A DNA stretch of 64,000 nt, taken from positions 186,001-250,000 of the forward strand of contig JAQMWT010000057.1 of the NCBI GenBank assembly GCA_029834535.1. The letters are read 5' to 3'. The notes beneath the pieces were generated by a model. That model was not told the DNA's origin. It was given only the letters and a program-made list of their open reading frames with translations, and ran no database searches. Position 1 is the stretch's first letter. Each line of letters opens with the position of its first letter. The DNA comes from Chrysophaeum taylorii. Its lineage: Eukaryota > Sar > Pelagophyceae > Pelagomonadales > Pelagomonadaceae. Shown here one piece after another: positions 1 through 64,000 of this stretch. The translations under genes were made by a program, and so were the position numbers.

Positions 1-1825
1 TTTGTTTGATTTTCCACTACCAGCCGCTTGTCTTGTTCTTGATTTCATCGCTGAAAGGTGTGGCACCTTTCTTCCGTGACAATCGAGAGCTTTATGCGCA
101 AGAATTTGATGCGACGTAGTGTGATGCGACCTTGGTCGAGCGCGACGCTCTACTGCTCGAAAGAATTCGCTCTACGCGCGGGGACATGAGTCAAGAGTCT
201 AAACTGGTAGCGAGGGCTTCTCTTACTTGGCAGCGAGATCCGACTGAACTCTCCCAGACTTCTGACTGCAAGAACACGGCGGCCTTATAAAAATTGGGAT
301 TCGGCCTTGGACTCGACACGTGAATGCCAACCAACAGAACGGCCATTTTACCAACTCCTCCAAGCACATGGCGTTGCTTTGGTTGTCGCCAAGCCTCTAG
401 CAACGCGTGCGGCACCCTTGCCTTAGTAGGCCCGCTCTCGACGCGCTGGACGAACTTCCTTATCACATCAGGCGGGCGCTCCTGGTTGCTCGAAGTGCTC
501 GAGTCGAGCACCACTAACTACAGTCTCGCCGGGGGGATATAGCGCGCGTACCACTCACCTCGAACTCCACCAATCCAACGTCATGTGCCGAGTAAGCTTT
601 TTTCTGACCTTGGATCACCAGGCAGCAGGCGTCCGTCGCACAAAAAACGGGGAAAGTGCGCTGTCGAAAAAAATAAAATGGCTGCGGAAAATTCACTCAA
701 GCCGGAGACATCGGTGGGTGTGTTTCAGGAGGTGTTGCGCGGCGACTACGGCGAAGTCCCGGTGGAGTACGAGAGTGCTTTTTTGGAAGTTCAGTTCGTA
801 TGTGATCAAGGTCCCCATCGTCGAAATTGACGATGCGATTCCCGAGTTCCGTCCGAGATTCAAGCCAAACACACGAATTGCCCTGTCGGCGACGCGCGTT
901 CTGTCTAAGTTGTGCGTCCTCAGTGAATCGCAGAGCGAATGAATCCCGGCACGGCGATGAACTTTTCCAACTGCCAAGAGCCTGCCATCATCACTTGCAA
1001 GTATCAAGGCGACGAAATGGCTTTAATTTTACAGAGTCCGCGTTCTCATCAAACAGGGAATGGTAGATCGAGATGGTCTCGTTTGAACGGAATCAACTCT
1101 CCTCTCCCACGGCACGTTGGATAAGTGTTGAGTATCCAGTGTTGGTGTCAGTGCGCGCGGCGGCCCGAAGCACCACGTTGATAAACTATAGTCCCGGCGA
1201 CGGCAAAATATCGATCTACTACCACGTCGATTGGGCCAAAACTCTTCTACGTTCTGTAATCGACGGTGCTAGAAATTGGCAGCGATATTCAGTTCATTGC
1301 AGCACCTGCCGAGGCGGTCACGATCATTCGCACCAATGGTGCCCTCGTCGCCTTCGAGACGCATTCCACCACCTTCATGCGCTGTGTCGAGGTGCTCGAT
1401 AGCTTCTTGCCGACACGGCCGCAGAGTTGTATCTCCCGCGCATATCAAGCTGTCAAAAACCTCGCCCCCTCGACCATGATAACCAAGGTCGAGTTCGTTG
1501 GGGTATTCCGGAACGCGCCGCATCCATGTAATGGCCACGTGTTTTGTTGGCATTTTTGGTTTGTCGTCACCACACAACGCCGTCAGTGACAGGCCGGAAG
1601 TTGCGGACCCAACAACATCATTGTACGAAAACAAACTACATGGTGCATGTTCATATGGACAGCGTACCCGCTGTCGACGGCACGGGGGCTCCTTGATTAC
1701 GGTGCGTTGCTACAAACACAAGCGCATTAGCAGCTAGAGCTTCCTGGCTCCAAATGTAGATAGCTTACATGTACTATATGCAGGTGCCGCCTCGCGGGGC
1801 GTCTTGTGGAACGACGAAGATGATA
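1..1825. other. Stretch without a confident gene
   Basis: No complete gene could be supported. Between about 675 and 1500 the plus strand holds several short overlapping open stretches in different frames, for example one starting with an ATG at 678. They read like a decayed or heavily split coding region, but no protein family is recognisable and no chain of GT-AG introns joins them convincingly. The segment before 600 shows nothing. Confidence 0.4.
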
Positions 1826-2539
1826 TCAAGGGACGCAGAGCTCACCCCAGTGACCCTCTTGGTATCCGCTTGTGCCATAGTAGCGGTCACCGAAGTCTCC
1901 GAGGCCCGGGATGATGAACTTGCGTTCGTCGAGGTGGTCGTCGACGGCGGTCGTGAGGATTCGCACCTCTTGAGCGTGTTCCGCCACGCGTCTTAGACCT
2001 TCGGGGCAACTGATGACATTCGCAAACAGAATCTTCTCTGGCGCAACGCCAGCCAGCTTGAGGACGTCAATCGCAGCGCACGCCGAGCCGCCAGTGGCGA
2101 GCATCGGGTCGCACAGCAGGACATGGTGGTAGTCGGCGATGTTTGGCGGAAGTTTTGAGTACATGAGGCACGGTAGGGCGGTCGCCTCATCTCGCTGGAT
2201 TAGGATTTTGGCCGTTTTTATATCCGGGGCGAGCTTGCGGACCGCCTCCATCAGGATCGCGCCCGAGCGCATGATGTCGACGACACACATGTTCGAGGTA
2301 TCTACGTGCCGCCCTCCAGACATGCGCGCCCTGCCGCACGGCGTCTCGACGTCGCTCACCTCGTCGTCGCTCACAATAGAGGCCAGTGCTTCCTCGGCAA
2401 GCAGGTGACAAAGTCGATCTGCCGCACTGGCGTACTCCTTTTGCGGCGTGCGCTTGTCGCGCACGATCCGCAGCAGTGCGGTCGTCCCTCGCGTGGAGAA
2501 CAGGCTCGCTCTTGGGTTTTGCTCCACGGCTGTCTGCAT
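1826..2539 (-). CDS. UPRT: Uracil phosphoribosyltransferase
   Basis: This 237-residue single-exon protein should convert uracil and PRPP to UMP in pyrimidine salvage in the cytosol. It carries the PRPP-binding loop DPMLATGGSA in the second half and the typical UPRT C-terminal signature IPGLGDFGDRYYGT. The early segment TRGTTALLRIVRDKRT followed by a helix with R-L-LAEEAL matches the N-terminal region of eukaryotic UPRTs. Its length is normal for the single-domain family (about 210-245 residues), and there is no uridine kinase fusion. The start is the first ATG after an upstream stop. It lies on the same strand as the adenine phosphoribosyltransferase 1.1 kb away, so two salvage enzymes are neighbours. 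Family assignment is firm; the exact start is less so. Confidence 0.95.
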   Translation of the reverse strand: MQTAVEQNPRASLFSTRGTTALLRIVRDKRTPQKEYASAADRLCHLLAEEALASIVSDDEVSDVETPCGRARMSGGRHVDTSNMCVVDIMRSGAILMEAVRKLAPDIKTAKILIQRDEATALPCLMYSKLPPNIADYHHVLLCDPMLATGGSACAAIDVLKLAGVAPEKILFANVISCPEGLRRVAEHAQEVRILTTAVDDHLDERKFIIPGLGDFGDRYYGTSGYQEGHWGELCVP

Positions 2540-3670
2540 CGAGTTAATTACGAAGGAATCCTAGGATTGTTGTCGATTGTACGGAATTGCCTGCACCCTC
2601 TATGGTGGGAACGAGCGTGAGAAGCGACCAGTAAGAGCAGCGAGCAGCTCGCACTCAATACGTTGACTCGGATTACTCCGACACCAACGCCGTTGTTCAC
2701 GTCGCTGATGACCGACTTTCCGTCACTACCCAACAGTGTTGAGGGTAAGAAGCAGAGATGAGGGTAATGCGGCGCTGCCTTTTGCGGAACAGCACCTGGG
2801 TCCACGCGGGCAGGGCGTGTCGAAACTTCTAGCGCACAACGCCAGGGTCCTCCCGCGAGCCGTCGTCTGGGGCGCCGCCTTAGATATGACGACGGCTCAA
2901 CACAGTTCTGCGCTGGCGGGCGTTCCTGATGGCGGTCAGGCCAGCAGAGCGCTCCGATGTCCGCCCTAGTAGCCGCCAAAAATCTATTTCGTCGCCGCCA
3001 TGGCCCTCGAGAGCCAATAGCCTGGCGATATCGGCTCGATTTTTAGGCCGGTTCTTACCAACCTTCGCACAGGCCCAACGTATTAATTTTAATTAATTAA
3101 TTAATTAATTAATTAAATTAATTTAATTAATTTAATTAATTAATTAATAAATTAATTTAATTTAATTAATTTAATTTATTAATTAATTAATTAATTAATT
3201 AATTAAATTTAATTAAATTTAATTAAATTTAATTAAATTTAATAGTTGATTATAAATATTTAATTAATTAACTAATTAATTAATTAAATTAATTAATTAA
3301 TTTAATTGATTATAAATATTTAATTAATTAATTAAATTAATTAATTAATTAATTTAATTAATTAATTAATTAATTAAATTTAATTAAATTAAATTAAGTA
3401 ATTAATTAATTAATTAAATTAATTAAATTAATTAATTAATTTAACTAATTAATTAATTAATTAATTTAATATTTATAATTAACTACGTCCGCTGCGTGGT
3501 CGCGCTCCTGGGAGCGCATTATAAGTACGGTAAATATCAACTATACATCGATCGTCGAGTAGAAAGAATCTAGGAGGACTGACTGACCGAGGAACCGACC
3601 GACCGACCGTAGAGCGGCGCGCGAAAAGACGATAAAGGCGGGGAGTTGGGCTTGAAAAAAAAAGGATCAA
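2540..3670. other. Spacer between UPRT and APRT
   Basis: Apart from the AT tract listed separately, this spacer contains no convincing gene. A 143-codon minus-strand open frame just upstream of UPRT (2548-2979) has an arginine- and proline-rich composition and no family resemblance, so it is treated as chance. The segment 3480-3660 beside APRT contains short CGAC/GACCGACC repeats. Confidence 0.5.
3082..3480. repeat. AT-only tract built on TTAATTAA
   Basis: About 400 bp consist almost entirely of A and T. They are built from TTAATTAA/AATTTAATT words with only a handful of G or C bases, in otherwise GC-rich DNA. The words are self-complementary, so the tract is full of small palindromes. The word TATAAATATTTAATTAA recurs inside it. 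It separates UPRT from APRT. It could be a simple low-complexity expansion or a replication-origin or centromere-like element; sequence alone does not decide. Confidence 0.9.
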
Positions 3671-4366
3671 TCACTCGTGTGGGAGGCCGTCGTCGACATA
3701 ACCGTCGGTGGGGATGTTCGGGTCGGCGAGGCCGTCAAGCTGAAGGATGTCTTCTGACATGAGGGCCCAAATGGGGACATCGGTAAAGCCCTTGGCGTCA
3801 AAGGCGGCACGGGCTTTGAGGAACTTGAGTTCGACGACGCACGCACACTCGACCACGAGACCGCCGGCAGCCTTGACGAGGTCGACGGCGGCGCAGAGGG
3901 TGCCGCCAGTGGCAACGAGGTCGTCGATGACGAGAACCCGGTCGCCGGGCTTGACTGCGCCTCGAGGGATGGCGAGGGCGTCGGCGCCGGCGTACTCCTT
4001 GGCGTAGGCCGCGCCCGTGGCGGCGTTAGGCATTTTTCCTTTCTTTCGAAGCATAAAAAAGGGTTTCTTGAGTGCGAGTGCAATTGGTGGACCTAGGACG
4101 AAACCTCTCGCGTCGATGCCGCAGATCGAATCGATGCGCTCCGCCGCATATCGATTCGCGAGGACCTCGATCACGAGCGCGAAGGCCTCGGGGTCCTTGA
4201 GGAAGCCCCCGATGTCGTAGAAGCGGGGGATACCCTTGAAAGGGAAATAGGGAGTCACGCGTGCGATCCGCTTTGCGATCGGACCGTCGGCCACGTACTC
4301 GTCCCGCAACGTCCCGGGGGTCGCCGAGCGGCCCGCGGTGTTTCCCATCACGCACGCCCGCCACAA
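3671..4366 (-). CDS. APRT: Adenine phosphoribosyltransferase
   Basis: This 231-residue protein should make AMP from adenine and PRPP (purine salvage). The PRPP-binding motif VLVIDDLVATGGTL lies near residue 140, and the APRT signature GIDARGFVLGPPIALAL with the following FFMLRKKGKMP loop lies near residues 85-115. The fold after YFPFKGIPRFYDI is standard. At 231 residues it is about 50 longer than bacterial and human APRT, with extra residues at both ends. A second in-frame ATG at codon 7 gives MGNTAG, which would be a possible N-myristoylation start; this is inference. The gene diverges from the WDR34 gene with only about 150 bp between the two start codons, which suggests a shared promoter region. 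Confidence 0.95.
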   Translation of the reverse strand: MWRACVMGNTAGRSATPGTLRDEYVADGPIAKRIARVTPYFPFKGIPRFYDIGGFLKDPEAFALVIEVLANRYAAERIDSICGIDARGFVLGPPIALALKKPFFMLRKKGKMPNAATGAAYAKEYAGADALAIPRGAVKPGDRVLVIDDLVATGGTLCAAVDLVKAAGGLVVECACVVELKFLKARAAFDAKGFTDVPIWALMSEDILQLDGLADPNIPTDGYVDDGLPHE

Positions 4367-4447
4367 ACGTCGCCAGAGGTTCGGATTTGGTGGACGAAGG
4401 TGCCTCTCCTAACCCTCAGAGAGCTTACTCCTTAACCCTCGACACGC

Positions 4448-4469
4448 TTGAGTTTATTTACTCCTAAAC
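4448..4469 (+). promoter_or_regulatory. Possible shared promoter element
   Basis: A GAGTTTA...TACTCCTAAAC motif lies about 45-65 bp before the WDR34 start codon. A near copy (15331-15349) lies upstream of NAT10. Two occurrences, both upstream of plus-strand genes, suggest a promoter element, but this is only a resemblance. Confidence 0.25.
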
Positions 4470-4513
4470 AATTCCTCTCGACAACGCCCTCCGAAGAAAA
4501 AGAAAGGTAGAGG

Positions 4514-6469
4514 ATGATGATGGCGACGTCGTCGAACAACGAGTTCGTGCGATTCGTCGACGCGAGCTGCGGGAGCATCTCGATCGTGACGCCGGTCGAG
4601 AAGATTCGCGTTCGCGAGAAGGGCGTGGAGACGGTGGGCGTGGCAATTACGGACGGCGAGACGTCGACGACTTGGCGCAGCGATGCCGAGACGCAGACGA
4701 CGACGACGACGACGGCTAGTCCCCCAAAAGAGGAAGCAACGCTCGACGAGGGGTGCCGTGCCGCCGTGTCGAGGCTTGGTGCGCGCGCGCTGGCCGAACT
4801 CGCGCGCGACGACAGCCATGTATTCGAGGGTTTCGCGCCGCTCTCGTCGGGCCTCGAGGAGGTAACGTACAAATATGGCCTCCGCAATCCAAAGGTCAAC
4901 CTCGAGACGTCGCGGCTCCAGTGTGAGGGCGTTTCCTGGAATGCGACGGGGAACATGCTGTGCGCCGTGTACGGGGTCAACTACGGAAGTTGGTGCGACG
5001 AGGCCGGGTCGCTGTGCTGCTGGTGGATTTTTGATAAGAAATTTGACCCCGCCAAGCCGTCGAAGACCCTCGAGCACCCGAGCTGCCTGACCGCGGTGAC
5101 CTGCCATCCCAAGCGACCCTCGGTCGTGGCCGTAGGCTCGGTCGTCGCGGAGGTTATGGTCTACGACCTCACCGCCGAGCACGACGAGCTCGTCGCGACG
5201 TCCGAGATCGCCGAGACCACCCACATCGACTCGATTTCGGCGCTCGAGTGGATCCAGCGGCCGGATGGCGAAAACGACTACGACCTCGTCTCCATCTCGC
5301 GCGACGGCAAGATGCTGTGGTGGCACGTCGACCTCGACGCCAAGGCGAGCGAGACGGTCACGATCTTGCCCGACCGCGGCGTGCTCGTCGCGCGAAACCC
5401 CGCAGAAGTCAGCCGGCCAACCTTCCGTCCGTTCGGGGGCACCACGATCTCGCTCTTCGCGATGCCGCCGACGAAGGTCGGCCCGCTCCAGCTCGTCGTC
5501 GGCACGATCGGCGGCAGAGTCCTCAAACTCCAAGTGCACAGAGACGGCTACAAACGCCTCGGGAAAATCCTCGGCCCAAAGAAACTCGGCGGCCGCCTCC
5601 AGTGGGACCGCGCCGCGCAGGCCTACGTCGCGCATCTCCCGCAAACGGCGACCCAAAAACTCGTTAAACACGTCGAGCAGTTCGCTTTGGGAAACCGCAA
5701 GGCCCTCGTCACGCCCGCCGACATCGTCGAATCCAAACCAAAACTCCACTACATCTACACCCCCCCGTTTGGCGCCGTTACCGAGTTCGAGGCCCACGTT
5801 GGCCCCGTCGGGGAGGTGGCGGCCTCGCCCTTCCACCGCAACGTCTTCCTCTCGGTTGGACTCGACGGCTGCGTCCAACTCTTCTCCGCCGTCCAAACAA
5901 CCGCCCTCGTCCAGATCGAAAAGCCCGACGACGACGACGACGACGACGTCAACAGACGCAGAGCGCGAGCCGACGGTGACACCGTGGTGGTCGTCGTCCC
6001 GAACCACCTCGACCTCGACAACGACTACCTCGCCCAGAAAAGACGCGACACCGACACGGGCTTTTGGGCCGCCGACTGGTCGAAGGTCCGTCCGCTCGTC
6101 TTCGCCGTGGCCTCCGACGACGCGATCGTGCGGATCTACGACCTCGCCGTCAGCGACGAATTCCCCTCTCTCGAGCTCAAGATCCCCGTGCCGGCTGGAC
6201 TCGGCCACCACCACCTCGACCGCTACGCCAAGCTCCTCTCGATCAAGTTCAACCCCAAGCAGCGCGACTTCCTCGCGTGCGGCGACGCCGCCGGCAACGT
6301 CCACGTCTGGCAGCTCCCGTGGCACCTCGCCAATTCCAAGGCCGACGAACTCCAGCTCCTTCAGGAGTTCATCGACTCCCACTTCTTCGACGACGACGCC
6401 GCCGTCGAACGCGAGGACGACGACGACGAGGGTGTGCCCCCCGCACCAAAATCGTCTTCAACTCACTAA
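4514..6469 (+). CDS. DYNC2I2: Cytoplasmic dynein 2 intermediate chain (WDR34-like)
   Basis: This 651-residue WD40 protein resembles WDR34/FAP133, the intermediate chain of the dynein-2 motor that drives retrograde intraflagellar transport. Visible landmarks are a TQTT-type N-terminal segment near residue 60 (the light-chain-binding area in the family), VSWNATGNMLCAVYG near residue 140, SPFHRNVFLSVGLDG near residue 440, WSKVRPLVFAVASDD, and FLACGDAAGNVHVWQLP near the end. All of these occur in the same order in WDR34 proteins. The size is somewhat above human WDR34 (536 residues), partly from acidic Asp-rich inserts. It is a single exon. It implies that the organism builds a cilium or flagellum at some stage. 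It lies between APRT (divergent) and the PheRS beta gene (same strand, 112 bp gap). Confidence 0.85.
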   Translation: MMMATSSNNEFVRFVDASCGSISIVTPVEKIRVREKGVETVGVAITDGETSTTWRSDAETQTTTTTTASPPKEEATLDEGCRAAVSRLGARALAELARDDSHVFEGFAPLSSGLEEVTYKYGLRNPKVNLETSRLQCEGVSWNATGNMLCAVYGVNYGSWCDEAGSLCCWWIFDKKFDPAKPSKTLEHPSCLTAVTCHPKRPSVVAVGSVVAEVMVYDLTAEHDELVATSEIAETTHIDSISALEWIQRPDGENDYDLVSISRDGKMLWWHVDLDAKASETVTILPDRGVLVARNPAEVSRPTFRPFGGTTISLFAMPPTKVGPLQLVVGTIGGRVLKLQVHRDGYKRLGKILGPKKLGGRLQWDRAAQAYVAHLPQTATQKLVKHVEQFALGNRKALVTPADIVESKPKLHYIYTPPFGAVTEFEAHVGPVGEVAASPFHRNVFLSVGLDGCVQLFSAVQTTALVQIEKPDDDDDDDVNRRRARADGDTVVVVVPNHLDLDNDYLAQKRRDTDTGFWAADWSKVRPLVFAVASDDAIVRIYDLAVSDEFPSLELKIPVPAGLGHHHLDRYAKLLSIKFNPKQRDFLACGDAAGNVHVWQLPWHLANSKADELQLLQEFIDSHFFDDDAAVEREDDDDEGVPPAPKSSSTH

Positions 6470-6581
6470 ACCCTACCCGCGAAAGCGAAAGCTCACCTGT
6501 ACGTATACCCCCCCCCAACTAGACAATAATAAATAATAAGGTCCTGGTGTGAAGGAGCGAAGCTCGCCGGGTTGAGGCAAG

Positions 6582-8501
6582 ATGCCGACCGTGCGGCTGG
6601 ACCGGGATGACCTGTTCGAGCGGCTCGAGAAGAGTTTCACACAGGAGGAGTTCGAGCTGTTGTGCTTCGAGTTCGGGGTCGAACTGGACGACGTGACGTC
6701 CGAGGCGGAGACGGCGCGGGAGATGGGTGCCAAGGCAGATGTGGTGGCGTCGTTGTCGGATCGCGTGATTTACTGCATCGACGTGCCGGCGAACCGGTAC
6801 GATATTTTGTGCATGGAGGGCATGGCGCGCGCCTTGCGGATCTTCCAGGGTCTCGAGGCTGCGCCCGAGTTTAAGCGCGAGGCGTCGAGTCGGACGACGA
6901 TGCGGGTAGAGTCGGGATCGTGCGACAAGATCCGGCCCTTCGTGGCGTGCGCCGTGCTTCGGAACGTGTCGTTCGAGGACGAGCGCGTCTACAAGTCGTT
7001 CATCGACTTGCAAGACAAGCTCCACCAAAACGTGTGCCGGCGGCGGACGCTCGTGGCGATCGGAACGCACGACCTAAACGCTCTGCGGCCGCCGTTCGCC
7101 TACCGCGCGCTCGCCCCCGAGACCATCAAGTTCGTCCCGCTGACCGAAGAGGACAAGACCTTCGACGCCAAGACATTGATGGACCACTATCGGTCGGACC
7201 CGGCCTGCAGACACCTCAAGCCCTACACGAACATCATTTACGAGTCGCCCGTATACCCCGTTATCACCGACGCGACGGGTCTCGTGCTCTCGCTCCCTCC
7301 GATCATCAACGGCAGGGCCTCGCGGATCCAGGCGCACACCAAGGACGTCTTTATCGAGTGCACGGGCACGGACGAAACCAAGACCAACCTCGTCTGTGAT
7401 ACGGTCGTGGCCATGTTCTCCGAGTATTGCTCGTTCAGAGTCGAGCCCGTCGACGTCGTCTATTCCGACGGCGACCGACGAGTCGTGACGCCCCTCTTGT
7501 CGACGCGCGAATGTTCGGTCACCCTCGACGAGATTCGTAAGACAATCGGTCTCTCGGAGTCGGCCCTCTCTCCGGACGCGGCCTGCGCGCTCCTGGAACG
7601 CATGCAACTCTCGCCCGCTCGATACGATGCCGCCTCGGACCTCGTCACCGTCGGCGTCCCGTGCACGCGCTCCGACGTCATGCACGCCGTCGACGTCATC
7701 GAGGATGTCGCGATCGCCTACGGCTACAACAACGTTCCCGAGGCGCTGCCCACGACCCTCCACGTCGGGACTCCGACCCCACAAAACCTCTTCTGCGATC
7801 TCCTGCGCGACGAGATCTCGCGGGCCGGTTACGTCGAGATCCTCACGCACGGCCTCTGCCGCCCCGAGGAGAACTACACCAAGCTCCGCCTCCCAACTCC
7901 GGAAACGCAAGAAGCCGTGCTGCTGGCCAACCCCCAGTCCGAGGAGTTCGAGCAGTGCCGCACGACCCTCCTCGTCGGCGCGCTCAAGACGCTCCAACAC
8001 AACAAGAGCCAGGCGGTTAAAGGTGGCCTTAAGCTCTTCGAGGTCTCGGACGTCGTTTTCAAGGACGACACCCGAGACGTCGGCGCACGCAACGAGCGGC
8101 GCCTCGTCGCGACCCACACGGGCGCGACCGCCGGCTTTGAAGTCATCCACGGCCTCCTCGACCGCGTCATGACGTGCGCGCAAATCAAGCCCTCTCGAGC
8201 CTACGCCGGCGACTCGCTCACCAAGGACGACATCGCCTACTTCGTCGACAAGTTCCCCGACCTCGAGTACGCAATCGAACCCGCCGACATCCCCACCTTC
8301 TTTCCCGGCCGCTCAGCCCTGGTCGTCTTGTACGACCGAGCCAAGGAGCGAGCCGGCGAGCCCCGTAAGACCGTCGTCGGCAAGCTCGGTGTTCTCCACC
8401 CGATCGTCCTCGCCAATTTCGAGATCGACTTTCCGACCTCGGCCCTCGAGCTCTTAGTCGATCCCCTTCGAAGTTCCTCCCCGTCGCCCTCCTCCGCCTG
8501 A
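6582..8501 (+). CDS. FARSB: Phenylalanine--tRNA ligase beta subunit
   Basis: This 639-residue protein is the archaeal/eukaryotic-type beta chain of cytosolic phenylalanyl-tRNA synthetase, which pairs with an alpha chain encoded elsewhere. The N terminus MPTVRLDRDDLFERL, the conserved RYDILCMEGMARALRIF block near residue 70, the B3/4-like editing region (about 90-270, with YTNIIYESPVYPVITDATG) and the B5/catalytic-like region with DVMHAVDVIEDVAIAYGYNN near residue 365 are in the usual order. The family is about 590 residues, so this one is slightly longer, with a serine-rich end. It is one exon; the start ATG is preceded by a short purine-rich leader. No plastid or mitochondrial transit peptide is apparent. 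Confidence 0.93.
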   Translation: MPTVRLDRDDLFERLEKSFTQEEFELLCFEFGVELDDVTSEAETAREMGAKADVVASLSDRVIYCIDVPANRYDILCMEGMARALRIFQGLEAAPEFKREASSRTTMRVESGSCDKIRPFVACAVLRNVSFEDERVYKSFIDLQDKLHQNVCRRRTLVAIGTHDLNALRPPFAYRALAPETIKFVPLTEEDKTFDAKTLMDHYRSDPACRHLKPYTNIIYESPVYPVITDATGLVLSLPPIINGRASRIQAHTKDVFIECTGTDETKTNLVCDTVVAMFSEYCSFRVEPVDVVYSDGDRRVVTPLLSTRECSVTLDEIRKTIGLSESALSPDAACALLERMQLSPARYDAASDLVTVGVPCTRSDVMHAVDVIEDVAIAYGYNNVPEALPTTLHVGTPTPQNLFCDLLRDEISRAGYVEILTHGLCRPEENYTKLRLPTPETQEAVLLANPQSEEFEQCRTTLLVGALKTLQHNKSQAVKGGLKLFEVSDVVFKDDTRDVGARNERRLVATHTGATAGFEVIHGLLDRVMTCAQIKPSRAYAGDSLTKDDIAYFVDKFPDLEYAIEPADIPTFFPGRSALVVLYDRAKERAGEPRKTVVGKLGVLHPIVLANFEIDFPTSALELLVDPLRSSSPSPSSA

Positions 8502-9563
8502 AGGTACGCGGACTATCTCGTGTGACGGTCGCGGTTGTGACGATCATATTTCTGAATTCTCCAGAAACAGCAATCATGTTCGACTTTTTTTACCTACATT
8601 CTCCGAACCGCCTTGAGAAGGAGGACGACACTGTGTGTCTGTCGTGTCGTCGTCGTTTGTTTTCTTTCCACGACATCGCCTCAACTCAGGCACGATTCTC
8701 AGACTTTCGTTCGGTCGGTCGATCGGTCGGTCACAAGCGGGCGAAAAGGTCTCTTTTTTTTTTATCGTCATCGGCGGCATCGGCTACTGCGGCGCCTCGT
8801 GAGGAGCGATCGACTGATCGATCTATCGACGGATCAATTGATCATCAGCGCGAGTTAATTAATTTGGGTTTGGGGCAAGTCGACGACGGGTACTACTGCT
8901 ACACGGGAATATTTTATTCACACAGGGGGATACCCTCCTTCCGAACCTGCGCCTTGCGAGGGCTTTCGTCCTCCCGGCGTGGGTTTGCACCTCTTCGCCT
9001 CTCGGGCGGGCCGGTCGGAAGCCGGGGCGTTCGCAGTGGGACAGGGTATGGCGGGGGGGCGCAGAAGAAAACGCTAACGACGAGATGGTTGCCAGTCCAA
9101 TCGCAATCGCCGCGCTGCATGGCGACAGGCGTCAAATCTATCCCGACGCTTTCGATTCCCAGTGATTCTGATTCCTCGAAAAATCCGCCGCGAGCAAAAG
9201 TTCCGCCTGCGCAGGCGGACCCTTACCCTTCTAGTACACGGTTACACCGGTAACGGTCCAAGGCCTTACACCCATATCGTCCACGGTCGACGGAGGTGAT
9301 GGCGGAAGTTAGGAGTAGTTAGCAAACGAGGGAGAGCCGCGGCTGAGGAGAGACACCTTTAGGTCCTCTGCCTTTTAGCTGCGCGGTCGTTCTCGGATCT
9401 GGAGGCCGTGCGAAAGTCGGCGAAGGTTTGGGGAGTGGCCAGAATGTCCAAGTTGCGAGAAGGGTCCTTGAGTTCGTAGAGCTAGTCGAGGCGGTCCGAG
9501 ATCCAGTTCATCCCGAACTCGGGGGCAAAGGAGGAGGGAGAACCGCGGCTGAGCAGAGACACT
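8502..9563. other. Intergenic region with simple repeats and a duplicated gene tail
   Basis: The first 750 bp hold low-complexity CGGTCGGT- and GATCGATC-type runs (about 8712-8733 and 8808-8850). A 243-codon plus-strand open frame here (8522-9253) is biased towards Ser and Arg and resembles nothing known, so it is not called. From about 9320 to 9520 the sequence is a diverged copy of 9540-9740, the 3' end of the next minus-strand gene. Confidence 0.5.
9320..9520 (-). repeat. Diverged partial duplicate of the tail of the unknown gene at 9.56 kb
   Basis: The block GCCGCGGCTGAGGAGAGACA...GTCGGCGAAG recurs about 230 bp downstream as CCGCGGCTGAGCAGAGACA...GTCGGCGAAG, followed in both by GGGGAGTGGCC and the phrase TCCAGTTCATCCCGAACTC. 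The second copy is the coding 3' end of the neighbouring gene. The first copy is therefore a truncated tandem duplicate, visible by eye with scattered substitutions and small gaps. Confidence 0.7.
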
Positions 9564-11082
9564 TTAGGAAGTGGTCCTCTGCCTTTTGGCTGCGCGGGCG
9601 TTCTCCGACTGGGAGGCCGCGCGAAAGTCGGCGAAGTTATGGGGAGTGGCCACAATGCGCAAGTTGTGAGGAGGGTCCTTGTGGTCGAGCCGGTCCGAGA
9701 TCCAGTTCATCCCGAACTCCTGGTCGAGGTTCTTGGAAAGGAGAGTATTGGGTAGTTTGAAGCCGGAGTTGGGGTGGTGTTTGCGGTAGGCGCAGAAGGC
9801 GTCTTGGAGGCGCTCGACAATGAGTCGACCGAGGAAAGCGACTTGAGCGCGTTGTGCTCCGCACTCCACCGTCGAGTGCACGAAGCTCAAGCGCTCGTCA
9901 TCTGTCGCCATCTTGTCGAACCAATCGACAACCAAAGCTGCACGCCTCTCGTCCCTGGGCGAGAGGTTCAGGGGATGGGCGTTCTTCGGCGCTTGAAATC
10001 GAGGTAGTAGTCGATAGCGACGATAGCTTTCAACGTCTCCACCGGCGTCGGAGCTCGAGCTTCGGCGCGGCAAGGCGGGAGGATGCGCGCAGTCGCGGGC
10101 GCAGTCGCAGCTGGCACCAGGGGTTGCAACACCATTACGGAAGTAATCGGCACTGATGCACGAGACGGAGAGGAAGACACGGGCGGCCTTGCCGTCGCCG
10201 GAGCGGAAGCCTCAGCCGCAGCCGAGGTCATAGCTGGTCCCGGGGTTTCTCCCTGCATCGAGGACGAAATTGGCCCCAACGCAGGAGACGGAGACGAAGT
10301 CGCAGGAAGCACCGGCGGTGGTGACGGAACCTCAGGTACTTACTTGCCACAGACTCACAAAGGGCGGCAGAGGGTCGAACTCCTCTTCTGCAGTGAAGGA
10401 AGCAGACGACGGGGCGGCGACTGGAGGCGACGGGGTGGCTGGGGCGGCGATGATGCCGAGGCTGGGTCGCACGAGGGCTAGAAGCTGGTGAAACTCCGAC
10501 CGGAGTCCGCGCACCTCCGCCCGAAGCTCCACCAGTTCCGCTTTCAACGCAGGAGGCGGCGCGTTGGCCGGGATCCACCGCCCAGTCAGTTGGAGGTTGT
10601 CGTATTTAAAGCGAGCTTGGAGCGCCCGGCTCCAGGCGACGAGGACCTCGAGAGCATTTGCCACTCCGCCAAAGAAGGTAGCGTCGTAATGGCCCCGCAT
10701 CTTCGTGATGACCGACGATGCCTGCCCCGCCCGCTCGCGCTCCTCGTGCCAGAGGACAAGAGTCGCGAAGATGGTCTCGGTCATCGGCCAGAGCGACCCT
10801 GCCGGCAGAAATTCGGCCGGACTCGAGCTGTCGAGTTGGAGCAGGTCGATGACCATGCGGCGGAGCCTTGCCTCTGTTCACGGGCCCCTCGGACTTGTAC
10901 ACGTTGACCAGATAGTGGGCGAGCTCCTGGTACAGCTCTCTACTGCAGGCCGTCGCCTCGTCCAACGAATCCCAAGACGGCATCCCTTTTCCCGCTAGAA
11001 ACGCGTCCACGATTCGCTTCGTATTGTTTTGTTTGGCGACCGTGCCGTCCGAACCGCCAGCAGAGCCGATGGCGCCGGACAT
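9564..11082 (-). pseudogene. Unknown gene or element remnant, discontinuous
   Basis: Three minus-strand blocks appear to belong together: 11082-10866 (begins MSGAIGSAGG), 10856-10332 (a helical region containing TGRWIPANAPPP and a heptad-like stretch LRAEVRGLRSEFHQL), and 10073-9564 (contains NLSPRDERRAALVVDWFDKM, ending in a basic tail). A strong GTAAGT donor follows the second block (CAA|GTAAGT near 10344), and an Ala/Pro-rich linker separates it from the third. The blocks do not read as one uninterrupted frame, so this is either a multi-exon gene with unrecognised junctions or a decayed copy. The domain content is not recognised. The duplicated tail next door and the presence of a large coiled segment would also fit a protein from a mobile element. 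Confidence 0.4.
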
Positions 11083-11228
11083 CTTCGCGTAGAGTCCCCC
11101 CCACTTCCTTGTCGGTGGACCCCTTCTCGTTTATAGTCATTCTAACGGACGCGGCGGAATATTCAGGTTTGTGTGCGCACCATGGTGCTGGGTTTAGCCT
11201 GTCCCCCCCTTTCACTTGGCTGGCCTAT

Positions 11229-11269
11229 AGTTAGTTAGTTAGTTAGTTAGTTTAGTTAGTTAGTTAGTC
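11229..11269. repeat. (AGTT)n microsatellite
   Basis: A run of AGTT units with one TTT interruption lies about 70 bp before the TFIIB-like start codon. Confidence 0.9.
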
Positions 11270-11336
11270 ATATGGTGGGGGTTGCACCCCCAGCTCTTGT
11301 GACGCACCCTGAAAAGAGAGAGTTCCTTGGTGAAGG

Positions 11337-12495
11337 ATGGCAGAGGGTGAGGAGGTGGAGTCGTTGATCGTGAATGGGTATCTGCCGATCGCGACGAAGG
11401 CCGCCATCGTGTCGTCCCTGGCGCCGGAGTACGAGCTTGAGTGCAAGCGATGCGGCAACAAGGAGCCAAAGTTTTTCTCCTACGACGGGAGCGGTCACGT
11501 GCGTCCGCGGTTTGAGTGTGTGAGTCGAGGGTCGCGCGCAGATTGCGTGCAGCGGCGTGGACGGGCGCGGATGCGGTGGCACAGTGGACGATGAACCGAT
11601 TGAGACGACGCGGCGCGCGATCATGAGCGCGCACGCGAGCATGTCGAGCAAGCGGGACGGGTTTGTCGTGCCGGACGTGACGCACAAGTGGGCGTGCAAG
11701 GTGTGCGGGAACAAGAACCCGGCCTACTTCACGCACGACACGAGGGGTGGTGACGTAAGACGGGGAAAGGTTCTGACGTGCTGACGTCGGCGCAGGTGAT
11801 CTGCAACGGAAAGGACGGCACGGGATGCGGGAACGTCGTCGAGGAGCGACACAGACACGAGGGCGCCGCGTTCCGGAACTTCCAGGACGACAAGGAGGAC
11901 CGGAACCACCATGGCCCAGCGGCCGACCGGCTCTATTCGGCGGCGCACAACATGCGGACCGAGCTCGCGGGCAAGTCGGCGAGCGCGGTGCGGCTGCGTC
12001 AGACGTACGAACAAGTCGAGCTCGGCCTCTCGAACCTCGGCAAGGACGAGAAGCGGACGCGCATCGGCTACAAGGACCAGCACAAAAAGAAAGCCTCGAA
12101 TCGGATCAAGAGCGCTGTGCTGGGCCTCTCGCTCCACCCCTCGATCAGCGACAGGGCGCACGAACTGTTCGCGAGCTTGCGAGACGAGCGAGAAGCGATT
12201 CACCGATTCGACCTCGTCCTCGCCGCGTGCACGATCCAGGCTGCCGAGGAGGCGGCTAAGTTCGACCTCTCCGCCTCCAAAACGGCGCCCGATAACAAGC
12301 CTGTCCTCAAGGCGACAAGGTCGAATCTTCTCACCCGCGACCGACCCCGGGTCACGACGCCCAAACAGGCGATCCGAGCTCCTCAAGGGCCCGTTGGCAG
12401 CCGCCAAGCGAGCGAGACACAGTGGCCCCGAGCTCCGCGTTGGCAAAGGCTGGATCGCTCAGCTGGACGACCTCCAAGACGACGTCCGAGGCTGA
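11337..12495 (+). CDS. TFIIB-like factor with two tandem zinc ribbons (4 exons)
   Basis: Spliced model: exons 11337-11498, 11542-11754, 11796-12319 and 12369-12495, giving 341 residues. Introns are 43, 41 and 49 nt (donors GTGCGT, GTAAGA, GTCGAA; all end in AG). The protein has two zinc ribbons: ECKRCGNKEPKFF...IACSGVDGRGC and ACKVCGNKNPAYF...VICNGKDGTGC, each CxxC...Cx7C. After the second comes GNVVEERHRHEGAAFRNF...DRNHHGP, which resembles the B-reader/linker segment that follows the ribbon in TFIIB (ER-ID-SEWRTFSND). A later helix block (ISDRAHELFASLRDERE...FDLVLAACTIQAAEE) is like one cyclin repeat. It is most likely a divergent general-transcription-factor-like protein in the nucleus; a ribbon protein of other function cannot be excluded. 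Introns 1 and 2 lie at the same position of the two ribbons. Confidence 0.7.
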
Positions 12496-13843
12496 CGGTG
12501 CGCGGCGCCAGCCAGCCTTCCGGTAAGCTCGAGGGTACGTCTGTCTCTCCCTGGCTTTTTTTGCCCCTTTCTTCTTCGCCCCGAACAAGACGGCCTTGCA
12601 GCATCATCACCAACAACCCGCATGATTACTTACACGTGCGCTTGTGTGTGGAAGTACCGCCTCGATTTGCTCTTTGGTTCGCGCCTCGCCTCGAGGTTCG
12701 GTTCCAAGAGGATGTCCCTCTAGTAGCTGAAGTCCGTGCACCCCCTCTTCTTCTTTTCGCTCGAATTGTTATTCGTCGCTATCGTCATCGTCGTCGTCGT
12801 ATTGTGCATTATCGTCATCACAATTTAATTGCTGGCCAGACCCGGCCATATACAACTTTTCTCCCTGCTTTCAAAAAAGTGGCTCGTCGTTCGTAGTGGC
12901 GAGACATTATTTTGCGCCATGGTACTCAAAACGCGGCGGCGAAGAGCGGAGGGGTGTTCGTGGAAGGTACGACGACGACGACGACGACGACGTAGGGAGA
13001 GTTGTTCGTGACTTGCAGCGGGGTATTCGTGGAAAGTGCGACGAGAGAGGGATTCGTGGAAGGTCCTCAGCGTCCTACCATATAACCCACGCGCCAGACC
13101 AAGCCCCAAGTGTTCCTGGCCCCTCCTTTGTTTGTGGAGATGTAGGCACTCATCTTAGAAATTGGGGCAGGTCTTCGAGATCCGGATCTTGATCAGGAAC
13201 CTCCCGGTAGGAACGACGATCGTGTCGCAGTCATTTGGATCGCACGAAAAAAAGGCGGTGTATTGGCGCGCACAGGGTGATCGCTGCTCAGGGCGAGGTA
13301 TTTTTCCGATTGCAAAAAATCCCCCGAAAATGCAGCCGTCGTCACGCCCATTGGCAGCACGATCTTTCGGTGGTACGAGACACCCACCGACCCTGCCAGT
13401 TCATGAAGCCATCTCGTTTGCCCTGGAATACCCTGTGGACAATCCAAGTCCTTGAGAATGGGGATGTCGTAGGCCCAGCGAGGAGCCCACGTGTCAAAAG
13501 TTCAAATGCCTCCGTGAGCTAGACAAGGCCCTTGGCGCCGAGTTGGAGAATGTTCACCTCATTCCTGTGCGTCGTCGCCTCGCGCGTTTTCTGCGTGATA
13601 ATGCTCCGCATGCGTCCCGCGCCCGTTTTGCATCCATCCAGAGACCCCGTCTGACTACGACTGCGCCGCGAACGTAGCGATGACCAGCCAATTTTCCTCG
13701 AGCATCCAGATCCACGGCAAGAACTGCTGGGGGTAGCCACGCGTGCATTCGCCGCCGCATATACGTGACATCGCCATGATCGTGCTGCAGCGGACACCAA
13801 GGCGAAACACGCAAACATCGCGCCAAAAAAATATAACCCTCGC
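12496..13843. other. Intergenic region with short ATTCGTGGAA repeats
   Basis: No gene is supported. Around 12955-13065 the word TTCGTGGAAGGT/AAAGT recurs three times next to a (CGA)n run (12966-12993). Open frames here are short and rich in Arg and Ser. Confidence 0.5.
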
Positions 13844-15046
13844 TCAACGCGGCGGGGAGTCCACCAAGACCGGGATGTCGGCCTGGGATGCGAGGGTGTC
13901 CCAGAATGCTACTTCGTCTCGATCGACGGGGACATTTGGGCCACCGTCTCGATATGCGTCTGCTAGGGCGGTCTGCGCGAGATGGTTGCCCTCGAGGGCG
14001 GCCAGGGTCCAGGCGTCAACTGCACCCTCCAGGTCGCCGCGGTCTTCGCGGAGGCTGCCGAGGCGGCTCGCGGCGAATGAGTCGTGATGCGCGAGCTCGG
14101 CGTAGGCGCGCTCGGCGGCGGCGACGTCGCCTTCACGTTCGAGGAGGACCGCGTCGCAGAAAGTCAGGCGGGGGCTGTCGCGGGGTGGTTTCGCGTCCTC
14201 GAACCAAAACACGAGAGATACCCGTCGAGAGAAGGGCTCCATGACGCCATGTAGTAAATCGTTGTAGTGCAGGAAGCCGTCGGTCGGGCGATCCAACCTT
14301 ACGCGGCGTCGCGTCGAGGCGTGGGGGCCGGTCTGCACGAAGAGCGCGCTCGTCGCGCCCTCGAGTTCGAAGACGAGCGTCGCGTCGGCGTCGACGTCGA
14401 AGTGGGCCGCGAGGCTCGCGCGCGTCGTGCCGGGCTCGTACCGGCGCATGAACGCGTCTCTCGGAGCGAAGCTGTCGCCGACGTGCGCGGCCAGCCTCGC
14501 CGCGACGGCAGGAAGCCACGGCGCGTCGACGAGGAGCTCCCCGTCCTCCATGAGAAGACAGTGGTGCGACGGCAGCCCGTCTACCGAATCTTCGTACAAA
14601 GCGAAGTTAGCACAGCGCGCGACGTTGCGAAACGCGGCGACCTCAGAATGCGAGAGTGCGTCACGGACGAGGCGCCATCTCGGCGACATCGCGTCGAGGA
14701 AGCACCGCTGGCGATCGCTCAACAATCCGAGGGCCTCGATCGCGTGTGCGCACCGCTCGTCGCGAGCGAGGCGCGTCAAGCGCGACGCACACCTGTCGTC
14801 GTCGAGCACCCACACGCCCCCCTCCTCGCGGAAGAACTCTGCGACGGCGGGCACCGCGACGCAATCACTGCCGGGGTCCGCGTACAGCGGCCTTGGGACC
14901 GCCTCGTCCCGCAAGAACACTACGAGCAGCCGCACCAAGAGCGCGACCGCCGACCTCGCGTCCCCCCGCACGCGCACGACGTCCTTGTCGAGCGTCGCAG
15001 CGGAGCACAGGACGCCCCGCTCGTCGAACGCGATGACGGGCTGCAT
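13844..15046 (-). CDS. 2-oxoglutarate/Fe(II) dioxygenase-like protein with Sel1-like tail
   Basis: This 400-residue single-exon protein shows a double-stranded beta-helix oxygenase signature. The sequence is FMRRYEPGTTRASLAAHFDVDADATLVF (the H-x-D pair near residue 215), then FLHYNDLLHGVMEP (the distal histidine near 265) and RRVSLVFWF (the arginine that binds 2-oxoglutarate). This is the arrangement of prolyl-hydroxylase-like enzymes. The last 90 residues contain a Sel1/TPR-like helical repeat (AASRLGSLREDRGDLEGAV, then LEGNHLAQTALADAYRDGG), probably for protein binding. No signal peptide or membrane segment is evident. It diverges from NAT10, with about 600 bp between the start codons. The substrate is unknown. 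Confidence 0.7.
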   Translation of the reverse strand: MQPVIAFDERGVLCSAATLDKDVVRVRGDARSAVALLVRLLVVFLRDEAVPRPLYADPGSDCVAVPAVAEFFREEGGVWVLDDDRCASRLTRLARDERCAHAIEALGLLSDRQRCFLDAMSPRWRLVRDALSHSEVAAFRNVARCANFALYEDSVDGLPSHHCLLMEDGELLVDAPWLPAVAARLAAHVGDSFAPRDAFMRRYEPGTTRASLAAHFDVDADATLVFELEGATSALFVQTGPHASTRRRVRLDRPTDGFLHYNDLLHGVMEPFSRRVSLVFWFEDAKPPRDSPRLTFCDAVLLEREGDVAAAERAYAELAHHDSFAASRLGSLREDRGDLEGAVDAWTLAALEGNHLAQTALADAYRDGGPNVPVDRDEVAFWDTLASQADIPVLVDSPPR

Positions 15047-15654
15047 TCATATGATGCAAGTAGGGGACAAGAAGATCAGATTCTGCTCGTCGGATTATCG
15101 GTCAAGTGTCGGTGGGAAGGCGAAAGATAGCGCGCGAAGGGGTTTGCGGATGGTCTAACCCGCTTAGCCAGGCGCCCCGGACGGATAGGCTAGCGCCTGG
15201 CCGTCCCCTTACAATCGGCTTGCGTCAACGTCCTTCCTTCCACTCACCCCCGCTCTCATTTCCACTCTCCTTTCACACCCCCGCCAATACAATAAGCTGC
15301 TTCAATCAAAACACGCTCCGCACTTTAACCTTTGAGTTTACTCCTAAACCCGCTAAGCCAGTCTAAGCAGCTTTAATCATCGCACACTTCGCAGTCGACC
15401 TTTACAAACCCTTGCTCCGTATCGCCTTCGCTCTCTTTAGTGCCGCAGATCTTTCAGCGCCTTGTGAGCTCTTGCGAGGGCGCGCGACTGCGGATACAGT
15501 CTGTTCGACTCGCCCAGATCCATCGCCGACGGACTCGTGACGCTCGGGTCCCCGACGGATTCGTGACGTTTGGGCTACACGCGGCACTTTTGAGGATCGA
15601 GGACAGCCGGCTGACGATCGATTGAAAGGTCCCCTTTGCGATAGGTAACATCAA
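15047..15654. promoter_or_regulatory. Divergent intergenic region between oxygenase and NAT10
   Basis: About 600 bp separate the two start codons. The region contains CT-rich stretches (15236-15290), a TTTGAGTTTACTCCTAAAC motif at 15331-15349 shared with the WDR34 upstream region, and two CCGCT(T/A)AGCCAG words (about 15160 and 15350). No coding sequence is supported. Confidence 0.35.
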
Positions 15655-18279
15655 ATGGGGGGCGTCCCTGGTCCAATTCGGTTATTGATTGAACAGGGCG
15701 TGGCGCTCGAGCAGCGATCTTTGGTAGTCGTCGTCGGCGGTCGCGGCAGAGAGCAGGTTGCGAAACTGCACGACATACTATCACGTTCTCGGGGAGTTCG
15801 AAGCGCACGCCCGTCGGTGCTTTGGTGTTACAAGAAAGAGCTCGAGTTCCGCCAAGCCAAGAAAAAACGATTGCAGAACGTGCGAAAGGCAGCCGCTCGT
15901 CGTCTGAATGTTACTACCGACTCGCCGTTGGATCTTTTCATCTCGCAGACGTCGATTCGATGGTGTTTGTATCGCGACACTGTGAAAATCCTTGGGTCGA
16001 CGTTTGGTTTCCTTGTCTTGCAAGACTTTGAAGCTCTGACGCCGAACATTTTAGCGCGGACTATCGAAACGATCGAGGGCGGCGGCATCGTTGTGCTGCT
16101 CCTCGAAAGGATGACATCAATAGAACAGCTCTACATGTTGACTATGGATGTCCATTCGAAATTCCGACAGCCGGAGGTGGTGCCACGATTTAACGAACGC
16201 TTTGTTCTGTCGCTCGCCGATTGCGATCGATGCGTGTTCGTCGACGATAATTTGGCCGTGCTCCCCATGAGTTCAAAGCTTCCCACCAATATCGAGGAGG
16301 AGGAGGAGGAGACTGCGACGGCGCCGCCTTCACAACAGGAGGGTGTCGAAATAAAGTCCATTACTCGCTCGCTCGAACAAGACTCACCGGCACGAGATCT
16401 GGTCGCAAAAGCGAGGACCGTAGACCAAGCGCGTGCGTTGCTCGCACTCATTCAAGTTGTTACCGAAAATCGCTCTGGATCTATCGCTGCACTGACAGCT
16501 CCACGAGGCCGCGGAAAGTCGGCAACGTTGGGTCTATGTCTTTCCGCTGCGATTCGGCTCGGTTATGCCAACATATTCGTCACCGCACCGACGCCAGAAA
16601 ACCTGAAAACCGTTTTTGAGTTCGCTATTGCTGGATTGCGAGCGCTTGGCTATGAGGAGCACGCCGATTTTGAAGTTTCAAATGCCAGTGATCGTACGCC
16701 CGTTGGGATCACAGTGCGCGGTTCTTCAATTTCCCGACAAACAGTGCGCTACGTGTCTCCCACTTCAACATTATCATATGCTCAAGTGGTCCTTGTTGAC
16801 GAAGCGGCTGCACTCCCTATTCCTGTTGTCCGGGCGTTGATTGGACCCTACATCGTTCTCTTAGCTTCGACTGTCACGGGCTATGAGGGTACTGGTCGTG
16901 CACTCCAGCTCAAACTCATAAATCAGCTCCGTGAAACAAAGCATTCTCCTAGCGAACTGACACTCGACACACCAATCCGCTATGCACGAGAGGATGCCGT
17001 TGAGTTGTGGCTGCACAAGGCTCTCTGCTTGGAGAGTCCAGCATTCTCGTTAATGCACGGAATGCCACCGCCAGCCTCATGTGAGCTCTACCATGTCGAC
17101 CGCGACACGCTGTTTTCGTATCATCCGCTTTGTGAATCACTGCTTCAACGCATCATGGCACTCTATACGTCAGCTCACTATAAAAACACACCGAATGACT
17201 TGCAGATGCTGAGCGATGCTCCGATGCACCGACTCTTCGTGCTGTTGGGGCCAAGAGACGCGCAGCAAGTGCCCGATGTTCTCGTCGTCATCCAAGTCGC
17301 TTTCGAAGGTGCCATTGCTAAGGTATCAGTCGAGGAAGCTCTAGCATCTGGGGAACGCGCGGCTGGAGACTTAATCCCATGGACTCTTGCACAGCAGTTC
17401 TGTAACAGTGATTTTCCCCGACTGTCAGGAGTTCGCATTGTTCGCATTTCAACGCATCCCGAAGTCCAGAGTATGGGGTATGGGACGCGCGCCCTCGAGC
17501 TGCTCATTCGATTTTTTGAGCAAGTGCGGGGGAAAGAAAGCCACGGCAAACAAAATTTTCCTATAGAGCGGAGCCTGGATTCTAAGGATCCAAATCCTGC
17601 AGGATCATTGCGGCCTCGAAAGTCATTGCCACCGCTGTTTGCACCTCTTGAGCAAATGCAGATGCCTCAGCTTGATTGGATCGGCACGTCGTTTGGGCTA
17701 ACACCACAGCTGTTCAACTTTTGGGCCCGTTTGAGTTTCCGTCCTGTGTACGTGCGTCAGACGCCGAGCGATCTTACGGGAGAGCACACAATCATTCTCC
17801 TTCGTGAGGTTGCTGAAAGTCCTAGTCGTGGCTGGCTCGACTCAATGGTTTCAGATGCGCGTTCCCGATTTGGACGATTGCTCGCAGCTTGCTTTGGAAA
17901 CCTGGATATTGCTCTCTGCGTGGGCATTTTGGGAGCAGTCGACTCTAAAGGCGCCGACGACTCGAGTGCGCATAAGTCCTCTTTGACGAAACGGGACATG
18001 GTGCGGCTCGAACATTTTGTGTCGAACACCGGAGACTATCGTACTATTTTGGATCTAATACCATTGGTTGCTGAGTTGGTATTCTTCCACAAAATCAATG
18101 GCGCAAAACTATCGGCCCTTCAAACTGCTCTTCTGTTAGGGATCGGACTTCAAAGACGTGACTTGAACGAAGTCTCTGAAAGCCTTAATCTCACACCAAT
18201 GCACGGCATGGCTCTTTTTGTCAAAACGCTGCGAAAACTCGTGCTGCGGCTACGTGAATTGTCCGAGTCAGAAAACTAA
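15655..18279 (+). CDS. NAT10: RNA cytidine acetyltransferase (NAT10/Kre33)
   Basis: This 874-residue nucleolar enzyme should make N4-acetylcytidine in 18S rRNA and tRNA and help small-subunit assembly. The order is that of NAT10: an N-terminal domain (IRLLIEQGVALEQRSLVVVVG and the ARPSVLWCYKKELEF block), an RNA-helicase-like ATPase with Walker A APRGRGKSATLG near residue 282 and Walker B VLVDEAAALP near 379, a GNAT acetyltransferase core with VRISTHPEVQSMGYGTRAL near 594, and the tRNA-binding-like C-terminal helices (LLLGIGLQRRDLNEVSESL). It ends soon after that helix bundle. It therefore lacks the roughly 150-residue basic, charged tail of the human (1025) and yeast (1056) proteins. It is a single exon, and the start ATG fits the family N terminus. 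Confidence 0.96.
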   Translation: MGGVPGPIRLLIEQGVALEQRSLVVVVGGRGREQVAKLHDILSRSRGVRSARPSVLWCYKKELEFRQAKKKRLQNVRKAAARRLNVTTDSPLDLFISQTSIRWCLYRDTVKILGSTFGFLVLQDFEALTPNILARTIETIEGGGIVVLLLERMTSIEQLYMLTMDVHSKFRQPEVVPRFNERFVLSLADCDRCVFVDDNLAVLPMSSKLPTNIEEEEEETATAPPSQQEGVEIKSITRSLEQDSPARDLVAKARTVDQARALLALIQVVTENRSGSIAALTAPRGRGKSATLGLCLSAAIRLGYANIFVTAPTPENLKTVFEFAIAGLRALGYEEHADFEVSNASDRTPVGITVRGSSISRQTVRYVSPTSTLSYAQVVLVDEAAALPIPVVRALIGPYIVLLASTVTGYEGTGRALQLKLINQLRETKHSPSELTLDTPIRYAREDAVELWLHKALCLESPAFSLMHGMPPPASCELYHVDRDTLFSYHPLCESLLQRIMALYTSAHYKNTPNDLQMLSDAPMHRLFVLLGPRDAQQVPDVLVVIQVAFEGAIAKVSVEEALASGERAAGDLIPWTLAQQFCNSDFPRLSGVRIVRISTHPEVQSMGYGTRALELLIRFFEQVRGKESHGKQNFPIERSLDSKDPNPAGSLRPRKSLPPLFAPLEQMQMPQLDWIGTSFGLTPQLFNFWARLSFRPVYVRQTPSDLTGEHTIILLREVAESPSRGWLDSMVSDARSRFGRLLAACFGNLDIALCVGILGAVDSKGADDSSAHKSSLTKRDMVRLEHFVSNTGDYRTILDLIPLVAELVFFHKINGAKLSALQTALLLGIGLQRRDLNEVSESLNLTPMHGMALFVKTLRKLVLRLRELSESEN

Positions 18280-20980
18280 AGTCCTATACCCATACCGTTT
18301 GGCAGCTCGTCTACCTCCAAGACGTAAGCTCAAAATGAAGAGGCCGCACACAACGCGTGGGTGTGTGCCAGGGCTCTGTAAAAGGCGCTGAGCTTGAATA
18401 ACACTATTATGTGCTGAACACCACCCCCCTCATCAGAAGCTGACGACGCACCTCGGACAAGGCATCGATACTTGAATGTACTCGAAATTATATTGTAAGT
18501 AGCACGTCCACATGAAGTTCAAGCCACACGCTTCTTCGTACCATGATATAACATACTTTTCTTTCTCTACCGGCCTTGCCTAAGTGACTCCGGCAAAGGT
18601 CCTTGCCACTCTCTCGGGTTGCCATAGTTGGGGAGGGCGAGTAGGCGTTGATCTACGTCTTGAGTGCTTTCCTCGTATTCTCGGCTTCGCGTGCGCGATA
18701 TGTCTCGCCCCATTGCCGCATGGCGTCGGCCTGCGCCTCCTACCCGACACGCCAACAACGCCGCTCCTTGTGCGCTAGCGTCGAGTCTGCACTATAGTAT
18801 CGGCCAGGCACGGATTTATTTCGTCGCTGCTACTCGTCTGTCTTGCGGCGTGCCTCGCCATCCTCGACACATAGTACTCGTTGGCCGCGTACAGCTCAGT
18901 CTCCCGCCTAAAGTAATGGTCAACCCTACAGTCACTGACGGCGACGAGATGCACGTGCTGCAGAAGCCGGAGGTGTTGTCCTTTGAAAGTGTCCGCAACT
19001 CGCCCCCTTGCCGGTTTGTGCTTCAGAACATGCCAGCTAAAGCCTTAATCTCGCCCGCCTGATTGGACACCGCGAGGTCGCCGACATCGACTACCCCGCT
19101 CCTAGGCCCTTTTCAAGTGCGGCCAGGATTTCTTCGTCCCAGTAAGATACTTGCATTTTAAGGCGATGATCGACCGCTAGTGTTATATCCGAATTCTTGC
19201 AACAATTGGACGGCCTCGATGTCTCGAATTATAATCCTTTCATCGACCGGCTGTGCATCGAATTTGCTTCTCTAGAATGCCACGTGGAGCCCGATCGACG
19301 TGTCAAAGGTCTCGTACCCCAAAGTCGCAACTTTCTCTGGACGGTCGCGGCATTCGACAAAAAGTTCGGTCACCTTCTCGAAGTCATGTCGAGCGCGTAC
19401 CATTCATCGAATTTGTTTGACGCAGCGCGATAGCGAGTATCAAAGGTGTGTTTGTCATAGAAGACAGAGCGAGCTCAGAATGTCGCGCGGATCTGCTCGG
19501 TACCGCAGGTGGTATGCGGGTTTCTTTCAGCATGTCGTCAATCGTGTTCTCGGCGTTCGAAACACACATCACCAGGTTCCAGCTCATCGTCCACGCTGCC
19601 TCAAGGCACACATCACGTCGCACACCTTTATCGTTGTGGCCGTTGTGGCTAGCTCTTGGTTCGCCTTCCGCGGCACTAACTTGCAGTCCTGCAGAGATAC
19701 TGGAGAAGCGCTTTCAGCTGTTTCAGCGTCCGGCGTCCATCGTATGTCGAACTATCGCATAGCCTATAACGATAGATGTCGCTATGTTGTAGCACCGATG
19801 CGCAATCAGAGGAGCTGTGTCACGCCCATCGTGCGCGGGGATGGAATTGGAGAATATCATAGACCAACAATACGACTCGTCATTGTTGTACATTCCGTAT
19901 TACGACTTCGAACGGGTGGCCGGGTGCGAGGCGAATTCAGCGGTAGCGACACGCGAGGAGCGCGCGTCGCGGGACTCGCTGGGTCGCAGTACGATGGTCG
20001 AAGACGATGAGCATTTCGAGCCTACTGAGTTTTGTCGCGAATCAAGGGTGTGGAATTGGCTATTTCTGACGATCTTGCGCGGGGCTCACTAAAGCGTTAG
20101 CGCAAAGCCTGTTTTTCACCCCGAAGCATCACAGCACGTTTCTAGGGGCATCGAGTACGAGGTTGCCGACGACCGGAGCAATCACATGGGAGAGCTATTT
20201 GAAAGAGGAGAGTCGTGCACAGCGCCTTTGTTTGCTCGTGTGCTGCTTGATAGTCTCCAAACGAACTAAGAAAAAACACAGTTGATGCGCGCGCTCGAGT
20301 TTTAGTCGATCGGGATGTAGGACAAAGTAATTTAATCGTTCGTGCGCGCGAGCTGCAACACCGTAGGAGGGTTGCCGACAGATCGACGGAAGTATGAGTG
20401 AACCCGAAATGCGATACCAGCGATGCCACGTAGATAACCACTTCATCAAGTCCAAGCCGAAAACACAAACCCAGACGACACGACTGTGAGTTGGATTCTA
20501 ATTTTTTCACTTTGGAACGACGTGCACAACGCTGATACCGTCGAAATGGCACTAAAGATCAGCATCAAGCCCATCTTGCCCTGAATGATCGCGACAATGC
20601 TCTTAGCGCCGCGATTTTCAGTCGAGGCTGAGTCGACACAAATTTCAGCCCGCTTCTCAACGACGAGTTCGCTGTTGCACAACCGCAGAATCCGGAGCAT
20701 CTCTAGGATGCCGAGCGCCCTCTTTGCGCTTGGCGACTTCGAGTGTACAAACACGAACCAGACTACAACAACTCCACGCAGCTCCTCATTCAGAACATAA
20801 CGAGAATGTGCTCAAGCTACCCACCTCTGCTGTAGTCAACCACAGGCGCCTCCCCGACTAGGCTCGGCGGTCGCGAAGAACGTCGAGCGCTTTTGGTGGG
20901 CACCTTCGGGAAATGCTTCTCGTCGTGATTCACGCATCTACGCTACGTGCGGGCCGGTATTTCTTCCTCCCTTCTCGTAG
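18280..20980. other. Long region of decayed or unrecognised sequence
   Basis: No intact gene is supported. On the minus strand at about 19270-19600 short open pieces such as FEKVTELFVECRDRPEKV look like a broken coding region. A second candidate relic (20200-20830) is listed separately. The rest has AT-balanced composition unlike the flanking genes and shows no repeats that I can see. Confidence 0.4.
20200..20830 (-). pseudogene. Possible relic of a membrane-protein gene
   Basis: On the minus strand an open stretch (about 20820-20446) begins without a clear ATG. It runs through a hydrophobic segment (GVVVVWFVFVHSK), a charged helical part (AKRALGILEMLRILRLCN) and a second hydrophobic segment (GLMLIFSAISTVSALC). 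A different frame continues with VVIYVASLVSHFGF. The pattern of two or three membrane segments looks like true coding history, but the frame is not continuous and no family is recognised. An intron could also explain the frame change. Confidence 0.25.
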
Positions 20981-21748
20981 TTATCTCGCCGGCGGGATGC
21001 GCCGATCGAAGCAGTCGAACTCGTCCCGCGCGCCTGTGCGGCGGTTAGTTTTCGCGTGGTAAAGAAGGCATCGCTGTCTCCGCGAGCAGGGATGGCGGCA
21101 GTTGAAGACGGCCTTGTCGATTTCGTGGAAAACATCAGGATGCGTGAAAGCTAGGCGTCGCAGGGCGGGTTGGTCATGGCCGTCGTGGCTCGGGTGTGCC
21201 TCAAAGATCTCGAGCCAAGAGCGCATAATAGGATTTGCGGCGGGGCAGCGAAGAAACAGAACGCCACCCTGGCGTTCGCAGAAGTCCGCGGGCACGTTAG
21301 AAATCTCGTGACCGTTGGGCACGCAGCGCGCGGCGACGGTGACTCCGACCGGCCTTGCGTCCCGGAAACCCTCTTCGAAGACGGTGCGCGTGTCGTTCGT
21401 TACCAGCACGTCGTTGTCGACGTACAATGTCTCGGCAAACGGACAGCTCGAAGCGATGGCGCGGAGTTTAAACCGCCGCAGCGCGCGCGTCTTACGTCGC
21501 GGGACGTGCCGCTTCCAGTCGTCGTCGAGGCGCCGGACGCGCAAGGCGTCGGGGCAAGGGTTCTCGAAGCGTCTCTCGTCGTCCGAGTCCGCGATGACTA
21601 ACAGTGTCGGGAACCCGCTGCGACACAACACGCGCAGCAGCGCCGCAAGATCTGTGCCCTCGAGAATACCAGCGCCCGTCGCTGCGAGCAGGAATCCCCG
21701 GTCGGCTGTTGCGGCTATCGCCAGCGACAGAACTGCAAACACCCCCAT
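20981..21748 (-). CDS. Nucleotide-sugar glycosyltransferase-like protein (GT-A type)
   Basis: I chose the ATG at 21748, giving about 255 residues, because it starts MGVFAVLSLAIAATADRGF, a good signal peptide or anchor. The open frame extends 66 codons further upstream (to 21946) with unconvincing composition. The core contains LYVDNDVLVT, a DxD-type metal and nucleotide-sugar binding motif, preceded by RRFKLRAIASSCPFAETL. It is followed by FCERQGGVLFLRC and HDGHDQPALRRLAF, the usual order in GT-A nucleotide-diphospho-sugar transferases. It is likely a Golgi or secretory-pathway enzyme. Donor, acceptor and exact family are not determined. It diverges from the unknown gene at 22.2 kb. Confidence 0.7.
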   Translation of the reverse strand: MGVFAVLSLAIAATADRGFLLAATGAGILEGTDLAALLRVLCRSGFPTLLVIADSDDERRFENPCPDALRVRRLDDDWKRHVPRRKTRALRRFKLRAIASSCPFAETLYVDNDVLVTNDTRTVFEEGFRDARPVGVTVAARCVPNGHEISNVPADFCERQGGVLFLRCPAANPIMRSWLEIFEAHPSHDGHDQPALRRLAFTHPDVFHEIDKAVFNCRHPCSRRQRCLLYHAKTNRRTGARDEFDCFDRRIPPAR

Positions 21749-22174
21749 CGCGTCCACCACATAATCAGTTCCGTTGGCGTAATCACGGAAGATTCTCGGG
21801 TTTCCGTCTCGCGGCTTTGGCGGGTCAAGGCAAGAGCAAAGAGGTGCCGCCACGAGGAATAATGCTCGCGCGCCAGAGATCCTACGGCGAGGGGGGGATG
21901 CGGCCGGGGATATGGAGCATGGGAGCCACCCCTCGAAAGCACGCAATGAGTGAGTTTTCGCTTGGGCTAGCTGCTCCGTTGGACGAACAAAGCATTTTAA
22001 TAAAATTTATTTAATATACGTAACCTAATAGCTACCAAGGAGAGAATAGTTTTTGGAGGAGGACCGTTTATGTAATTTTTAGTACATTCCGCCATGTAAC
22101 GTCAAGTAAAAAGCCAGTTATTAATACTGCCCCAACCGAAAAAAATGACATTGTCTGGATGACTACTAATTAGG
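21749..22174. promoter_or_regulatory. Divergent upstream region
   Basis: About 430 bp lie between the glycosyltransferase start and the next gene. The part nearest the plus-strand gene (about 21990-22160) is AT-rich with AATAAAATTTATTTAATA-type sequence. The other part may be 5' coding sequence of the glycosyltransferase if the longer start is used. Confidence 0.3.
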
Positions 22175-22738
22175 ATGGCAACTCCGACCTGGTGGCAAGA
22201 CAACGAGGAGGGCTTGCTGCAATCACGACGCATCAATACGGCGAGCACCCTCGAGCTCACGGCACGACGATTGGTAATTGCCATTGTCAAAAATGGTGTC
22301 CTGTCGCCGTCGACGAAGATAATACTCGAAGCGGGAGTGCGCGACGGTAGCGTCCGCGTCGACGTCGCCCAGGCAATCGCGACCGGTGACCTAGAAGTCG
22401 AAAGTCCCACGAATGTCGTCCGCGGCATCGTCGCCCTCGAACGTGGCGACCGCTTGGCGGCGCGAGCCTCGTTTGTCAACGCCGCGTCGACAGCCGCCGC
22501 CTGGTTCGGGGTCGCCGTGTGCGAAAAGGGCGACATACGAAGAATTGCGTTGTCTCGGTCTGTCGAGCTCGACTCGCAACTCCTCGACGCCATCTGTGAC
22601 TTGCTTCCGCCGCTCGGTAAGCCATCGTACCTGCAACGTCGTCTCTTGTCGACCTCAGCTCTCGACGAGCACGAGGACTCCTGTGTGAAAAGACGTCGCT
22701 CGCATTTTCGGTGGAACCCGATATCCGCATCTTCATGA
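22175..22738 (+). CDS. Unknown 187-residue protein
   Basis: This complete open frame has an ATG start and host-like codon use (C/G-ending codons). I do not recognise it. It looks soluble and mostly helical: QSRRINTASTLELTARRLVIAIVKNG, then VRGIVALERGDRLAARASFVNAAS, which is reminiscent of a TPR-like pair, then a Ser/Arg-rich tail ending with KRRRSHF. No signal peptide, membrane segment, or Cys/His cluster is present. It is divergently placed relative to the glycosyltransferase. Its reality rests on length and codon use only. Confidence 0.5.
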   Translation: MATPTWWQDNEEGLLQSRRINTASTLELTARRLVIAIVKNGVLSPSTKIILEAGVRDGSVRVDVAQAIATGDLEVESPTNVVRGIVALERGDRLAARASFVNAASTAAAWFGVAVCEKGDIRRIALSRSVELDSQLLDAICDLLPPLGKPSYLQRRLLSTSALDEHEDSCVKRRRSHFRWNPISASS

Positions 22739-22933
22739 CCATTGTGAAAGCACATTATCCTAAAAATCCTCGCACTTCTACTGCCATTCGAGGCGACCAT
22801 AATATACGCCCCTTGACATGTTTTTTGCCTTTTCGTGTCGCTCCCGCGTTGTCTGTGTCTGTGTAGATCTAGATCCAAGCAGTGGTGCAGCCACTGAATT
22901 GACTTAAGAAGTAATCCCTTGCCATTTTTCTGC

Positions 22934-23045
22934 GCTCGACGTTCGTTATGTCGCTTAGGCCATCATTCTGTCCCTGTGCTCGACGCTCGTTACGTCGTTT
23001 AGGCCATCGTTCTGTTCCTGTGCTCGACATTCATTCCGTCTATGT
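22934..23045 (+). repeat. 44-bp tandem repeat, about 2.5 copies
   Basis: Units begin GCTCGACGTTCGTTATGTCG, GCTCGACGCTCGTTACGTCG and GCTCGACATTCATTCCGTC at 22934, 22978 and 23022, and share the word TTAGGCCATC followed by GTTCTG/ATTCTG. Copies differ by a few substitutions. Confidence 0.85.
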
Positions 23046-23845
23046 TCCGTCTATGCTCTAGCTGGCCTTGACTTAGGCCTGTCCGAGACCATGACCTCGA
23101 TCACAGTTTCGTAGTACTCGGCCTCGGATTCTGGCCATGGCTACTTGTAAAGACCATTTCATTCTCTGCTTCCCTATTGAATAGGGAATAGAATAGGCTA
23201 TTCTAGCCCCCATCTTCTTATTTTCTATGTCCTCTCTTCGCCAAAATCAACAACTTGTAGAAGCAGGTTGTTCATTTATTTAAACACTGTTTGCTGCCTC
23301 ACTACATCGATAGAGACAGGACGCACATGCGAGGCAGCTCGACTTGCTACACACTCGGCGAGACACCGGACAACACCCTCTGTCTTCGAGGCGGAGCTTG
23401 TCACTCTCTACTGCCTCTGACCGCGGTCGGCGTGGTGTGGATGGCCATATTTGTGTTATGAGCTCGGCCATTGTCATGTCTCGGCAATAGAACGCAATGT
23501 GCTCGAGGTTCGTCACGTTCATTCTTACCCCGCCCTAACTGTCGTTCTTCTGTTTGGGGTCTCTGCGTGCTTTACAGAATGTTCCTGCTTTGAATATTGC
23601 TTTACCGTTGCATTCTTCAACCCAGCCCTTATCGCCCCCCCCTTCTCCAACAAGCGCTGCCTGCTTCGGACGCGGTCCTAGCGGCACCCTCGGGCGCGAT
23701 GATGTGTGTGGGGTGGTAGCGTATATTGAGGCATGATCCGTTTCTTCGCGATTAACGAGTCTCACCGAGTGCCTCTTTTTGAGGGGCCTTCTCATCATGC
23801 CGGGAGATTCTGACCCTCGTTCATCTCATAATGCCGCGCGTCATG

Positions 23846-23853
23846 TGACGTCA
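23846..23853. promoter_or_regulatory. TGACGTCA (bZIP-type) palindrome
   Basis: A perfect CRE-type octamer TGACGTCA, a binding site of bZIP factors including the TGACGT core bound by aureochromes in stramenopiles. Similar octamers occur at 24336 and 62537. Function is inferred from the motif only. Confidence 0.3.
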
Positions 23854-23893
23854 CGGTTTCCACACATACTAATAGTGGTATTCCTTATATCAA

Positions 23894-23960
23894 AAGGTGA
23901 GGGTAGGAATGCCGGTCCTGGTGTGTGCGAGTGCCCGGGGCAATATATACCCCTGTGCTT
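23894..23960 (+). repeat. Direct repeat, copy 1
   Basis: The block AGGTGAGGGTAGGAATGCCG...TATATACCCCTGTGCTT is repeated at 24237-24320 with about 90% identity; the second copy has a short internal duplication of the ATATACCC part. The two copies bracket the hairpin pair at 24.03-24.14 kb. Confidence 0.85.
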
Positions 23961-24025
23961 CCCCATAATAGTGGAACGTGAACATCTGGGGCGAGTCAAG
24001 CATGTATGCGAGACGGTGGGTACCC

Positions 24026-24048
24026 AGCAGACGACGACGCCGTCTGCT
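24026..24048 (+). other. Hairpin 1 of a diverged tandem pair
   Basis: Arms AGCAGACG and CGTCTGCT pair perfectly around a 7-nt loop with core CGACG. The hairpin lies in a unit of about 93 bp whose second copy holds hairpin 2. Two base pairs differ between the stems and both partners have changed. Confidence 0.6.
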
Positions 24049-24118
24049 TAAGATGAACATCTGCGTGAGAGCGCCCAGATGAGGGGGGTCTAGTGTGTGT
24101 TCTAGACGATGGGGCTCC

Positions 24119-24141
24119 AGCAGTTGGCGACGGCAACTGCT
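24119..24141 (+). other. Hairpin 2 of a diverged tandem pair
   Basis: Arms AGCAGTTG and CAACTGCT pair perfectly around a 7-nt loop with the same CGACG core. Compared with hairpin 1, both partners of two adjacent base pairs changed, so pairing is kept. Confidence 0.6.
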
Positions 24142-24236
24142 TCGCAGACACTCACACACACACTCCTTGCGGCGCAGCGGTGGGGCGGATTCAAACGCGC
24201 GAACCACATAGAGCGCTTTAAAGGGTCCATAACCTA

Positions 24237-24320
24237 AAGGTGAGGGTAGGAATGCCGGTCCTGGTATGTGCGAGTGCCTGGGGCTACATATACCCGGGGC
24301 TATATATACCCCTGTGCTTA
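24237..24320 (+). repeat. Direct repeat, copy 2
   Basis: Second copy of the 23.9 kb repeat, ending in TATATATACCCCTGTGCTT. It lies about 150-235 bp before the phosphatase start codon and could contribute its TATA-like promoter. Confidence 0.8.
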
Positions 24321-24335
24321 TTACCTTCCATTACG

Positions 24336-24343
24336 TGACGTCA
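24336..24343. promoter_or_regulatory. TGACGTCA palindrome upstream of the phosphatase gene
   Basis: A perfect octamer 130 bp before the proposed phosphatase ATG, and just downstream of the TATATATACCCC element of direct repeat copy 2. This is a plausible bZIP site, by motif only. Confidence 0.35.
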
Positions 24344-24472
24344 ACTCGTTCGCCTGCATTGTTCGACGACGATTCTTTGTCCTGTTGGCTTTCCCCAAAA
24401 TGCTTTAACTCCGACAAGCGCATTGTGGTGGTCTCAATCCGCTGTCGCCGACTGAGCTTTGTGAAGCAGCTG

Positions 24473-25554
24473 ATGTCAGCATTCGGCCGCGTGAGTACCA
24501 TCTCATCTGGCGGCGTCGTTAACGCGCAGCATCGATGCTGTCGCATCGACGGCCAATCTCGCATGGACTTGGTGAGCGACTAGCCGAGGAGGTAGTCTTA
24601 CAAAGTCATCAGGTCTTCGAACATCGGCCAGTCAAAGTGCAGTTGATCGACTGCAAGGACACGCGCGTGGTGTTGCGCCAGGGCTTTATTGCGACTGTCG
24701 AGGCAATAAGGTGCGAGCGATGCAAGGTCGCGGTCAAGGGCGGCGCGTCTTCTGGCACGATTACCGTCGAAGGCTCGAGCATGTGTGTCGTAGAGCTCGC
24801 GGCTCCAGCCGGCTTCAAGGTTTTCTCAATTGGCTCAGTCGGACTCACGTTGGTCGAAGACAATATGCCGTACAGTGTCCCGCAAAGCTCGATGCTCGCC
24901 GTCAGCGTTTTCGAGGCGACGCTCGGCTGGCAGACGAGCTTGTGCAACAACTACGGCGATGCCATTCATAAGAACACCGCGGGACCCATCGACTTGGGTG
25001 TCTTGGGCGAAATCGTTGAAGACGAGGACGACAGGCGCATTGTCCGCACCGATGATGATGATGAAGGCCTAGGGAGACAGTTGTTCTCAATCGTTAAGCG
25101 CCATAGCGGTCGCCCTATTCTGCCGTGCGAAATATCGTCCGATCTCTTGCTTTCCGACGCTCAAGGCGTCTCGGATCCGAAGCAGCTTCGCTCCCTCGGC
25201 GTGACGCATGTCCTGAACATGGCTGAGGGCGAGACGCGCCGCATCGACTACGAGTGCGAGGGCATAAACTACCTCGGCATTGACGCCCTTGATGCTCCGG
25301 GGTACAACGTCATGCGCCACTTCGAAGTCGCGCGCGACTTTTACCTCAAGGCACGCCAAAAGGGCTGCCTCGTCGTCCACTGCGTTGCGGGCATCAACCG
25401 CAGCGGTGCCATCGCCACCGCCCTCTACGTCTGGGCCACCGGCACCCCGCTCCTCGATGCCGCGGCGCACGTCAATTCTCGTCGCAGCTCGTACTTGTGG
25501 AACTCGTCTTTTCGCAAATTCCTCTTAGAATGGGAAAAAGACATTCGCGGTTGA
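24473..25554 (+). CDS. Dual-specificity phosphatase with N-terminal C-CAP/CARP-like domain (3 exons)
   Basis: Spliced model: exons 24473-24490, 24530-24571 and 24613-25554, giving 333 residues. Introns are 39 and 41 nt, with donors GTGAGT and GTGAGC. The frame is open upstream of the first ATG, so the start could be earlier. Residues from about 25 to 110 (VKVQLIDCKDTRVVL, FIATVEAIRCERCKVAV, GTITVEGSSMCVVEL) have the short repeated strands and cysteines of the beta-helical C-CAP/CARP fold of cyclase-associated and tubulin-cofactor-C proteins. The C-terminal half is a DSP domain: LGVTHVLNMAEGE, then the catalytic loop HCVAGINRSGA near residue 276 (HCx5R with the following Ser/Gly) and the YLWNSSFRKFLLEWE helix. 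The cysteine, arginine and general-acid-loop region are present, so it should be active on phospho-Tyr/Ser/Thr. The N-terminal assignment is weaker than the phosphatase. Confidence 0.8.
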
Positions 25555-26404
25555 ATTTCGCACCTCCGCCTGCGGGACGCAATGAAGACAGCCCCCGCTC
25601 GCCGGCTGTGTGACACAACACCACAGACGCTAACGCTCATTAATAAGAACGCCGCTACCTGGAGAGACTGATAATGGAACCGCGGTTGCGGACCACTCGG
25701 AGGGAAGCGTGTTACAGGTGACGCTGAAAAATTTTGAAACCCCACACGTGTGAATCGGGAGTAATACCGAGGGCGCCACGGTGGTTAAGCTTCCTTCTGG
25801 CGGCGGCACATCGCAATCGTAGTAAGATGCTGCGGGTACTCATTCGGTCAGCGGTCATCCTGCTCCCTCACGAAGGCCTTTATTACAGGCAGATTTCTCA
25901 GTCCTCGCGACGCTGGTCAACGCGTATCACGCTCCGGATTCGCTCTTGTTCTTGTTTTCATAACGATAGTTCAAGTCGCGCGTGCTGCTACACATTTTAG
26001 CTCGCAGGCGATGGGTAGCCGCACAGCAACCCTTTATTATGCGAGCTCCTGAACCTTGCACACCTGGAGCCTTTGTGCTTCTTGCTATCTTACTTCGGCC
26101 CCTCCGTCGCCAAAATTTCATGCAAACATTTTTTTATCTGTCTTCTGAGGTTCTAGGAAAAGGTGTAGGAAGCGCGCTCCTGCCGCTGGCGGGAGAGAGA
26201 CGAGTAGGAATTGACCGACCCCACAAACCCACCCACATCCTTCATGCTCCCCACATACACCCCCCTCTTAGCAGTCGACATTTAAAGACACCGTTATAGA
26301 GAGGAAACGTCCGTTTCAACGATCTTCTTGTTATCATATTCAGCATTTTTGGGACAAAACGACGCCGTCGGCGCTGCGGATGGCGTGTCGTCGCCGGTCC
26401 GTTG
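25555..26404. other. Intergenic region ending in a member of the dispersed motif family
   Basis: No gene is supported. At 26219-26279 it holds the words CCCACAAACCCACCCACATC and CCTCTTAGCAGTCGAC, which recur at about 37126-37180. Confidence 0.5.
26264..26279 (-). repeat. Dispersed GTCGACTGCTAAGAGG motif (minus orientation)
   Basis: Plus-strand CCTCTTAGCAGTCGAC is the reverse complement of the motif at 29005 and 33652. The similarity extends outside the core, with the CCCACAAACCCAC word shared with the 37.1 kb copy. Confidence 0.8.
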
Positions 26405-27343
26405 ATGGGTTTCGTTGCGGGCTGGCTCGTCGCTACCTCGCGAGAGCTGTCTGTCCCTGCGAGGCCGTCGCGGCCCCGGGAAGAGTTCGCGGGTGTCGCT
26501 GTGACTATCCTAAGCGAACGGCTCCGAAACCCGCCACTGATCCTCGCACAGCTTTCGACGGTCACATCGCAACTGCCGGCGTCGTGGCGCGGCGTCGACG
26601 CCTACGCGCACAATCTCGATGTCGCGACCCGTCGCCTTGGCCGCGCTCACCGCGTCGCGCTCGTCGAGCTCGCGCCGCGGCTAAGAGCCCTACCGCAGCG
26701 CTCGCTGCTACTCTCGATTGAATTCTGGGCACGCGTGCGCGAGCGGCGCGTCCTCTTCTTTGAGACGGGTACCACCGTCGCGTGCTCCGGAGCGCCCCTC
26801 TCGCTCGACGCATTCGCCGACTATGATTGGGTCGGCGCTGCGTGGAAGTGGGCCAAGCCCGGTTCTCCCTTCACTTTCGGCGGCAACGGCGCCTTTTCGC
26901 TTCGCAATCGGGACGTCCTCCTAGCGATCCTTCGATTGCACGAACCGCCCGAGAAGGGCAACGAAGATATGTGGTTCGTCTCAAAGCTCGTCGCCGCCCC
27001 CGTCTTGCCCGATGTCGGCCGCCGACCCCGCCTCGCGCCACCCAATGCTTCGGCGCGCTTCGCCGTCGAGGAGCTTTTCGACCGCGGACGTTCCGACTCC
27101 CCGCTCGGCGTTTACCATCTTATGCGTACGCTCCCGTACCACAACCGCTCGAAGCTTCTCCTTGTGTGCCCCGAGGCAAAGCTCCTTTTCGAGTCCAACC
27201 ACGACCCACGGTGCGCGCTCCACTGCCCCCGCGATCGTTCGCTCTTGCAAGAGCCGCTTGCCGTATGGAAGCGTCGCTGCCAACACCAGGCTCCAGTTTC
27301 TGTTGATCGCGGTTGCGATCCCGTGGCTTCCCGCAGAACCTAA
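26405..27343 (+). CDS. DUF5672-type (glycosyltransferase-like) protein
   Basis: The ATG at 26405 gives about 312 residues. The core matches the DUF5672 pattern: LFFETGTTVACSGAPLSLDA near residue 118, ADYDWVGAAWKWAK, the FGGNGAFSLRNRDVLL block near 160, and GNEDMWFVSKL near 185. In this family the NGG/GNGAFSLR and E-D-W residues resemble the nucleotide-sugar and acceptor region of GT-A enzymes, but no activity is established. The N terminus has a short hydrophobic run (MGFVAGWLVATS) but no clear cleaved signal. Coding bias is strongly host-like (C/G third positions). It lies just right of a dispersed motif copy and left of the tandem unknown genes. Confidence 0.75.
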   Translation: MGFVAGWLVATSRELSVPARPSRPREEFAGVAVTILSERLRNPPLILAQLSTVTSQLPASWRGVDAYAHNLDVATRRLGRAHRVALVELAPRLRALPQRSLLLSIEFWARVRERRVLFFETGTTVACSGAPLSLDAFADYDWVGAAWKWAKPGSPFTFGGNGAFSLRNRDVLLAILRLHEPPEKGNEDMWFVSKLVAAPVLPDVGRRPRLAPPNASARFAVEELFDRGRSDSPLGVYHLMRTLPYHNRSKLLLVCPEAKLLFESNHDPRCALHCPRDRSLLQEPLAVWKRRCQHQAPVSVDRGCDPVASRRT

Positions 27344-27711
27344 GGGCTGATCGACCGGTCTGTCGTCGACGGGCTTGTGCCGAGGTGGGCGATGCGCGAG
27401 AGGACTCTCGCTAGTGAACCAGATTATTACTACCCTCGGTTCGGTCCAACTAGACGCGACCGGTTCAAGTAGTCCCTGGACCGTGGCATCGGGAATCTCT
27501 ACCAAAAGAAAAGAAAAGAAATCCCCCTGCCGAAGTCGAGAACTTGAAGGCTGACTCGGCGGTGACCCGGCTGACACATCTTCCATGGAACGTGTTTCGG
27601 CCAGCACTATTGGTTGCTCTTACGTGGTGATTCATGTGGAAAGCTTCGTAGCCGAAAAAGAACAGCTAGAGCAGCACAAAACAAGCGCCGCAACAATCGC
27701 AGTAGCAATCG
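27344..27711. promoter_or_regulatory. Upstream region of tandem gene copy 1
   Basis: From 27539 the sequence (GAACTTGAAGGCTGACTC..., CATCTTCCATGGAACGTG, CTTACGTGGTG) matches 29065-29240 upstream of copy 2, so the promoter region was duplicated with the gene. The part before 27539 is unrelated between copies. Confidence 0.5.
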
Positions 27712-28425
27712 ATGGCGGACGTCGTGGATGGCAAGATGACTGACGAAGTCAAAGTCCTGCGGTGGGAGCACGTCCTCGACGAGATCGCTGCGCGGCGCGT
27801 TTTCCACGCGTACTCCAATAGGATGATGACCAGCAGCGCGGACTCCGACTCGAGCTTCGACGATGATGACGAAGTAGAGGTGGCGGCGCCTGTTGCGCTT
27901 CCTACGCGTCGTGTCCTGGAGCTTGTCAAGGTGGTGTCCCAGAAGGTCTTTGATGTGATTCGTTTGAAACTAGCGCGCGTGGAAGAAGAACTGCTGCCCG
28001 ATGATCCAGTCCCCGCCAAGCAAGAAATACGGAAGAGCGTGCGCGACATCGCTCAAGCCTTTGAGGCAAAGGATCCACCTCTCTGCCGTAGCCTGCTCGG
28101 GTTTGAAGCGGCAAAGCGCCTCGAGCTCACCGAAATCCGACTGCGCGAGAAGCATAACGAAGAGCAAATGCGGACCCATCGGTGTCTGACCCCTGCGCCG
28201 GCCGTTCCGAAAGTGGGCGGCGCGAGTCTTGCCGACGAGACGGACCGATTCTTCGCCAAGCACGCGAAGAAGAACGCCACGCCGCAACTCGATGCTCAAG
28301 AAGCCGCATCCCCCGCGTGCACCACGAGCATGCCGGTCGTGATCCTCACGTATGCTTTTGCCATGGGAGCGTTGGCTGTTTGGGAACGAATCCTCGCTGT
28401 GGCTGCACTGCACGATGGCTTTTGA
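27712..28425 (+). CDS. Unknown protein with C-terminal hydrophobic anchor, tandem copy 1
   Basis: This 237-residue unknown protein has a diverged tandem copy at 29243. Layout: a conserved N terminus (KVLRWEHVLDEIAARR), a variable acidic/serine segment around residues 40-60, a conserved helical block (RRVLELVKVVSQKVFDV; EIRKSVRDIAQAFEAK; AAKRLELTEIRLREKHNEEQM) with coiled-coil character, a linker with AVPKVGGASLADETDRFFAK, and a C-terminal hydrophobic helix VVILTYAFAMGALAVWERIL followed by only about ten residues. The end looks like a tail anchor in an organelle or ER membrane; this is inference. Conservation between the copies is spread over the whole length and interrupted only in low-complexity parts, which argues that both are real coding genes. 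Confidence 0.65.
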   Translation: MADVVDGKMTDEVKVLRWEHVLDEIAARRVFHAYSNRMMTSSADSDSSFDDDDEVEVAAPVALPTRRVLELVKVVSQKVFDVIRLKLARVEEELLPDDPVPAKQEIRKSVRDIAQAFEAKDPPLCRSLLGFEAAKRLELTEIRLREKHNEEQMRTHRCLTPAPAVPKVGGASLADETDRFFAKHAKKNATPQLDAQEAASPACTTSMPVVILTYAFAMGALAVWERILAVAALHDGF

Positions 28426-29242
28426 CCGTCCTGTCGCATGGACCACACCCCCGCCAAGACTAACCGGACGACGTTTACCCGACCCTGCCACCCCCTTGAA
28501 ACGGCCTTGCCAGAAGAATATTTATTATGTCCCACCAAAGCAGCTTTGCTGTTTTAAGTTATGCAATGCCGGCCTTCGTGACTTTGGTTGGTTGGTTGGT
28601 TGAGATCGCGCGTGCATATGAGTGCTGTCTGGTCTGTGGAGGGGGAGTTGGCCAACCCATGCCATGCCGCCGTTGCCGGGTTGCAAGGGCGGCTCGCAGG
28701 GGAGCCTTGCAATGTGGCGCGTTAGTAAAGTGGGATTTAGCTACGTGGGCTTCCGAGCGGTTACTGGGTGCGGAGGGGGAGACTACGTGGAACTAGAGCG
28801 AGGCGTCTTGGTCGACGCTCTCTATGAAAACTCGCGACTGGCTCAAGGAGCTTGTCGTCGCGCGCCATGAGAATTGTGTCGACAACTCGCTTGGGCGCTA
28901 AACGAGAGCAGGCTTATTACTTGTCGCGCCGATCATTGTCCGACGGTGCGCTTAGGTTGGGACCGCCTATAAAAACATCTCGAGAGGGGGGGTCTCTTTT
29001 AAAGGTCGACTGCTAAGAGGTGTGGCGTGTGGGGCTTGAAAGTTTTGGTGCGTTGGGGGGTTCTGAACTTGAAGGCTGACTCATTGGGGATCCGGCTGAC
29101 TCATTCTACTCATCTTCCGTGGAACATGTTTCCGCCAGCCTGGTGGTTGATCTTACGTGGTGGAGAGTCACGTGGAGAGCTTCCTAGCCCGAACTCCAAG
29201 AGAAGCAGAAAACAAACGAAGTAGCAACCGCAGTAGCAATCG
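28426..29242. other. Spacer between tandem copies, with dispersed motif
   Basis: It contains a (TTGG)n run near 28583-28600, the motif copy at 29005-29020 and, from 29065, the duplicated upstream region of the tandem gene. No gene is supported. Confidence 0.5.
29005..29020 (+). repeat. Dispersed GTCGACTGCTAAGAGG motif (plus orientation)
   Basis: The exact core GTCGACTGCTAAGAGG is preceded by CTCTTTTAAAG. It is reverse-complementary to the 26264 copy, so the two could be the ends of a 2.75 kb unit containing the DUF5672 gene and tandem copy 1. Confidence 0.8.
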
Positions 29243-29959
29243 ATGGCTAACGTCGTGGAAGGCAAGATGGCTGACGAAGTCAAAGTCTTGCGGTGGGAGC
29301 ATGTCCTCGACGAGATCGCAGCGCGTCGCGCTTTCCACGCGTACTCCGACAGTATGAGCAGCAGCGCGGACTCCGTCTTGAGCTTGGAAGATGATAACGA
29401 AGTTAAGTTGGCGCCTCCTGTTGTGCTCCCCAGGCGTCGTGTCCTGGATCTGGTCAAGGTGGTTGCCCGGAAGTTTTTCGACGTGATTAACGTAAAAGCA
29501 GCGCTCGAGGAAGAAGAAGAACTGCATCCCGATGATCAAATCACCGCCGAGCAAGAGATACGGAAGAGTGTGCGCGATATCGCTCGATCCTTTGAGGCAA
29601 AAGTCCCACCTTACTGCCGCAGCTTGCCAGGGTTTGAAACTGCGAAGCGTCTCGAACTCACCGAAATCCGACTGCGCGAGAAGCACCACGAAGAGCAAAT
29701 GCGGAACCATCGGTGTCTAGCGCCTGCGCCGGCCGTCCCGAAAGTAAACGGCGCGAGTCTTGCCGATGAGACGGCCCGATTCTTCGCCAAGAACTCAAAG
29801 AAAATCGCTCCGATTCCCCCGCAAGCCCATGAAGAAGTGGCGACGGCGACCTCCACCACAGGCATGCCGGTCGTGATCCTCACGTACGCCATCGCTACGG
29901 CCGCTTTGGCTGTTTGGGAACGGACTCTCGCCGTGGCTGCGCTGCACGATGGCCTGTGA
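29243..29959 (+). CDS. Unknown protein with C-terminal hydrophobic anchor, tandem copy 2
   Basis: This 238-residue paralogue of the gene at 27712 is roughly 70% identical by eye. It keeps the N-terminal KVLRWEHVLDEIAARR, the helical core (EIRKSVRDIARSFEAK, RLELTEIRLREKHHEEQM), the AVPKVNGASLADETARFFAK linker and the C-terminal hydrophobic helix VVILTYAIATAALAVWERTL. Differences cluster in the acidic segment and in the Ala/Thr-rich linker before the anchor. The gene and about 180 bp upstream were duplicated together, with start codons 1531 bp apart. Function is unknown. Confidence 0.65.
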   Translation: MANVVEGKMADEVKVLRWEHVLDEIAARRAFHAYSDSMSSSADSVLSLEDDNEVKLAPPVVLPRRRVLDLVKVVARKFFDVINVKAALEEEEELHPDDQITAEQEIRKSVRDIARSFEAKVPPYCRSLPGFETAKRLELTEIRLREKHHEEQMRNHRCLAPAPAVPKVNGASLADETARFFAKNSKKIAPIPPQAHEEVATATSTTGMPVVILTYAIATAALAVWERTLAVAALHDGL

Positions 29960-32900
29960 CCGTCCTGGCGCGGTGGACTTCGGCGTGGACGAGACTTTGA
30001 CGACGACACTTACCAGGCCCCTGCGACACTCTGAAAGACTATCCTATCAAGATCGACATGCGCTTCCCACACTGCTCCAACGAACGCTGTGTGACAGCGA
30101 AAATCCCTTCAATCATGCTAGTGAGGGATGAGAATGAACCCTGCCCTTCACCCCAACAACCGCGTCGTAAACCTGAGAGCTCCCTGCCTAAACAAATTGC
30201 TTTGGGCTTCAGACAGTGCCCATCGTATATAGGCTCTAAGATGAACTTGACCCAGAAGTGAAATTCGAGAGAAATTTAGAATAAAGAACATTGCGCATCT
30301 TTTTCGGTTCGATTTCAAGTCAACTCCAAACCTGTAGCTGGCTCTTGGTAAGTTATGGGGTAAAAGTACGTGGCTGTCGTGGTTTCGAATGGTAGGGTAG
30401 TTGGTGTGCGAAATTGCGGCCACAGGGGGCTCCCGTTTGTGATGAAGGCGCCCTCGATTGCGAGAATGTCGAAATTCGCGGTTCCAGAGTGCGCACTTGA
30501 TGCGATTATCAACTAGGAACGCTGAAAGCGGTCTCCGTGGGATGGGGCGTGTAGTGGTGCAGGAGAAATGTCTATGGTACATGAAAATCGTAGAGGTATG
30601 GTTTTTTTGCGCCGATACAGGTTGGTAACAGTGTGCTCATCATAAACCTAAGTTTCTCTTTTACTGAAAGCGAGATTTTCAGAATGATTGCAAAAAAATG
30701 GACGGCGCAAGACGAGCTGCAGCTTGATGCGAGTCTTGGGAATGAACTTACACATGACCAATAGAAAAGAATTCGTTGTCGAAGTGATTTTCGTCACATG
30801 CAAATTTTGAGATTGACGATCTCCTTGATGGGAATTGTCGACTATGTTGCGAAGCATCTCGAAGTTGTGCCGAATCTTATCGAAAGCCTGACGTCGAGAT
30901 TGAGGCGAACGTCGATCCGATACGCGAGGATGTTGATATCATACGGATACAGTGGTTAACGTCCGATGAGTAGTGATACTATTTTGCCAGGAGTAACGAG
31001 GCGGCTGCGCGTGAAAGACACATTCTGCGCGAAATTTGACCGATCGGTGAGTTGCTCTAGATCGAGGGCAGCGTGTCGAATTGCCTTGAAGTGTGTGTTG
31101 ACACTCCCGGCGTGAGTGGAACGACGTGCGGTATCGGATGTTGAACCTTGCCGAAGCCTAACTTCGAGCACAATTCCGCCGTAGTCAGGTAATGGCTGCA
31201 AGGGAGGTGTGGGGGGATTCCTCGTATCGATCAAGTGGAAAGCGTTAAAGCCTCCGCTTACCGACGCCTTCGGGTGGGGACGTCGGCAGTTTCAGAACAT
31301 CAGAAAACTACAGTCCACATAGTCTAAGATTCTCTAAGATTTTTGTAGGATACATCATTGCCTGCGAACGAACGAAACGAGGCTTTCAATTTCCGATAAC
31401 AGAGAGCATGACTGACAGCACGAACGGTGGAGCAGGGCCCCCGGCGTCGGCGCGGCGTGGCAGCGCCTTCGAAATGAATATGGTGGTGTCGAAGAAGAAG
31501 CTGCGTGCGACGCAGCCTACGGGACGCCGCCGACGGGCTATGTACAGGACGGGCGTGCGAGCGACTACAAGGGCGCCTGGGTTCCGGATCCAGCTGAAAA
31601 AGCAACTTGACGACGCGCGCCGTGACAGGCACCGCAGCTCTCGACGAGTCTGACGAGATAAAAAGACGAGGAGGACGACGATGAATCGGACGATGCTTCT
31701 GAACGCCGACGGCTGCTGAGATTTGGTCGGCAGCTGGGCCCTGTGTATCATCGCGTGGCAGGACAATGTGCCAACGGCCCCCGCGAAGAGTGGATCCGAA
31801 GTACAGGGCGGTATCATGGAAGCGCGGACGCACGGAGAGTCTGCGTCTGGTTGTGCACGTGTCTAAAACTTCGCGGGCTTTAGGCGGCAAGAAAACGATG
31901 TTGATTGGTGGTTCTAATACGGCAGTGCAACGAGGAGATTACGCACGAGCATCGGATTTTGGACTACGGCATCGACAGGGCCTGGGTCATGCTCGTGCGC
32001 AAGCAGCGCCGTCATGCAAACGCTGCTGACAGCGCCATCGGCGGTGTCTGCCTCCTACACCGACGGTTGACCTTAGTAGTCGCCATCTATCGTCGGCTGC
32101 GAGACAATCATGACTGACTTATTTTTTGTCCGAGTTATCACCTTGAAAACTCCTTTGTTTGGGCACTTATGTTGAACTCACTAACGACTTCTTGAAAAGC
32201 CGGTTGGCAAGCTCCGTGCTAACGTAGGTAAAAATGCATCACGGCAGATAGCCATCTACTATTATCTTGGTAAAGAATGCGTGCAGGATATTGTAGTCAT
32301 CCTTGGTGTCATGATAACTAGAACGATAAACTGCGACATTGAACCGCACATCAGGAGTTAATGAGGCATGCTCATCAGCACATAGAAGAAATCCATGCCA
32401 AGAGTATGACAATCACCAATCTGGTTCAGCCAACACAACAAGCCATGGTGCTCAGCCTCTGTTGATCAGAGCACGGGACATCCTGCAATAAAATCGTTGA
32501 TGGGTGGAACAACACACACGAAGCCTCCAAAGAAAGTTCCAATATCTGGTTGGCAGTGGCGCCCTACATGACCTCCAACTGGGGAAGGTACTGTGCTGCA
32601 TGCGGATGATGCGCCTGCGCACATCGAACCGGGATAAAAATTTTAAAAATGAGCCGTAGAGCATCGTCGTCGTTGATGTGGTACAAGATATTCTTTACAA
32701 ACTCAAGATGCTCCTAAGGTCGACGTCTACGGCGAGTAGGTCCTAGGTCCTGCTTCTGGTCTTCGGGCCATTTGCCGACAGCCATATGGTCGTCGGTTCC
32801 CTCTTCGGCGATCTCATCAAGGATGATAGTGACCTCAGCTTGATCGTAGATAAGGAGACTATCATGTTCTTCGACGAGCCCAGATTTAGACATCCACCAC

Positions 32901-33651
32901 CAAAACGGCATGATGCGGGGGGGATGAGTACAGAAGAGGAAGGGGGTTCGTTGTCCGCAACGCAAGTGGCGCCTTTGAACGAATTGCAAGGAGAGCAAAT
33001 CTACCACACCATGCTTAAAACACACGTCGGGACGCGCGTCAAATCGAGGGTAGTCATCCTTAGTACTGCAATACCTCCGCAGAACCTGTAAGAAGAAGAT
33101 GTTGGACGTAGCGTGATCGAGGATGTGAAGTTGTGAAGGAGTTGGATTGGGGTTCCTCAGTTCATCGTAGTCTACAGATTGTTGTATCACATCGGGTCAA
33201 ATTTACGCTCATCTAGGTGATCCTCACGGGAACGAGACCACTCCTAAAACGACGCCGGTGCTTACCTGCGAGGTCGTGAGACGATCTTTTGAGGACTGAG
33301 CACAAGAAACAATCGTAAAACAGCCGTCAGCGTCGGTCGACTTCACAGTGGGTCAGTGGATTGACAGATTAATGGAAGAAGGTTCATCTCTCGGCCATCT
33401 GGACGAAACGACGCTGGCCTGCGAGAAGAAGTTTGCTCCACGGCTTTCCCAGCTCATCGCGCGACAGGGAACAAGCGAAGTGCAGAATGACCGCAGACAA
33501 TTTATCTCGCTGGTCGCGATGGGCGTCTGGAACACAGACGACCTAACGTGCATTGACGACCCAGCAGACACCGGTGCGCACGCGAACTTGTTGCTGAGAG
33601 GACGAGGAATCATCGCTAAGAAACCAAGGGGGCCTTGGGGTTTTTATAAAG

Positions 33652-33667
33652 GTCGACTGCTAAGAGG
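33652..33667 (+). repeat. Dispersed GTCGACTGCTAAGAGG motif (plus orientation)
   Basis: The exact core is preceded by TTTTTATAAAG. A second, slightly altered copy (GCCGACTGCTAATAAGAGG) follows at 33744-33762, so this locus holds two copies about 90 bp apart. Confidence 0.8.
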
Positions 33668-33743
33668 GGGGGGTGCTTGTATAAGAATCGAATGAGAGGG
33701 GGTGTGTCTTGGGCTGTGTGGAGACCTTGGTGAGGTTTCAGGA

Positions 33744-33762
33744 GCCGACTGCTAATAAGAGG
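33744..33762 (+). repeat. Dispersed motif, variant copy
   Basis: GCCGACTGCTAATAAGAGG is a variant of the core with a 3-base insertion, 92 bp downstream of the 33652 copy and in the same orientation. Confidence 0.6.
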
Positions 33763-34164
33763 GCGAGTGCGAGCGGCGACACGACGGACGTAAAAAACAT
33801 AGGGCTACTTTCCAAGCATAGAACAGTCATGTTTGAAATATTGTTTAATCCGGGGCCAGCGTGAGAAAATCCGCTAGGGTCGTCGTCGTCGTCGTCGTGT
33901 CACGATGCGCCTTCGCCCTGAAGGCGGCAACCTTGGTGCTGCCGCAGCGTCCCGACCCGCGCACGTGGTGGTACCGCCGTTAGGGTTGCGTTGTCGCTCG
34001 TGACGACGGCATTCCAGCGCGGATTCTGGAGGACGACGAAAAAACACGATGGCCGCGGCGACGCCACCACAGAGAAGGGAGGTGCGTACAACATCAAGGC
34101 GACGCGTATCTTGGAGGTGAATGAGTAATTGACTGATTGATACGGGCAGATAGGGAAACCCAAC

Positions 34165-35274
34165 CTACCAGCAGAAGACTTTATCGACGTGGGCCTGGAG
34201 GGCGCCGTCGGTAGTCGGGCAGGCGTCCTTGAGGTCGCTGTAGTGGTCGTCGAGGCAGGTGGAGCAGGCGTTGTCTTGGACGGGGTCGTTGCCTTGGTCG
34301 TCAGCACAGGCAGCGAGGAGAGCCTTGTCGCAGGGGTCTGCGACGGCCTGCCTGCGTGGGATGAGCTGGGGGTAGGTGTCCTGGGCTTCGTAGGTGCAGG
34401 TGCGGACCGTGGGCGGGCCGTAGGATTTGGCCATGCACTGGATATTGAAAGGCCCGGCAACTCCCGAGTCGCCAAACCATTCGGCCCAGCGCTTCTCGCC
34501 CGTGGGCGCGAGATCGTCGTAGTTTTCGAGGAAGACCTCCATGACCGCGGGGAGGAAGGTGAAGTAGAGCTTGTCGTCGCGGATAGTCCAGGTGCGGAGG
34601 TCGGCAGGCGGACCGAGGTGGTCGCGCGCCCAGGGCCAGCCCTCGGTCGCGTCGGCGGCGTCCATACTCGCGTCCCATCCAGCGGCGTACTCCGAAGTGA
34701 TGCCGTAGGCGCAAAACCCACCAAACCGGGGCGCATAAAACGTCGGGTCCGACGCAAACAAGTCGCGGTTTGCGGCCGACGAGAACCAGAACGTAGTCTC
34801 GAAGGCACGAGAGCCATCGACATCCGTCGACGAGAGCGTGTACGCGTAGTCGCTCGACCCAAATACGGGGCTGTCGCCCGCGTTGAGAAATCTGTAGGCG
34901 ACGACGTCAACCCCGAGGAGGGCTGGACCTGCCGTCGACTCGTCGACCTCGACCGGAACGAGCTGGCTTCGTCGAGGGTGCGCAAACGCCACAGCGTCGA
35001 GCGTCGGAACGCTCATCATTCTCGATTTTGCGTGCGACCCCGCTGCGAAGGCCACGATCGCCACCACCGCGAGGCTTGACGCCACGATCCCCGCGAGCCT
35101 CGTCGCCGGCACGCTCCCCCCCAAGACCCGGGGCTCGCCGCTATCGACGCCGTACGCGCATCTTTCGCGCCCGAGGAGCGGCGACCGCGCCGACAACGAC
35201 GCCTCGCAGCAGTGCGCGCGCATCGACCCCTCGTCGGTCGTCGTGTCCTGGGCACACACGTCAACCGGCATCAC
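34165..35274 (-). CDS. YHS-domain membrane or secreted protein
   Basis: This 369-residue protein has a hydrophobic helix near residues 60-80 (RLAGIVASSLAVVAIVAFAA) after a Cys-containing N-terminal tail, so it is probably a signal-anchored (type II) or lumenal/extracellular protein. The YHS-like domain follows at about 115-195: LLGVDVVAYRFLNAGDSPVFG, FETTFWFSSAANRDLFASDP and FYAPRFGGFCAYGI, the last containing the Y-x-GG-x-C signature of YHS metal-associated domains. A long conserved-looking region follows (WTIRDDKLYFTFLPAVMEVF), and the C terminus is cysteine-rich (CDKALLAACADD, ACSTCLDDHYSDLKDAC), suggesting disulfides. It diverges from the small membrane-protein gene with about 107 bp between starts. 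No enzymatic role is known. Confidence 0.75.
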   Translation of the reverse strand: MMPVDVCAQDTTTDEGSMRAHCCEASLSARSPLLGRERCAYGVDSGEPRVLGGSVPATRLAGIVASSLAVVAIVAFAAGSHAKSRMMSVPTLDAVAFAHPRRSQLVPVEVDESTAGPALLGVDVVAYRFLNAGDSPVFGSSDYAYTLSSTDVDGSRAFETTFWFSSAANRDLFASDPTFYAPRFGGFCAYGITSEYAAGWDASMDAADATEGWPWARDHLGPPADLRTWTIRDDKLYFTFLPAVMEVFLENYDDLAPTGEKRWAEWFGDSGVAGPFNIQCMAKSYGPPTVRTCTYEAQDTYPQLIPRRQAVADPCDKALLAACADDQGNDPVQDNACSTCLDDHYSDLKDACPTTDGALQAHVDKVFCW

Positions 35275-35381
35275 GCCTGGTGCGTCCTCTTGTCACAAAA
35301 ATCAAACAAAAACGTCACCGAACCCGCGTTTTCGACGCAGCACGATCCAACGGTTACACGTCCGTTGGGCGACCGTTTCGG

Positions 35382-36017
35382 ATGGTCCTGGTGCTCTTCG
35401 TGGTCGTCGTCGCCGCGGGCCAAAACGACTACACGGCGAGGCTCAAGGCGCTGGGGTACCGGCCCTCGGAGATAAGCGAGATCAAACCGTCAGTCGCGCG
35501 CGTCGTCGCACGGCGCGGGCTCCCGCGCCCCCAGTCGGGCATGCCCGAGTCCTGGCGCGTTCCGCAGCCACCGCCGCCGCCCAAGAAGCAGCAGTCACGG
35601 GCGCGCTTCCGCAATGTGCGAAAGTTCGTGACCTCGCTCCTCGTCCGCGTCGCGCTCCCCACGGGACTTGTCTTCGCCTTTGGCGGCAGCCTCTGGCCCG
35701 GCATCGTCCTCCTCGCCGCTCATCTCCACGGCGCGACCCGGTCTCTCACGCACTCGGTACACCACGCTCTCGCGCACCAACGATCCTCGCCAAAACGACC
35801 AGTCGTTCGAAAGCCACAACGCCGCCCCCCAGAGAACCTCGACCAGGACCCGGAACCGATCCACCTAGACGACGACCTCAGAGGAGATCGATTGCCTAGA
35901 GAACCGCCGAATTATGCCGAGGATGTCGTCCTCGATGGACCCGACGACCGCTCCATCCGCAGAAACCGCCGGCGGCGACAAGACGACATCCCCTCTTTTC
36001 GCCAGCCATCGTGGTAG
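35382..36017 (+). CDS. Unknown small secreted or membrane protein
   Basis: The ATG at 35382 gives 211 residues. The start was chosen because it opens with a signal peptide, MVLVLFVVVVAAGQ; the frame is open much further upstream but overlaps the divergent YHS gene. Mature part: ARLKALGYRPSEISEIKPSV, a Pro-rich stretch, a basic segment (RARFRNVRKFVTSLLVRV), a hydrophobic stretch (ALPTGLVFAFGGSLWPGIVL) that may span a membrane, and a basic/acidic tail rich in Arg, Pro and Asp. I do not recognise a family. The close divergent spacing with the YHS gene suggests co-regulation. Confidence 0.55.
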   Translation: MVLVLFVVVVAAGQNDYTARLKALGYRPSEISEIKPSVARVVARRGLPRPQSGMPESWRVPQPPPPPKKQQSRARFRNVRKFVTSLLVRVALPTGLVFAFGGSLWPGIVLLAAHLHGATRSLTHSVHHALAHQRSSPKRPVVRKPQRRPPENLDQDPEPIHLDDDLRGDRLPREPPNYAEDVVLDGPDDRSIRRNRRRRQDDIPSFRQPSW

Positions 36018-37164
36018 CCTATTATGCTCTCTCCACATTCCCGCGCCATCATCATCTTCTTCTTCCTATGGAACCCCGCTCTTGTGTCTCGCAATCGCGC
36101 TCCCTTGCTTCCTTCCTTCCTCGCGCTCACTCATAGTGTATGGCACACATTTTCATTATTCTCTGTTCTTGGAATCTTGGGCCCTTCAAAGTGTGCGGGC
36201 GAGGGCCTACCACCCCATTTTTTCTCTCGCAAGGTCGCCTCAAGCCACAGGAATCACTACGGCTGTTGTGGCGGCGGCGTCTGACGAACGCGGAACGTGC
36301 CTTGTGTCTGCAACGCACGCTGGCGTGTTTCTCTCACCGTGCTGGATTATGCGCCATTTTCCTTTTTTGTGCCACTGAGGCACTGCTGTGGAACACATTT
36401 CGCCAGCGACACTGCAGTTCGCGAAGTGCTGATTCCAAACGCGAAGTGCCCGCGGACACTCACATACATCGGGACGAGATTCTCCTGCTCGGAGGCGCTG
36501 GAATGTCAAAAGCGACTGTCTTTTCATCGATCAAAAGCGACTGCCTTTCCATGGATCATGTCCAACGCTTCCGTCCTCGGCTCGACAGAAAGCGACGCCC
36601 AAAAACGTGAAACGTTACTTCAAGTTTTTAGTCTTGCACAGAAAGACATAATATTCCCTCCCACCCGTCGCCTGTCGATCGGCGCGCAGCGCAAGTCCAC
36701 TCCGAATACCTCGCTCACGCCCGCGGCACCGACGCCATCATCCCCAGCGCGGCGTGCCACGCCCTCGCCCAAACATGCGCAGAGCGCATCGTTGCGCGAA
36801 CCTGGGTGGAACGCGGCTGCGCCAACTTCACAGAGGCAAAGGCGGCCGAAACTCGCCGCATCTACCGTGAGTGGAGGATCGCCAACGCATTTTGGCCGGG
36901 CGCGCTGTGCCCTCACCGCCCTCACCCATGTCGCCGCTTCGGGAAGCCCCACCCAGGCCGCCCGATCCCAGCAGGACGCCGCCCTTCGTTGCACATACGT
37001 CCGGCAGCATCATGCGTTCGACCTACGGGCGGGGCCCGTCCTCTCTTCGCCTGCCCCACGACTCGGCGATGACCCCGACTAGGTCCCGCATACCCATCTA
37101 CGCCCGTCAGGCACATCCCTCTTACCCCACAAACCCACACACATCCTTCGTGCACCACCCCCCC

Positions 37165-37180
37165 CCTTTTAGCAGTCGAC
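37165..37180 (-). repeat. Dispersed motif (minus orientation)
   Basis: CCTTTTAGCAGTCGAC is one mismatch from the 26264 copy. The left flank (CCCACAAACCCACACACATC, about 37126) is also shared with the 26.2 kb copy. Confidence 0.75.
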
Positions 37181-38789
37181 CTCTAAAGACATAATAATTT
37201 ACATATTATCCGCATCCTAAAGACATATCATCACGCCTCCGGCTTGCGATGTCGGAGCGTGGCGACTACTAACAACAGTATGAAAATATGGAAGATCAGA
37301 CGATGCTATCCTATTTTGCCAGCGCCGAATCATTGCTTCACCAACTTCGGGTCTTGAAGCAAGCGTGGGTTGAGGTGTAGCTGCAATCTGGCACGATGCA
37401 TCCGCTGACTAAGGCTGCGGAACTCTTGCAGGAGCAGCGCGCCGAAGAATACGACGAACTAAGGTCATTGCTCCTCCGAATCGATGTGCTTGCGAAGATG
37501 AACAAGAATAATCTTCAGGTAGCCATCAGTCGATTTTTTACCTCGAACGCTAAGCCGCGTGGCACTTGCTTGTCATTCTTATCTTGACTTACCAAGTTTA
37601 TCGTAAGCAACTCCCAGTCTGAAAAAGTCGGAATGGACGAATGCAGATAAAAAAATACATAAGAAGACGACGCTAGGAAAAGGTCGCAGCACGTTGCCAT
37701 TTATCCCAAACAGGCCGCCGGTCTAGACGGCTAAAATTTCGCAAGAACAGAGAGTAACCACATATCATCACCATCAGCACAAGCAACAAGGATGGCAACA
37801 AGCTCCGCCGACAAACGACCGCGCTCGAGGTTATTGGCAGCATCGGTGCCATCTGCAAGGTGGAGAGCAGACGAGCGTCGTGTCCGTAAATCACGGAAGT
37901 CTAGCGAGCCGAGAGACGGGAAATCAACCCACCTTTTCACAAGAACTCCCCGCGCCCCACTCCCCCTTGGACCTCGACTCCGGCACCTACAGAGCGACTG
38001 TCGTTGCCCGGTTTCCTCCGTGGGCTGCGCTTTGTTCTGCCAGTGACGGCTATGATGGCCGGCCATGTTCCTTTTGTCTCAACGTGGTCAGCGACGTATC
38101 CGCGTCCGGAATTGAGGGTGGCGCCGCTGCTGCTATACTACCACGTCCCTATAACCCCACGTATCTACACATTTGCGTCACTCCTGGCCCTGGGAATCTC
38201 TGTGCACATCGCGCTGAGATCTAGGGCATGTATGCCGCACAAACTGCACATTGGTTCCTTCGTGATCTGCTCCTTCGGTTACCCGTGGAAGCTGTTCTTG
38301 ATGATAAGGGCGCTGTGCTCGTACATTTTGGCATTTCGCACGGCGTCCCTGTTACATCTGGCAATTTTTTGGATGTGATTATGCACTTCACCCCGCGCCT
38401 TTTACAGCGAGCTTTGCTCATACGACGTCGCATGCGTGCGGGTGTGGCCACCACGAACGCCGACAATTCCTGACCTGTTCACCTTTGTCGAGTGCTCCCA
38501 GCATCTTGCTGATGGCCTTGCGGCGCGTGTTCGGTGTGTGGCGGGTGCGGATGATCATTCTTGCTCGCGTTTTGTTTATGGCCGGAGCTGGTTTGTCACC
38601 TTCCAGGAATGTCGTCTTTTTCACGGGTTTTGCTTGGCTTTGCTTATGCGGCTTGGGGTTGCGCTGCTTCGTGCATGTGAGCATGTGGATGCCACCCCTC
38701 TTCCTCTGCTCGTCCAGACATCTTTGTCGGCACAAGTAAGTCCCTCATGGCACGCCCCATGCAGGTAAAGTTCCTCAAAGTGCAATTAG

Positions 38790-38960
38790 ACACCAAGCAA
38801 TGTGCTGCTGCCTAGAGGTCTGTCGTCCCACACATGTCGCTGTTGTCGTTGCCCAGGTTCTTCCGAGTCGCTTCACCATCTTTTGACTACATGCCCACAT
38901 CCCACTTTGAAGACGGCGCTTGAAGACGGCGCGACAGAGTTATGTGACTCCTTAGCTGCT
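38790..38960 (+). mobile_element. Possible 3' fragment of a LINE (zinc-knuckle end of ORF2)
   Basis: A frame reads SSHTCRCCRCPGSSESLHHLLTTCPHP. The CxxC...HxxxxC pattern with LHHLL resembles the short zinc-binding tail that follows reverse transcriptase in many non-LTR retrotransposons (CxxC...EHLLxxCP). Frames change soon afterwards (39.0-39.2 kb) and no reverse transcriptase is seen upstream, so at most a decayed fragment remains. Confidence 0.3.
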
Positions 38961-40678
38961 TCATTATCTTGTACTCTCGAGCACAACGTTGCAGGACTTG
39001 GCAACGGGCATGGAAACGAGCCAAGTCGTCACGCATCGCAGCGGGGCAGAGCGGGAACGGGGAGGGCTCCCAACAGAACTCGCCCGCGGGATGGCGGCGT
39101 TTCTCGGGAAGGTGGCGCATACGGACACGAGAGACCGAAATGGCCGTAGCAGCCGAGACAAGCCGCTCAGTAGTATCCCAGTCAACAGACAAAGGATATG
39201 AAAAAACGCAAAACGGCCGCACAGCCTTCAGAATCAATGGGTTCTGGTCACCTTAAGCGCAAAACCGAATTCGGGTTTTCTTGCCGCGGCCCGCGACGCC
39301 GTTGATACGGCCTCTCATACCAAACCCCTTCGGTGTTGCCATCAGTCGCATCTGGAAGCTGCTCGAGGTGCTAGGACCGGCATTCCAATTCAGAGACAAG
39401 CGCGTTATCGCCATCCGTGTCCAGCACCTCAACCACGCGGAGGTGGCCATCAGTTATTCACAAGGCAACGTCGCTACGGGTGACACCTGCCACAATGCGA
39501 TCAACCCGAGATCTGGGGCCAACAAAGCCAGTAGCATCAACATCGAGTCCTGTCCGCAAGCGCCCATTGTGGACCACCAAACCTCGATTTCGTTGCGCCG
39601 CTCCTTGATATCAGGCCAGCCAACAGCGAGGGCGAGATCGACTGTCCTAGTGCGCGTTGGATCTGGGGAGGTGACCCTCAGAGCGTGCTGTATATCATTA
39701 TTGCTGGCTCAGACGACGGTGCCCTCGATCCAGCCGAAATGGGCGCAGCACGAAGAGGTGAGCACCATTTGGCATTGGCAGCTTGTCGGGATTCAAAGAC
39801 AGATGAACGCCAATTAACGCATTTGAGCCTAACGAATAAGCGCCTCAGTCAAACCTGCGGCTTGGCCACCCCGATGCAACAAACGCACCATCATCCACTC
39901 CAAAGGATGATTCCGCATGAATTTGTTGATGTTTAATGTTCTAGATAATGTTATGAAGGGGGCGGGGGAGAAGAGGAGGATCTGCGCGGGTCAAAGGAGG
40001 GCCTATGTGGCCGGCATGAATTTTGTCAACCCATGATGGTAGCCCAGCACCGCCGAGTTTCTTCGCTGATGTTCGTAAGACCAACCGAATTGTAAACGCG
40101 CTCGCTTTAATTCCAGACACTCCTTTTCATGTTGAAGTGAATCCACAAACTAAACGCTATTCAAAACGTTCGAAACGGAGCTTGCTTCAGCCACACTTCG
40201 TCGATGACGTAGCGCGTGCTATTCGGAGTCACCAGCACGGTTCGGAGCTTACTCGCAAAGTCGTGCTTACAAATCGAACCGGCAATGTCAAGACGATACT
40301 AGAGGGCAACGGGATGCCGAAGTACCACACACCGTGGTCAAATTTAAGGGACAGCGAAGATGTCGCCGCATTTGGCAGACAAATGCCCCTTGTGACCTGA
40401 GTCATCAACACCAAGCTCTTAGCGCCCGTCACCGCAGTATCGTAGATCAAGGGCCGCCAGTTGTGTTCAATAAGATCGAAATGGCCAATAATTAAACCAC
40501 TGAAGCCCGGCGCCTAACTATAGTCCGACGACAGCTTTACGTGCGAGGGAAGTGCGTTGTATGGAAGCGCGGAAGCAGTGGGAGCGAGAACCAGGGGTTT
40601 TTGTATGCGACTGCTACAGGTGGGAGGGAAGGGGAGTGCTGTGAACGAATCTCTTCTTTTGTCCGTTATTTATATCCT

Positions 40679-40836
40679 TATATTCATCTGCGTCTACATA
40701 TTCGTCACCTCGGACTGTCTTGCTGGCCACATAGGCCTTCCATTGTCCAGAGTAGGTTATATTCATCTGCGTCTACATATTCGTCACCTCGGACTGTCTT
40801 GCTGGCCACATAGGCCTTCCATTGTCCAGAGTAGGT
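40679..40836 (+). repeat. Perfect 79-bp tandem duplication
   Basis: 40679-40757 and 40758-40836 are identical as far as I can read. Each begins TATATTCATCTGCGTCTACA and ends in CCATTGTCCAGAGTAGGT. Lack of differences implies a very recent duplication or an assembly artefact. Confidence 0.95.
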
Positions 40837-40964
40837 CCTTTTCCTCTATTTTTTTCGCTTCGGTGCGTAGGGGAAGTGAGACCTTCTCTCGTTTTCTTCT
40901 TTGTTCGTCATACTTCTAGAACCCCTGCGGAAGAAAGGCGAAGAAAGGTAGGGGGTTTCAAAAG

Positions 40965-40980
40965 GACGACCGCTAAAAGG
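40965..40980 (+). repeat. Dispersed motif, diverged plus copy
   Basis: GACGACCGCTAAAAGG after GGGGGTTTCAAAAG is a diverged copy of the core. With the minus copy at 37165 it would bracket 3.8 kb. Confidence 0.5.
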
Positions 40981-41234
40981 GTGGGTGGTGGGAGGAGACT
41001 GACTAATAACTGCCTACCTGTTGGTAAGCCCAGTGCATGTTGGGGAGACAGCACAGGGCTTTCAATATTGGAGACATCAAGGAAGGGTTTCAAGCGCATA
41101 CAGCCTATTACAGGGTTTCCTTTAGATAAAGGTCGAAAGCCACGACTTGGGGGTGCAGGGAGGGTTTCATTATTTGAGAAGCGACGCGAGACGTTTTGGG
41201 GGTTTTTGAAAATCCGCGATGGTGAGAAGGTAGC

Positions 41235-41767
41235 ATGTGGTCGAGCGCGCTCAAGCGCTCGCTCGGAGAGCACGAGGAGCCTTTAACCTACAAACGACAA
41301 CGTTGCGATGATGGCTTCGCCGGGAACAGCATGACGGCGTTGGCTGGGCACCCCATGGAAACCACACCTCGTGCGAACCGCACGCGCCCCACGACACCGT
41401 CGAGCGCGCCATCTCGTCTGAGGGCTCCCCCGATGCGAGAGCTAGTGTGCGTTTGCACGCGAGGTTTGTTCGATCAAGCCCCGTCGCAGGCCGATGCAGC
41501 ACGAGAGGCAGTGCTACGCGTGCCAGCGTCGCCAGACGTTCCGAGCGTGCGTCTACTGCGAACGAGCGACGTGCGACGAATGCGCGAGAGTATGCGAAGC
41601 GTGCGGCGGTGCGTGTGTTGTACCCCACCCGAAACCGATCATTGGTGAGAACAGGCCATTTCTGTCTATTTTGCACGACCGTAAACTACGCCGAGCGTTT
41701 CGAGCGGACGTTTTGCTTCTCTTGTGACGCCGGCGATGCGCCTATGTCCATAAGCACGTACAATTAG
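41235..41767 (+). CDS. SIVA-like cysteine-rich zinc protein (3 exons)
   Basis: Spliced model: exons 41235-41446, 41490-41608 and 41655-41767, giving 147 residues. Introns are 43 and 46 nt, both with donor GTGCGT. The C-terminal half has the SIVA cysteine spacing: QCYACQRRQTFRACVYCERA, TCDECARVCEACGG, HFCLFCTTVNYAERFERTFC, FSC. In human SIVA1 the matching block is CSSC...[20 protein letters not shown]...CTLCGLVDCSDMYEKVLCTSC. The N-terminal half has a KRQRCDD element and Thr/Pro-rich linker. SIVA proteins are adaptors linked to cell-death and stress signalling in animals; the role in a protist is unknown. The next gene ends 35 bp away in convergent orientation. Confidence 0.8.
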
Positions 41768-41802
41768 AAGACACAATTTGAGGAAGGTAGAGTATGGTGT
41801 TC

Positions 41803-43041
41803 TTAGGCCCCTCCGTGCTTGGAGCGGGCGCCGCGCTCCGAGTCGCGGCGGACCCGGGATCTGGAGGAAGCGTGGACGTCGTAGACGGGACGCGTCGCGT
41901 CTGTGAGCATGGGGGGTGAGCCGGGCTCGTCGAGGACATCCTCCGCGAAGCCCCAAAGGATGATTGAGATGCGGCCCTTGCCGTCTTGTTCCGATTCCGG
42001 GACGTAGTTGACTCCGTGCTGCCAGTTGATGTTCACGTCGCGCCCAAAGTAAAACAGCATGCCATTATCCTGGGGGAAGTAAATCCGACGCGTGTTGTCT
42101 TTGGCGTCGAGAAAGGCGAGCTCGCCTGACACGGGATGGACATCAGTCGCGACAGACGCACGACTTACGGGTTGAACCGAGACTAATGCCGACCGTGCAG
42201 TTCTGGTTTCTCGCGCGGGCGGCGTTGAAGGCCGCGCTGTCGTGGTGATGCGGTTTCCAGTCGCTCGCATCCTTGTACCAATTAAACCGAGTCCCACGGT
42301 TCTCGGGCCGGAGTCCAAAGTAGTCGCCCACGCGTTTCCTGTCATACGCTGGATTAAAAAAACGAGTGCATCGCACTGAATGGCGTCGAACGTCTCGCCG
42401 CAAGGTCCCTTGGAAATGAGGTGGGCTCCCTCGTGCCAGCTAATCCACTCGGCGTTGGGCACGCGCTGCGCCTGGGCCTCGCGCATCTCCTCGAGGAGCT
42501 TATAGTAGAGCGTCCAGTCGTCCTTCGCGCACAAGAACTCGGGGACGATTACGACGTCGTCGTGATGGAGCCGGCGGCCGAACACGGCCGCCTTTGGATC
42601 GCCGAGCCGCACGCGCATCATCGGACGCACGAGCGTAGACCGCGGGTCGAACGAGTTGGTGTTGCGGCCCGTTGCGACGCCGAGACCCAGCATAGCTCGT
42701 TGCGCCTTCCCCAGCTCCCCCCGACTCCGCGGATCCTCGGATGGATCGAGCGCCGGGTCTGTGTTCCGACCCCACACAGACCGCGCGCTCTTTCGGTCGT
42801 CGCTGTTCTCGCCTTGCATGTTGCGGCCCTCGTGGCTCCTGTCCTGCCGACGACGACGATTCTCCTTGCGACGATCATCGTAGCGACCCTTGCGACGACT
42901 CTCACCGCGCCCATTATCAACGTCCCTCAATGGTCGAGACTCATCTCGGCGACTAGGCGACTCGGAGCGCCCGCGCTTCCGCCGCCCGTCGCCACGCCGA
43001 GGCTCGTCGCGTCCGCGAGACGTCGGCAAGGGACCATTCAT
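41803..43041 (-). CDS. 2OG-Fe(II) oxygenase (AlkB-like) with Arg-rich N-terminus (3 exons)
   Basis: Spliced minus-strand model: exons 43041-42377, 42338-42169 and 42125-41803, giving 385 residues. Introns are 38 and 43 nt; the second has donor GTAAGT and branch-like GACTGAT. The first ~100 residues are Arg/Ser/Asp-rich (RS-like), suggesting nucleic-acid or splicing-factor contact. The catalytic part follows: WISWHEGAHLISKGP, RFNWYKDASDWKPHHHDSAA (the H-x-D iron ligands), QNCTVGISLGSTRELAFLDA, FARD-like FYFGRDVNINWQHGVNYVP (the distal histidine) and GRISIILWGF (the 2-oxoglutarate arginine). Splicing restores an uninterrupted oxygenase motif series that the raw frames split. The arrangement resembles AlkB-type RNA/protein oxygenases of protists. 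Substrate is unknown. Confidence 0.8.
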   Translation of the reverse strand: MNGPLPTSRGRDEPRRGDGRRKRGRSESPSRRDESRPLRDVDNGRGESRRKGRYDDRRKENRRRRQDRSHEGRNMQGENSDDRKSARSVWGRNTDPALDPSEDPRSRGELGKAQRAMLGLGVATGRNTNSFDPRSTLVRPMMRVRLGDPKAAVFGRRLHHDDVVIVPEFLCAKDDWTLYYKLLEEMREAQAQRVPNAEWISWHEGAHLISKGPCGETFDAIQCDALVFLIQRMTGNAWATTLDSGPRTVGLGLIGTRMRATGNRITTTARPSTPPARETRTARSALVSVQPVSRASVATDVHPVSGELAFLDAKDNTRRIYFPQDNGMLFYFGRDVNINWQHGVNYVPESEQDGKGRISIILWGFAEDVLDEPGSPPMLTDATRPVYDVHASSRSRVRRDSERGARSKHGGA

Positions 43042-46000
43042 CTTTCAGCGGATTTCAAGACCGTTCCTTCTTGACTTCAAAAATACTCGCCCCATCTATC
43101 AACCGGACTGCATGTCACAGCCCAAGAGGTGGGAGAACACGGTGGGTAATTGCCGTTCAGCCTACAATGCTGTAAAATCCCAAATGTAGGTTTCTCGGAC
43201 AATCACAACAACAAGGGTCGACCGGGGTGTGGTTGATACATCGAGGGTGTGCCTAATCCTCCAACGCGTCGTCTCGTGCGAGGGTTGCCCTCCTCGATGC
43301 GCTGCTATAACTTGCTTGGAATTTGAGGGAGTGATGTCGTGGATGCGATGCGGCGTCGCGGTTCGGGACACGAGATTGCGGGGCCGGCAAAGGAAACGGT
43401 CGAAGTTGCAAGGCCCAGCGGAGCTCATTACTTGAGAGTCGCGTTTCCGAGGGATGCAATAGGGTGGTTGCGTTTGCTCAATTTGATGTCCCTAGGTCGA
43501 GCGTCACGGTAGTTCAGTCGTGATCAAGTGACTGAACAGGCAGCAAGAGGGGAGCTAAAGCACAGCCAGATCAACTGACTCGACAACGACCGAGAACAAT
43601 TCAATAAACGTCGGGGCCACCACCGTCGACTGGACCATCCTTTGGTTGCCGCTTGGTTTGCAAATATTCCCGGCTTGCCATCCAAGACTCCCCTTCCGAG
43701 GAGGCTCCAAGCATGATGGTGTCCGGCGATTTGCGGAGGTCGGGCAGCCTGAGATTTAAATGGTCGGCAGGGTCCTGCAAGATCTGCGCAACTTCAAAGA
43801 GGTCGTCTAACGCACGCGAGTAATTTTAGCACAAATGTTTCTGGCAATCGGCCGAGGGTGATGCTCGCGGTTGCTTGACCGGAAACGATGCATATCAAAT
43901 GCATCTCGCGACGCGACCCTCTACGCCTAGCACCTTTCCCTTGAAGCAAAGGCGCCCGCGCGTTATGTGCACGAATCGCTATGGCCAGTTCACTGCCCGA
44001 TGTCGGAAGAGTGGGAATGAGCTCCGTAGAGTTTTGACTTTCTGACCCTGACGGGATGTCGGGTCCAAGGCACCATCCACGAATTCGGACCACTGGACAA
44101 CAATCAAATCGTACGACGAACTCGTTATTGCCAGGTGCTGCTACCACATGAAGGGGGCATAACGTGTTTATTATGTCCAACGGGCCAGCTCGCGGGCAGT
44201 GTTCTCTCGTCCAAATGTCGGCGGTGGTCACGGCATTTGCAGCTGCCAGTCCTTTCATCTGGCAGCAATGGAAGTGCGGAACTTCGTCGACCCGATACGT
44301 TCACGCCGCGATGACGGTTGGTCATTTGCTCGCAGCTTCTTTACCAGACACGTCACCTGGCTGAGCGTGATGATTTCCAGCGTGCCCTCCGAATAAGCTA
44401 GTTGATCAAGGAGCACCATAAACGTCGAGTCAATGTCATCATTCGAAACGACCCAGTGTCGGAGACGGACGAGGCGTCTCAAGATGATGTGCGCGCGCTT
44501 TGCCACGTCATTTCGTTTGTTTGTGATTTCGAGAGAAAGGACCCGCTCCGTGCTTTGATTTCGATACAGTCTGATCTTGACGTTTCGACTCCAGACGCGG
44601 CAGAAGCACTGCTCAAGCACCACGAGTTCGCAACAAGACCCTGGACTATAGCGAATTCTCTGCCAGACCATGAATACGCGACGGTACTGTCGCAATAGTC
44701 TACGAGATACTCCAGGAAAGCAGAGCGATTTCTTAGGCGAGGCCCAGGCTTGCCAGATTCTGTCCGCAGTCAGCCCCGAGATGAATATTATTAGAATCGA
44801 TTGTCGACGAGCAGCTTACGATACGGCGAGTGTCGCACGGCGTGCGCGACTGCGCGACACAGCTCAATGAATTTGAAGCGACACGTGCGCGGCTTGCGAC
44901 ACTCCGGCAACTTCAAAGCATCGTCTATACATTTTTGTCCTTTTTGGCGCAAAGATGCGCTCGGTAATATGCGAGAAAATCCGGACGAAACCTGTCATAC
45001 TGAGGCCCATGCAGAGGACGCTCGTTTTGGTTATGACGTTCCTTGTGTTCTCAAGCTCGAGCAACGCCCCTTCGCCTAAGTGCAATGCTGGCCTATGTTC
45101 GATACCATGCATGCGCCAAAGTCGTCGTCATCGTTTTCGTCATAGCCAGCCTTATCGTGGTCATCAGCATCGTTGTCGTAGTCATTGTTCTGTGATTGTC
45201 GATTCCCTTCTTTGTGCTTCTCGTCGTCGTTCGTTTCTTCTTGAAAACTTCGTCACAGCAATGCACGAAGTCGACCACAAAATGCACTCTGAGCCCGGGC
45301 GTCGCCACAGCGTTCTGACCTATTTCGCCGTCGTTGGCGATTGTTTCGTCTGCTTCAGATCGACCGCGCGCAAGCATTTTCAAACTAGCCGTTGCTGCTG
45401 CGCTGCGCGCGGAGCCCGCTGAAGAGCTTGCCCCTCATTACGGAGTCCTTCGCCTTCTTGACGGTCTCTGGATCGCATCGAATCCCATTGACAATCCGCA
45501 AGTCTCTAAGCAATAGAAATACGTCGTAGGAAAGTGTCAGCAATTTCACGTCGCTCATTCCCGCGTAGACCGAGGCCTTGCGTGCCTCGCCCGAAAGCAG
45601 CGCTGACTCTGTGTAGACAAATGCATCGGTCGCAGCCCGAGCAACGACGATCGGGTCGCCAAGGACAGGGACGTACCTGGACCCTGTGACCTTGGGTCTG
45701 TCGCTTTGGCGGCGGGTTCACCCTCGGGACGACCCTTGGCCGACGACCCAGCATGGGTTTAGGTAGAAAGTTAGTTGGTTGGTTCGTTGGTAGTTCGTGA
45801 GTCCATGCGCCGGCGTCGAAAACACCTACCTGCCTAACGAACTAACGAGGTAATTAGCTTAATTTCTGCCTGGTAGGTATTTTTTTACGAAGATGCTTCA
45901 TGCGCCGACGTCGAGACCATACAAGTCACCGCAATTTTAAGCACGGTATCATACCGTCCTTCAGAAAGATGTCGGCGCCGAGCCCGGGGAGGTCATCCAG

Positions 46001-46528
46001 ATGGTTATGCAAGCCTCCCTTTTTAGAGTTGTTTGGTGCTGCAGGAGAAGCAATAGCTTTGCACCGTTTTTTCTGAATCGTCGTGTTTGTACCTGGAACA
46101 GTGTCAATGTGACCAAAGTCCTGGACTCCTGGTGGTGAGGAGGCTGCACTGTGGCACGTTCGTGACATGGTCTCGACGGCATCTAAACGGTACGCTTGTC
46201 GTGCCTGCGCACCTCTCAACTTTTGCTGTCGCGCACGACGTTCGAGCTTTCCTCCTATAAAGCACGTGCGACCGTAACGATGATGATTTACGTCTCCAAT
46301 CTATTCTCGTCACAACGTTTTATTGATAACACGTATTTCCTTGTAGCACGCTTTCGTTGAGGTTTAGTGTTTCAAGATGTATAGTCTGCGCTGGCATGAT
46401 GACACTTTACGGCTGTTGAGGTGTGCTCAGGATTTCGAGTTTGGTGGCCCTAGGTCCATGGTGCTGTCTTGTTGACATCAATAGCCGCGCCTCCCGAGGA
46501 CTTGGGTTGCTGGCACCTCGAGTTGGCG
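43042..46528. other. 3.5 kb region with coding-like fragments only
   Basis: Plus-strand frames at 44402-44698 (DDVRALCHVISFVCDFERKD) and about 44790-44955 (FEATRARLATLRQLQSIVYT, ending near a GTAATA donor-like site) look like exons of one unrecognised gene, but the chain could not be closed. A minus-strand frame (43794-44258) overlaps them. From 45100 to 45240 CAT/CGT-type simple sequence dominates. A word CATGCGCCG(G/A)CGTCGA recurs at 45806 and 45899. Confidence 0.4.
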
Positions 46529-48363
46529 ATGGGTGGCGGCGTCTCAGTGCCCGCCGACATGAAACAAAAGGTGCACCGCCTCCTACGAACCATACATCAT
46601 CCGAGTGTCGTAGATCCATACGACTTTCGATATCAGACCAACTGAAGAATGGAGAAACGCGACGGATCTTGCGACCGAGGACGAACTTCGGGCCGAAATT
46701 GCCCGTCTCCGACAGGTGAATAGATTAATTTTTTGTGTGCTTGTCTCAGCTCGCATTGTTGCATACGCAGTTGGCGCTGTCTTGCGTGAATGCTAAGCTC
46801 AACAAAAAGCGAGTCAAGGATAACATCAATTTGAGTGGCTACGAGAAAAAATACGTGCCAAAGAGCGAAAACGTCAAGAATTTGCTCCGCGCCGCGATGG
46901 CGGACAACTGCCTGTTCAGGCGGTGTCGGGTACGTGTCGCGCGAGCTTGCTTTAGTTTCTTGGCACCGTTGCGAAGGCGGGCTTTTGCAGGAAACTGAAA
47001 AAGAAGAGCTGTTGGACACGTTCATGGAGGTCAAATTCTCGGCGGGAACGACGATAATGAGGCAGGGCGACAAAGGCGAAACATTTTACGTGGTCGAATC
47101 AGGAACGTGCGAGGTGCTACTCGACGCCCACAAGGCGCCTGTTGCGACGCCAACGAAAGGCAACACGTTCGGTGAGCTGGCGCTCATGTATAACACTCCC
47201 CGTGCGGCGACGGTGGCGGCGAAGACGGACGTAACGTGCTGGAAAATCGACAGGAGAGAGTTCCGGCTCATCCTGGCGCACAACGCTCGTCTTCGGTCCG
47301 AGAGCTACAAGACACTGCTCAAAGAAGTCAAGCTCCGCGGAAAGACCAACGAACGTCTTCTCGCGGACTGTCTCACCGAGGAGCAGCTGACGAAGCTGGC
47401 CGACTGTATGGATGAGGAAGACGTGCCGGCAGGGCACAACATCATCGTGGAGGGCGAGGAAGGGAACACGTTTTACGTGATCGCGGAGGGAGACGTCGAG
47501 ATTTCGACTGCAAAGGACGGTGTCGTGGGGACCTTCACCAAAGGTGCCTACTTCGGCGACCGTGCGCTCGTGGCCGACGAGAAACGTGCGGCCACCTGCA
47601 AGGCCATAAAAAACGGCGTCAAGGTTCTCGCCGTAGACCGCGAGGACTTCATTGCTCTCCTCGGCTCGATCGATGAACTCGTTGAGTCGGGATCCAACGT
47701 CACGGAGCATGTCGAGCTCACGAAGCGCGCCGCAGCCGAAATCACACTGGCGGACTTGACAGTAATCCGCACGCTGGGGCACGGTGCCTTCGGGAGGGTC
47801 AAGCTCGTCAAGCATGGAACCTTTCCGTATGCGCTCAAGTCCCAGGCCAAGTCCGCCATCGTAGAAAATCACCTCCAGGATCACGTCCTCATGGAACGCG
47901 ACATCCTCATGCAGCTCGATCACCCGTTCATCCTCAAGCTCATCTGTGCCTTCCAGGACGATCGCTACATCTACTTTCTCCTCGAGCTCCTGATCGGCGG
48001 CGAGCTCTTCACTCACCTCCGCAAGCTCCAGCGCTTCCCCGAACCCACCATGAAGGTGTACGCCGGCGCCGTCACCCTCGCGTTCGACCACATGCATGCC
48101 AAGAATATTGCATACCGCGATCTCAAGCCGGAGAACCTCGTGCTCGACAAAGACGGTTATCTCAAGGTCGTCGATCTCGGCCTCGCCAAGGTCGTTAATT
48201 CCAAGACCTGGACGCTCTGCGGAACCCCCGACTACCTCGCGCCCGAGATCATACTCAACGAGGGCCACGACAAGGCCGTCGACTACTGGGCTCTCGGGGT
48301 TCTCATGTACGAGCTCGTCGCCGGCAGGCCGTCCGTTTTACAGAGTCCGCCACCCTTATCCTT

Positions 48364-48408
<45 letters not shown>

Positions 48409-48824
48409 CTCCGTGGTGTAGATAGATCCCTTCGGTTCCACGTGCAATCCAGCACGCTCTGTTGAAATGCAAACTCAGGCCCTTCTACGCCGACGATCCA
48501 ATGGAAGTCTACGAAAAGATCCTGTCGGGCAACATGTCTTTCCCTTCGCACTTTGGCAGGCATCTCGCAGACATCGTCCGCAAGTTCCTCAAGATTTGCC
48601 AGTCCAAGCGCCTTGGCAACGGCAAGGGAGGTGTGGGCGCCGTGAAGAAGCATCGTTTTTTCGCTGGCTTCGCATGGAATAACCTCCTAGCGCGGACAAT
48701 GCCCCCTCCAATCCCCATCGATATCAAGGACTGCGCCGACGCCTCGAACTTTGACACCTACGAAGAGGAGACCGACAATCGCTCCGTCGCTTGCGTCGAC
48801 TGGCGCCCCGAGCTCGATGACTAG
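46529..48824 (+). CDS. cGMP-dependent-type protein kinase (PKG-like), 5 exons
   Basis: Spliced model: exons 46529-46570, 46614-46715, 46771-46929, 46991-48330 and 48479-48824, giving 662 residues. Introns are 43, 55, 61 and 148 nt. The N terminus MGGGVS fits an N-myristoylation site. A short leucine-rich helix (ELRAEIARLRQLAL) follows, which would dimerise as in PKGs. Then come two cyclic-nucleotide-binding domains (FGELALMYNTPRAATVAA; FGDRALVADEKRAATCKA, each with the phosphate-binding E/D...R-A pattern) and an AGC kinase domain from about residue 355: LGHGAFGRVKLV, lysine in YALKS, YRDLKPENLVLD, VVDLGLAKVV (DLG in place of DFG), the T-loop TWTLCGTPDYLAPE, and an AGC tail (FAGFAWNNLLARTMPPPIPI). 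It is probably membrane-attached and activated by cGMP or cAMP. The first exon-intron junction is the least certain. Confidence 0.9.
48363..48408 (+). repeat. (TTG)n microsatellite inside the last PKG intron
   Basis: About 14 TTG/GTT units lie within the 148-nt intron (48331-48478). Without them and the flanking T-rich bases the intron would be closer to the size of the others. Confidence 0.9.
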
Positions 48825-49337
48825 CCCCCGACGACGTTTCCTTTCCTTGTTCCGAAAAGCACGCGTCTCAATCGGCGTATGCGTCATCGTCGAACCCGAC
48901 TATAGTCTCATCGTACTGCGCGTCGAATCGTCGCGGCCAGAGAAGCTGTCGTCGTGCCCCTTCGGTGCCCCGACGCTCCTGGGTGACAGACCCAGCACAC
49001 CTTGCGCGTCGAACGATCGCGCCTCTAATTCGTCTCCAGAAGCACCCGGTCGCCCGCCGTAATCGTTGCGGTAGACTCGTTGCGTCAGTCATCCCATCTC
49101 GGAAGGGGGAAGGAATTTTGACCACGAGGTGTGGGGGTTCCAACGCAACAGGTTCGTGTCCTCGAAGCGGGTGAAAAATGTCGGGCCGTGAGCGAGGGCA
49201 ACTCGCGTGGTGTCACCCATGTCAGTCGCAAGTTCGGGCGGTTGTCAACGAGACCGGCGAAGCCGAATGCCAGACGGTAAGGAGGCTTGCCGAGGTGTTG
49301 TAACACGCAAGCGCAGTGCCACGGAACGTTTGTAGAG
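48825..49337. promoter_or_regulatory. Spacer between PKG and RING genes
   Basis: About 510 bp with no supported gene. It presumably holds the PKG 3' end and the RING promoter. Short open frames on both strands show no family resemblance. Confidence 0.4.
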
Positions 49338-50076
49338 ATGACGAATCCGTGGGCGGACGACGACGCCGGGCTGCGCGAGTTCTTAGGAAACGCGGCGCCG
49401 TCGTCGAACGAGGTGAGACTTCCCGAGTCGATGTTATTGACGACGACGACGACGATAGGCGCGACCGACGGGCCCTCGGTTCTCGAACCGGACCCCCGGC
49501 GCCGAGCTCGTGGCGTCGGCGATCCAGCAAATTCTGTCCCAGGGTTCTCAGGACCAACCGTCAGTGGGCACGTTGTTCGGCGGCACGGGCGGAGCGGGCG
49601 ATTTTCTCGGGTCTCTCCAGCCTCTCCTCGCGCTGCCGGCGAGGAACGGAGATGGTACCTCGCTTCTCGGCGACTACGCCGTCGGGAACATCACTAACAT
49701 CATCGAGCAGCTCATGGCGAACGACCCGACGGCGCACCCCCCCGCGCCTGCCTCGAAGAAGGCCGTGAGGCGGCTGTGCACGAAGATAGACATCGCTCAG
49801 ACCCACGTCGACGACGGCTGGGAGTGCGCCATCCACAAGGAACCCTTCGGCGTTGGCGAAGTCGCGACGCGCCTCCCCTGCGGCCACGTCTTTTTGGAGG
49901 ACGCCATCCTCCGCTGGCTCGACGACCACCACTCGTGCCCCGTCTGTCGCCACGCGCTTCCCACCGACGACGAGGAGGCGGAGGCGCAACGCGACGCCGA
50001 CGCCGCGGCCGACGCCGCTGCCGCCGCAGCGGCCGCGCTCTGCTCCATCTCGTCAAACGCGACCCCCTCATCATAG
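49338..50076 (+). CDS. RING-like protein with incomplete zinc ligands (2 exons)
   Basis: Spliced model: exons 49338-49412 and 49459-50076, giving 230 residues. The 46-nt intron has donor GTGAGA and acceptor GATAG. The layout is that of RNF115/126-type RING-H2 ligases: a low-complexity N-terminal half, the helix YAVGNITNIIEQLMANDP, the conserved KIDIAQ segment before the finger, and then WECAIHKEPFGVGEVATRLPCGHVFLEDAI, LRWLDDHHSCPVCRHALP. In RING-H2 the pattern is CxxC...CxHxxHxxC...CxxC. Here ligand 2 is His (CAIH), and ligands 5 and 6 are Leu and Ala (CGHVFLEDA). One zinc site (C, H, C, C) is intact and the other is short of two ligands. It may be a U-box-like or inactive finger. An acidic and Ala-rich tail follows. 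Confidence 0.8.
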
Positions 50077-50558
50077 GTTGTCGTTTGTTGGGGTACGCGA
50101 GTAACACCATCGTCCTCTTCCTCCCGCGCGAAAACAACAATAAATATCAAACGAAAAACAACGCCTACTCCTCCTCGATGCTGCGGCTTGATCCGCCGCA
50201 CATCCTCTCGTCTCGCCAAGATCACAATACCCACGTGCTTTCCCCCACTTCTTATCTTGTACGCGATGGTTGACACCGTCGTGTCCGAGCCACGTTCCTC
50301 TCGCCGTGGTTCGCGCGAGGAAGGGACGCAGCTGACAACTCGATATCCCCGACGCAGCAGCCATCATCTTCGTCGGGCCGCGCGCTGCGACCCCGTCGGG
50401 TTTTAGCTTGTTCTATCTTAGTCGTCGCGTTTTCAACCAATCCCTACCGACTCACTTCCAGTCCGAGGGCGGTTTGTAGTCGCCGGAAATGATTGATTGA
50501 TTGATTGATTGATTGATATGCGCGTCTCAATGGCGCGCGATACTATTATGCTCGGGGG
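50077..50558. other. Spacer between RING and shugoshin genes
   Basis: Convergent 3' ends flank this spacer of about 480 bp. It contains a (TGAT)n run at 50491-50517. No gene is supported. Confidence 0.5.
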
Positions 50559-51158
50559 TCAGCAGCCGCGCGGGCGCCGCATTTTTGCTTTCAGGGAGGG
50601 CTCGGCGTAGCTGAGACGCTTCAGATTTCGTCGCGATCGTCTGTCGGGATCCGAGGCAGCGTCGTGCGCGGGGACGCGAGTCGTCGTCGTCCAAGTTTCG
50701 CCGTCGGTGGCGCGCGCTGGCGTCTCGTCGTTGGGAGCGCGGGGAGGAGTTGTTGTCGCCGTTTTGGGCTCGCGCGTGACGCCGGGGAGATCCGCACGAG
50801 GAGGCGGGGTCGTTTGATCCAAAAAGTCCGCCTGCGTGACCTGCGTCCCCGCAGACTTTGTCGGACGTCCGCTCGATCGCACGTTGAGTAGATCTCGCGT
50901 AAGAGCGCTGATCTTTCGGATCTTTCGCTCGTTGCCACGACGCAGCTCGGCGATCTCCATCGCGAGGGCCTGATTGTTTTGGAGCAACTCCTGCGCTGTT
51001 GTCGTCTTGACGCTGAGTCGCTTGCCCTCGAGACTGTCGCGAATCATATTCGTCGAATCACTCGTCTCAACCGTAGAGCCGCCTTTCCTGTGCGTCTCGC
51101 CGGCACCCGGTGATGGTGGTGGTTTCAAGGAGCTTGAGTACGCATTTCGCGCCCTCAT
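50559..51158 (-). CDS. SGO: Shugoshin-like cohesin protector
   Basis: This 199-residue single-exon protein has the two diagnostic shugoshin parts. Near residues 55-95 is an N-terminal coiled coil, TAQELLQNNQALAMEIAELR followed by GNERKIRKISALTRDLLNVR. At the C terminus is the basic SGO motif RRNLKRLSYAEPSLKAKMRR, which matches the family pattern R-R-x5-Y-x-E-P-S-L-x-x-K-x-R-R. Shugoshins recruit PP2A through the coiled coil and bind phosphorylated H2A at centromeres through the basic motif, protecting cohesin. It is much shorter than animal SGO1/2 and the middle linker is only about 80 residues (Thr/Pro/Arg-rich). The assignment rests mainly on the C-terminal motif. Confidence 0.75.
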   Translation of the reverse strand: MRARNAYSSSLKPPPSPGAGETHRKGGSTVETSDSTNMIRDSLEGKRLSVKTTTAQELLQNNQALAMEIAELRRGNERKIRKISALTRDLLNVRSSGRPTKSAGTQVTQADFLDQTTPPPRADLPGVTREPKTATTTPPRAPNDETPARATDGETWTTTTRVPAHDAASDPDRRSRRNLKRLSYAEPSLKAKMRRPRGC

Positions 51159-52587
51159 TATCTGCTACCTTCGTCTGCTAAATTCGTCACGCCATAACGT
51201 CGGTTCGAACTCAGCGAAGGGTTGACCGAAGAATTCAAACGAGGGGGGTCGTATCATCGGTAATTCTCCCTCGGATGGATTTGCAGTCAACACCCCTGGC
51301 CGGCCGACCGGCTGGAGACCCTCTATCTTCGACACGAGGGCATCGCGGTAATGATTCTAGACCGGCGATACGGGATATAGGCCTTCTCGCGCGCGCGCGC
51401 TGGCTCGCAGCCACTAAGAAAGTCCAAGTCGGCCTTGCCGCCGAATCAGTTACTCAGTTACTGACTTACTTAGTTAGATCGGGTGGCCCTCGTGCTGATC
51501 TTCTGTCGCCGTCGCCGCCAACGTGGCCGTATTCATTTTTCGCTCGAAAAAAAAAAGGGGGAGATGGACAGACAGATAGATAGATAGATAATAATTCCCC
51601 CCTTCTGCAATCTAGGCGCAGCGGGCGCTATAGAACATACATACCAACGTTTCAATAGATGTGTAACACCTGGGTCTCTACCAGCCTACCTGAAAAGGGA
51701 GCAGCAACCTTCTTACTAGCACGCATTCGCCGAACCGCATCTTCAATTCTCGCATGCCCTTTTTCCAACGCTTGTTTATTACTTACACTGAGACTCGATT
51801 GAAGCCAACCTGAAGCGATGAGGCATGTGGAAGTGTGAGGAAGCTATGACACTTACCCCTGCACCACGTATCTAGTATCCCTACGTCATTCCCTTATCGC
51901 TAGTCTAACTGGAGAGATTTGACCCTCTCCGGGTACATGGTAGAGACTGCGTGCAGTCTTAGGCGTGTACAGACCATTCCGCTTGTCACATGCTACTACA
52001 CAAGGTAGGGATTTAGGCCCTAACTCCTTAAGGACATTAAGTCCCATAGAAGCGTTTACACTGACAACGAGGAACGAAGCCTCTGTTAATTAAACAGAAA
52101 GCACCGTACCTGACGGTACGCACCTGGAGGCCTACTCCACGTTGGAAAGAGCTTCAGACTGTATTCTTCATAGTCATGAAAATAATAATTGCGGAAGGGT
52201 AAGGGAGGAAAGAGGGAAAGCCGTATTGCGGAGAGAAAACCCTCTAGTGGAGATAGGTGTGAAAGGAGTGAGGTGTTCCAGTGTCGTACACGTAATAGTG
52301 TAGCGCTCTGGACTCCCTCAACGTGTGGAATAATTGTTTATCCATTTCAGACGTTCTTGAGGGCGGAGCTTGTGTATGATACATGAGAGCAGCGAACAGA
52401 TTAAACAAACAACAATAATACAAAGGAATAAGTAACTTAACAATTAAGTTTAGGAGGATGAAGTTGGACGTGTTGTGACATTGCGTAGAGAAGCGGCATC
52501 CACAACATCAGATGTGTGGTCCATCTCATCATCGCTATTATCTTCAAGTTCTTTTATTTCTGAAGAGGAAGAATCATGATCTTCGGG
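51159..52587. other. Junction between host sequence and retroelement
   Basis: Up to about 51600 the sequence is host-like (GC-rich, with a CGCGCGCGC run near 51391 and an ACAGATAGATAGATA run at 51571-51590). Beyond that composition drops to AT-richer DNA like the element. A long terminal repeat would be expected here, but no second copy exists in the window to define its ends. Confidence 0.4.
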
Positions 52588-53436
52588 TTAGTCATTAGAG
52601 GTATTGTTTGTAGTGATAGCACCACTGAGGACGACCAGGGGTGCCATGACAGAAGATAGATAGGACATAGCTGCGTCCGGTGTTAAGGTATTCAAGTCTG
52701 CTGCTGGAATAACATGATCCTGTGCATCAGACATAGAGGTATATAAGTTATTAGCTGTATCGTCGATTAGAGTTTGCTGTGCCTCTTCATAAGTATTTGG
52801 AGGAAACTGTCCAATAGACGAAATGAGCGATCGCGAGATTATGTGAACAAAGACAGCAAGGGTAGGCATCATAGTATCTTGGTGCATTTGGTAGCTTGAT
52901 AGTATATTATCTAAGAGCGCAACATGCTTGATGTTTTCGGTTACTTGGGCATTTAAAGTGGCATAAGCTTCTTGTAGCTGAGTTATATTCCTCAAGGCAT
53001 CAGATAGTTGTAGGTCTCGTTCCATCAATTGCTGATCACTTTTAGTGATACGTGAGGATAGAGATTGAACTTCTTCTTTTAGCTGGCGCAAAGATTCAAC
53101 TACATTATCGTTAAGTTCGTCTGGCGTGGGTTCAACTGGTGCGGTTTCGACTGGTGCAGGTTTTTTATCCTCAGACAATTTAGTGTCTGAAAATGCGCCT
53201 ATTATGGCAGAGGGATAGCCAACCTGGACTAGTACGTTTTTGAAGGCGGTCTGATGCTCGGGTGAAAGTTGAAGAAAGCAATCCAACATTGGCGGCGGTA
53301 ACATCTCGTGAGAAGTGTCATTAAACTGGTAAAAGACATCATTAACGAAACTTTCAGTGAGCACATTAAGTAGCTCATCAGGATTAGTCACGACACAGAC
53401 TTTATCTTCAACAGACTGTAGTAATGACCAAGCCAC
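52588..53436 (-). CDS. Antisense coiled-coil protein of the retroelement region
   Basis: This 282-residue minus-strand frame has the AT-richer codon use of the retroelement rather than of host genes. The middle (about residues 110-170) is a clear coiled coil (ESLRQLKEEVQSLSSRI; LQEAYATLNAQVTENIKHV). The last part is helical with hydrophobic patches (PTLAVFVHIISRSLISSIGQ). The N-terminal third contains LLNVLTESFVNDVFYQF. It is not recognised. It lies 30 bp from the next antisense frame, and the pair seems to be a small unit. Confidence 0.5.
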   Translation of the reverse strand: MAWSLLQSVEDKVCVVTNPDELLNVLTESFVNDVFYQFNDTSHEMLPPPMLDCFLQLSPEHQTAFKNVLVQVGYPSAIIGAFSDTKLSEDKKPAPVETAPVEPTPDELNDNVVESLRQLKEEVQSLSSRITKSDQQLMERDLQLSDALRNITQLQEAYATLNAQVTENIKHVALLDNILSSYQMHQDTMMPTLAVFVHIISRSLISSIGQFPPNTYEEAQQTLIDDTANNLYTSMSDAQDHVIPAADLNTLTPDAAMSYLSSVMAPLVVLSGAITTNNTSND

Positions 53437-53466
53437 TACAAGAATCTCGAGATTGACATTCGAGAT

Positions 53467-54168
53467 TTAAGGCAGCTGTAGCAAGAGGGGAGCGTTGTCG
53501 TTAGGATTCACAATAACTTTAGAAGCAGTCAGATTACGGGTTGCCATACATTTCAGGAGCGCCTCTTTAAGCAGCTTGTTGATTGCAATGGACTTCCCAA
53601 AGCGGAGAATGATAGCTCTCATGTGTGCAGCTGGATCATTATAGCAAGAAAGATGAAACGACTGACGACTGTTCCTAATTAACGCTGTCCCGTGCTGCGA
53701 CAGATTACACATGACACAGATCAAAATGAAAAATGGACGCGGTACGTCAAAACAATGCGAAGCATGTTGATCTGACGCAAGGTGGTCCTCGATGATTTTG
53801 ATGATTTTGTCTGTTTTAATTTCATCTTCGGTGCAAATGGCGAGTACAAGGGGCGTGCCCGGCGCATCGGTTTTATTGAAACATTTCGTACACATTATGT
53901 GTACTTTGACAACGCCTTTAATGGGTGGGTATCGATGCAATCGAATACCCTCGTTTGCCGGTATGTTAAGAGCATTACGTATGCGCTTCGCCTTTAGACA
54001 CAATAGAGAGCTCGGGAAGTGGAGGTTGTCAACGCAGTTATTTTTTTGTGCCTCAGTAAGCAATTGTTGGATGGATTGATGCCAACATTGAGGATTCTTA
54101 GGTGACGGTAGCAAAAAATTCGGTGGCTGGGTGCTAAGCGAGAGAACGTTACGAGACATCATCGCCAT
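53467..54168 (-). CDS. Antisense Cys/His-bearing protein of the retroelement region
   Basis: This 233-residue minus-strand frame starts upstream of the coiled-coil frame on the same strand. It has a possible zinc-binding arrangement (VHIMCTKCFNKTD, then HLASDQHASHC) followed by FILICVMCNLSQHGTALIRN and a basic helical end (RFGKSIAINKLLKEALLKCM). A DNA- or RNA-binding role is inferred from the Cys/His pairs only. No family is recognised. Codon use and position tie it to the retroelement, but it could equally belong to a separate insertion. Confidence 0.5.
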   Translation of the reverse strand: MAMMSRNVLSLSTQPPNFLLPSPKNPQCWHQSIQQLLTEAQKNNCVDNLHFPSSLLCLKAKRIRNALNIPANEGIRLHRYPPIKGVVKVHIMCTKCFNKTDAPGTPLVLAICTEDEIKTDKIIKIIEDHLASDQHASHCFDVPRPFFILICVMCNLSQHGTALIRNSRQSFHLSCYNDPAAHMRAIILRFGKSIAINKLLKEALLKCMATRNLTASKVIVNPNDNAPLLLQLP

Positions 54169-55082
54169 AGCATCGAATTTACAATGCTTTAGAAGAAAGT
54201 ATTCGGTGTTTGCAACATTAGATTTAGAATGGTGCTGTGTTGTTTGTGCAGAGAAATCTGCTGCCTCTTACCCTTATCCGTCCGTTGAGAACGTGATCTC
54301 TTCCTTACCCTTTCTTCTTCCTTTCTACACAATCAAATAGTCCTCTGATTTGTGCTTACGCTCATCATCATGGTCTAGCGCGTCCCGAGGTATGTAGCAC
54401 TATACACTTTACCTTTCTCGTGTAGTTCTAGATGCCGCCTGTCGTGTTCTGAGGATATAGGGAACATACCTTTTCATTCCCCGAATTAAATACTTCCAGA
54501 CGTTCATGATGAGACGGGATGGTTTCCCAGGTGACTTACCACTGCTTGCTAAATGCTCTGCAGGTTATGGGCCAAGGCGGGTCCCTGAGAAACCATGTGT
54601 TAAAACGTGCACGTAACCTATGGGTATTGGGCCGTTACCGCGCCGGTTCAGCCTCGACACGTAAACACACTTGTGAATACAACACCATTACCATTGGGCT
54701 GTATATAATACCTTTTGCACACGTGATCGTGTAACCTTGTGTGCACCTGCTCATAGTATCGTATTGTCATGTCAATGTTGATGTGTGTGTAATTGGCTAA
54801 CCTGTACTCTTTCACACATGCTATGGAATATTTTGGGTACGTCCACTCGTACATTCCATGGCAACGCACTTAATAAGCTCCTTGAGAGCACCAAAACTAA
54901 CCAGCTGCCTGAGTGACTACGCTTAGCGACACTACTCTGGACTCACAGCTTGCACAGTCGTCAAATAGACATCTTTCTATCGAAAACGATGAGTGTACAT
55001 AGACACCGATAGACAGACCCCCTTAGAATGTCTATACAGTGTCAACTGCGTGACTGAACCCAGAGGCTCCCCGTCAACTGGT
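54169..55082. other. Leader region between antisense frames and Gag
   Basis: About 900 bp without a supported gene. This is where a bidirectional promoter serving the antisense frames and the element would lie. A primer-binding site was not identified. Confidence 0.35.
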
Positions 55083-56573
55083 ATGGCAGAACACGCAGCA
55101 CGAGCCGCACCCAAGGCGATCACAGGTGCGGATATATTGAAGCTCGAAGCTCCTGTAGTTGAGTTTCTTAACGATGGAAATCGATTTCAGCTTCAGACTC
55201 GCAAGGTATCCTTGCAAATCAAGCTCATTAAGCAATTGTTACGGTCCAGTCATGCCAATGCCTTTCTCGAGTACGACTCGTACGAAGCATATACGCGGTC
55301 ATGCAAGGACTGCGAGATCCTCCGGAATCAAATTCTCGATCGCGTTTTCCTGGAATGGAAGACCGATAGGGCTACTGATCTCCGTTTAGCTGTTGATGAA
55401 TTGCCCCCTGAGTATCAGGAATGGCATTTCACCAACGAAGCTTTCCCCCACTTACCTGATGCAGGAGTAGATCAGCTAGCTACTGTCTGTTACGACTATG
55501 AAGTCAAGGAATTACGTCCTGAAGTCAATGCCCGTTTCTTAGAAGAGGAACGAATCTTAAATCGCGCGCACCCGAAGGCATTAGCTTTCGACACCCGTGT
55601 TCGTGCCCCTGTTACTATGTTTTCGTTAACTGCTGCTGACTGGCACACTTATCAGAACACGTATGCTACATTCTTGCATACTTACTTCAATCTTGAAAGT
55701 GTTGGAAAACCAGCACTTGCGGCCTGGCCCGCCATCAATGAGGTATATAACAAAAGTTATTTACCCAACAAGGCTCGAGCCATTATGCTCATCGCCTTTA
55801 GTCACTGCGAGTCTGTTACGACTACTGATGTGTCCTATTTGAAACAGCAATTTAACTCTGTTGTTTATAATCCTAACTGGTATGTCCATGTATTTATCGA
55901 AGCTGTCCTAGCATTTAGGCAAATCTCTTACCAACTTAACCAGGAAGAGACTGACCTTCAATTCGACTTTGGCACTCTTTGTAGAAAAATCTATGAAGAG
56001 ATACATCGGCATTATGCCGATAATACCAGCAACAATCGTTACGATCGTGGTTGGGTAGATTGGTGTTATATGTATGAAACCCGATCTTCATCTCGGCCTG
56101 TGCCAGAAGCTGAACGATTGTGTCACCCTACCAACCCTAGCTACATTTTAGAATACGCATTAGACCTATACAGTGTAGTATCAAATGGGTCGAACAAAAG
56201 ACGCTTAGAACGCCCCGTTTCTTGGCAACCCTATGTCGAAGGTTTATCATCTCAACCAAAGCCAAAGTTACTACTTACAAACACGCTGGATTTAGCAGAC
56301 AAAAGTCTGACTCAAACTGCTAGCACACTCGCCTTCATCACTTCGTCTCAACCTGGTACATCTTCCACGTTTAATGCTAGACGCTTGCGTAACTCTAATG
56401 ATGCTCGCCAGCCTTTCTCTCGCAGCGATTTATCGTATTATCGTTCTGGTGATTCTTACGTCACCAAGAAAACTGCTGGACAGTCTCATGACCGTCTAAT
56501 TTACCCCCGCACTTTTGAGAGGTCCTCTAGGTCGAACATGAAATTATTAGATATCGAACAAATCACACCTTAA
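55083..56573 (+). CDS. Gag-position protein of the retroelement
   Basis: The ATG at 55083 (MAEHAARAAPK) gives about 496 residues. The frame is open slightly upstream. It lies where Gag is expected in a copia element and is mostly helical with aromatic residues, as in capsid-like domains (YATFLHTYFNLESVGKPALA; LIAFSHCESVTTTDVSYLKQ). No zinc knuckle is visible. Assignment is by position. Confidence 0.6.
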   Translation: MAEHAARAAPKAITGADILKLEAPVVEFLNDGNRFQLQTRKVSLQIKLIKQLLRSSHANAFLEYDSYEAYTRSCKDCEILRNQILDRVFLEWKTDRATDLRLAVDELPPEYQEWHFTNEAFPHLPDAGVDQLATVCYDYEVKELRPEVNARFLEEERILNRAHPKALAFDTRVRAPVTMFSLTAADWHTYQNTYATFLHTYFNLESVGKPALAAWPAINEVYNKSYLPNKARAIMLIAFSHCESVTTTDVSYLKQQFNSVVYNPNWYVHVFIEAVLAFRQISYQLNQEETDLQFDFGTLCRKIYEEIHRHYADNTSNNRYDRGWVDWCYMYETRSSSRPVPEAERLCHPTNPSYILEYALDLYSVVSNGSNKRRLERPVSWQPYVEGLSSQPKPKLLLTNTLDLADKSLTQTASTLAFITSSQPGTSSTFNARRLRNSNDARQPFSRSDLSYYRSGDSYVTKKTAGQSHDRLIYPRTFERSSRSNMKLLDIEQITP

Positions 56574-56611
56574 ACACCCTGCGAGAACAGTGTAGTGAAC
56601 TTACGAAGCAT

Positions 56612-57859
56612 GTGACAGATAATGATACCACGGCTCAGTTACAACAGAATATCAACGAGTTATTTGAGACTCTATTACAAACAGCTGACATTCTGTCAAC
56701 GACATATACTGAGGACAACAGCAATTTACTTCGTCTAAACGAACAACTCATGTTTGCAGAAGACATCATTTATGATATAGACGTTCATCTATCCTCGACC
56801 GAAAAGTCGTTAAACTACGTGGAGCCACAACACCATACTGTTGTTACTGCTCCCAACCCAAAGGCAACTCCTCCTACTACAAACACACAGGGTAAACCTT
56901 CCAATACTGTGCCTAACCTCTTTACCGCTTCCGCCATCTCGGCTTTACCACCAGCGTTATTGTCCTCGCTATCTTCACAGGTCCAATCTGCCCTCAACCT
57001 ACCATCACAAGCCGAAACCAAAAGGGATGCCGATCATACTTCGCTATCGTCATTTGATGAAAAGCACGGCATGGCTGATGAGGCTGACGAACCATCACCA
57101 CCTGTTCAACCGATTATTATTCCAACGAATCTACTATTGCTGGAGAACTTCTTCACAGCCAGCCTCTCCACCACTTGCACACATTCAGAAAACGCCTTCC
57201 TCACCAACTACATGAAGGTAAACAGTGTCCATCCACATTGCTCTTTCCTATATTTTGACTCTTGTGCTACCATCTCATTGATGTCCACCTACGATTTCGC
57301 TATACCCAATCATATAATACCATTGGACTCTAAGTACGCCCCGATTGTTATTCAGGCGGCAACAGGACAACAACGGGTATCACACATGATGTTAACACGC
57401 AACATCGTTGTTCCCCTACCAGATCACCCACAAATTGGCTACGTTAAGATCGACTTCGCTTTATATCTTCAACCAGTGCATGACCGACATCTCGCTATCC
57501 TGAGCATGCTCGAATGGAACCAGACCAATCTTACCACCGTGTTCAACGATCGAGCTGAGCCAAAGCTCAGCGCTGTCACGAGTCGCATAGACAAAGATGT
57601 ACGTATCCCCATACACTACATAGCAGCTAATTTACCTGCTCTCCCTTGTCTCACTTACAACATCGCTCGTGACAAGCAACTCGAACTTCGTTCCCTCGCA
57701 TTTCCCCTCAAGCGATACCATGAAAACAGGGATCTACTGGCATACTACAACTACCTACTCCAAAGAGTTTTACCAGAACGCCCGTGGATTCGCCCTTTGG
57801 TTCTCAATCTTCGGAAACAGAACAAGTTTGTTCAGCAAAAAACACAGCCACTAACTTGA
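56612..57859 (+). CDS. Aspartic-protease-like part of the retroelement
   Basis: A 415-residue frame. After an N-terminal low-complexity half, the segment SFLYFDSCATISLMSTYDFA resembles the D-S/T-G-A active-site strand of retropepsins, followed by IVIQAATGQQ and LAILSMLEWNQ, which resemble the flap and the ILG-type strand. It lies between the Gag-position and methyltransferase-like parts. Confidence 0.6.
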   Translation: MTDNDTTAQLQQNINELFETLLQTADILSTTYTEDNSNLLRLNEQLMFAEDIIYDIDVHLSSTEKSLNYVEPQHHTVVTAPNPKATPPTTNTQGKPSNTVPNLFTASAISALPPALLSSLSSQVQSALNLPSQAETKRDADHTSLSSFDEKHGMADEADEPSPPVQPIIIPTNLLLLENFFTASLSTTCTHSENAFLTNYMKVNSVHPHCSFLYFDSCATISLMSTYDFAIPNHIIPLDSKYAPIVIQAATGQQRVSHMMLTRNIVVPLPDHPQIGYVKIDFALYLQPVHDRHLAILSMLEWNQTNLTTVFNDRAEPKLSAVTSRIDKDVRIPIHYIAANLPALPCLTYNIARDKQLELRSLAFPLKRYHENRDLLAYYNYLLQRVLPERPWIRPLVLNLRKQNKFVQQKTQPLT

Positions 57860-57874
57860 CTACTTTCACGCCCA

Positions 57875-59920
57875 GTGTTTCTCTCAAAAGAGTCCAATCT
57901 CCGCAAACCTTCTGTCTTGTTACTTTGTTCTGCTTTATCAACTCCGGCGTTCCTGTCTCAAGCCACTAATGACTTAGGCTTAAATATCAATGTAAAAGTT
58001 GTTGTTGAGTCTGATGATACGCTTGTTCGTATGTTACGCCACCGTTTCCCTACTGTATTATTATTTGAATCTCTCCCCGACTTTATTAACCATCTTCACC
58101 TAATCTCACCAGAGGAAAGGCGCACATTCTATTGTGATATAATTGAGATCACTCCTCCCTGCACGAACAGGAATTTACTAAAACAGCATAAGACAGAAGA
58201 CTTACACAGCCTGCTGGACGATTCTCTTTTCGACAGCATGTTGTCTGTCATCAAGTTACTCCAGCCCTTGGTACTACTGGCTGAGATGGCGCCTCCACAT
58301 AAGTACTGTCATCAAGACCACATCACAGTGGCCAATCTTATCCATGCAGCACTTGATTACTGTGTCGATGTTGTTGATAGGTTCCCGACCTACCTCTGTG
58401 GCGACTACCAATCTAGAGAAAGATGGATATGCATCGCACGCAGGTATTCTACTGGACCAATTAAAGTATTGTCGTGGCCTATCCTCCATCCCCGCCCCTT
58501 CCTAAAGATCGTGGATGATCTACAAGCTATTCCCAAGCGCCTTTGGCTACCTAAACACGTATCCAAAGACTGGATCCGTGTGTTCCCCGATCCTCCATAT
58601 ATTCCCGTTCCTAAAACGTTTGCACCTTACTCTCGCACAGGTTCTGCTCAGCTTACTATGGCTGACCTTGAATCCCTCAATATGTTACTGCTTCGCCTTC
58701 ACTCACAACAGGCTCACGAGCAACGTACTCACTCTGTTCAATCCGAGTGTACCTATCATCAGCTGTGCTTTAAACGCTCCTCTATGGAGCCGCTACTCAA
58801 TGCAACCTACCCTATACATGTCAGGGCTTTTACAATCCTCTATAACTTGTTTGCCAGCTTACACACTAACTCACCCACTCCTGTGTCTTATTACATAACC
58901 GTTTTCGAAACTAACCAACCGTCACACAGGTTACTACTTACAACTTCATCAACATCATACAACTCCCACTTCTTAACTGGTGGCCACCACTCTGACGGCA
59001 ACCTCACCATAGAGAACGCCACCACCAAATATCATGCTTCTATTGACGCGTTTGGAAGCACGTATACGTTCACTGCTTCCGACATTCCCCGCGACCACGA
59101 CAGGCCCATATATTCGGAGCCGTTTATGGGTTACTTGTGGATAGTCCAAGCCCTTCCCCAAGCTGGCTCCGCTGCCACCTATGGCACTACTAGGCTATGG
59201 CACCGCCATACAAAAGCTCTTGTCCAGATGCTCTCTTGTGATGCCTGGCTGCCTTACCTACAAGGCCACCGCCAACTCGACTACAAGGACTATCATTTTG
59301 CTCTGGAAGACCACCACTTATCTCATAGTCGCTATATAGGGTACCTTCGTGGAAGTGACCGCAAACTCGGCTCTAAAATCCACTCCATGCATGCTCCGTT
59401 GCCCACCGTCCGAGGGTACGCCAACATCATTTTACTCGACCCCCGCAACGGGAAATTACGCTACCCCACTCGACCGGAGTTGATTCGTGCTAACAACCAC
59501 ACCAAACAACAGGAATCCTTCCTCTTGTCTCTACGCCATGACCTTTGCTGTGACATGCTCAGCAATGCTCTGCCTGCCGGTACGTACAGTACTCTGTACA
59601 AGCACCTCTCGCTCCTCGTTGCCGATATTAAATCCCTTATGTTGGACCCTACCTTCCAACATACTGCTGCCGTGATGAAGAAATCCTATGTATCCAATTT
59701 CATGACCGTTGATCAAGCTTCCACCACGTGCAGCACAGATACCTTGTCTTTGGGACAAGCTCTTATGATGTCTATTTCCAGCAACTGCTTGACCGAAATG
59801 TCGTTAAACTATATATCTTCGTCCTACGAAGATACTCTCGTTAGTCGTGATGATGAGGATGCGCCTCCAAGTGACCCTGCTGCGCACCAGGATGACGACG
59901 CACCGCCTTCCCCTGCCTGA
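57875..59920 (+). CDS. C5-cytosine DNA methyltransferase-like segment inside the retroelement
   Basis: A 681-codon frame whose first ~190 residues follow the order of C5-cytosine methyltransferases. VKVVVESDDTLVRMLRHRFP matches the acidic ribose-binding strand and the arginine-phenylalanine-proline that follows. DIIEITPPCTN (about 88-98) matches the Pro-Cys catalytic loop (motif IV). LLQPLVLLAEMAPP matches the region of motif VI. LCGDYQSRERWICIARR (about 175-190) matches motif VIII (Q-x-R-x-R). The remaining ~490 residues contain aromatic-rich stretches (WHRHTKALVQMLSCDAWLPY) and a C-terminal Asp/Pro-rich tail; their role is unknown. The segment lies between protease and integrase, so it was probably carried in the element's polyprotein. 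Activity cannot be judged. Confidence 0.65.
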   Translation: MFLSKESNLRKPSVLLLCSALSTPAFLSQATNDLGLNINVKVVVESDDTLVRMLRHRFPTVLLFESLPDFINHLHLISPEERRTFYCDIIEITPPCTNRNLLKQHKTEDLHSLLDDSLFDSMLSVIKLLQPLVLLAEMAPPHKYCHQDHITVANLIHAALDYCVDVVDRFPTYLCGDYQSRERWICIARRYSTGPIKVLSWPILHPRPFLKIVDDLQAIPKRLWLPKHVSKDWIRVFPDPPYIPVPKTFAPYSRTGSAQLTMADLESLNMLLLRLHSQQAHEQRTHSVQSECTYHQLCFKRSSMEPLLNATYPIHVRAFTILYNLFASLHTNSPTPVSYYITVFETNQPSHRLLLTTSSTSYNSHFLTGGHHSDGNLTIENATTKYHASIDAFGSTYTFTASDIPRDHDRPIYSEPFMGYLWIVQALPQAGSAATYGTTRLWHRHTKALVQMLSCDAWLPYLQGHRQLDYKDYHFALEDHHLSHSRYIGYLRGSDRKLGSKIHSMHAPLPTVRGYANIILLDPRNGKLRYPTRPELIRANNHTKQQESFLLSLRHDLCCDMLSNALPAGTYSTLYKHLSLLVADIKSLMLDPTFQHTAAVMKKSYVSNFMTVDQASTTCSTDTLSLGQALMMSISSNCLTEMSLNYISSSYEDTLVSRDDEDAPPSDPAAHQDDDAPPSPA

Positions 59921-59939
59921 GACACCGAACTCAAGTTCG

Positions 59940-60950
59940 ATGTTCGGCGCAAACGGCATATTCCCGCTCATCCCATTCCTCGTAAGTCTCTCGCACACGT
60001 ATCCACCGAATATCTCAATGCCAAAGAACGTGCCAATCGCTTCCACCGGGTGCATCACTGCCCCGACAACGTCGCTGCCAAGGCCCCCAACGTACTTGCT
60101 CGCCCTGGATTCTCTGCTCCTGACATACCATATCGCGAGTTATGCACCGACTGCATCGCACACAACAAGCGCCACCCGCATAAGCATTTCAATGCGACCA
60201 AGCCTTCTTTTGAGCAAACTCACAAAGCCGGCGAAGTCTGGGCGTGCGACGGCGGCTATGTGACCATCCCATCCGAATGGGGAGGCTTCACACATATCAT
60301 CGTCTTCAAGGAACTCATTTCAATTTCTTTTGATGTACTTTACACGCACCACCAACGCCACGGAGTTCACTCAGGCTCTGGATTTTGTGTATGACTTCTG
60401 TCGTACACAACTTAACGTGCACATGCGCACCCTCTACTCCGATGCCTTCAAGCCCTACTTTAGCCAGCACATTACCTCCCCGTACCGCGTCGATAAAGGC
60501 ATTCAACTCATCGCCTTCCCGCCGTGCATGCACCACTTCAACTTTGAAGTTGAGTCCGCCATCGGTTTCATCGCCTCCGCCTCCTCAACTCGCCTTCGTT
60601 CTCTTTTTAATGCTCACTATCGTGGCGCCAAGATCGTGGAACCAGCCATCATGTTTCCGTGGGCGGTGATACACACCGCTCAAAGCTACAACCTTCTCCT
60701 GAACGCCACGCTCGAGCACATTCATCATGCTATCCTGAGTCCGCAACAGCTACTCTACAACCAACTCAACACTCCCCAACATGACATGCTCAAGATTTTA
60801 AACGCTGAATGTTACCTTTTATTGGAGCCCCATGAACACCATAAGTTGGAACAGTGCCGCCGCAAATATTTATATCTCTGTTGCGCCAACGCGCAAAACC
60901 CGCTCGTCTCCCCACGCGTCGACCATCTCGCTGACGTCGTCCTCAACCCT
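59940..60950 (+). mobile_element. Integrase part of the copia-like element
   Basis: The span carries a GAG-pre-integrase-like zinc region (ANRFHRVHHCPDN, then LCTDCIAHNKRH), the first catalytic aspartate block (GEVWACDGGYVTIPSEWGGF) and the later D/E part (MRTLYSDAFKPYF; FPPCMHHFNFEVESAIGFI). This is the order of copia integrases. Confidence 0.75.
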
Positions 60951-62267
60951 GAAAACGGACAAATTCGTGTTTCGTCCAAGCTGCAATTCCTCTACATGCT
61001 TCAGCATCCTACTCCTGACCCTGAACTTGCTCCTCCGCCTCACGCTCCTCCCGCGCCTTTCTCGCTCACACCCCACGCCGCTATCCAATACCATGTCATT
61101 CAGAGGGGGACACGGACTCCTCATCCTCAGAGGGGGCACTCCCCACCTCCTTCAGCTCCTTCGTCGTCCCCTGCTCCTGCTTCTTCTCCCTCTTCTGACG
61201 CTCTCGCCGACGATTCTGGCTCTATGTCACCACCGCCCTTGCTTCCTTCTTGCAAAGACCTTTTTGCACAAGATGACCTCATTCTTGTCCCAGGTTCCAA
61301 ACAGCCCAACACCCGCAAGGCCACTTCTATGAAAACTATCCAAGCCCGGCTACAAGCGTCTAGTATTGGTGCTTACAAAGCCGCTGGTGGCAAACTCGCC
61401 GATTTCCGCTGGGATCTTCGCCACCACATTCTTACGTTCAAGTCTCCCGCCCTCTCCGCCCTTCATCTCAATGGTGGTATCCTCTGGTCTGCTATCTGCT
61501 CAGAGGGGGAACATGCGTTGTTAGCTCGTCTTCTTCTCCTGTTGCGCACTGACTTACTTGCCCGCTACCCGCGCGTCGATGGTTACTTCGCCCACGCCAA
61601 GTGCGCATCCAGCATCCCAGCTGCAACCTTTCTAACTGCTGATGGTTCACCTGCGTGCCCCATTCCTCAGCCCCTTTTATCTGCGTTCACTGAACACGCT
61701 GCTGCCTTTGGCACTTCTTCCTTACAATATGCACTTACGTACCTGGCGCCGACCAGCTTTATTGATCACAACTCCTCCGAGTTTGGCGCTGCTTCTGCAT
61801 CTCTGGCTGACTTGGAGGAATACCTTCTGGTCTCTACAGAGTTTATCACCCAGGTCTTACACACCGACCCTACTATCCATATTCAACTGGAATCTGCTTC
61901 TTCTACTCCTACTGACGCTGTTTCCGCTTATCCCGAAGTTGCGCACACTGCCTCGACCGCAACGTCGCTAAACTATAATTCACCAGCCATTGTTGGTCCT
62001 GACGAATATAAGGTCCAAGAAGCTGACGTTTCCATTGACGAATATAAACTCAAGTGCCTCCACGGTTTGTCGCCTGAAAACAGGCACGCCTACCTCAAGG
62101 CCATCGCCAAGGAACTCCACGACATTATCCGCTTTGGCTGCTTCAAACTTTCCTTACCCGACGGTGTCTCTCGTCCTATTGACAGCAAGATGGTGCTGAA
62201 GATTAAAACAGACTCTGCAGGAAAATACGTCAAGCACAAGGCTCGCCTCCTCGCACGCTCTGGGTGA
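60330..62267 (+). CDS. Integrase end, linker and start of reverse transcriptase
   Basis: A 645-codon frame that begins in the integrase, passes through a Pro/Ser-rich linker (about 61040-61240) and ends in the N-terminal part of a copia reverse transcriptase: AYLKAIAKELHDIIRFGCFK, SRPIDSKMVLKIKTD and KHKARLLARSG correspond to the W-A...E...I-x-x-K-W-V...K-A-R-L-V-A block. The catalytic palm of the transcriptase and RNase H are not recognised in the window. Confidence 0.7.
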   Translation: MMYFTRTTNATEFTQALDFVYDFCRTQLNVHMRTLYSDAFKPYFSQHITSPYRVDKGIQLIAFPPCMHHFNFEVESAIGFIASASSTRLRSLFNAHYRGAKIVEPAIMFPWAVIHTAQSYNLLLNATLEHIHHAILSPQQLLYNQLNTPQHDMLKILNAECYLLLEPHEHHKLEQCRRKYLYLCCANAQNPLVSPRVDHLADVVLNPENGQIRVSSKLQFLYMLQHPTPDPELAPPPHAPPAPFSLTPHAAIQYHVIQRGTRTPHPQRGHSPPPSAPSSSPAPASSPSSDALADDSGSMSPPPLLPSCKDLFAQDDLILVPGSKQPNTRKATSMKTIQARLQASSIGAYKAAGGKLADFRWDLRHHILTFKSPALSALHLNGGILWSAICSEGEHALLARLLLLLRTDLLARYPRVDGYFAHAKCASSIPAATFLTADGSPACPIPQPLLSAFTEHAAAFGTSSLQYALTYLAPTSFIDHNSSEFGAASASLADLEEYLLVSTEFITQVLHTDPTIHIQLESASSTPTDAVSAYPEVAHTASTATSLNYNSPAIVGPDEYKVQEADVSIDEYKLKCLHGLSPENRHAYLKAIAKELHDIIRFGCFKLSLPDGVSRPIDSKMVLKIKTDSAGKYVKHKARLLARSG

Positions 62268-63211
62268 ACGTGCTTCCAAACCCCTGATGGCGCCGCTCTC
62301 CTCCCGGCATTCTTTTCCGGGCGGGCGTGTTATCCCGATACTGCTCCGGTGGAATGTACGGCCTCGCGTCGTATTCCTCCTCTCCGCCCCGCTGACATCC
62401 TCGTCCAACACGAGCTGGTGGACAGGCACTGGAGCCGCTTCCGTCATCGCCGACGACGTCACGTAAAATCCCGTGACCGTGACGAGCTCGCCAAAAGTGG
62501 TCACGTTTAAGTCAACGTCAACATTTAACGGTCGTTTGACGTCATCATTTTGACAACCCCTCTCTCTGTGGGGCGTAGGCTAATCCCAGCGCCGTGACAG
62601 AGAGAGAGTCACCGGGGGTGCAGGCGAGGGGCTCCTTTTAAATAAAAGAGGAGTCGGCGGAGAGTGCCAAAGGCACGCGGGCGGCAGCTGACCGGGCCGC
62701 GAGCGAAGTTTAGGCTCATTCGAGCCGAATGCCACGAAGGCCGCGTTGACAGACATTCTCCTCGAGAGATAGGGCGCAAGCAAGCAATCCGAAGTACGAC
62801 CGCCCCTAGTGTGTTGTAAACAGGTCTTTTGGATCCTCGAAAAAGTAAGACTCCGAAAGTGACAGCGACAGCGACGCGCCGTTGCGAAACATGCCGAGTT
62901 GGTCGTTTTTTCACCCATCCATATTTCTAGACCATTTTACAACAAAAACTCCAACACGAAAATGAGGAGCTTTGCAATGCTCTTTGCGCGGACGGACGGA
63001 CGGACGGACCTCACTGGTCGACTATAAAGAAGTAGGAAATTGAGCGTGGTTCTACCACCACCACCACCACCACCTAGAGTGAGTCGGTTGGTCGGTAGGA
63101 CGCTGCTGTCTGTTCTGTCTATCTGTCACAGAACAACTACTAGAACGGCGAGACTGCTTCTTCTTCTCAACAAGAAGGAGTTCCGGCGGCATGGTGCCCT
63201 CATCCTCGCCA
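62268..63211. other. Spacer right of the retroelement with simple repeats
   Basis: No gene is supported. It contains a TGACGTCA octamer (62537-62544), a (GGAC)n run (62990-63009) and a (CCA)n run (63054-63074). Composition returns to host-like GC after about 62580. Confidence 0.5.
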
Positions 63212-64000
63212 TCAGTGGCAGTGTCCTCCTCCTCCTCCTCCTCCTCCTCCTTTTGTTGGCGTATGGTGAGACGACTCGTGGTTTTCGATGAGCGCGTCGG
63301 CGTCGATGGCGTAGGTGGCGAGGGCCTTCTGGCGCCACGCGCCCGTCGCCTCCTCGAGCTCGATCCAGGCATTGGTGGGGAGGCTCTTGAAGGTCTGGGG
63401 CTCGAGGTGGTCGCGGTGTGGCCAATAAACATGGATCTCTGCCAAATCGCCGGAACCGAGGCCGACGTGGTGGATTTTGACGGGGTTCGCGCCGAAGGAC
63501 GCGGTGTTTCCGACGACCGTGTAGACGGTCTGGTTATGCGTCGTCTCGACGACGAGCCTGGCGCCCTGGCCGAGCCTGTTTGCCTTGGAGCCGACGAGCG
63601 ACACCTTGATCCAGTTATTTTCGGAGTCCCCGGGGTTGAGGTAGAGGGCGTCGGCGAAGAGATCCCCCGTCATAGCCCCGCCCATCGAGGCCGCGATGTC
63701 GAGGTGGCCGTCGTTCTGGACGTCTAAGAAGCAGATGCCGTGGCCCTTTTGAAGATGACCCAAACCAGCCGAAAACGTGATGTCCTCGAAGCTGCCGTTG
63801 CCCAAATTGCGAAGCATGAGGTTGGGCATCAGGCCGCGGAGGTCGGGCCAACCCGTGCCCAAGTAGAAGTCTACGAACCCGTCGTTGTCGACGTCGCCAA
63901 AGTTCATCGCCATGACCCCCGACTGCAGGAGGCGGCGCGGGGTCGAAAGGGAGACGTCCTGGAAGGTGTCGTTGCCGGAATTCAACAAGACCCGAGTCAA
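63212..64000 (-). CDS. FG-GAP/ASPIC-UnbV repeat protein, 3' part (runs off the window)
   Basis: The last 262 codons of a minus-strand gene whose start lies beyond the window. It contains two calcium-binding FG-GAP/VCBS-type blades, MNFGDVDNDGFVDFYLGTGW and CFLDVQNDGHLDIAASMGG (D-x-D-x-D-G-x-x-D loops). An ASPIC/UnbV-like domain follows (NNWIKVSLVGSKANRLGQGA; SFGANPVKIHHVGLGSGDLA; IHVYWPHRD). Such proteins are usually secreted or membrane-anchored beta-propellers involved in adhesion or carbohydrate binding. The C-terminal tail is a poly-Gly run encoded by a GGA repeat (63224-63251) and is probably not conserved. Confidence 0.85.
   Translation of the reverse strand: MTRVLLNSGNDTFQDVSLSTPRRLLQSGVMAMNFGDVDNDGFVDFYLGTGWPDLRGLMPNLMLRNLGNGSFEDITFSAGLGHLQKGHGICFLDVQNDGHLDIAASMGGAMTGDLFADALYLNPGDSENNWIKVSLVGSKANRLGQGARLVVETTHNQTVYTVVGNTASFGANPVKIHHVGLGSGDLAEIHVYWPHRDHLEPQTFKSLPTNAWIELEEATGAWRQKALATYAIDADALIENHESSHHTPTKGGGGGGGGGHCH
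63224..63251. repeat. (CTC/GAG)n microsatellite at the 3' end of the ASPIC gene
   Basis: About nine CTC units. Read on the minus strand as GGA they encode a poly-glycine stretch just before the stop codon. Confidence 0.85.

Follow-up and report, generated by a model that had tools for sequence, protein, structure and literature searches.

A C5-cytosine-methyltransferase-like domain within a copia retrotransposon family of Chrysophaeum taylorii

Introduction

Cytosine methylation is best known as a weapon of the host against mobile elements. Elements which conserve a C5-cytosine methyltransferase of their own suggest that methylation may also serve the element. A locus of Chrysophaeum taylorii raises this question anew: does a copia retrotransposon carry such an enzyme, and if so, what might the enzyme do there? 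Our window is a stretch of 64,000 nucleotides (contig JAQMWT010000057.1, positions 186,001 to 250,000), for which an earlier note, made from the letters and their open reading frames, had proposed a C5-cytosine-methyltransferase-like domain in a retroelement. In this study, we place the domain in its element, compare it with known enzymes, and follow its copies through the genome. We consider it very probable that a methyltransferase family resides inside a copia element; what it does for this element is answered with less confidence.

Results and Discussion

Architecture of the Element

The window element is an LTR retrotransposon of the copia superfamily, spanning position 54247 to a break at 62249. 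Its domain order, known in full from other copies, is LTR, gag-like, protease-like, methyltransferase-like, integrase, reverse transcriptase, RNase H, further frames, LTR. All features are given in window positions and lie on the forward (+) strand. The 5' LTR (54247..54415, ~169 bp) has its 5' edge in common with the copies L009, L012, L014, L015, L017, and L018. Downstream lie a gag-like frame of 526 aa (54993..56573) and a protease-like frame (56612..57859), which carries FDSCATISLMS at 57254 and ends in a TGA. Neither of them gave a Pfam match at E<=10; the gag-like frame is therefore named by its position, and the protease-like frame by its position together with FDSCAT. The methyltransferase-like frame (57860..59920), assigned by profile comparisons and genome matches, forms the first part of pol. 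It is followed by the integrase (60029..61025), with a zinc-binding HHCC motif at ~60044-60154 and a DDE core read by eye, and by a linker with the first residues of a copia reverse transcriptase (61962..62249).

The window copy is a fragment: its methyltransferase frame stops at 59918-59920, its integrase is distributed over two frames, and the stretch it shares with other copies ends shortly after the start of the reverse transcriptase, at 62249. L014 continues past the window stop into the integrase region in the same frame. In a comparison of ten copies of 10 kb, the left edge is common to six, and eight match as far as 62249. Past this point other copies continue with RVT_2, RNase H (assigned by eye as a copia-like frame end), extra frames, and a 3' LTR. 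Both LTRs are evidenced in one copy, L017/L019, the window retaining the 5' LTR only: the two repeats of 168 and 167 bp are identical at 162 of 168 columns, the element spans 11,326 bp, and a purine run, GAGGGGG, stands just before the 3' LTR. No target-site duplication was seen in this one copy with both ends. The assignment to copia follows from the RVT_2-type reverse transcriptase and the integrase located before it in L018, where a single frame yields matches to rve at 17.5 bits and to SH3 at 20.9 bits, neither of which reaches its cut-off, followed by RVT_2 (143.4 bits). The SH3 match also occurs in L014.

Some candidate features were discarded. The repeats of L010, considered as LTRs, mapped to the 5' end of a second element; the stretch 54246-54557, taken for an LTR from a tandem match, was rejected, the true length being ~168 bp; and a tRNA-like primer site, GGTTATGGGCC, was dropped because it lies ~150 bp past the LTR instead of adjoining it.

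Relationship to C5-Cytosine Methyltransferases

The window protein by itself reveals no relatives among known families. Neither P0001, the window protein, nor L002 matches PF00145 or any other Pfam family at E<=10, no PDB sequence match of the window protein is better than E 0.49, and the NCBIfam search gave nothing useful. L030, a piece of a sister family, and the copy L028 show no PF00145 match at E<=1. The PF00145 search, named in the earlier note as a way to check the domain, succeeds with relatives of the window protein. PF00145 is the sole Pfam family matched at E<=10 by either of two related proteins, P0003 (23.0 bits, above the cut-off of 22) and P0002 (20.2 bits, below it). Family B, a second copia family in this genome, reaches 38.6 and 36.7 bits, above the cut-off, and matches the NCBIfam model dcm with E 8.7e-9, which is below that model's cut-off.

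Profile comparisons connect the window family, family A, to these relatives. The profiles of families A and B align over 210 columns (P 1.3e-6) with motifs IV, VI, and VIII in register. Set against a reference alignment of five phage and two host C5-methyltransferases, family A reaches a score of 54.1 over its residues 12-190 (P 8e-7; motifs I-VIII), whereas 60 column shuffles stay at or below 23.2. Together with the PF00145 matches of the relatives, this bears out the claim that the domain is C5-cytosine-methyltransferase-like.

The part past motif VIII was compared separately. Residues 526-578 of family A match motifs IX-X (M.SPR residues 375-429) with a score of 27.7 (P 0.003; 60 shuffles <=18.8), a weak match with a profile probability of 10%; the C-terminal part of family B scored 16.5 against motifs IX-X, which is not beyond its shuffles (<=18.4). 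From the family A match, the segment past motif VIII is probably the remainder of the enzyme, not a linker. The frame up to approximately residue 580 thus looks like one enzyme with a putative target-recognition region of some 330 residues.

Predicted structures are the other check named in the note. AlphaFold models built from three-row alignments are poor (pLDDT 48.6 and 38.3). In the first of them, a low-confidence model, strands and helices follow one another as in a class I methyltransferase, and the top match of this model in Foldseek is 8yf3, an enzyme of the C5-methyltransferase fold (E 1.2e-4). However, oxidoreductases and other Rossmann enzymes score about alike, and models of this quality do not discriminate between them.

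Motifs and Their Conservation

The 681-codon frame at 57875-59920 described earlier is present with all of its quoted motifs. Its start needs correction, as the frame opens at 57860, directly after the in-frame TGA at 57857-57859. The motif I region (57914..57955) reads VLLLCSALSTPAFL, the second Ala of which is Gly in the 16 other copies. Its LLCSALST lies just upstream of the motifs described before and had been overlooked. The motif II region (57992..58015) reads VKVVVESD, and the acidic-strand motif reported before motif IV is found here as VVESDD...RHRF. The motif IV region (58136..58165) reads DIIEITPPCT (CDIIEITPPCTN) and contains the putative catalytic Cys; P0003 has APCQG at this place. 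The motif VI region (58268..58300) reads LVLLAEMAPPH, overlapping the AEM-type stretch LLAEMAPPHK, and motif VIII (58397..58444) is represented by CGDYQSRERWICIARR. A putative large target-recognition region (58445..59449) is defined by its position between the matched motifs VIII and IX, and the motif IX-X-like region (59450..59608; GKLRYPTRPELIRANNH ... LSNALPAGTYSTLYKHL) closes the series with the weak match given above.

Across 17 copies, the window included, PPC with the putative catalytic Cys of motif IV is invariant, as are the Glu of motif VI and Q179, R181, and R183 of the QxRxR in motif VIII. E182 is found in 16/17, the exception being L011 (E182G). PPC is also present in P0002, and both P0002 and P0003 have the motif IV Cys, the motif VI Glu, and the motif VIII Arg. 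Two deviations stand beside this conservation. At motif VI, family A reads AEM, not ENV, which is found in all four family B proteins aligned. At motif I, a single Gly is present (CSGL in 14/17, WSGL in L005, YSGL in L011); 16 of the 17 copies have it, and the window is the exception with Ala (CSAL).

These deviations are relevant to the view that the domain is a Rossmann fold that has lost catalysis and is kept in pol for binding nucleic acid or in a structural role. Motifs I and VI deviate, the window copy has exchanged Gly for Ala in motif I, and a gypsy family discussed below, in which the motif VI Glu was not seen, is nevertheless under purifying selection. The conservation of the motif IV Cys, the motif VI Glu, and the motif VIII Arg in every copy and in both related proteins argues against it, and we regard a non-catalytic domain as distinctly unlikely. 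The methyltransferase is probably still catalytic.

Selection on the Parts of the Element

For all stretches, copies whose best match covered <80% of the stretch were left out. The methyltransferase core (residues 1-267) reveals a median dN/dS of 0.16 (15 copies, 105 pairs) and is stop-free in all 15 copies used. The rest of the frame (58676-59917) has a median of 0.26 (16 copies). Gag shows 0.13 (7 copies, 3 of them with stops), protease 0.16 (12 copies, 4 with a stop), and integrase 0.12-0.14 (16 and 14 copies). The core is thus comparable to protease and integrase. An unplanned control arose from the last stretch, which was read in a wrong frame and gave a dN/dS of 1.56 with 15-21 stops per copy.

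With these values at hand, a chance resemblance of motifs in a polyprotein linker can be weighed. The window protein has neither a direct Pfam match nor any PDB sequence match better than the one given above, as expected from chance. Taken together, however, the constraint on the core, the PF00145 matches of the relatives, the profile match between families A and B, the residues kept in 17 of 17 copies, and the alignment score far outside the shuffles refute this explanation for practical purposes.

Copies and Relatives

At least 72 scored matches, many of them full length, represent family A in its own genome, and at least 131 represent a sister family, A2; the cores of A and A2 have 137 of 266 residues in common. 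PF00145 matches number at least 124, of which 56 were sorted to family B by profile range, four of these 56 loci having been read; the reverse transcriptase of family B has at least 104 matches. A gypsy family, C, with at least 133 matches, carries a methyltransferase-like domain before a gypsy-type reverse transcriptase (RVT_1, 51.6 bits). Some of the rows behind these counts derive from one and the same copy, and certain contig pairs, C10/C297 for example, resemble duplicates that were left uncollapsed.

The order of domains is seen repeatedly. Within 0-6 kb downstream, and on the strand of the methyltransferase, a suitable reverse transcriptase is present in at least 20 of 65 rows of family A, 23 of 131 of A2, and 25 of 56 of B, and upstream or on the other strand in one, three, and three rows, respectively. 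C33 and C237, picked by 5' leader and reverse transcriptase alone, also carry the methyltransferase. The placement proposed in the note, between a protease-like part and the integrase of a copia element, therefore stands for the window and recurs in other elements of the genome.

Copia elements without the domain exist in the same genome. L041 is a single frame of 1708 aa from gag to RNase H, and L038 extends from gag through integrase; the gag_pre-integrs profile gave at least 151 matches, three loci of which were read. C483 and C344 had been considered methyltransferase-free copia on account of a reverse transcriptase unlike that of family A. Both carry the domain and were rejected, the methyltransferase of C344 being seen from motif VIII on in the stretch examined.

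Outside this genome, P0002 from the MMETSP transcriptome collection (41-44% identity to the window protein) and P0003 from ENA (37%) are the only relatives among the best 7683 and 8000 protein candidates scored. A search with residues 1-640 of the L009 frame gave no long protein at E<=1e-3 among the best 8000 candidates, and hence no polyprotein of another genome. Viral contigs gave no relatives for either copia family, although records near this genome may be absent there.

A separate observation concerns L020, where a light-harvesting-like plastid protein, read by eye, adjoins the Dnmt2 gene and points to an algal host.

Origin of the Domain

In the tree, P0002 and P0003 fall together with the methyltransferases of A, A2, and B into a single clade (96/97), which is recovered with 100/98 when the gypsy rows and a long host DNMT are left out. 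Since the sampled copia methyltransferases fall into one clade, the domain was probably gained once in a copia ancestor, which is the simplest reading of the tree. The reverse transcriptases give a less uniform picture. Identities are 62-65% between A and A2, 36% between A and B (198 bits), 27% between A and ordinary copia (122 bits), and 26-28% between B and ordinary copia. A2 shows 33-34% to B (147 bits) and 29-34% to ordinary copia over shorter stretches (100-109 bits). In this comparison with one ordinary copia family, reverse transcriptase identity sets the carriers apart from ordinary copia for A only, not for A2.

The domain of gypsy family C lies outside the copia clade. It matches PF00145 with 22.6-23.9 bits, scores 32.6 where 60 shuffles give <=21.3, and keeps PPC; the motif VI Glu was not seen. 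Selection on it is purifying, with a dN/dS of 0.06 as median and 0.14 when pooled (18 pairs from 9 rows, L027 and L042 being one and the same copy). Gypsy elements probably gained their domain independently. Since a single clade uniting the copia and gypsy methyltransferases survives the AU test (p 0.23), two separate captures are likely rather than proven; uniting family B with gypsy C gave p 0.066.

The TGA Junction and Expression

The methyltransferase frame is in phase with gag-protease, from which it is separated by the TGA at 57857..57859, a candidate readthrough stop. A single TGA occupies this position in 15 of 16 readable copies, the junction of L011 being unreadable. L006 lacks it through a 3-nt deletion, and CTA follows the TGA in 8 of the 15. 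Behind the TGA, L014 runs from the methyltransferase into the integrase region with its SH3 match in one frame without a stop. The shared in-frame TGA suggests programmed stop-codon readthrough, as far as its position can tell. The origin of P0002 from a transcriptome collection indicates that a related protein is transcribed somewhere.

Under this reading, ribosomes would mostly stop at the TGA and yield Gag-protease, and a fraction would read through to a Gag-protease-methyltransferase-integrase-reverse transcriptase polyprotein. From such a polyprotein we infer that the methyltransferase would be packaged in the particle alongside the replication enzymes. There it could methylate cytosines of the new double-stranded cDNA of the element, before or at integration, and the methylated copy would resemble methylated host DNA or be shielded from enzymes acting on unmodified cytosine. 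Our best explanation, favored with moderate confidence, is an enzyme that is carried along in the particle and methylates the cDNA of its own element.

Footprint and Target of the Enzyme

Heavy CpG methylation of resident copies might be expected to leave a mutational trace. The observed/expected ratio of CpG is 0.92-0.99 in family A (five copies), 0.81-0.91 in A2 (two copies), and 1.0 in B. The values are 1.09-1.10 for ordinary copia, 1.18 for gypsy C, and 1.27 for the host portion of the window. In 16 rows of family A, C/T differences are not raised at CpG (0.176 vs 0.177-0.232 in other contexts), nor are G/A differences (0.148 vs 0.138-0.192). With CpG only mildly low in family A and differences not raised there, nothing points to resident copies being heavily methylated at CpG. 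For the proposal of the note, that the element may methylate its own copies or related DNA and so evade host silencing, this footprint served as an indirect test, and its outcome was negative. The absent footprint would also fit another sequence context, little deamination, or an RNA substrate.

The last of these leads to an enzyme that acts on RNA like DNMT2, with packaged element RNA or a primer tRNA as its target and an effect on RNA stability or reverse transcription. Besides the missing CpG footprint, DNMT2 structures among the Foldseek matches of the weak model point this way, and RNA was suggested as a possible target of LINE-encoded enzymes in the accessible text of PMC5890265. On the other hand, the putative target-recognition region is large, and in the trees the host Dnmt2, though on a long branch, stays apart from the copia methyltransferases. 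We hold an RNA target to be unlikely.

Alternatively, the domain might serve the host or restrain the element by methylating related copies in trans, keeping copy number or rival elements low. Many methyltransferase-bearing copies do coexist with ordinary copia, and a slowing of retrotransposition by the domain is raised in the same paper, as far as its text was accessible. Yet the purifying selection equals that on protease and integrase, which a direct benefit to replication explains more easily, and CpG changes are not raised in family A. A restraining role therefore appears very unlikely.

Returning to methylation of cDNA in the particle, we grade its components separately. That the enzyme acts on the element's own DNA has, in our estimate, about even chances. 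The most comprehensive reading of this 70.8 Mb genome is offered tentatively: C5-methyltransferases would reside on two LTR backbones, in a copia clade of at least three families after one uptake and in a gypsy family that acquired its enzyme separately, each under purifying selection, and the window-family enzyme would be expressed by readthrough as the first part of Pol, be packaged, and methylate cDNA prior to integration.

Comparison with Known Systems

The precedents cited in the note, captures of methyltransferases in Symbiodinium and Klebsormidium, are real. The carriers differ, however: de Mendoza et al. (2018; PMC5890265), in the accessible part of the paper, describe C5-methyltransferases in LINE and DIRS elements of Symbiodinium and in a Gypsy element of Klebsormidium, named SymbioLINE-Dnmt, SymbioDIRS-Dnmt3, and KnitGypsy-Dnmt3 (Klebsormidium nitens), and Symbiodinium Copia is said there to lack a DNMT. 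The same text proposes in-particle methylation of their own cDNA for the DIRS elements, and for the LINE-encoded enzymes it reports that no DNA methylation was observed in yeast. Like these elements, ours encodes a C5-methyltransferase, is present in many copies, keeps key residues, and is under purifying selection; the DIRS and Gypsy elements also have the methyltransferase in Pol. Unlike them, the window carrier is a copia element, in which an in-frame TGA precedes the domain and protease and integrase flank it. The window enzyme is classed from its sequence as C5-methyltransferase-like, in trees built without Dnmt3 rows.

Two further reports come close. In the accessible text of PMC12344493, one sentence names Copia with DNMT3 and cites de Mendoza et al. 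(2018). It shares with our case Copia as a DNMT carrier and gives no architecture; as the 2018 paper names Gypsy for the streptophyte case, the sentence represents either a slip or an added finding. PMC6338049, as far as accessible, reports Gypsy and DIRS elements encoding DAM/DCM in stramenopiles and algae, among others, and refers to PMC5890265 where cytosine enzymes are concerned. As in our case, retroelements of algae or their relatives contain methyltransferase domains; the carriers are not copia, however, and adenine and cytosine enzymes are lumped. In the literature searched, which was mostly open-access and in part accessible only as excerpts, the sentence in PMC12344493 is the one mention of a copia carrying a C5-methyltransferase that we found; no description places the enzyme between the protease and integrase of a copia element, and none reports copia and gypsy carriers side by side in a genome.

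The nearest comparison is offered by the genome itself. The ordinary copia elements L038 and L041 resemble the window element in gag, protease, and integrase, and L041 also in its RVT_2-type reverse transcriptase, but they lack a methyltransferase between protease and integrase. A compact genome in which many carriers on copia and gypsy backbones live beside domain-free copia constitutes a natural comparison. Here it becomes testable whether fresh insertions of carriers are already methylated on arrival and in what sequence context, and the genome is well suited to asking for what reason a mobile element carries an enzyme that marks DNA.

Ends, junction and flanks of the family A element

The stop codon TGA that separates gag-protease from the methyltransferase frame, a candidate for readthrough, is absent from only one of the 16 copies readable at this junction, namely L006, where a 3-nt deletion has removed it. 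In the copy retaining both LTRs, additional open frames of 235, 169 and 192 aa follow RNase H and precede the 3' LTR, which is an env-like position. They lie where L017 ends and L019 begins, with both sequences taken in reverse complement.

Beside the 5' edge of the window element, and in opposite orientation to it, two low-GC frames of 282 and 233 aa are located on the minus strand (52588–54168). One of them is weakly similar (42% over 45 aa, E 0.005) to one of the element's extra 3' frames, and because of this likeness in sequence, the pair may represent the 3' terminus of a different element. About 1 kb beyond the truncated element, a host gene fragment (63212–63997, minus strand) matches FG-GAP repeats with 43 bits and, weakly, UnbV_ASPIC.

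A tandem array with a period of approximately 54 bp (L016:2106–2775) adjoins a family A copy past the end of its homology to the window, G000:C635:5457–6504 contains head-to-tail joined 5' ends of the element, and at G000:C53:43237–44159 a 5' end adjoins an inverted leader piece.

Host-like genes and other carriers in the same genome

A host-like Dnmt2 gene (L020:1498–2580) adjoins a gene for a light-harvesting-like plastid protein (neighbour read by eye), and an alga is therefore the probable host. A second host-like DNMT is located at L021:1006–3537; the scores against PF00145 are 67 and 61 bits.

In several searches, the contig pairs C10/C297, C25/C521 and C6/C268 gave matching scores at nearly matching coordinates, which suggests uncollapsed duplicate contigs; copy counts in this genome would thus be slightly inflated. 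The methyltransferase-like domain of gypsy family C (L027:2559–3440, also L042–L049; motifs MLFSGAGGSTLGL and ASPPC) has at least 133 scored matches, two of them within frames of more than 3000 aa. It precedes RVT_1 in these gypsy elements, and no motif VI Glu was seen in it.

Among the copia elements, the sister family A2 (L030:52–2371, L031) carries a methyltransferase core that is about half identical to that of the window element, with at least 131 scored matches. In family B (L022–L026, with L026 at G000:C120:34500–43500), the C5-methyltransferase is located upstream of integrase and RVT_2. With its motifs TLPCQ and ENV, it is more clearly recognisable there than in the window family.
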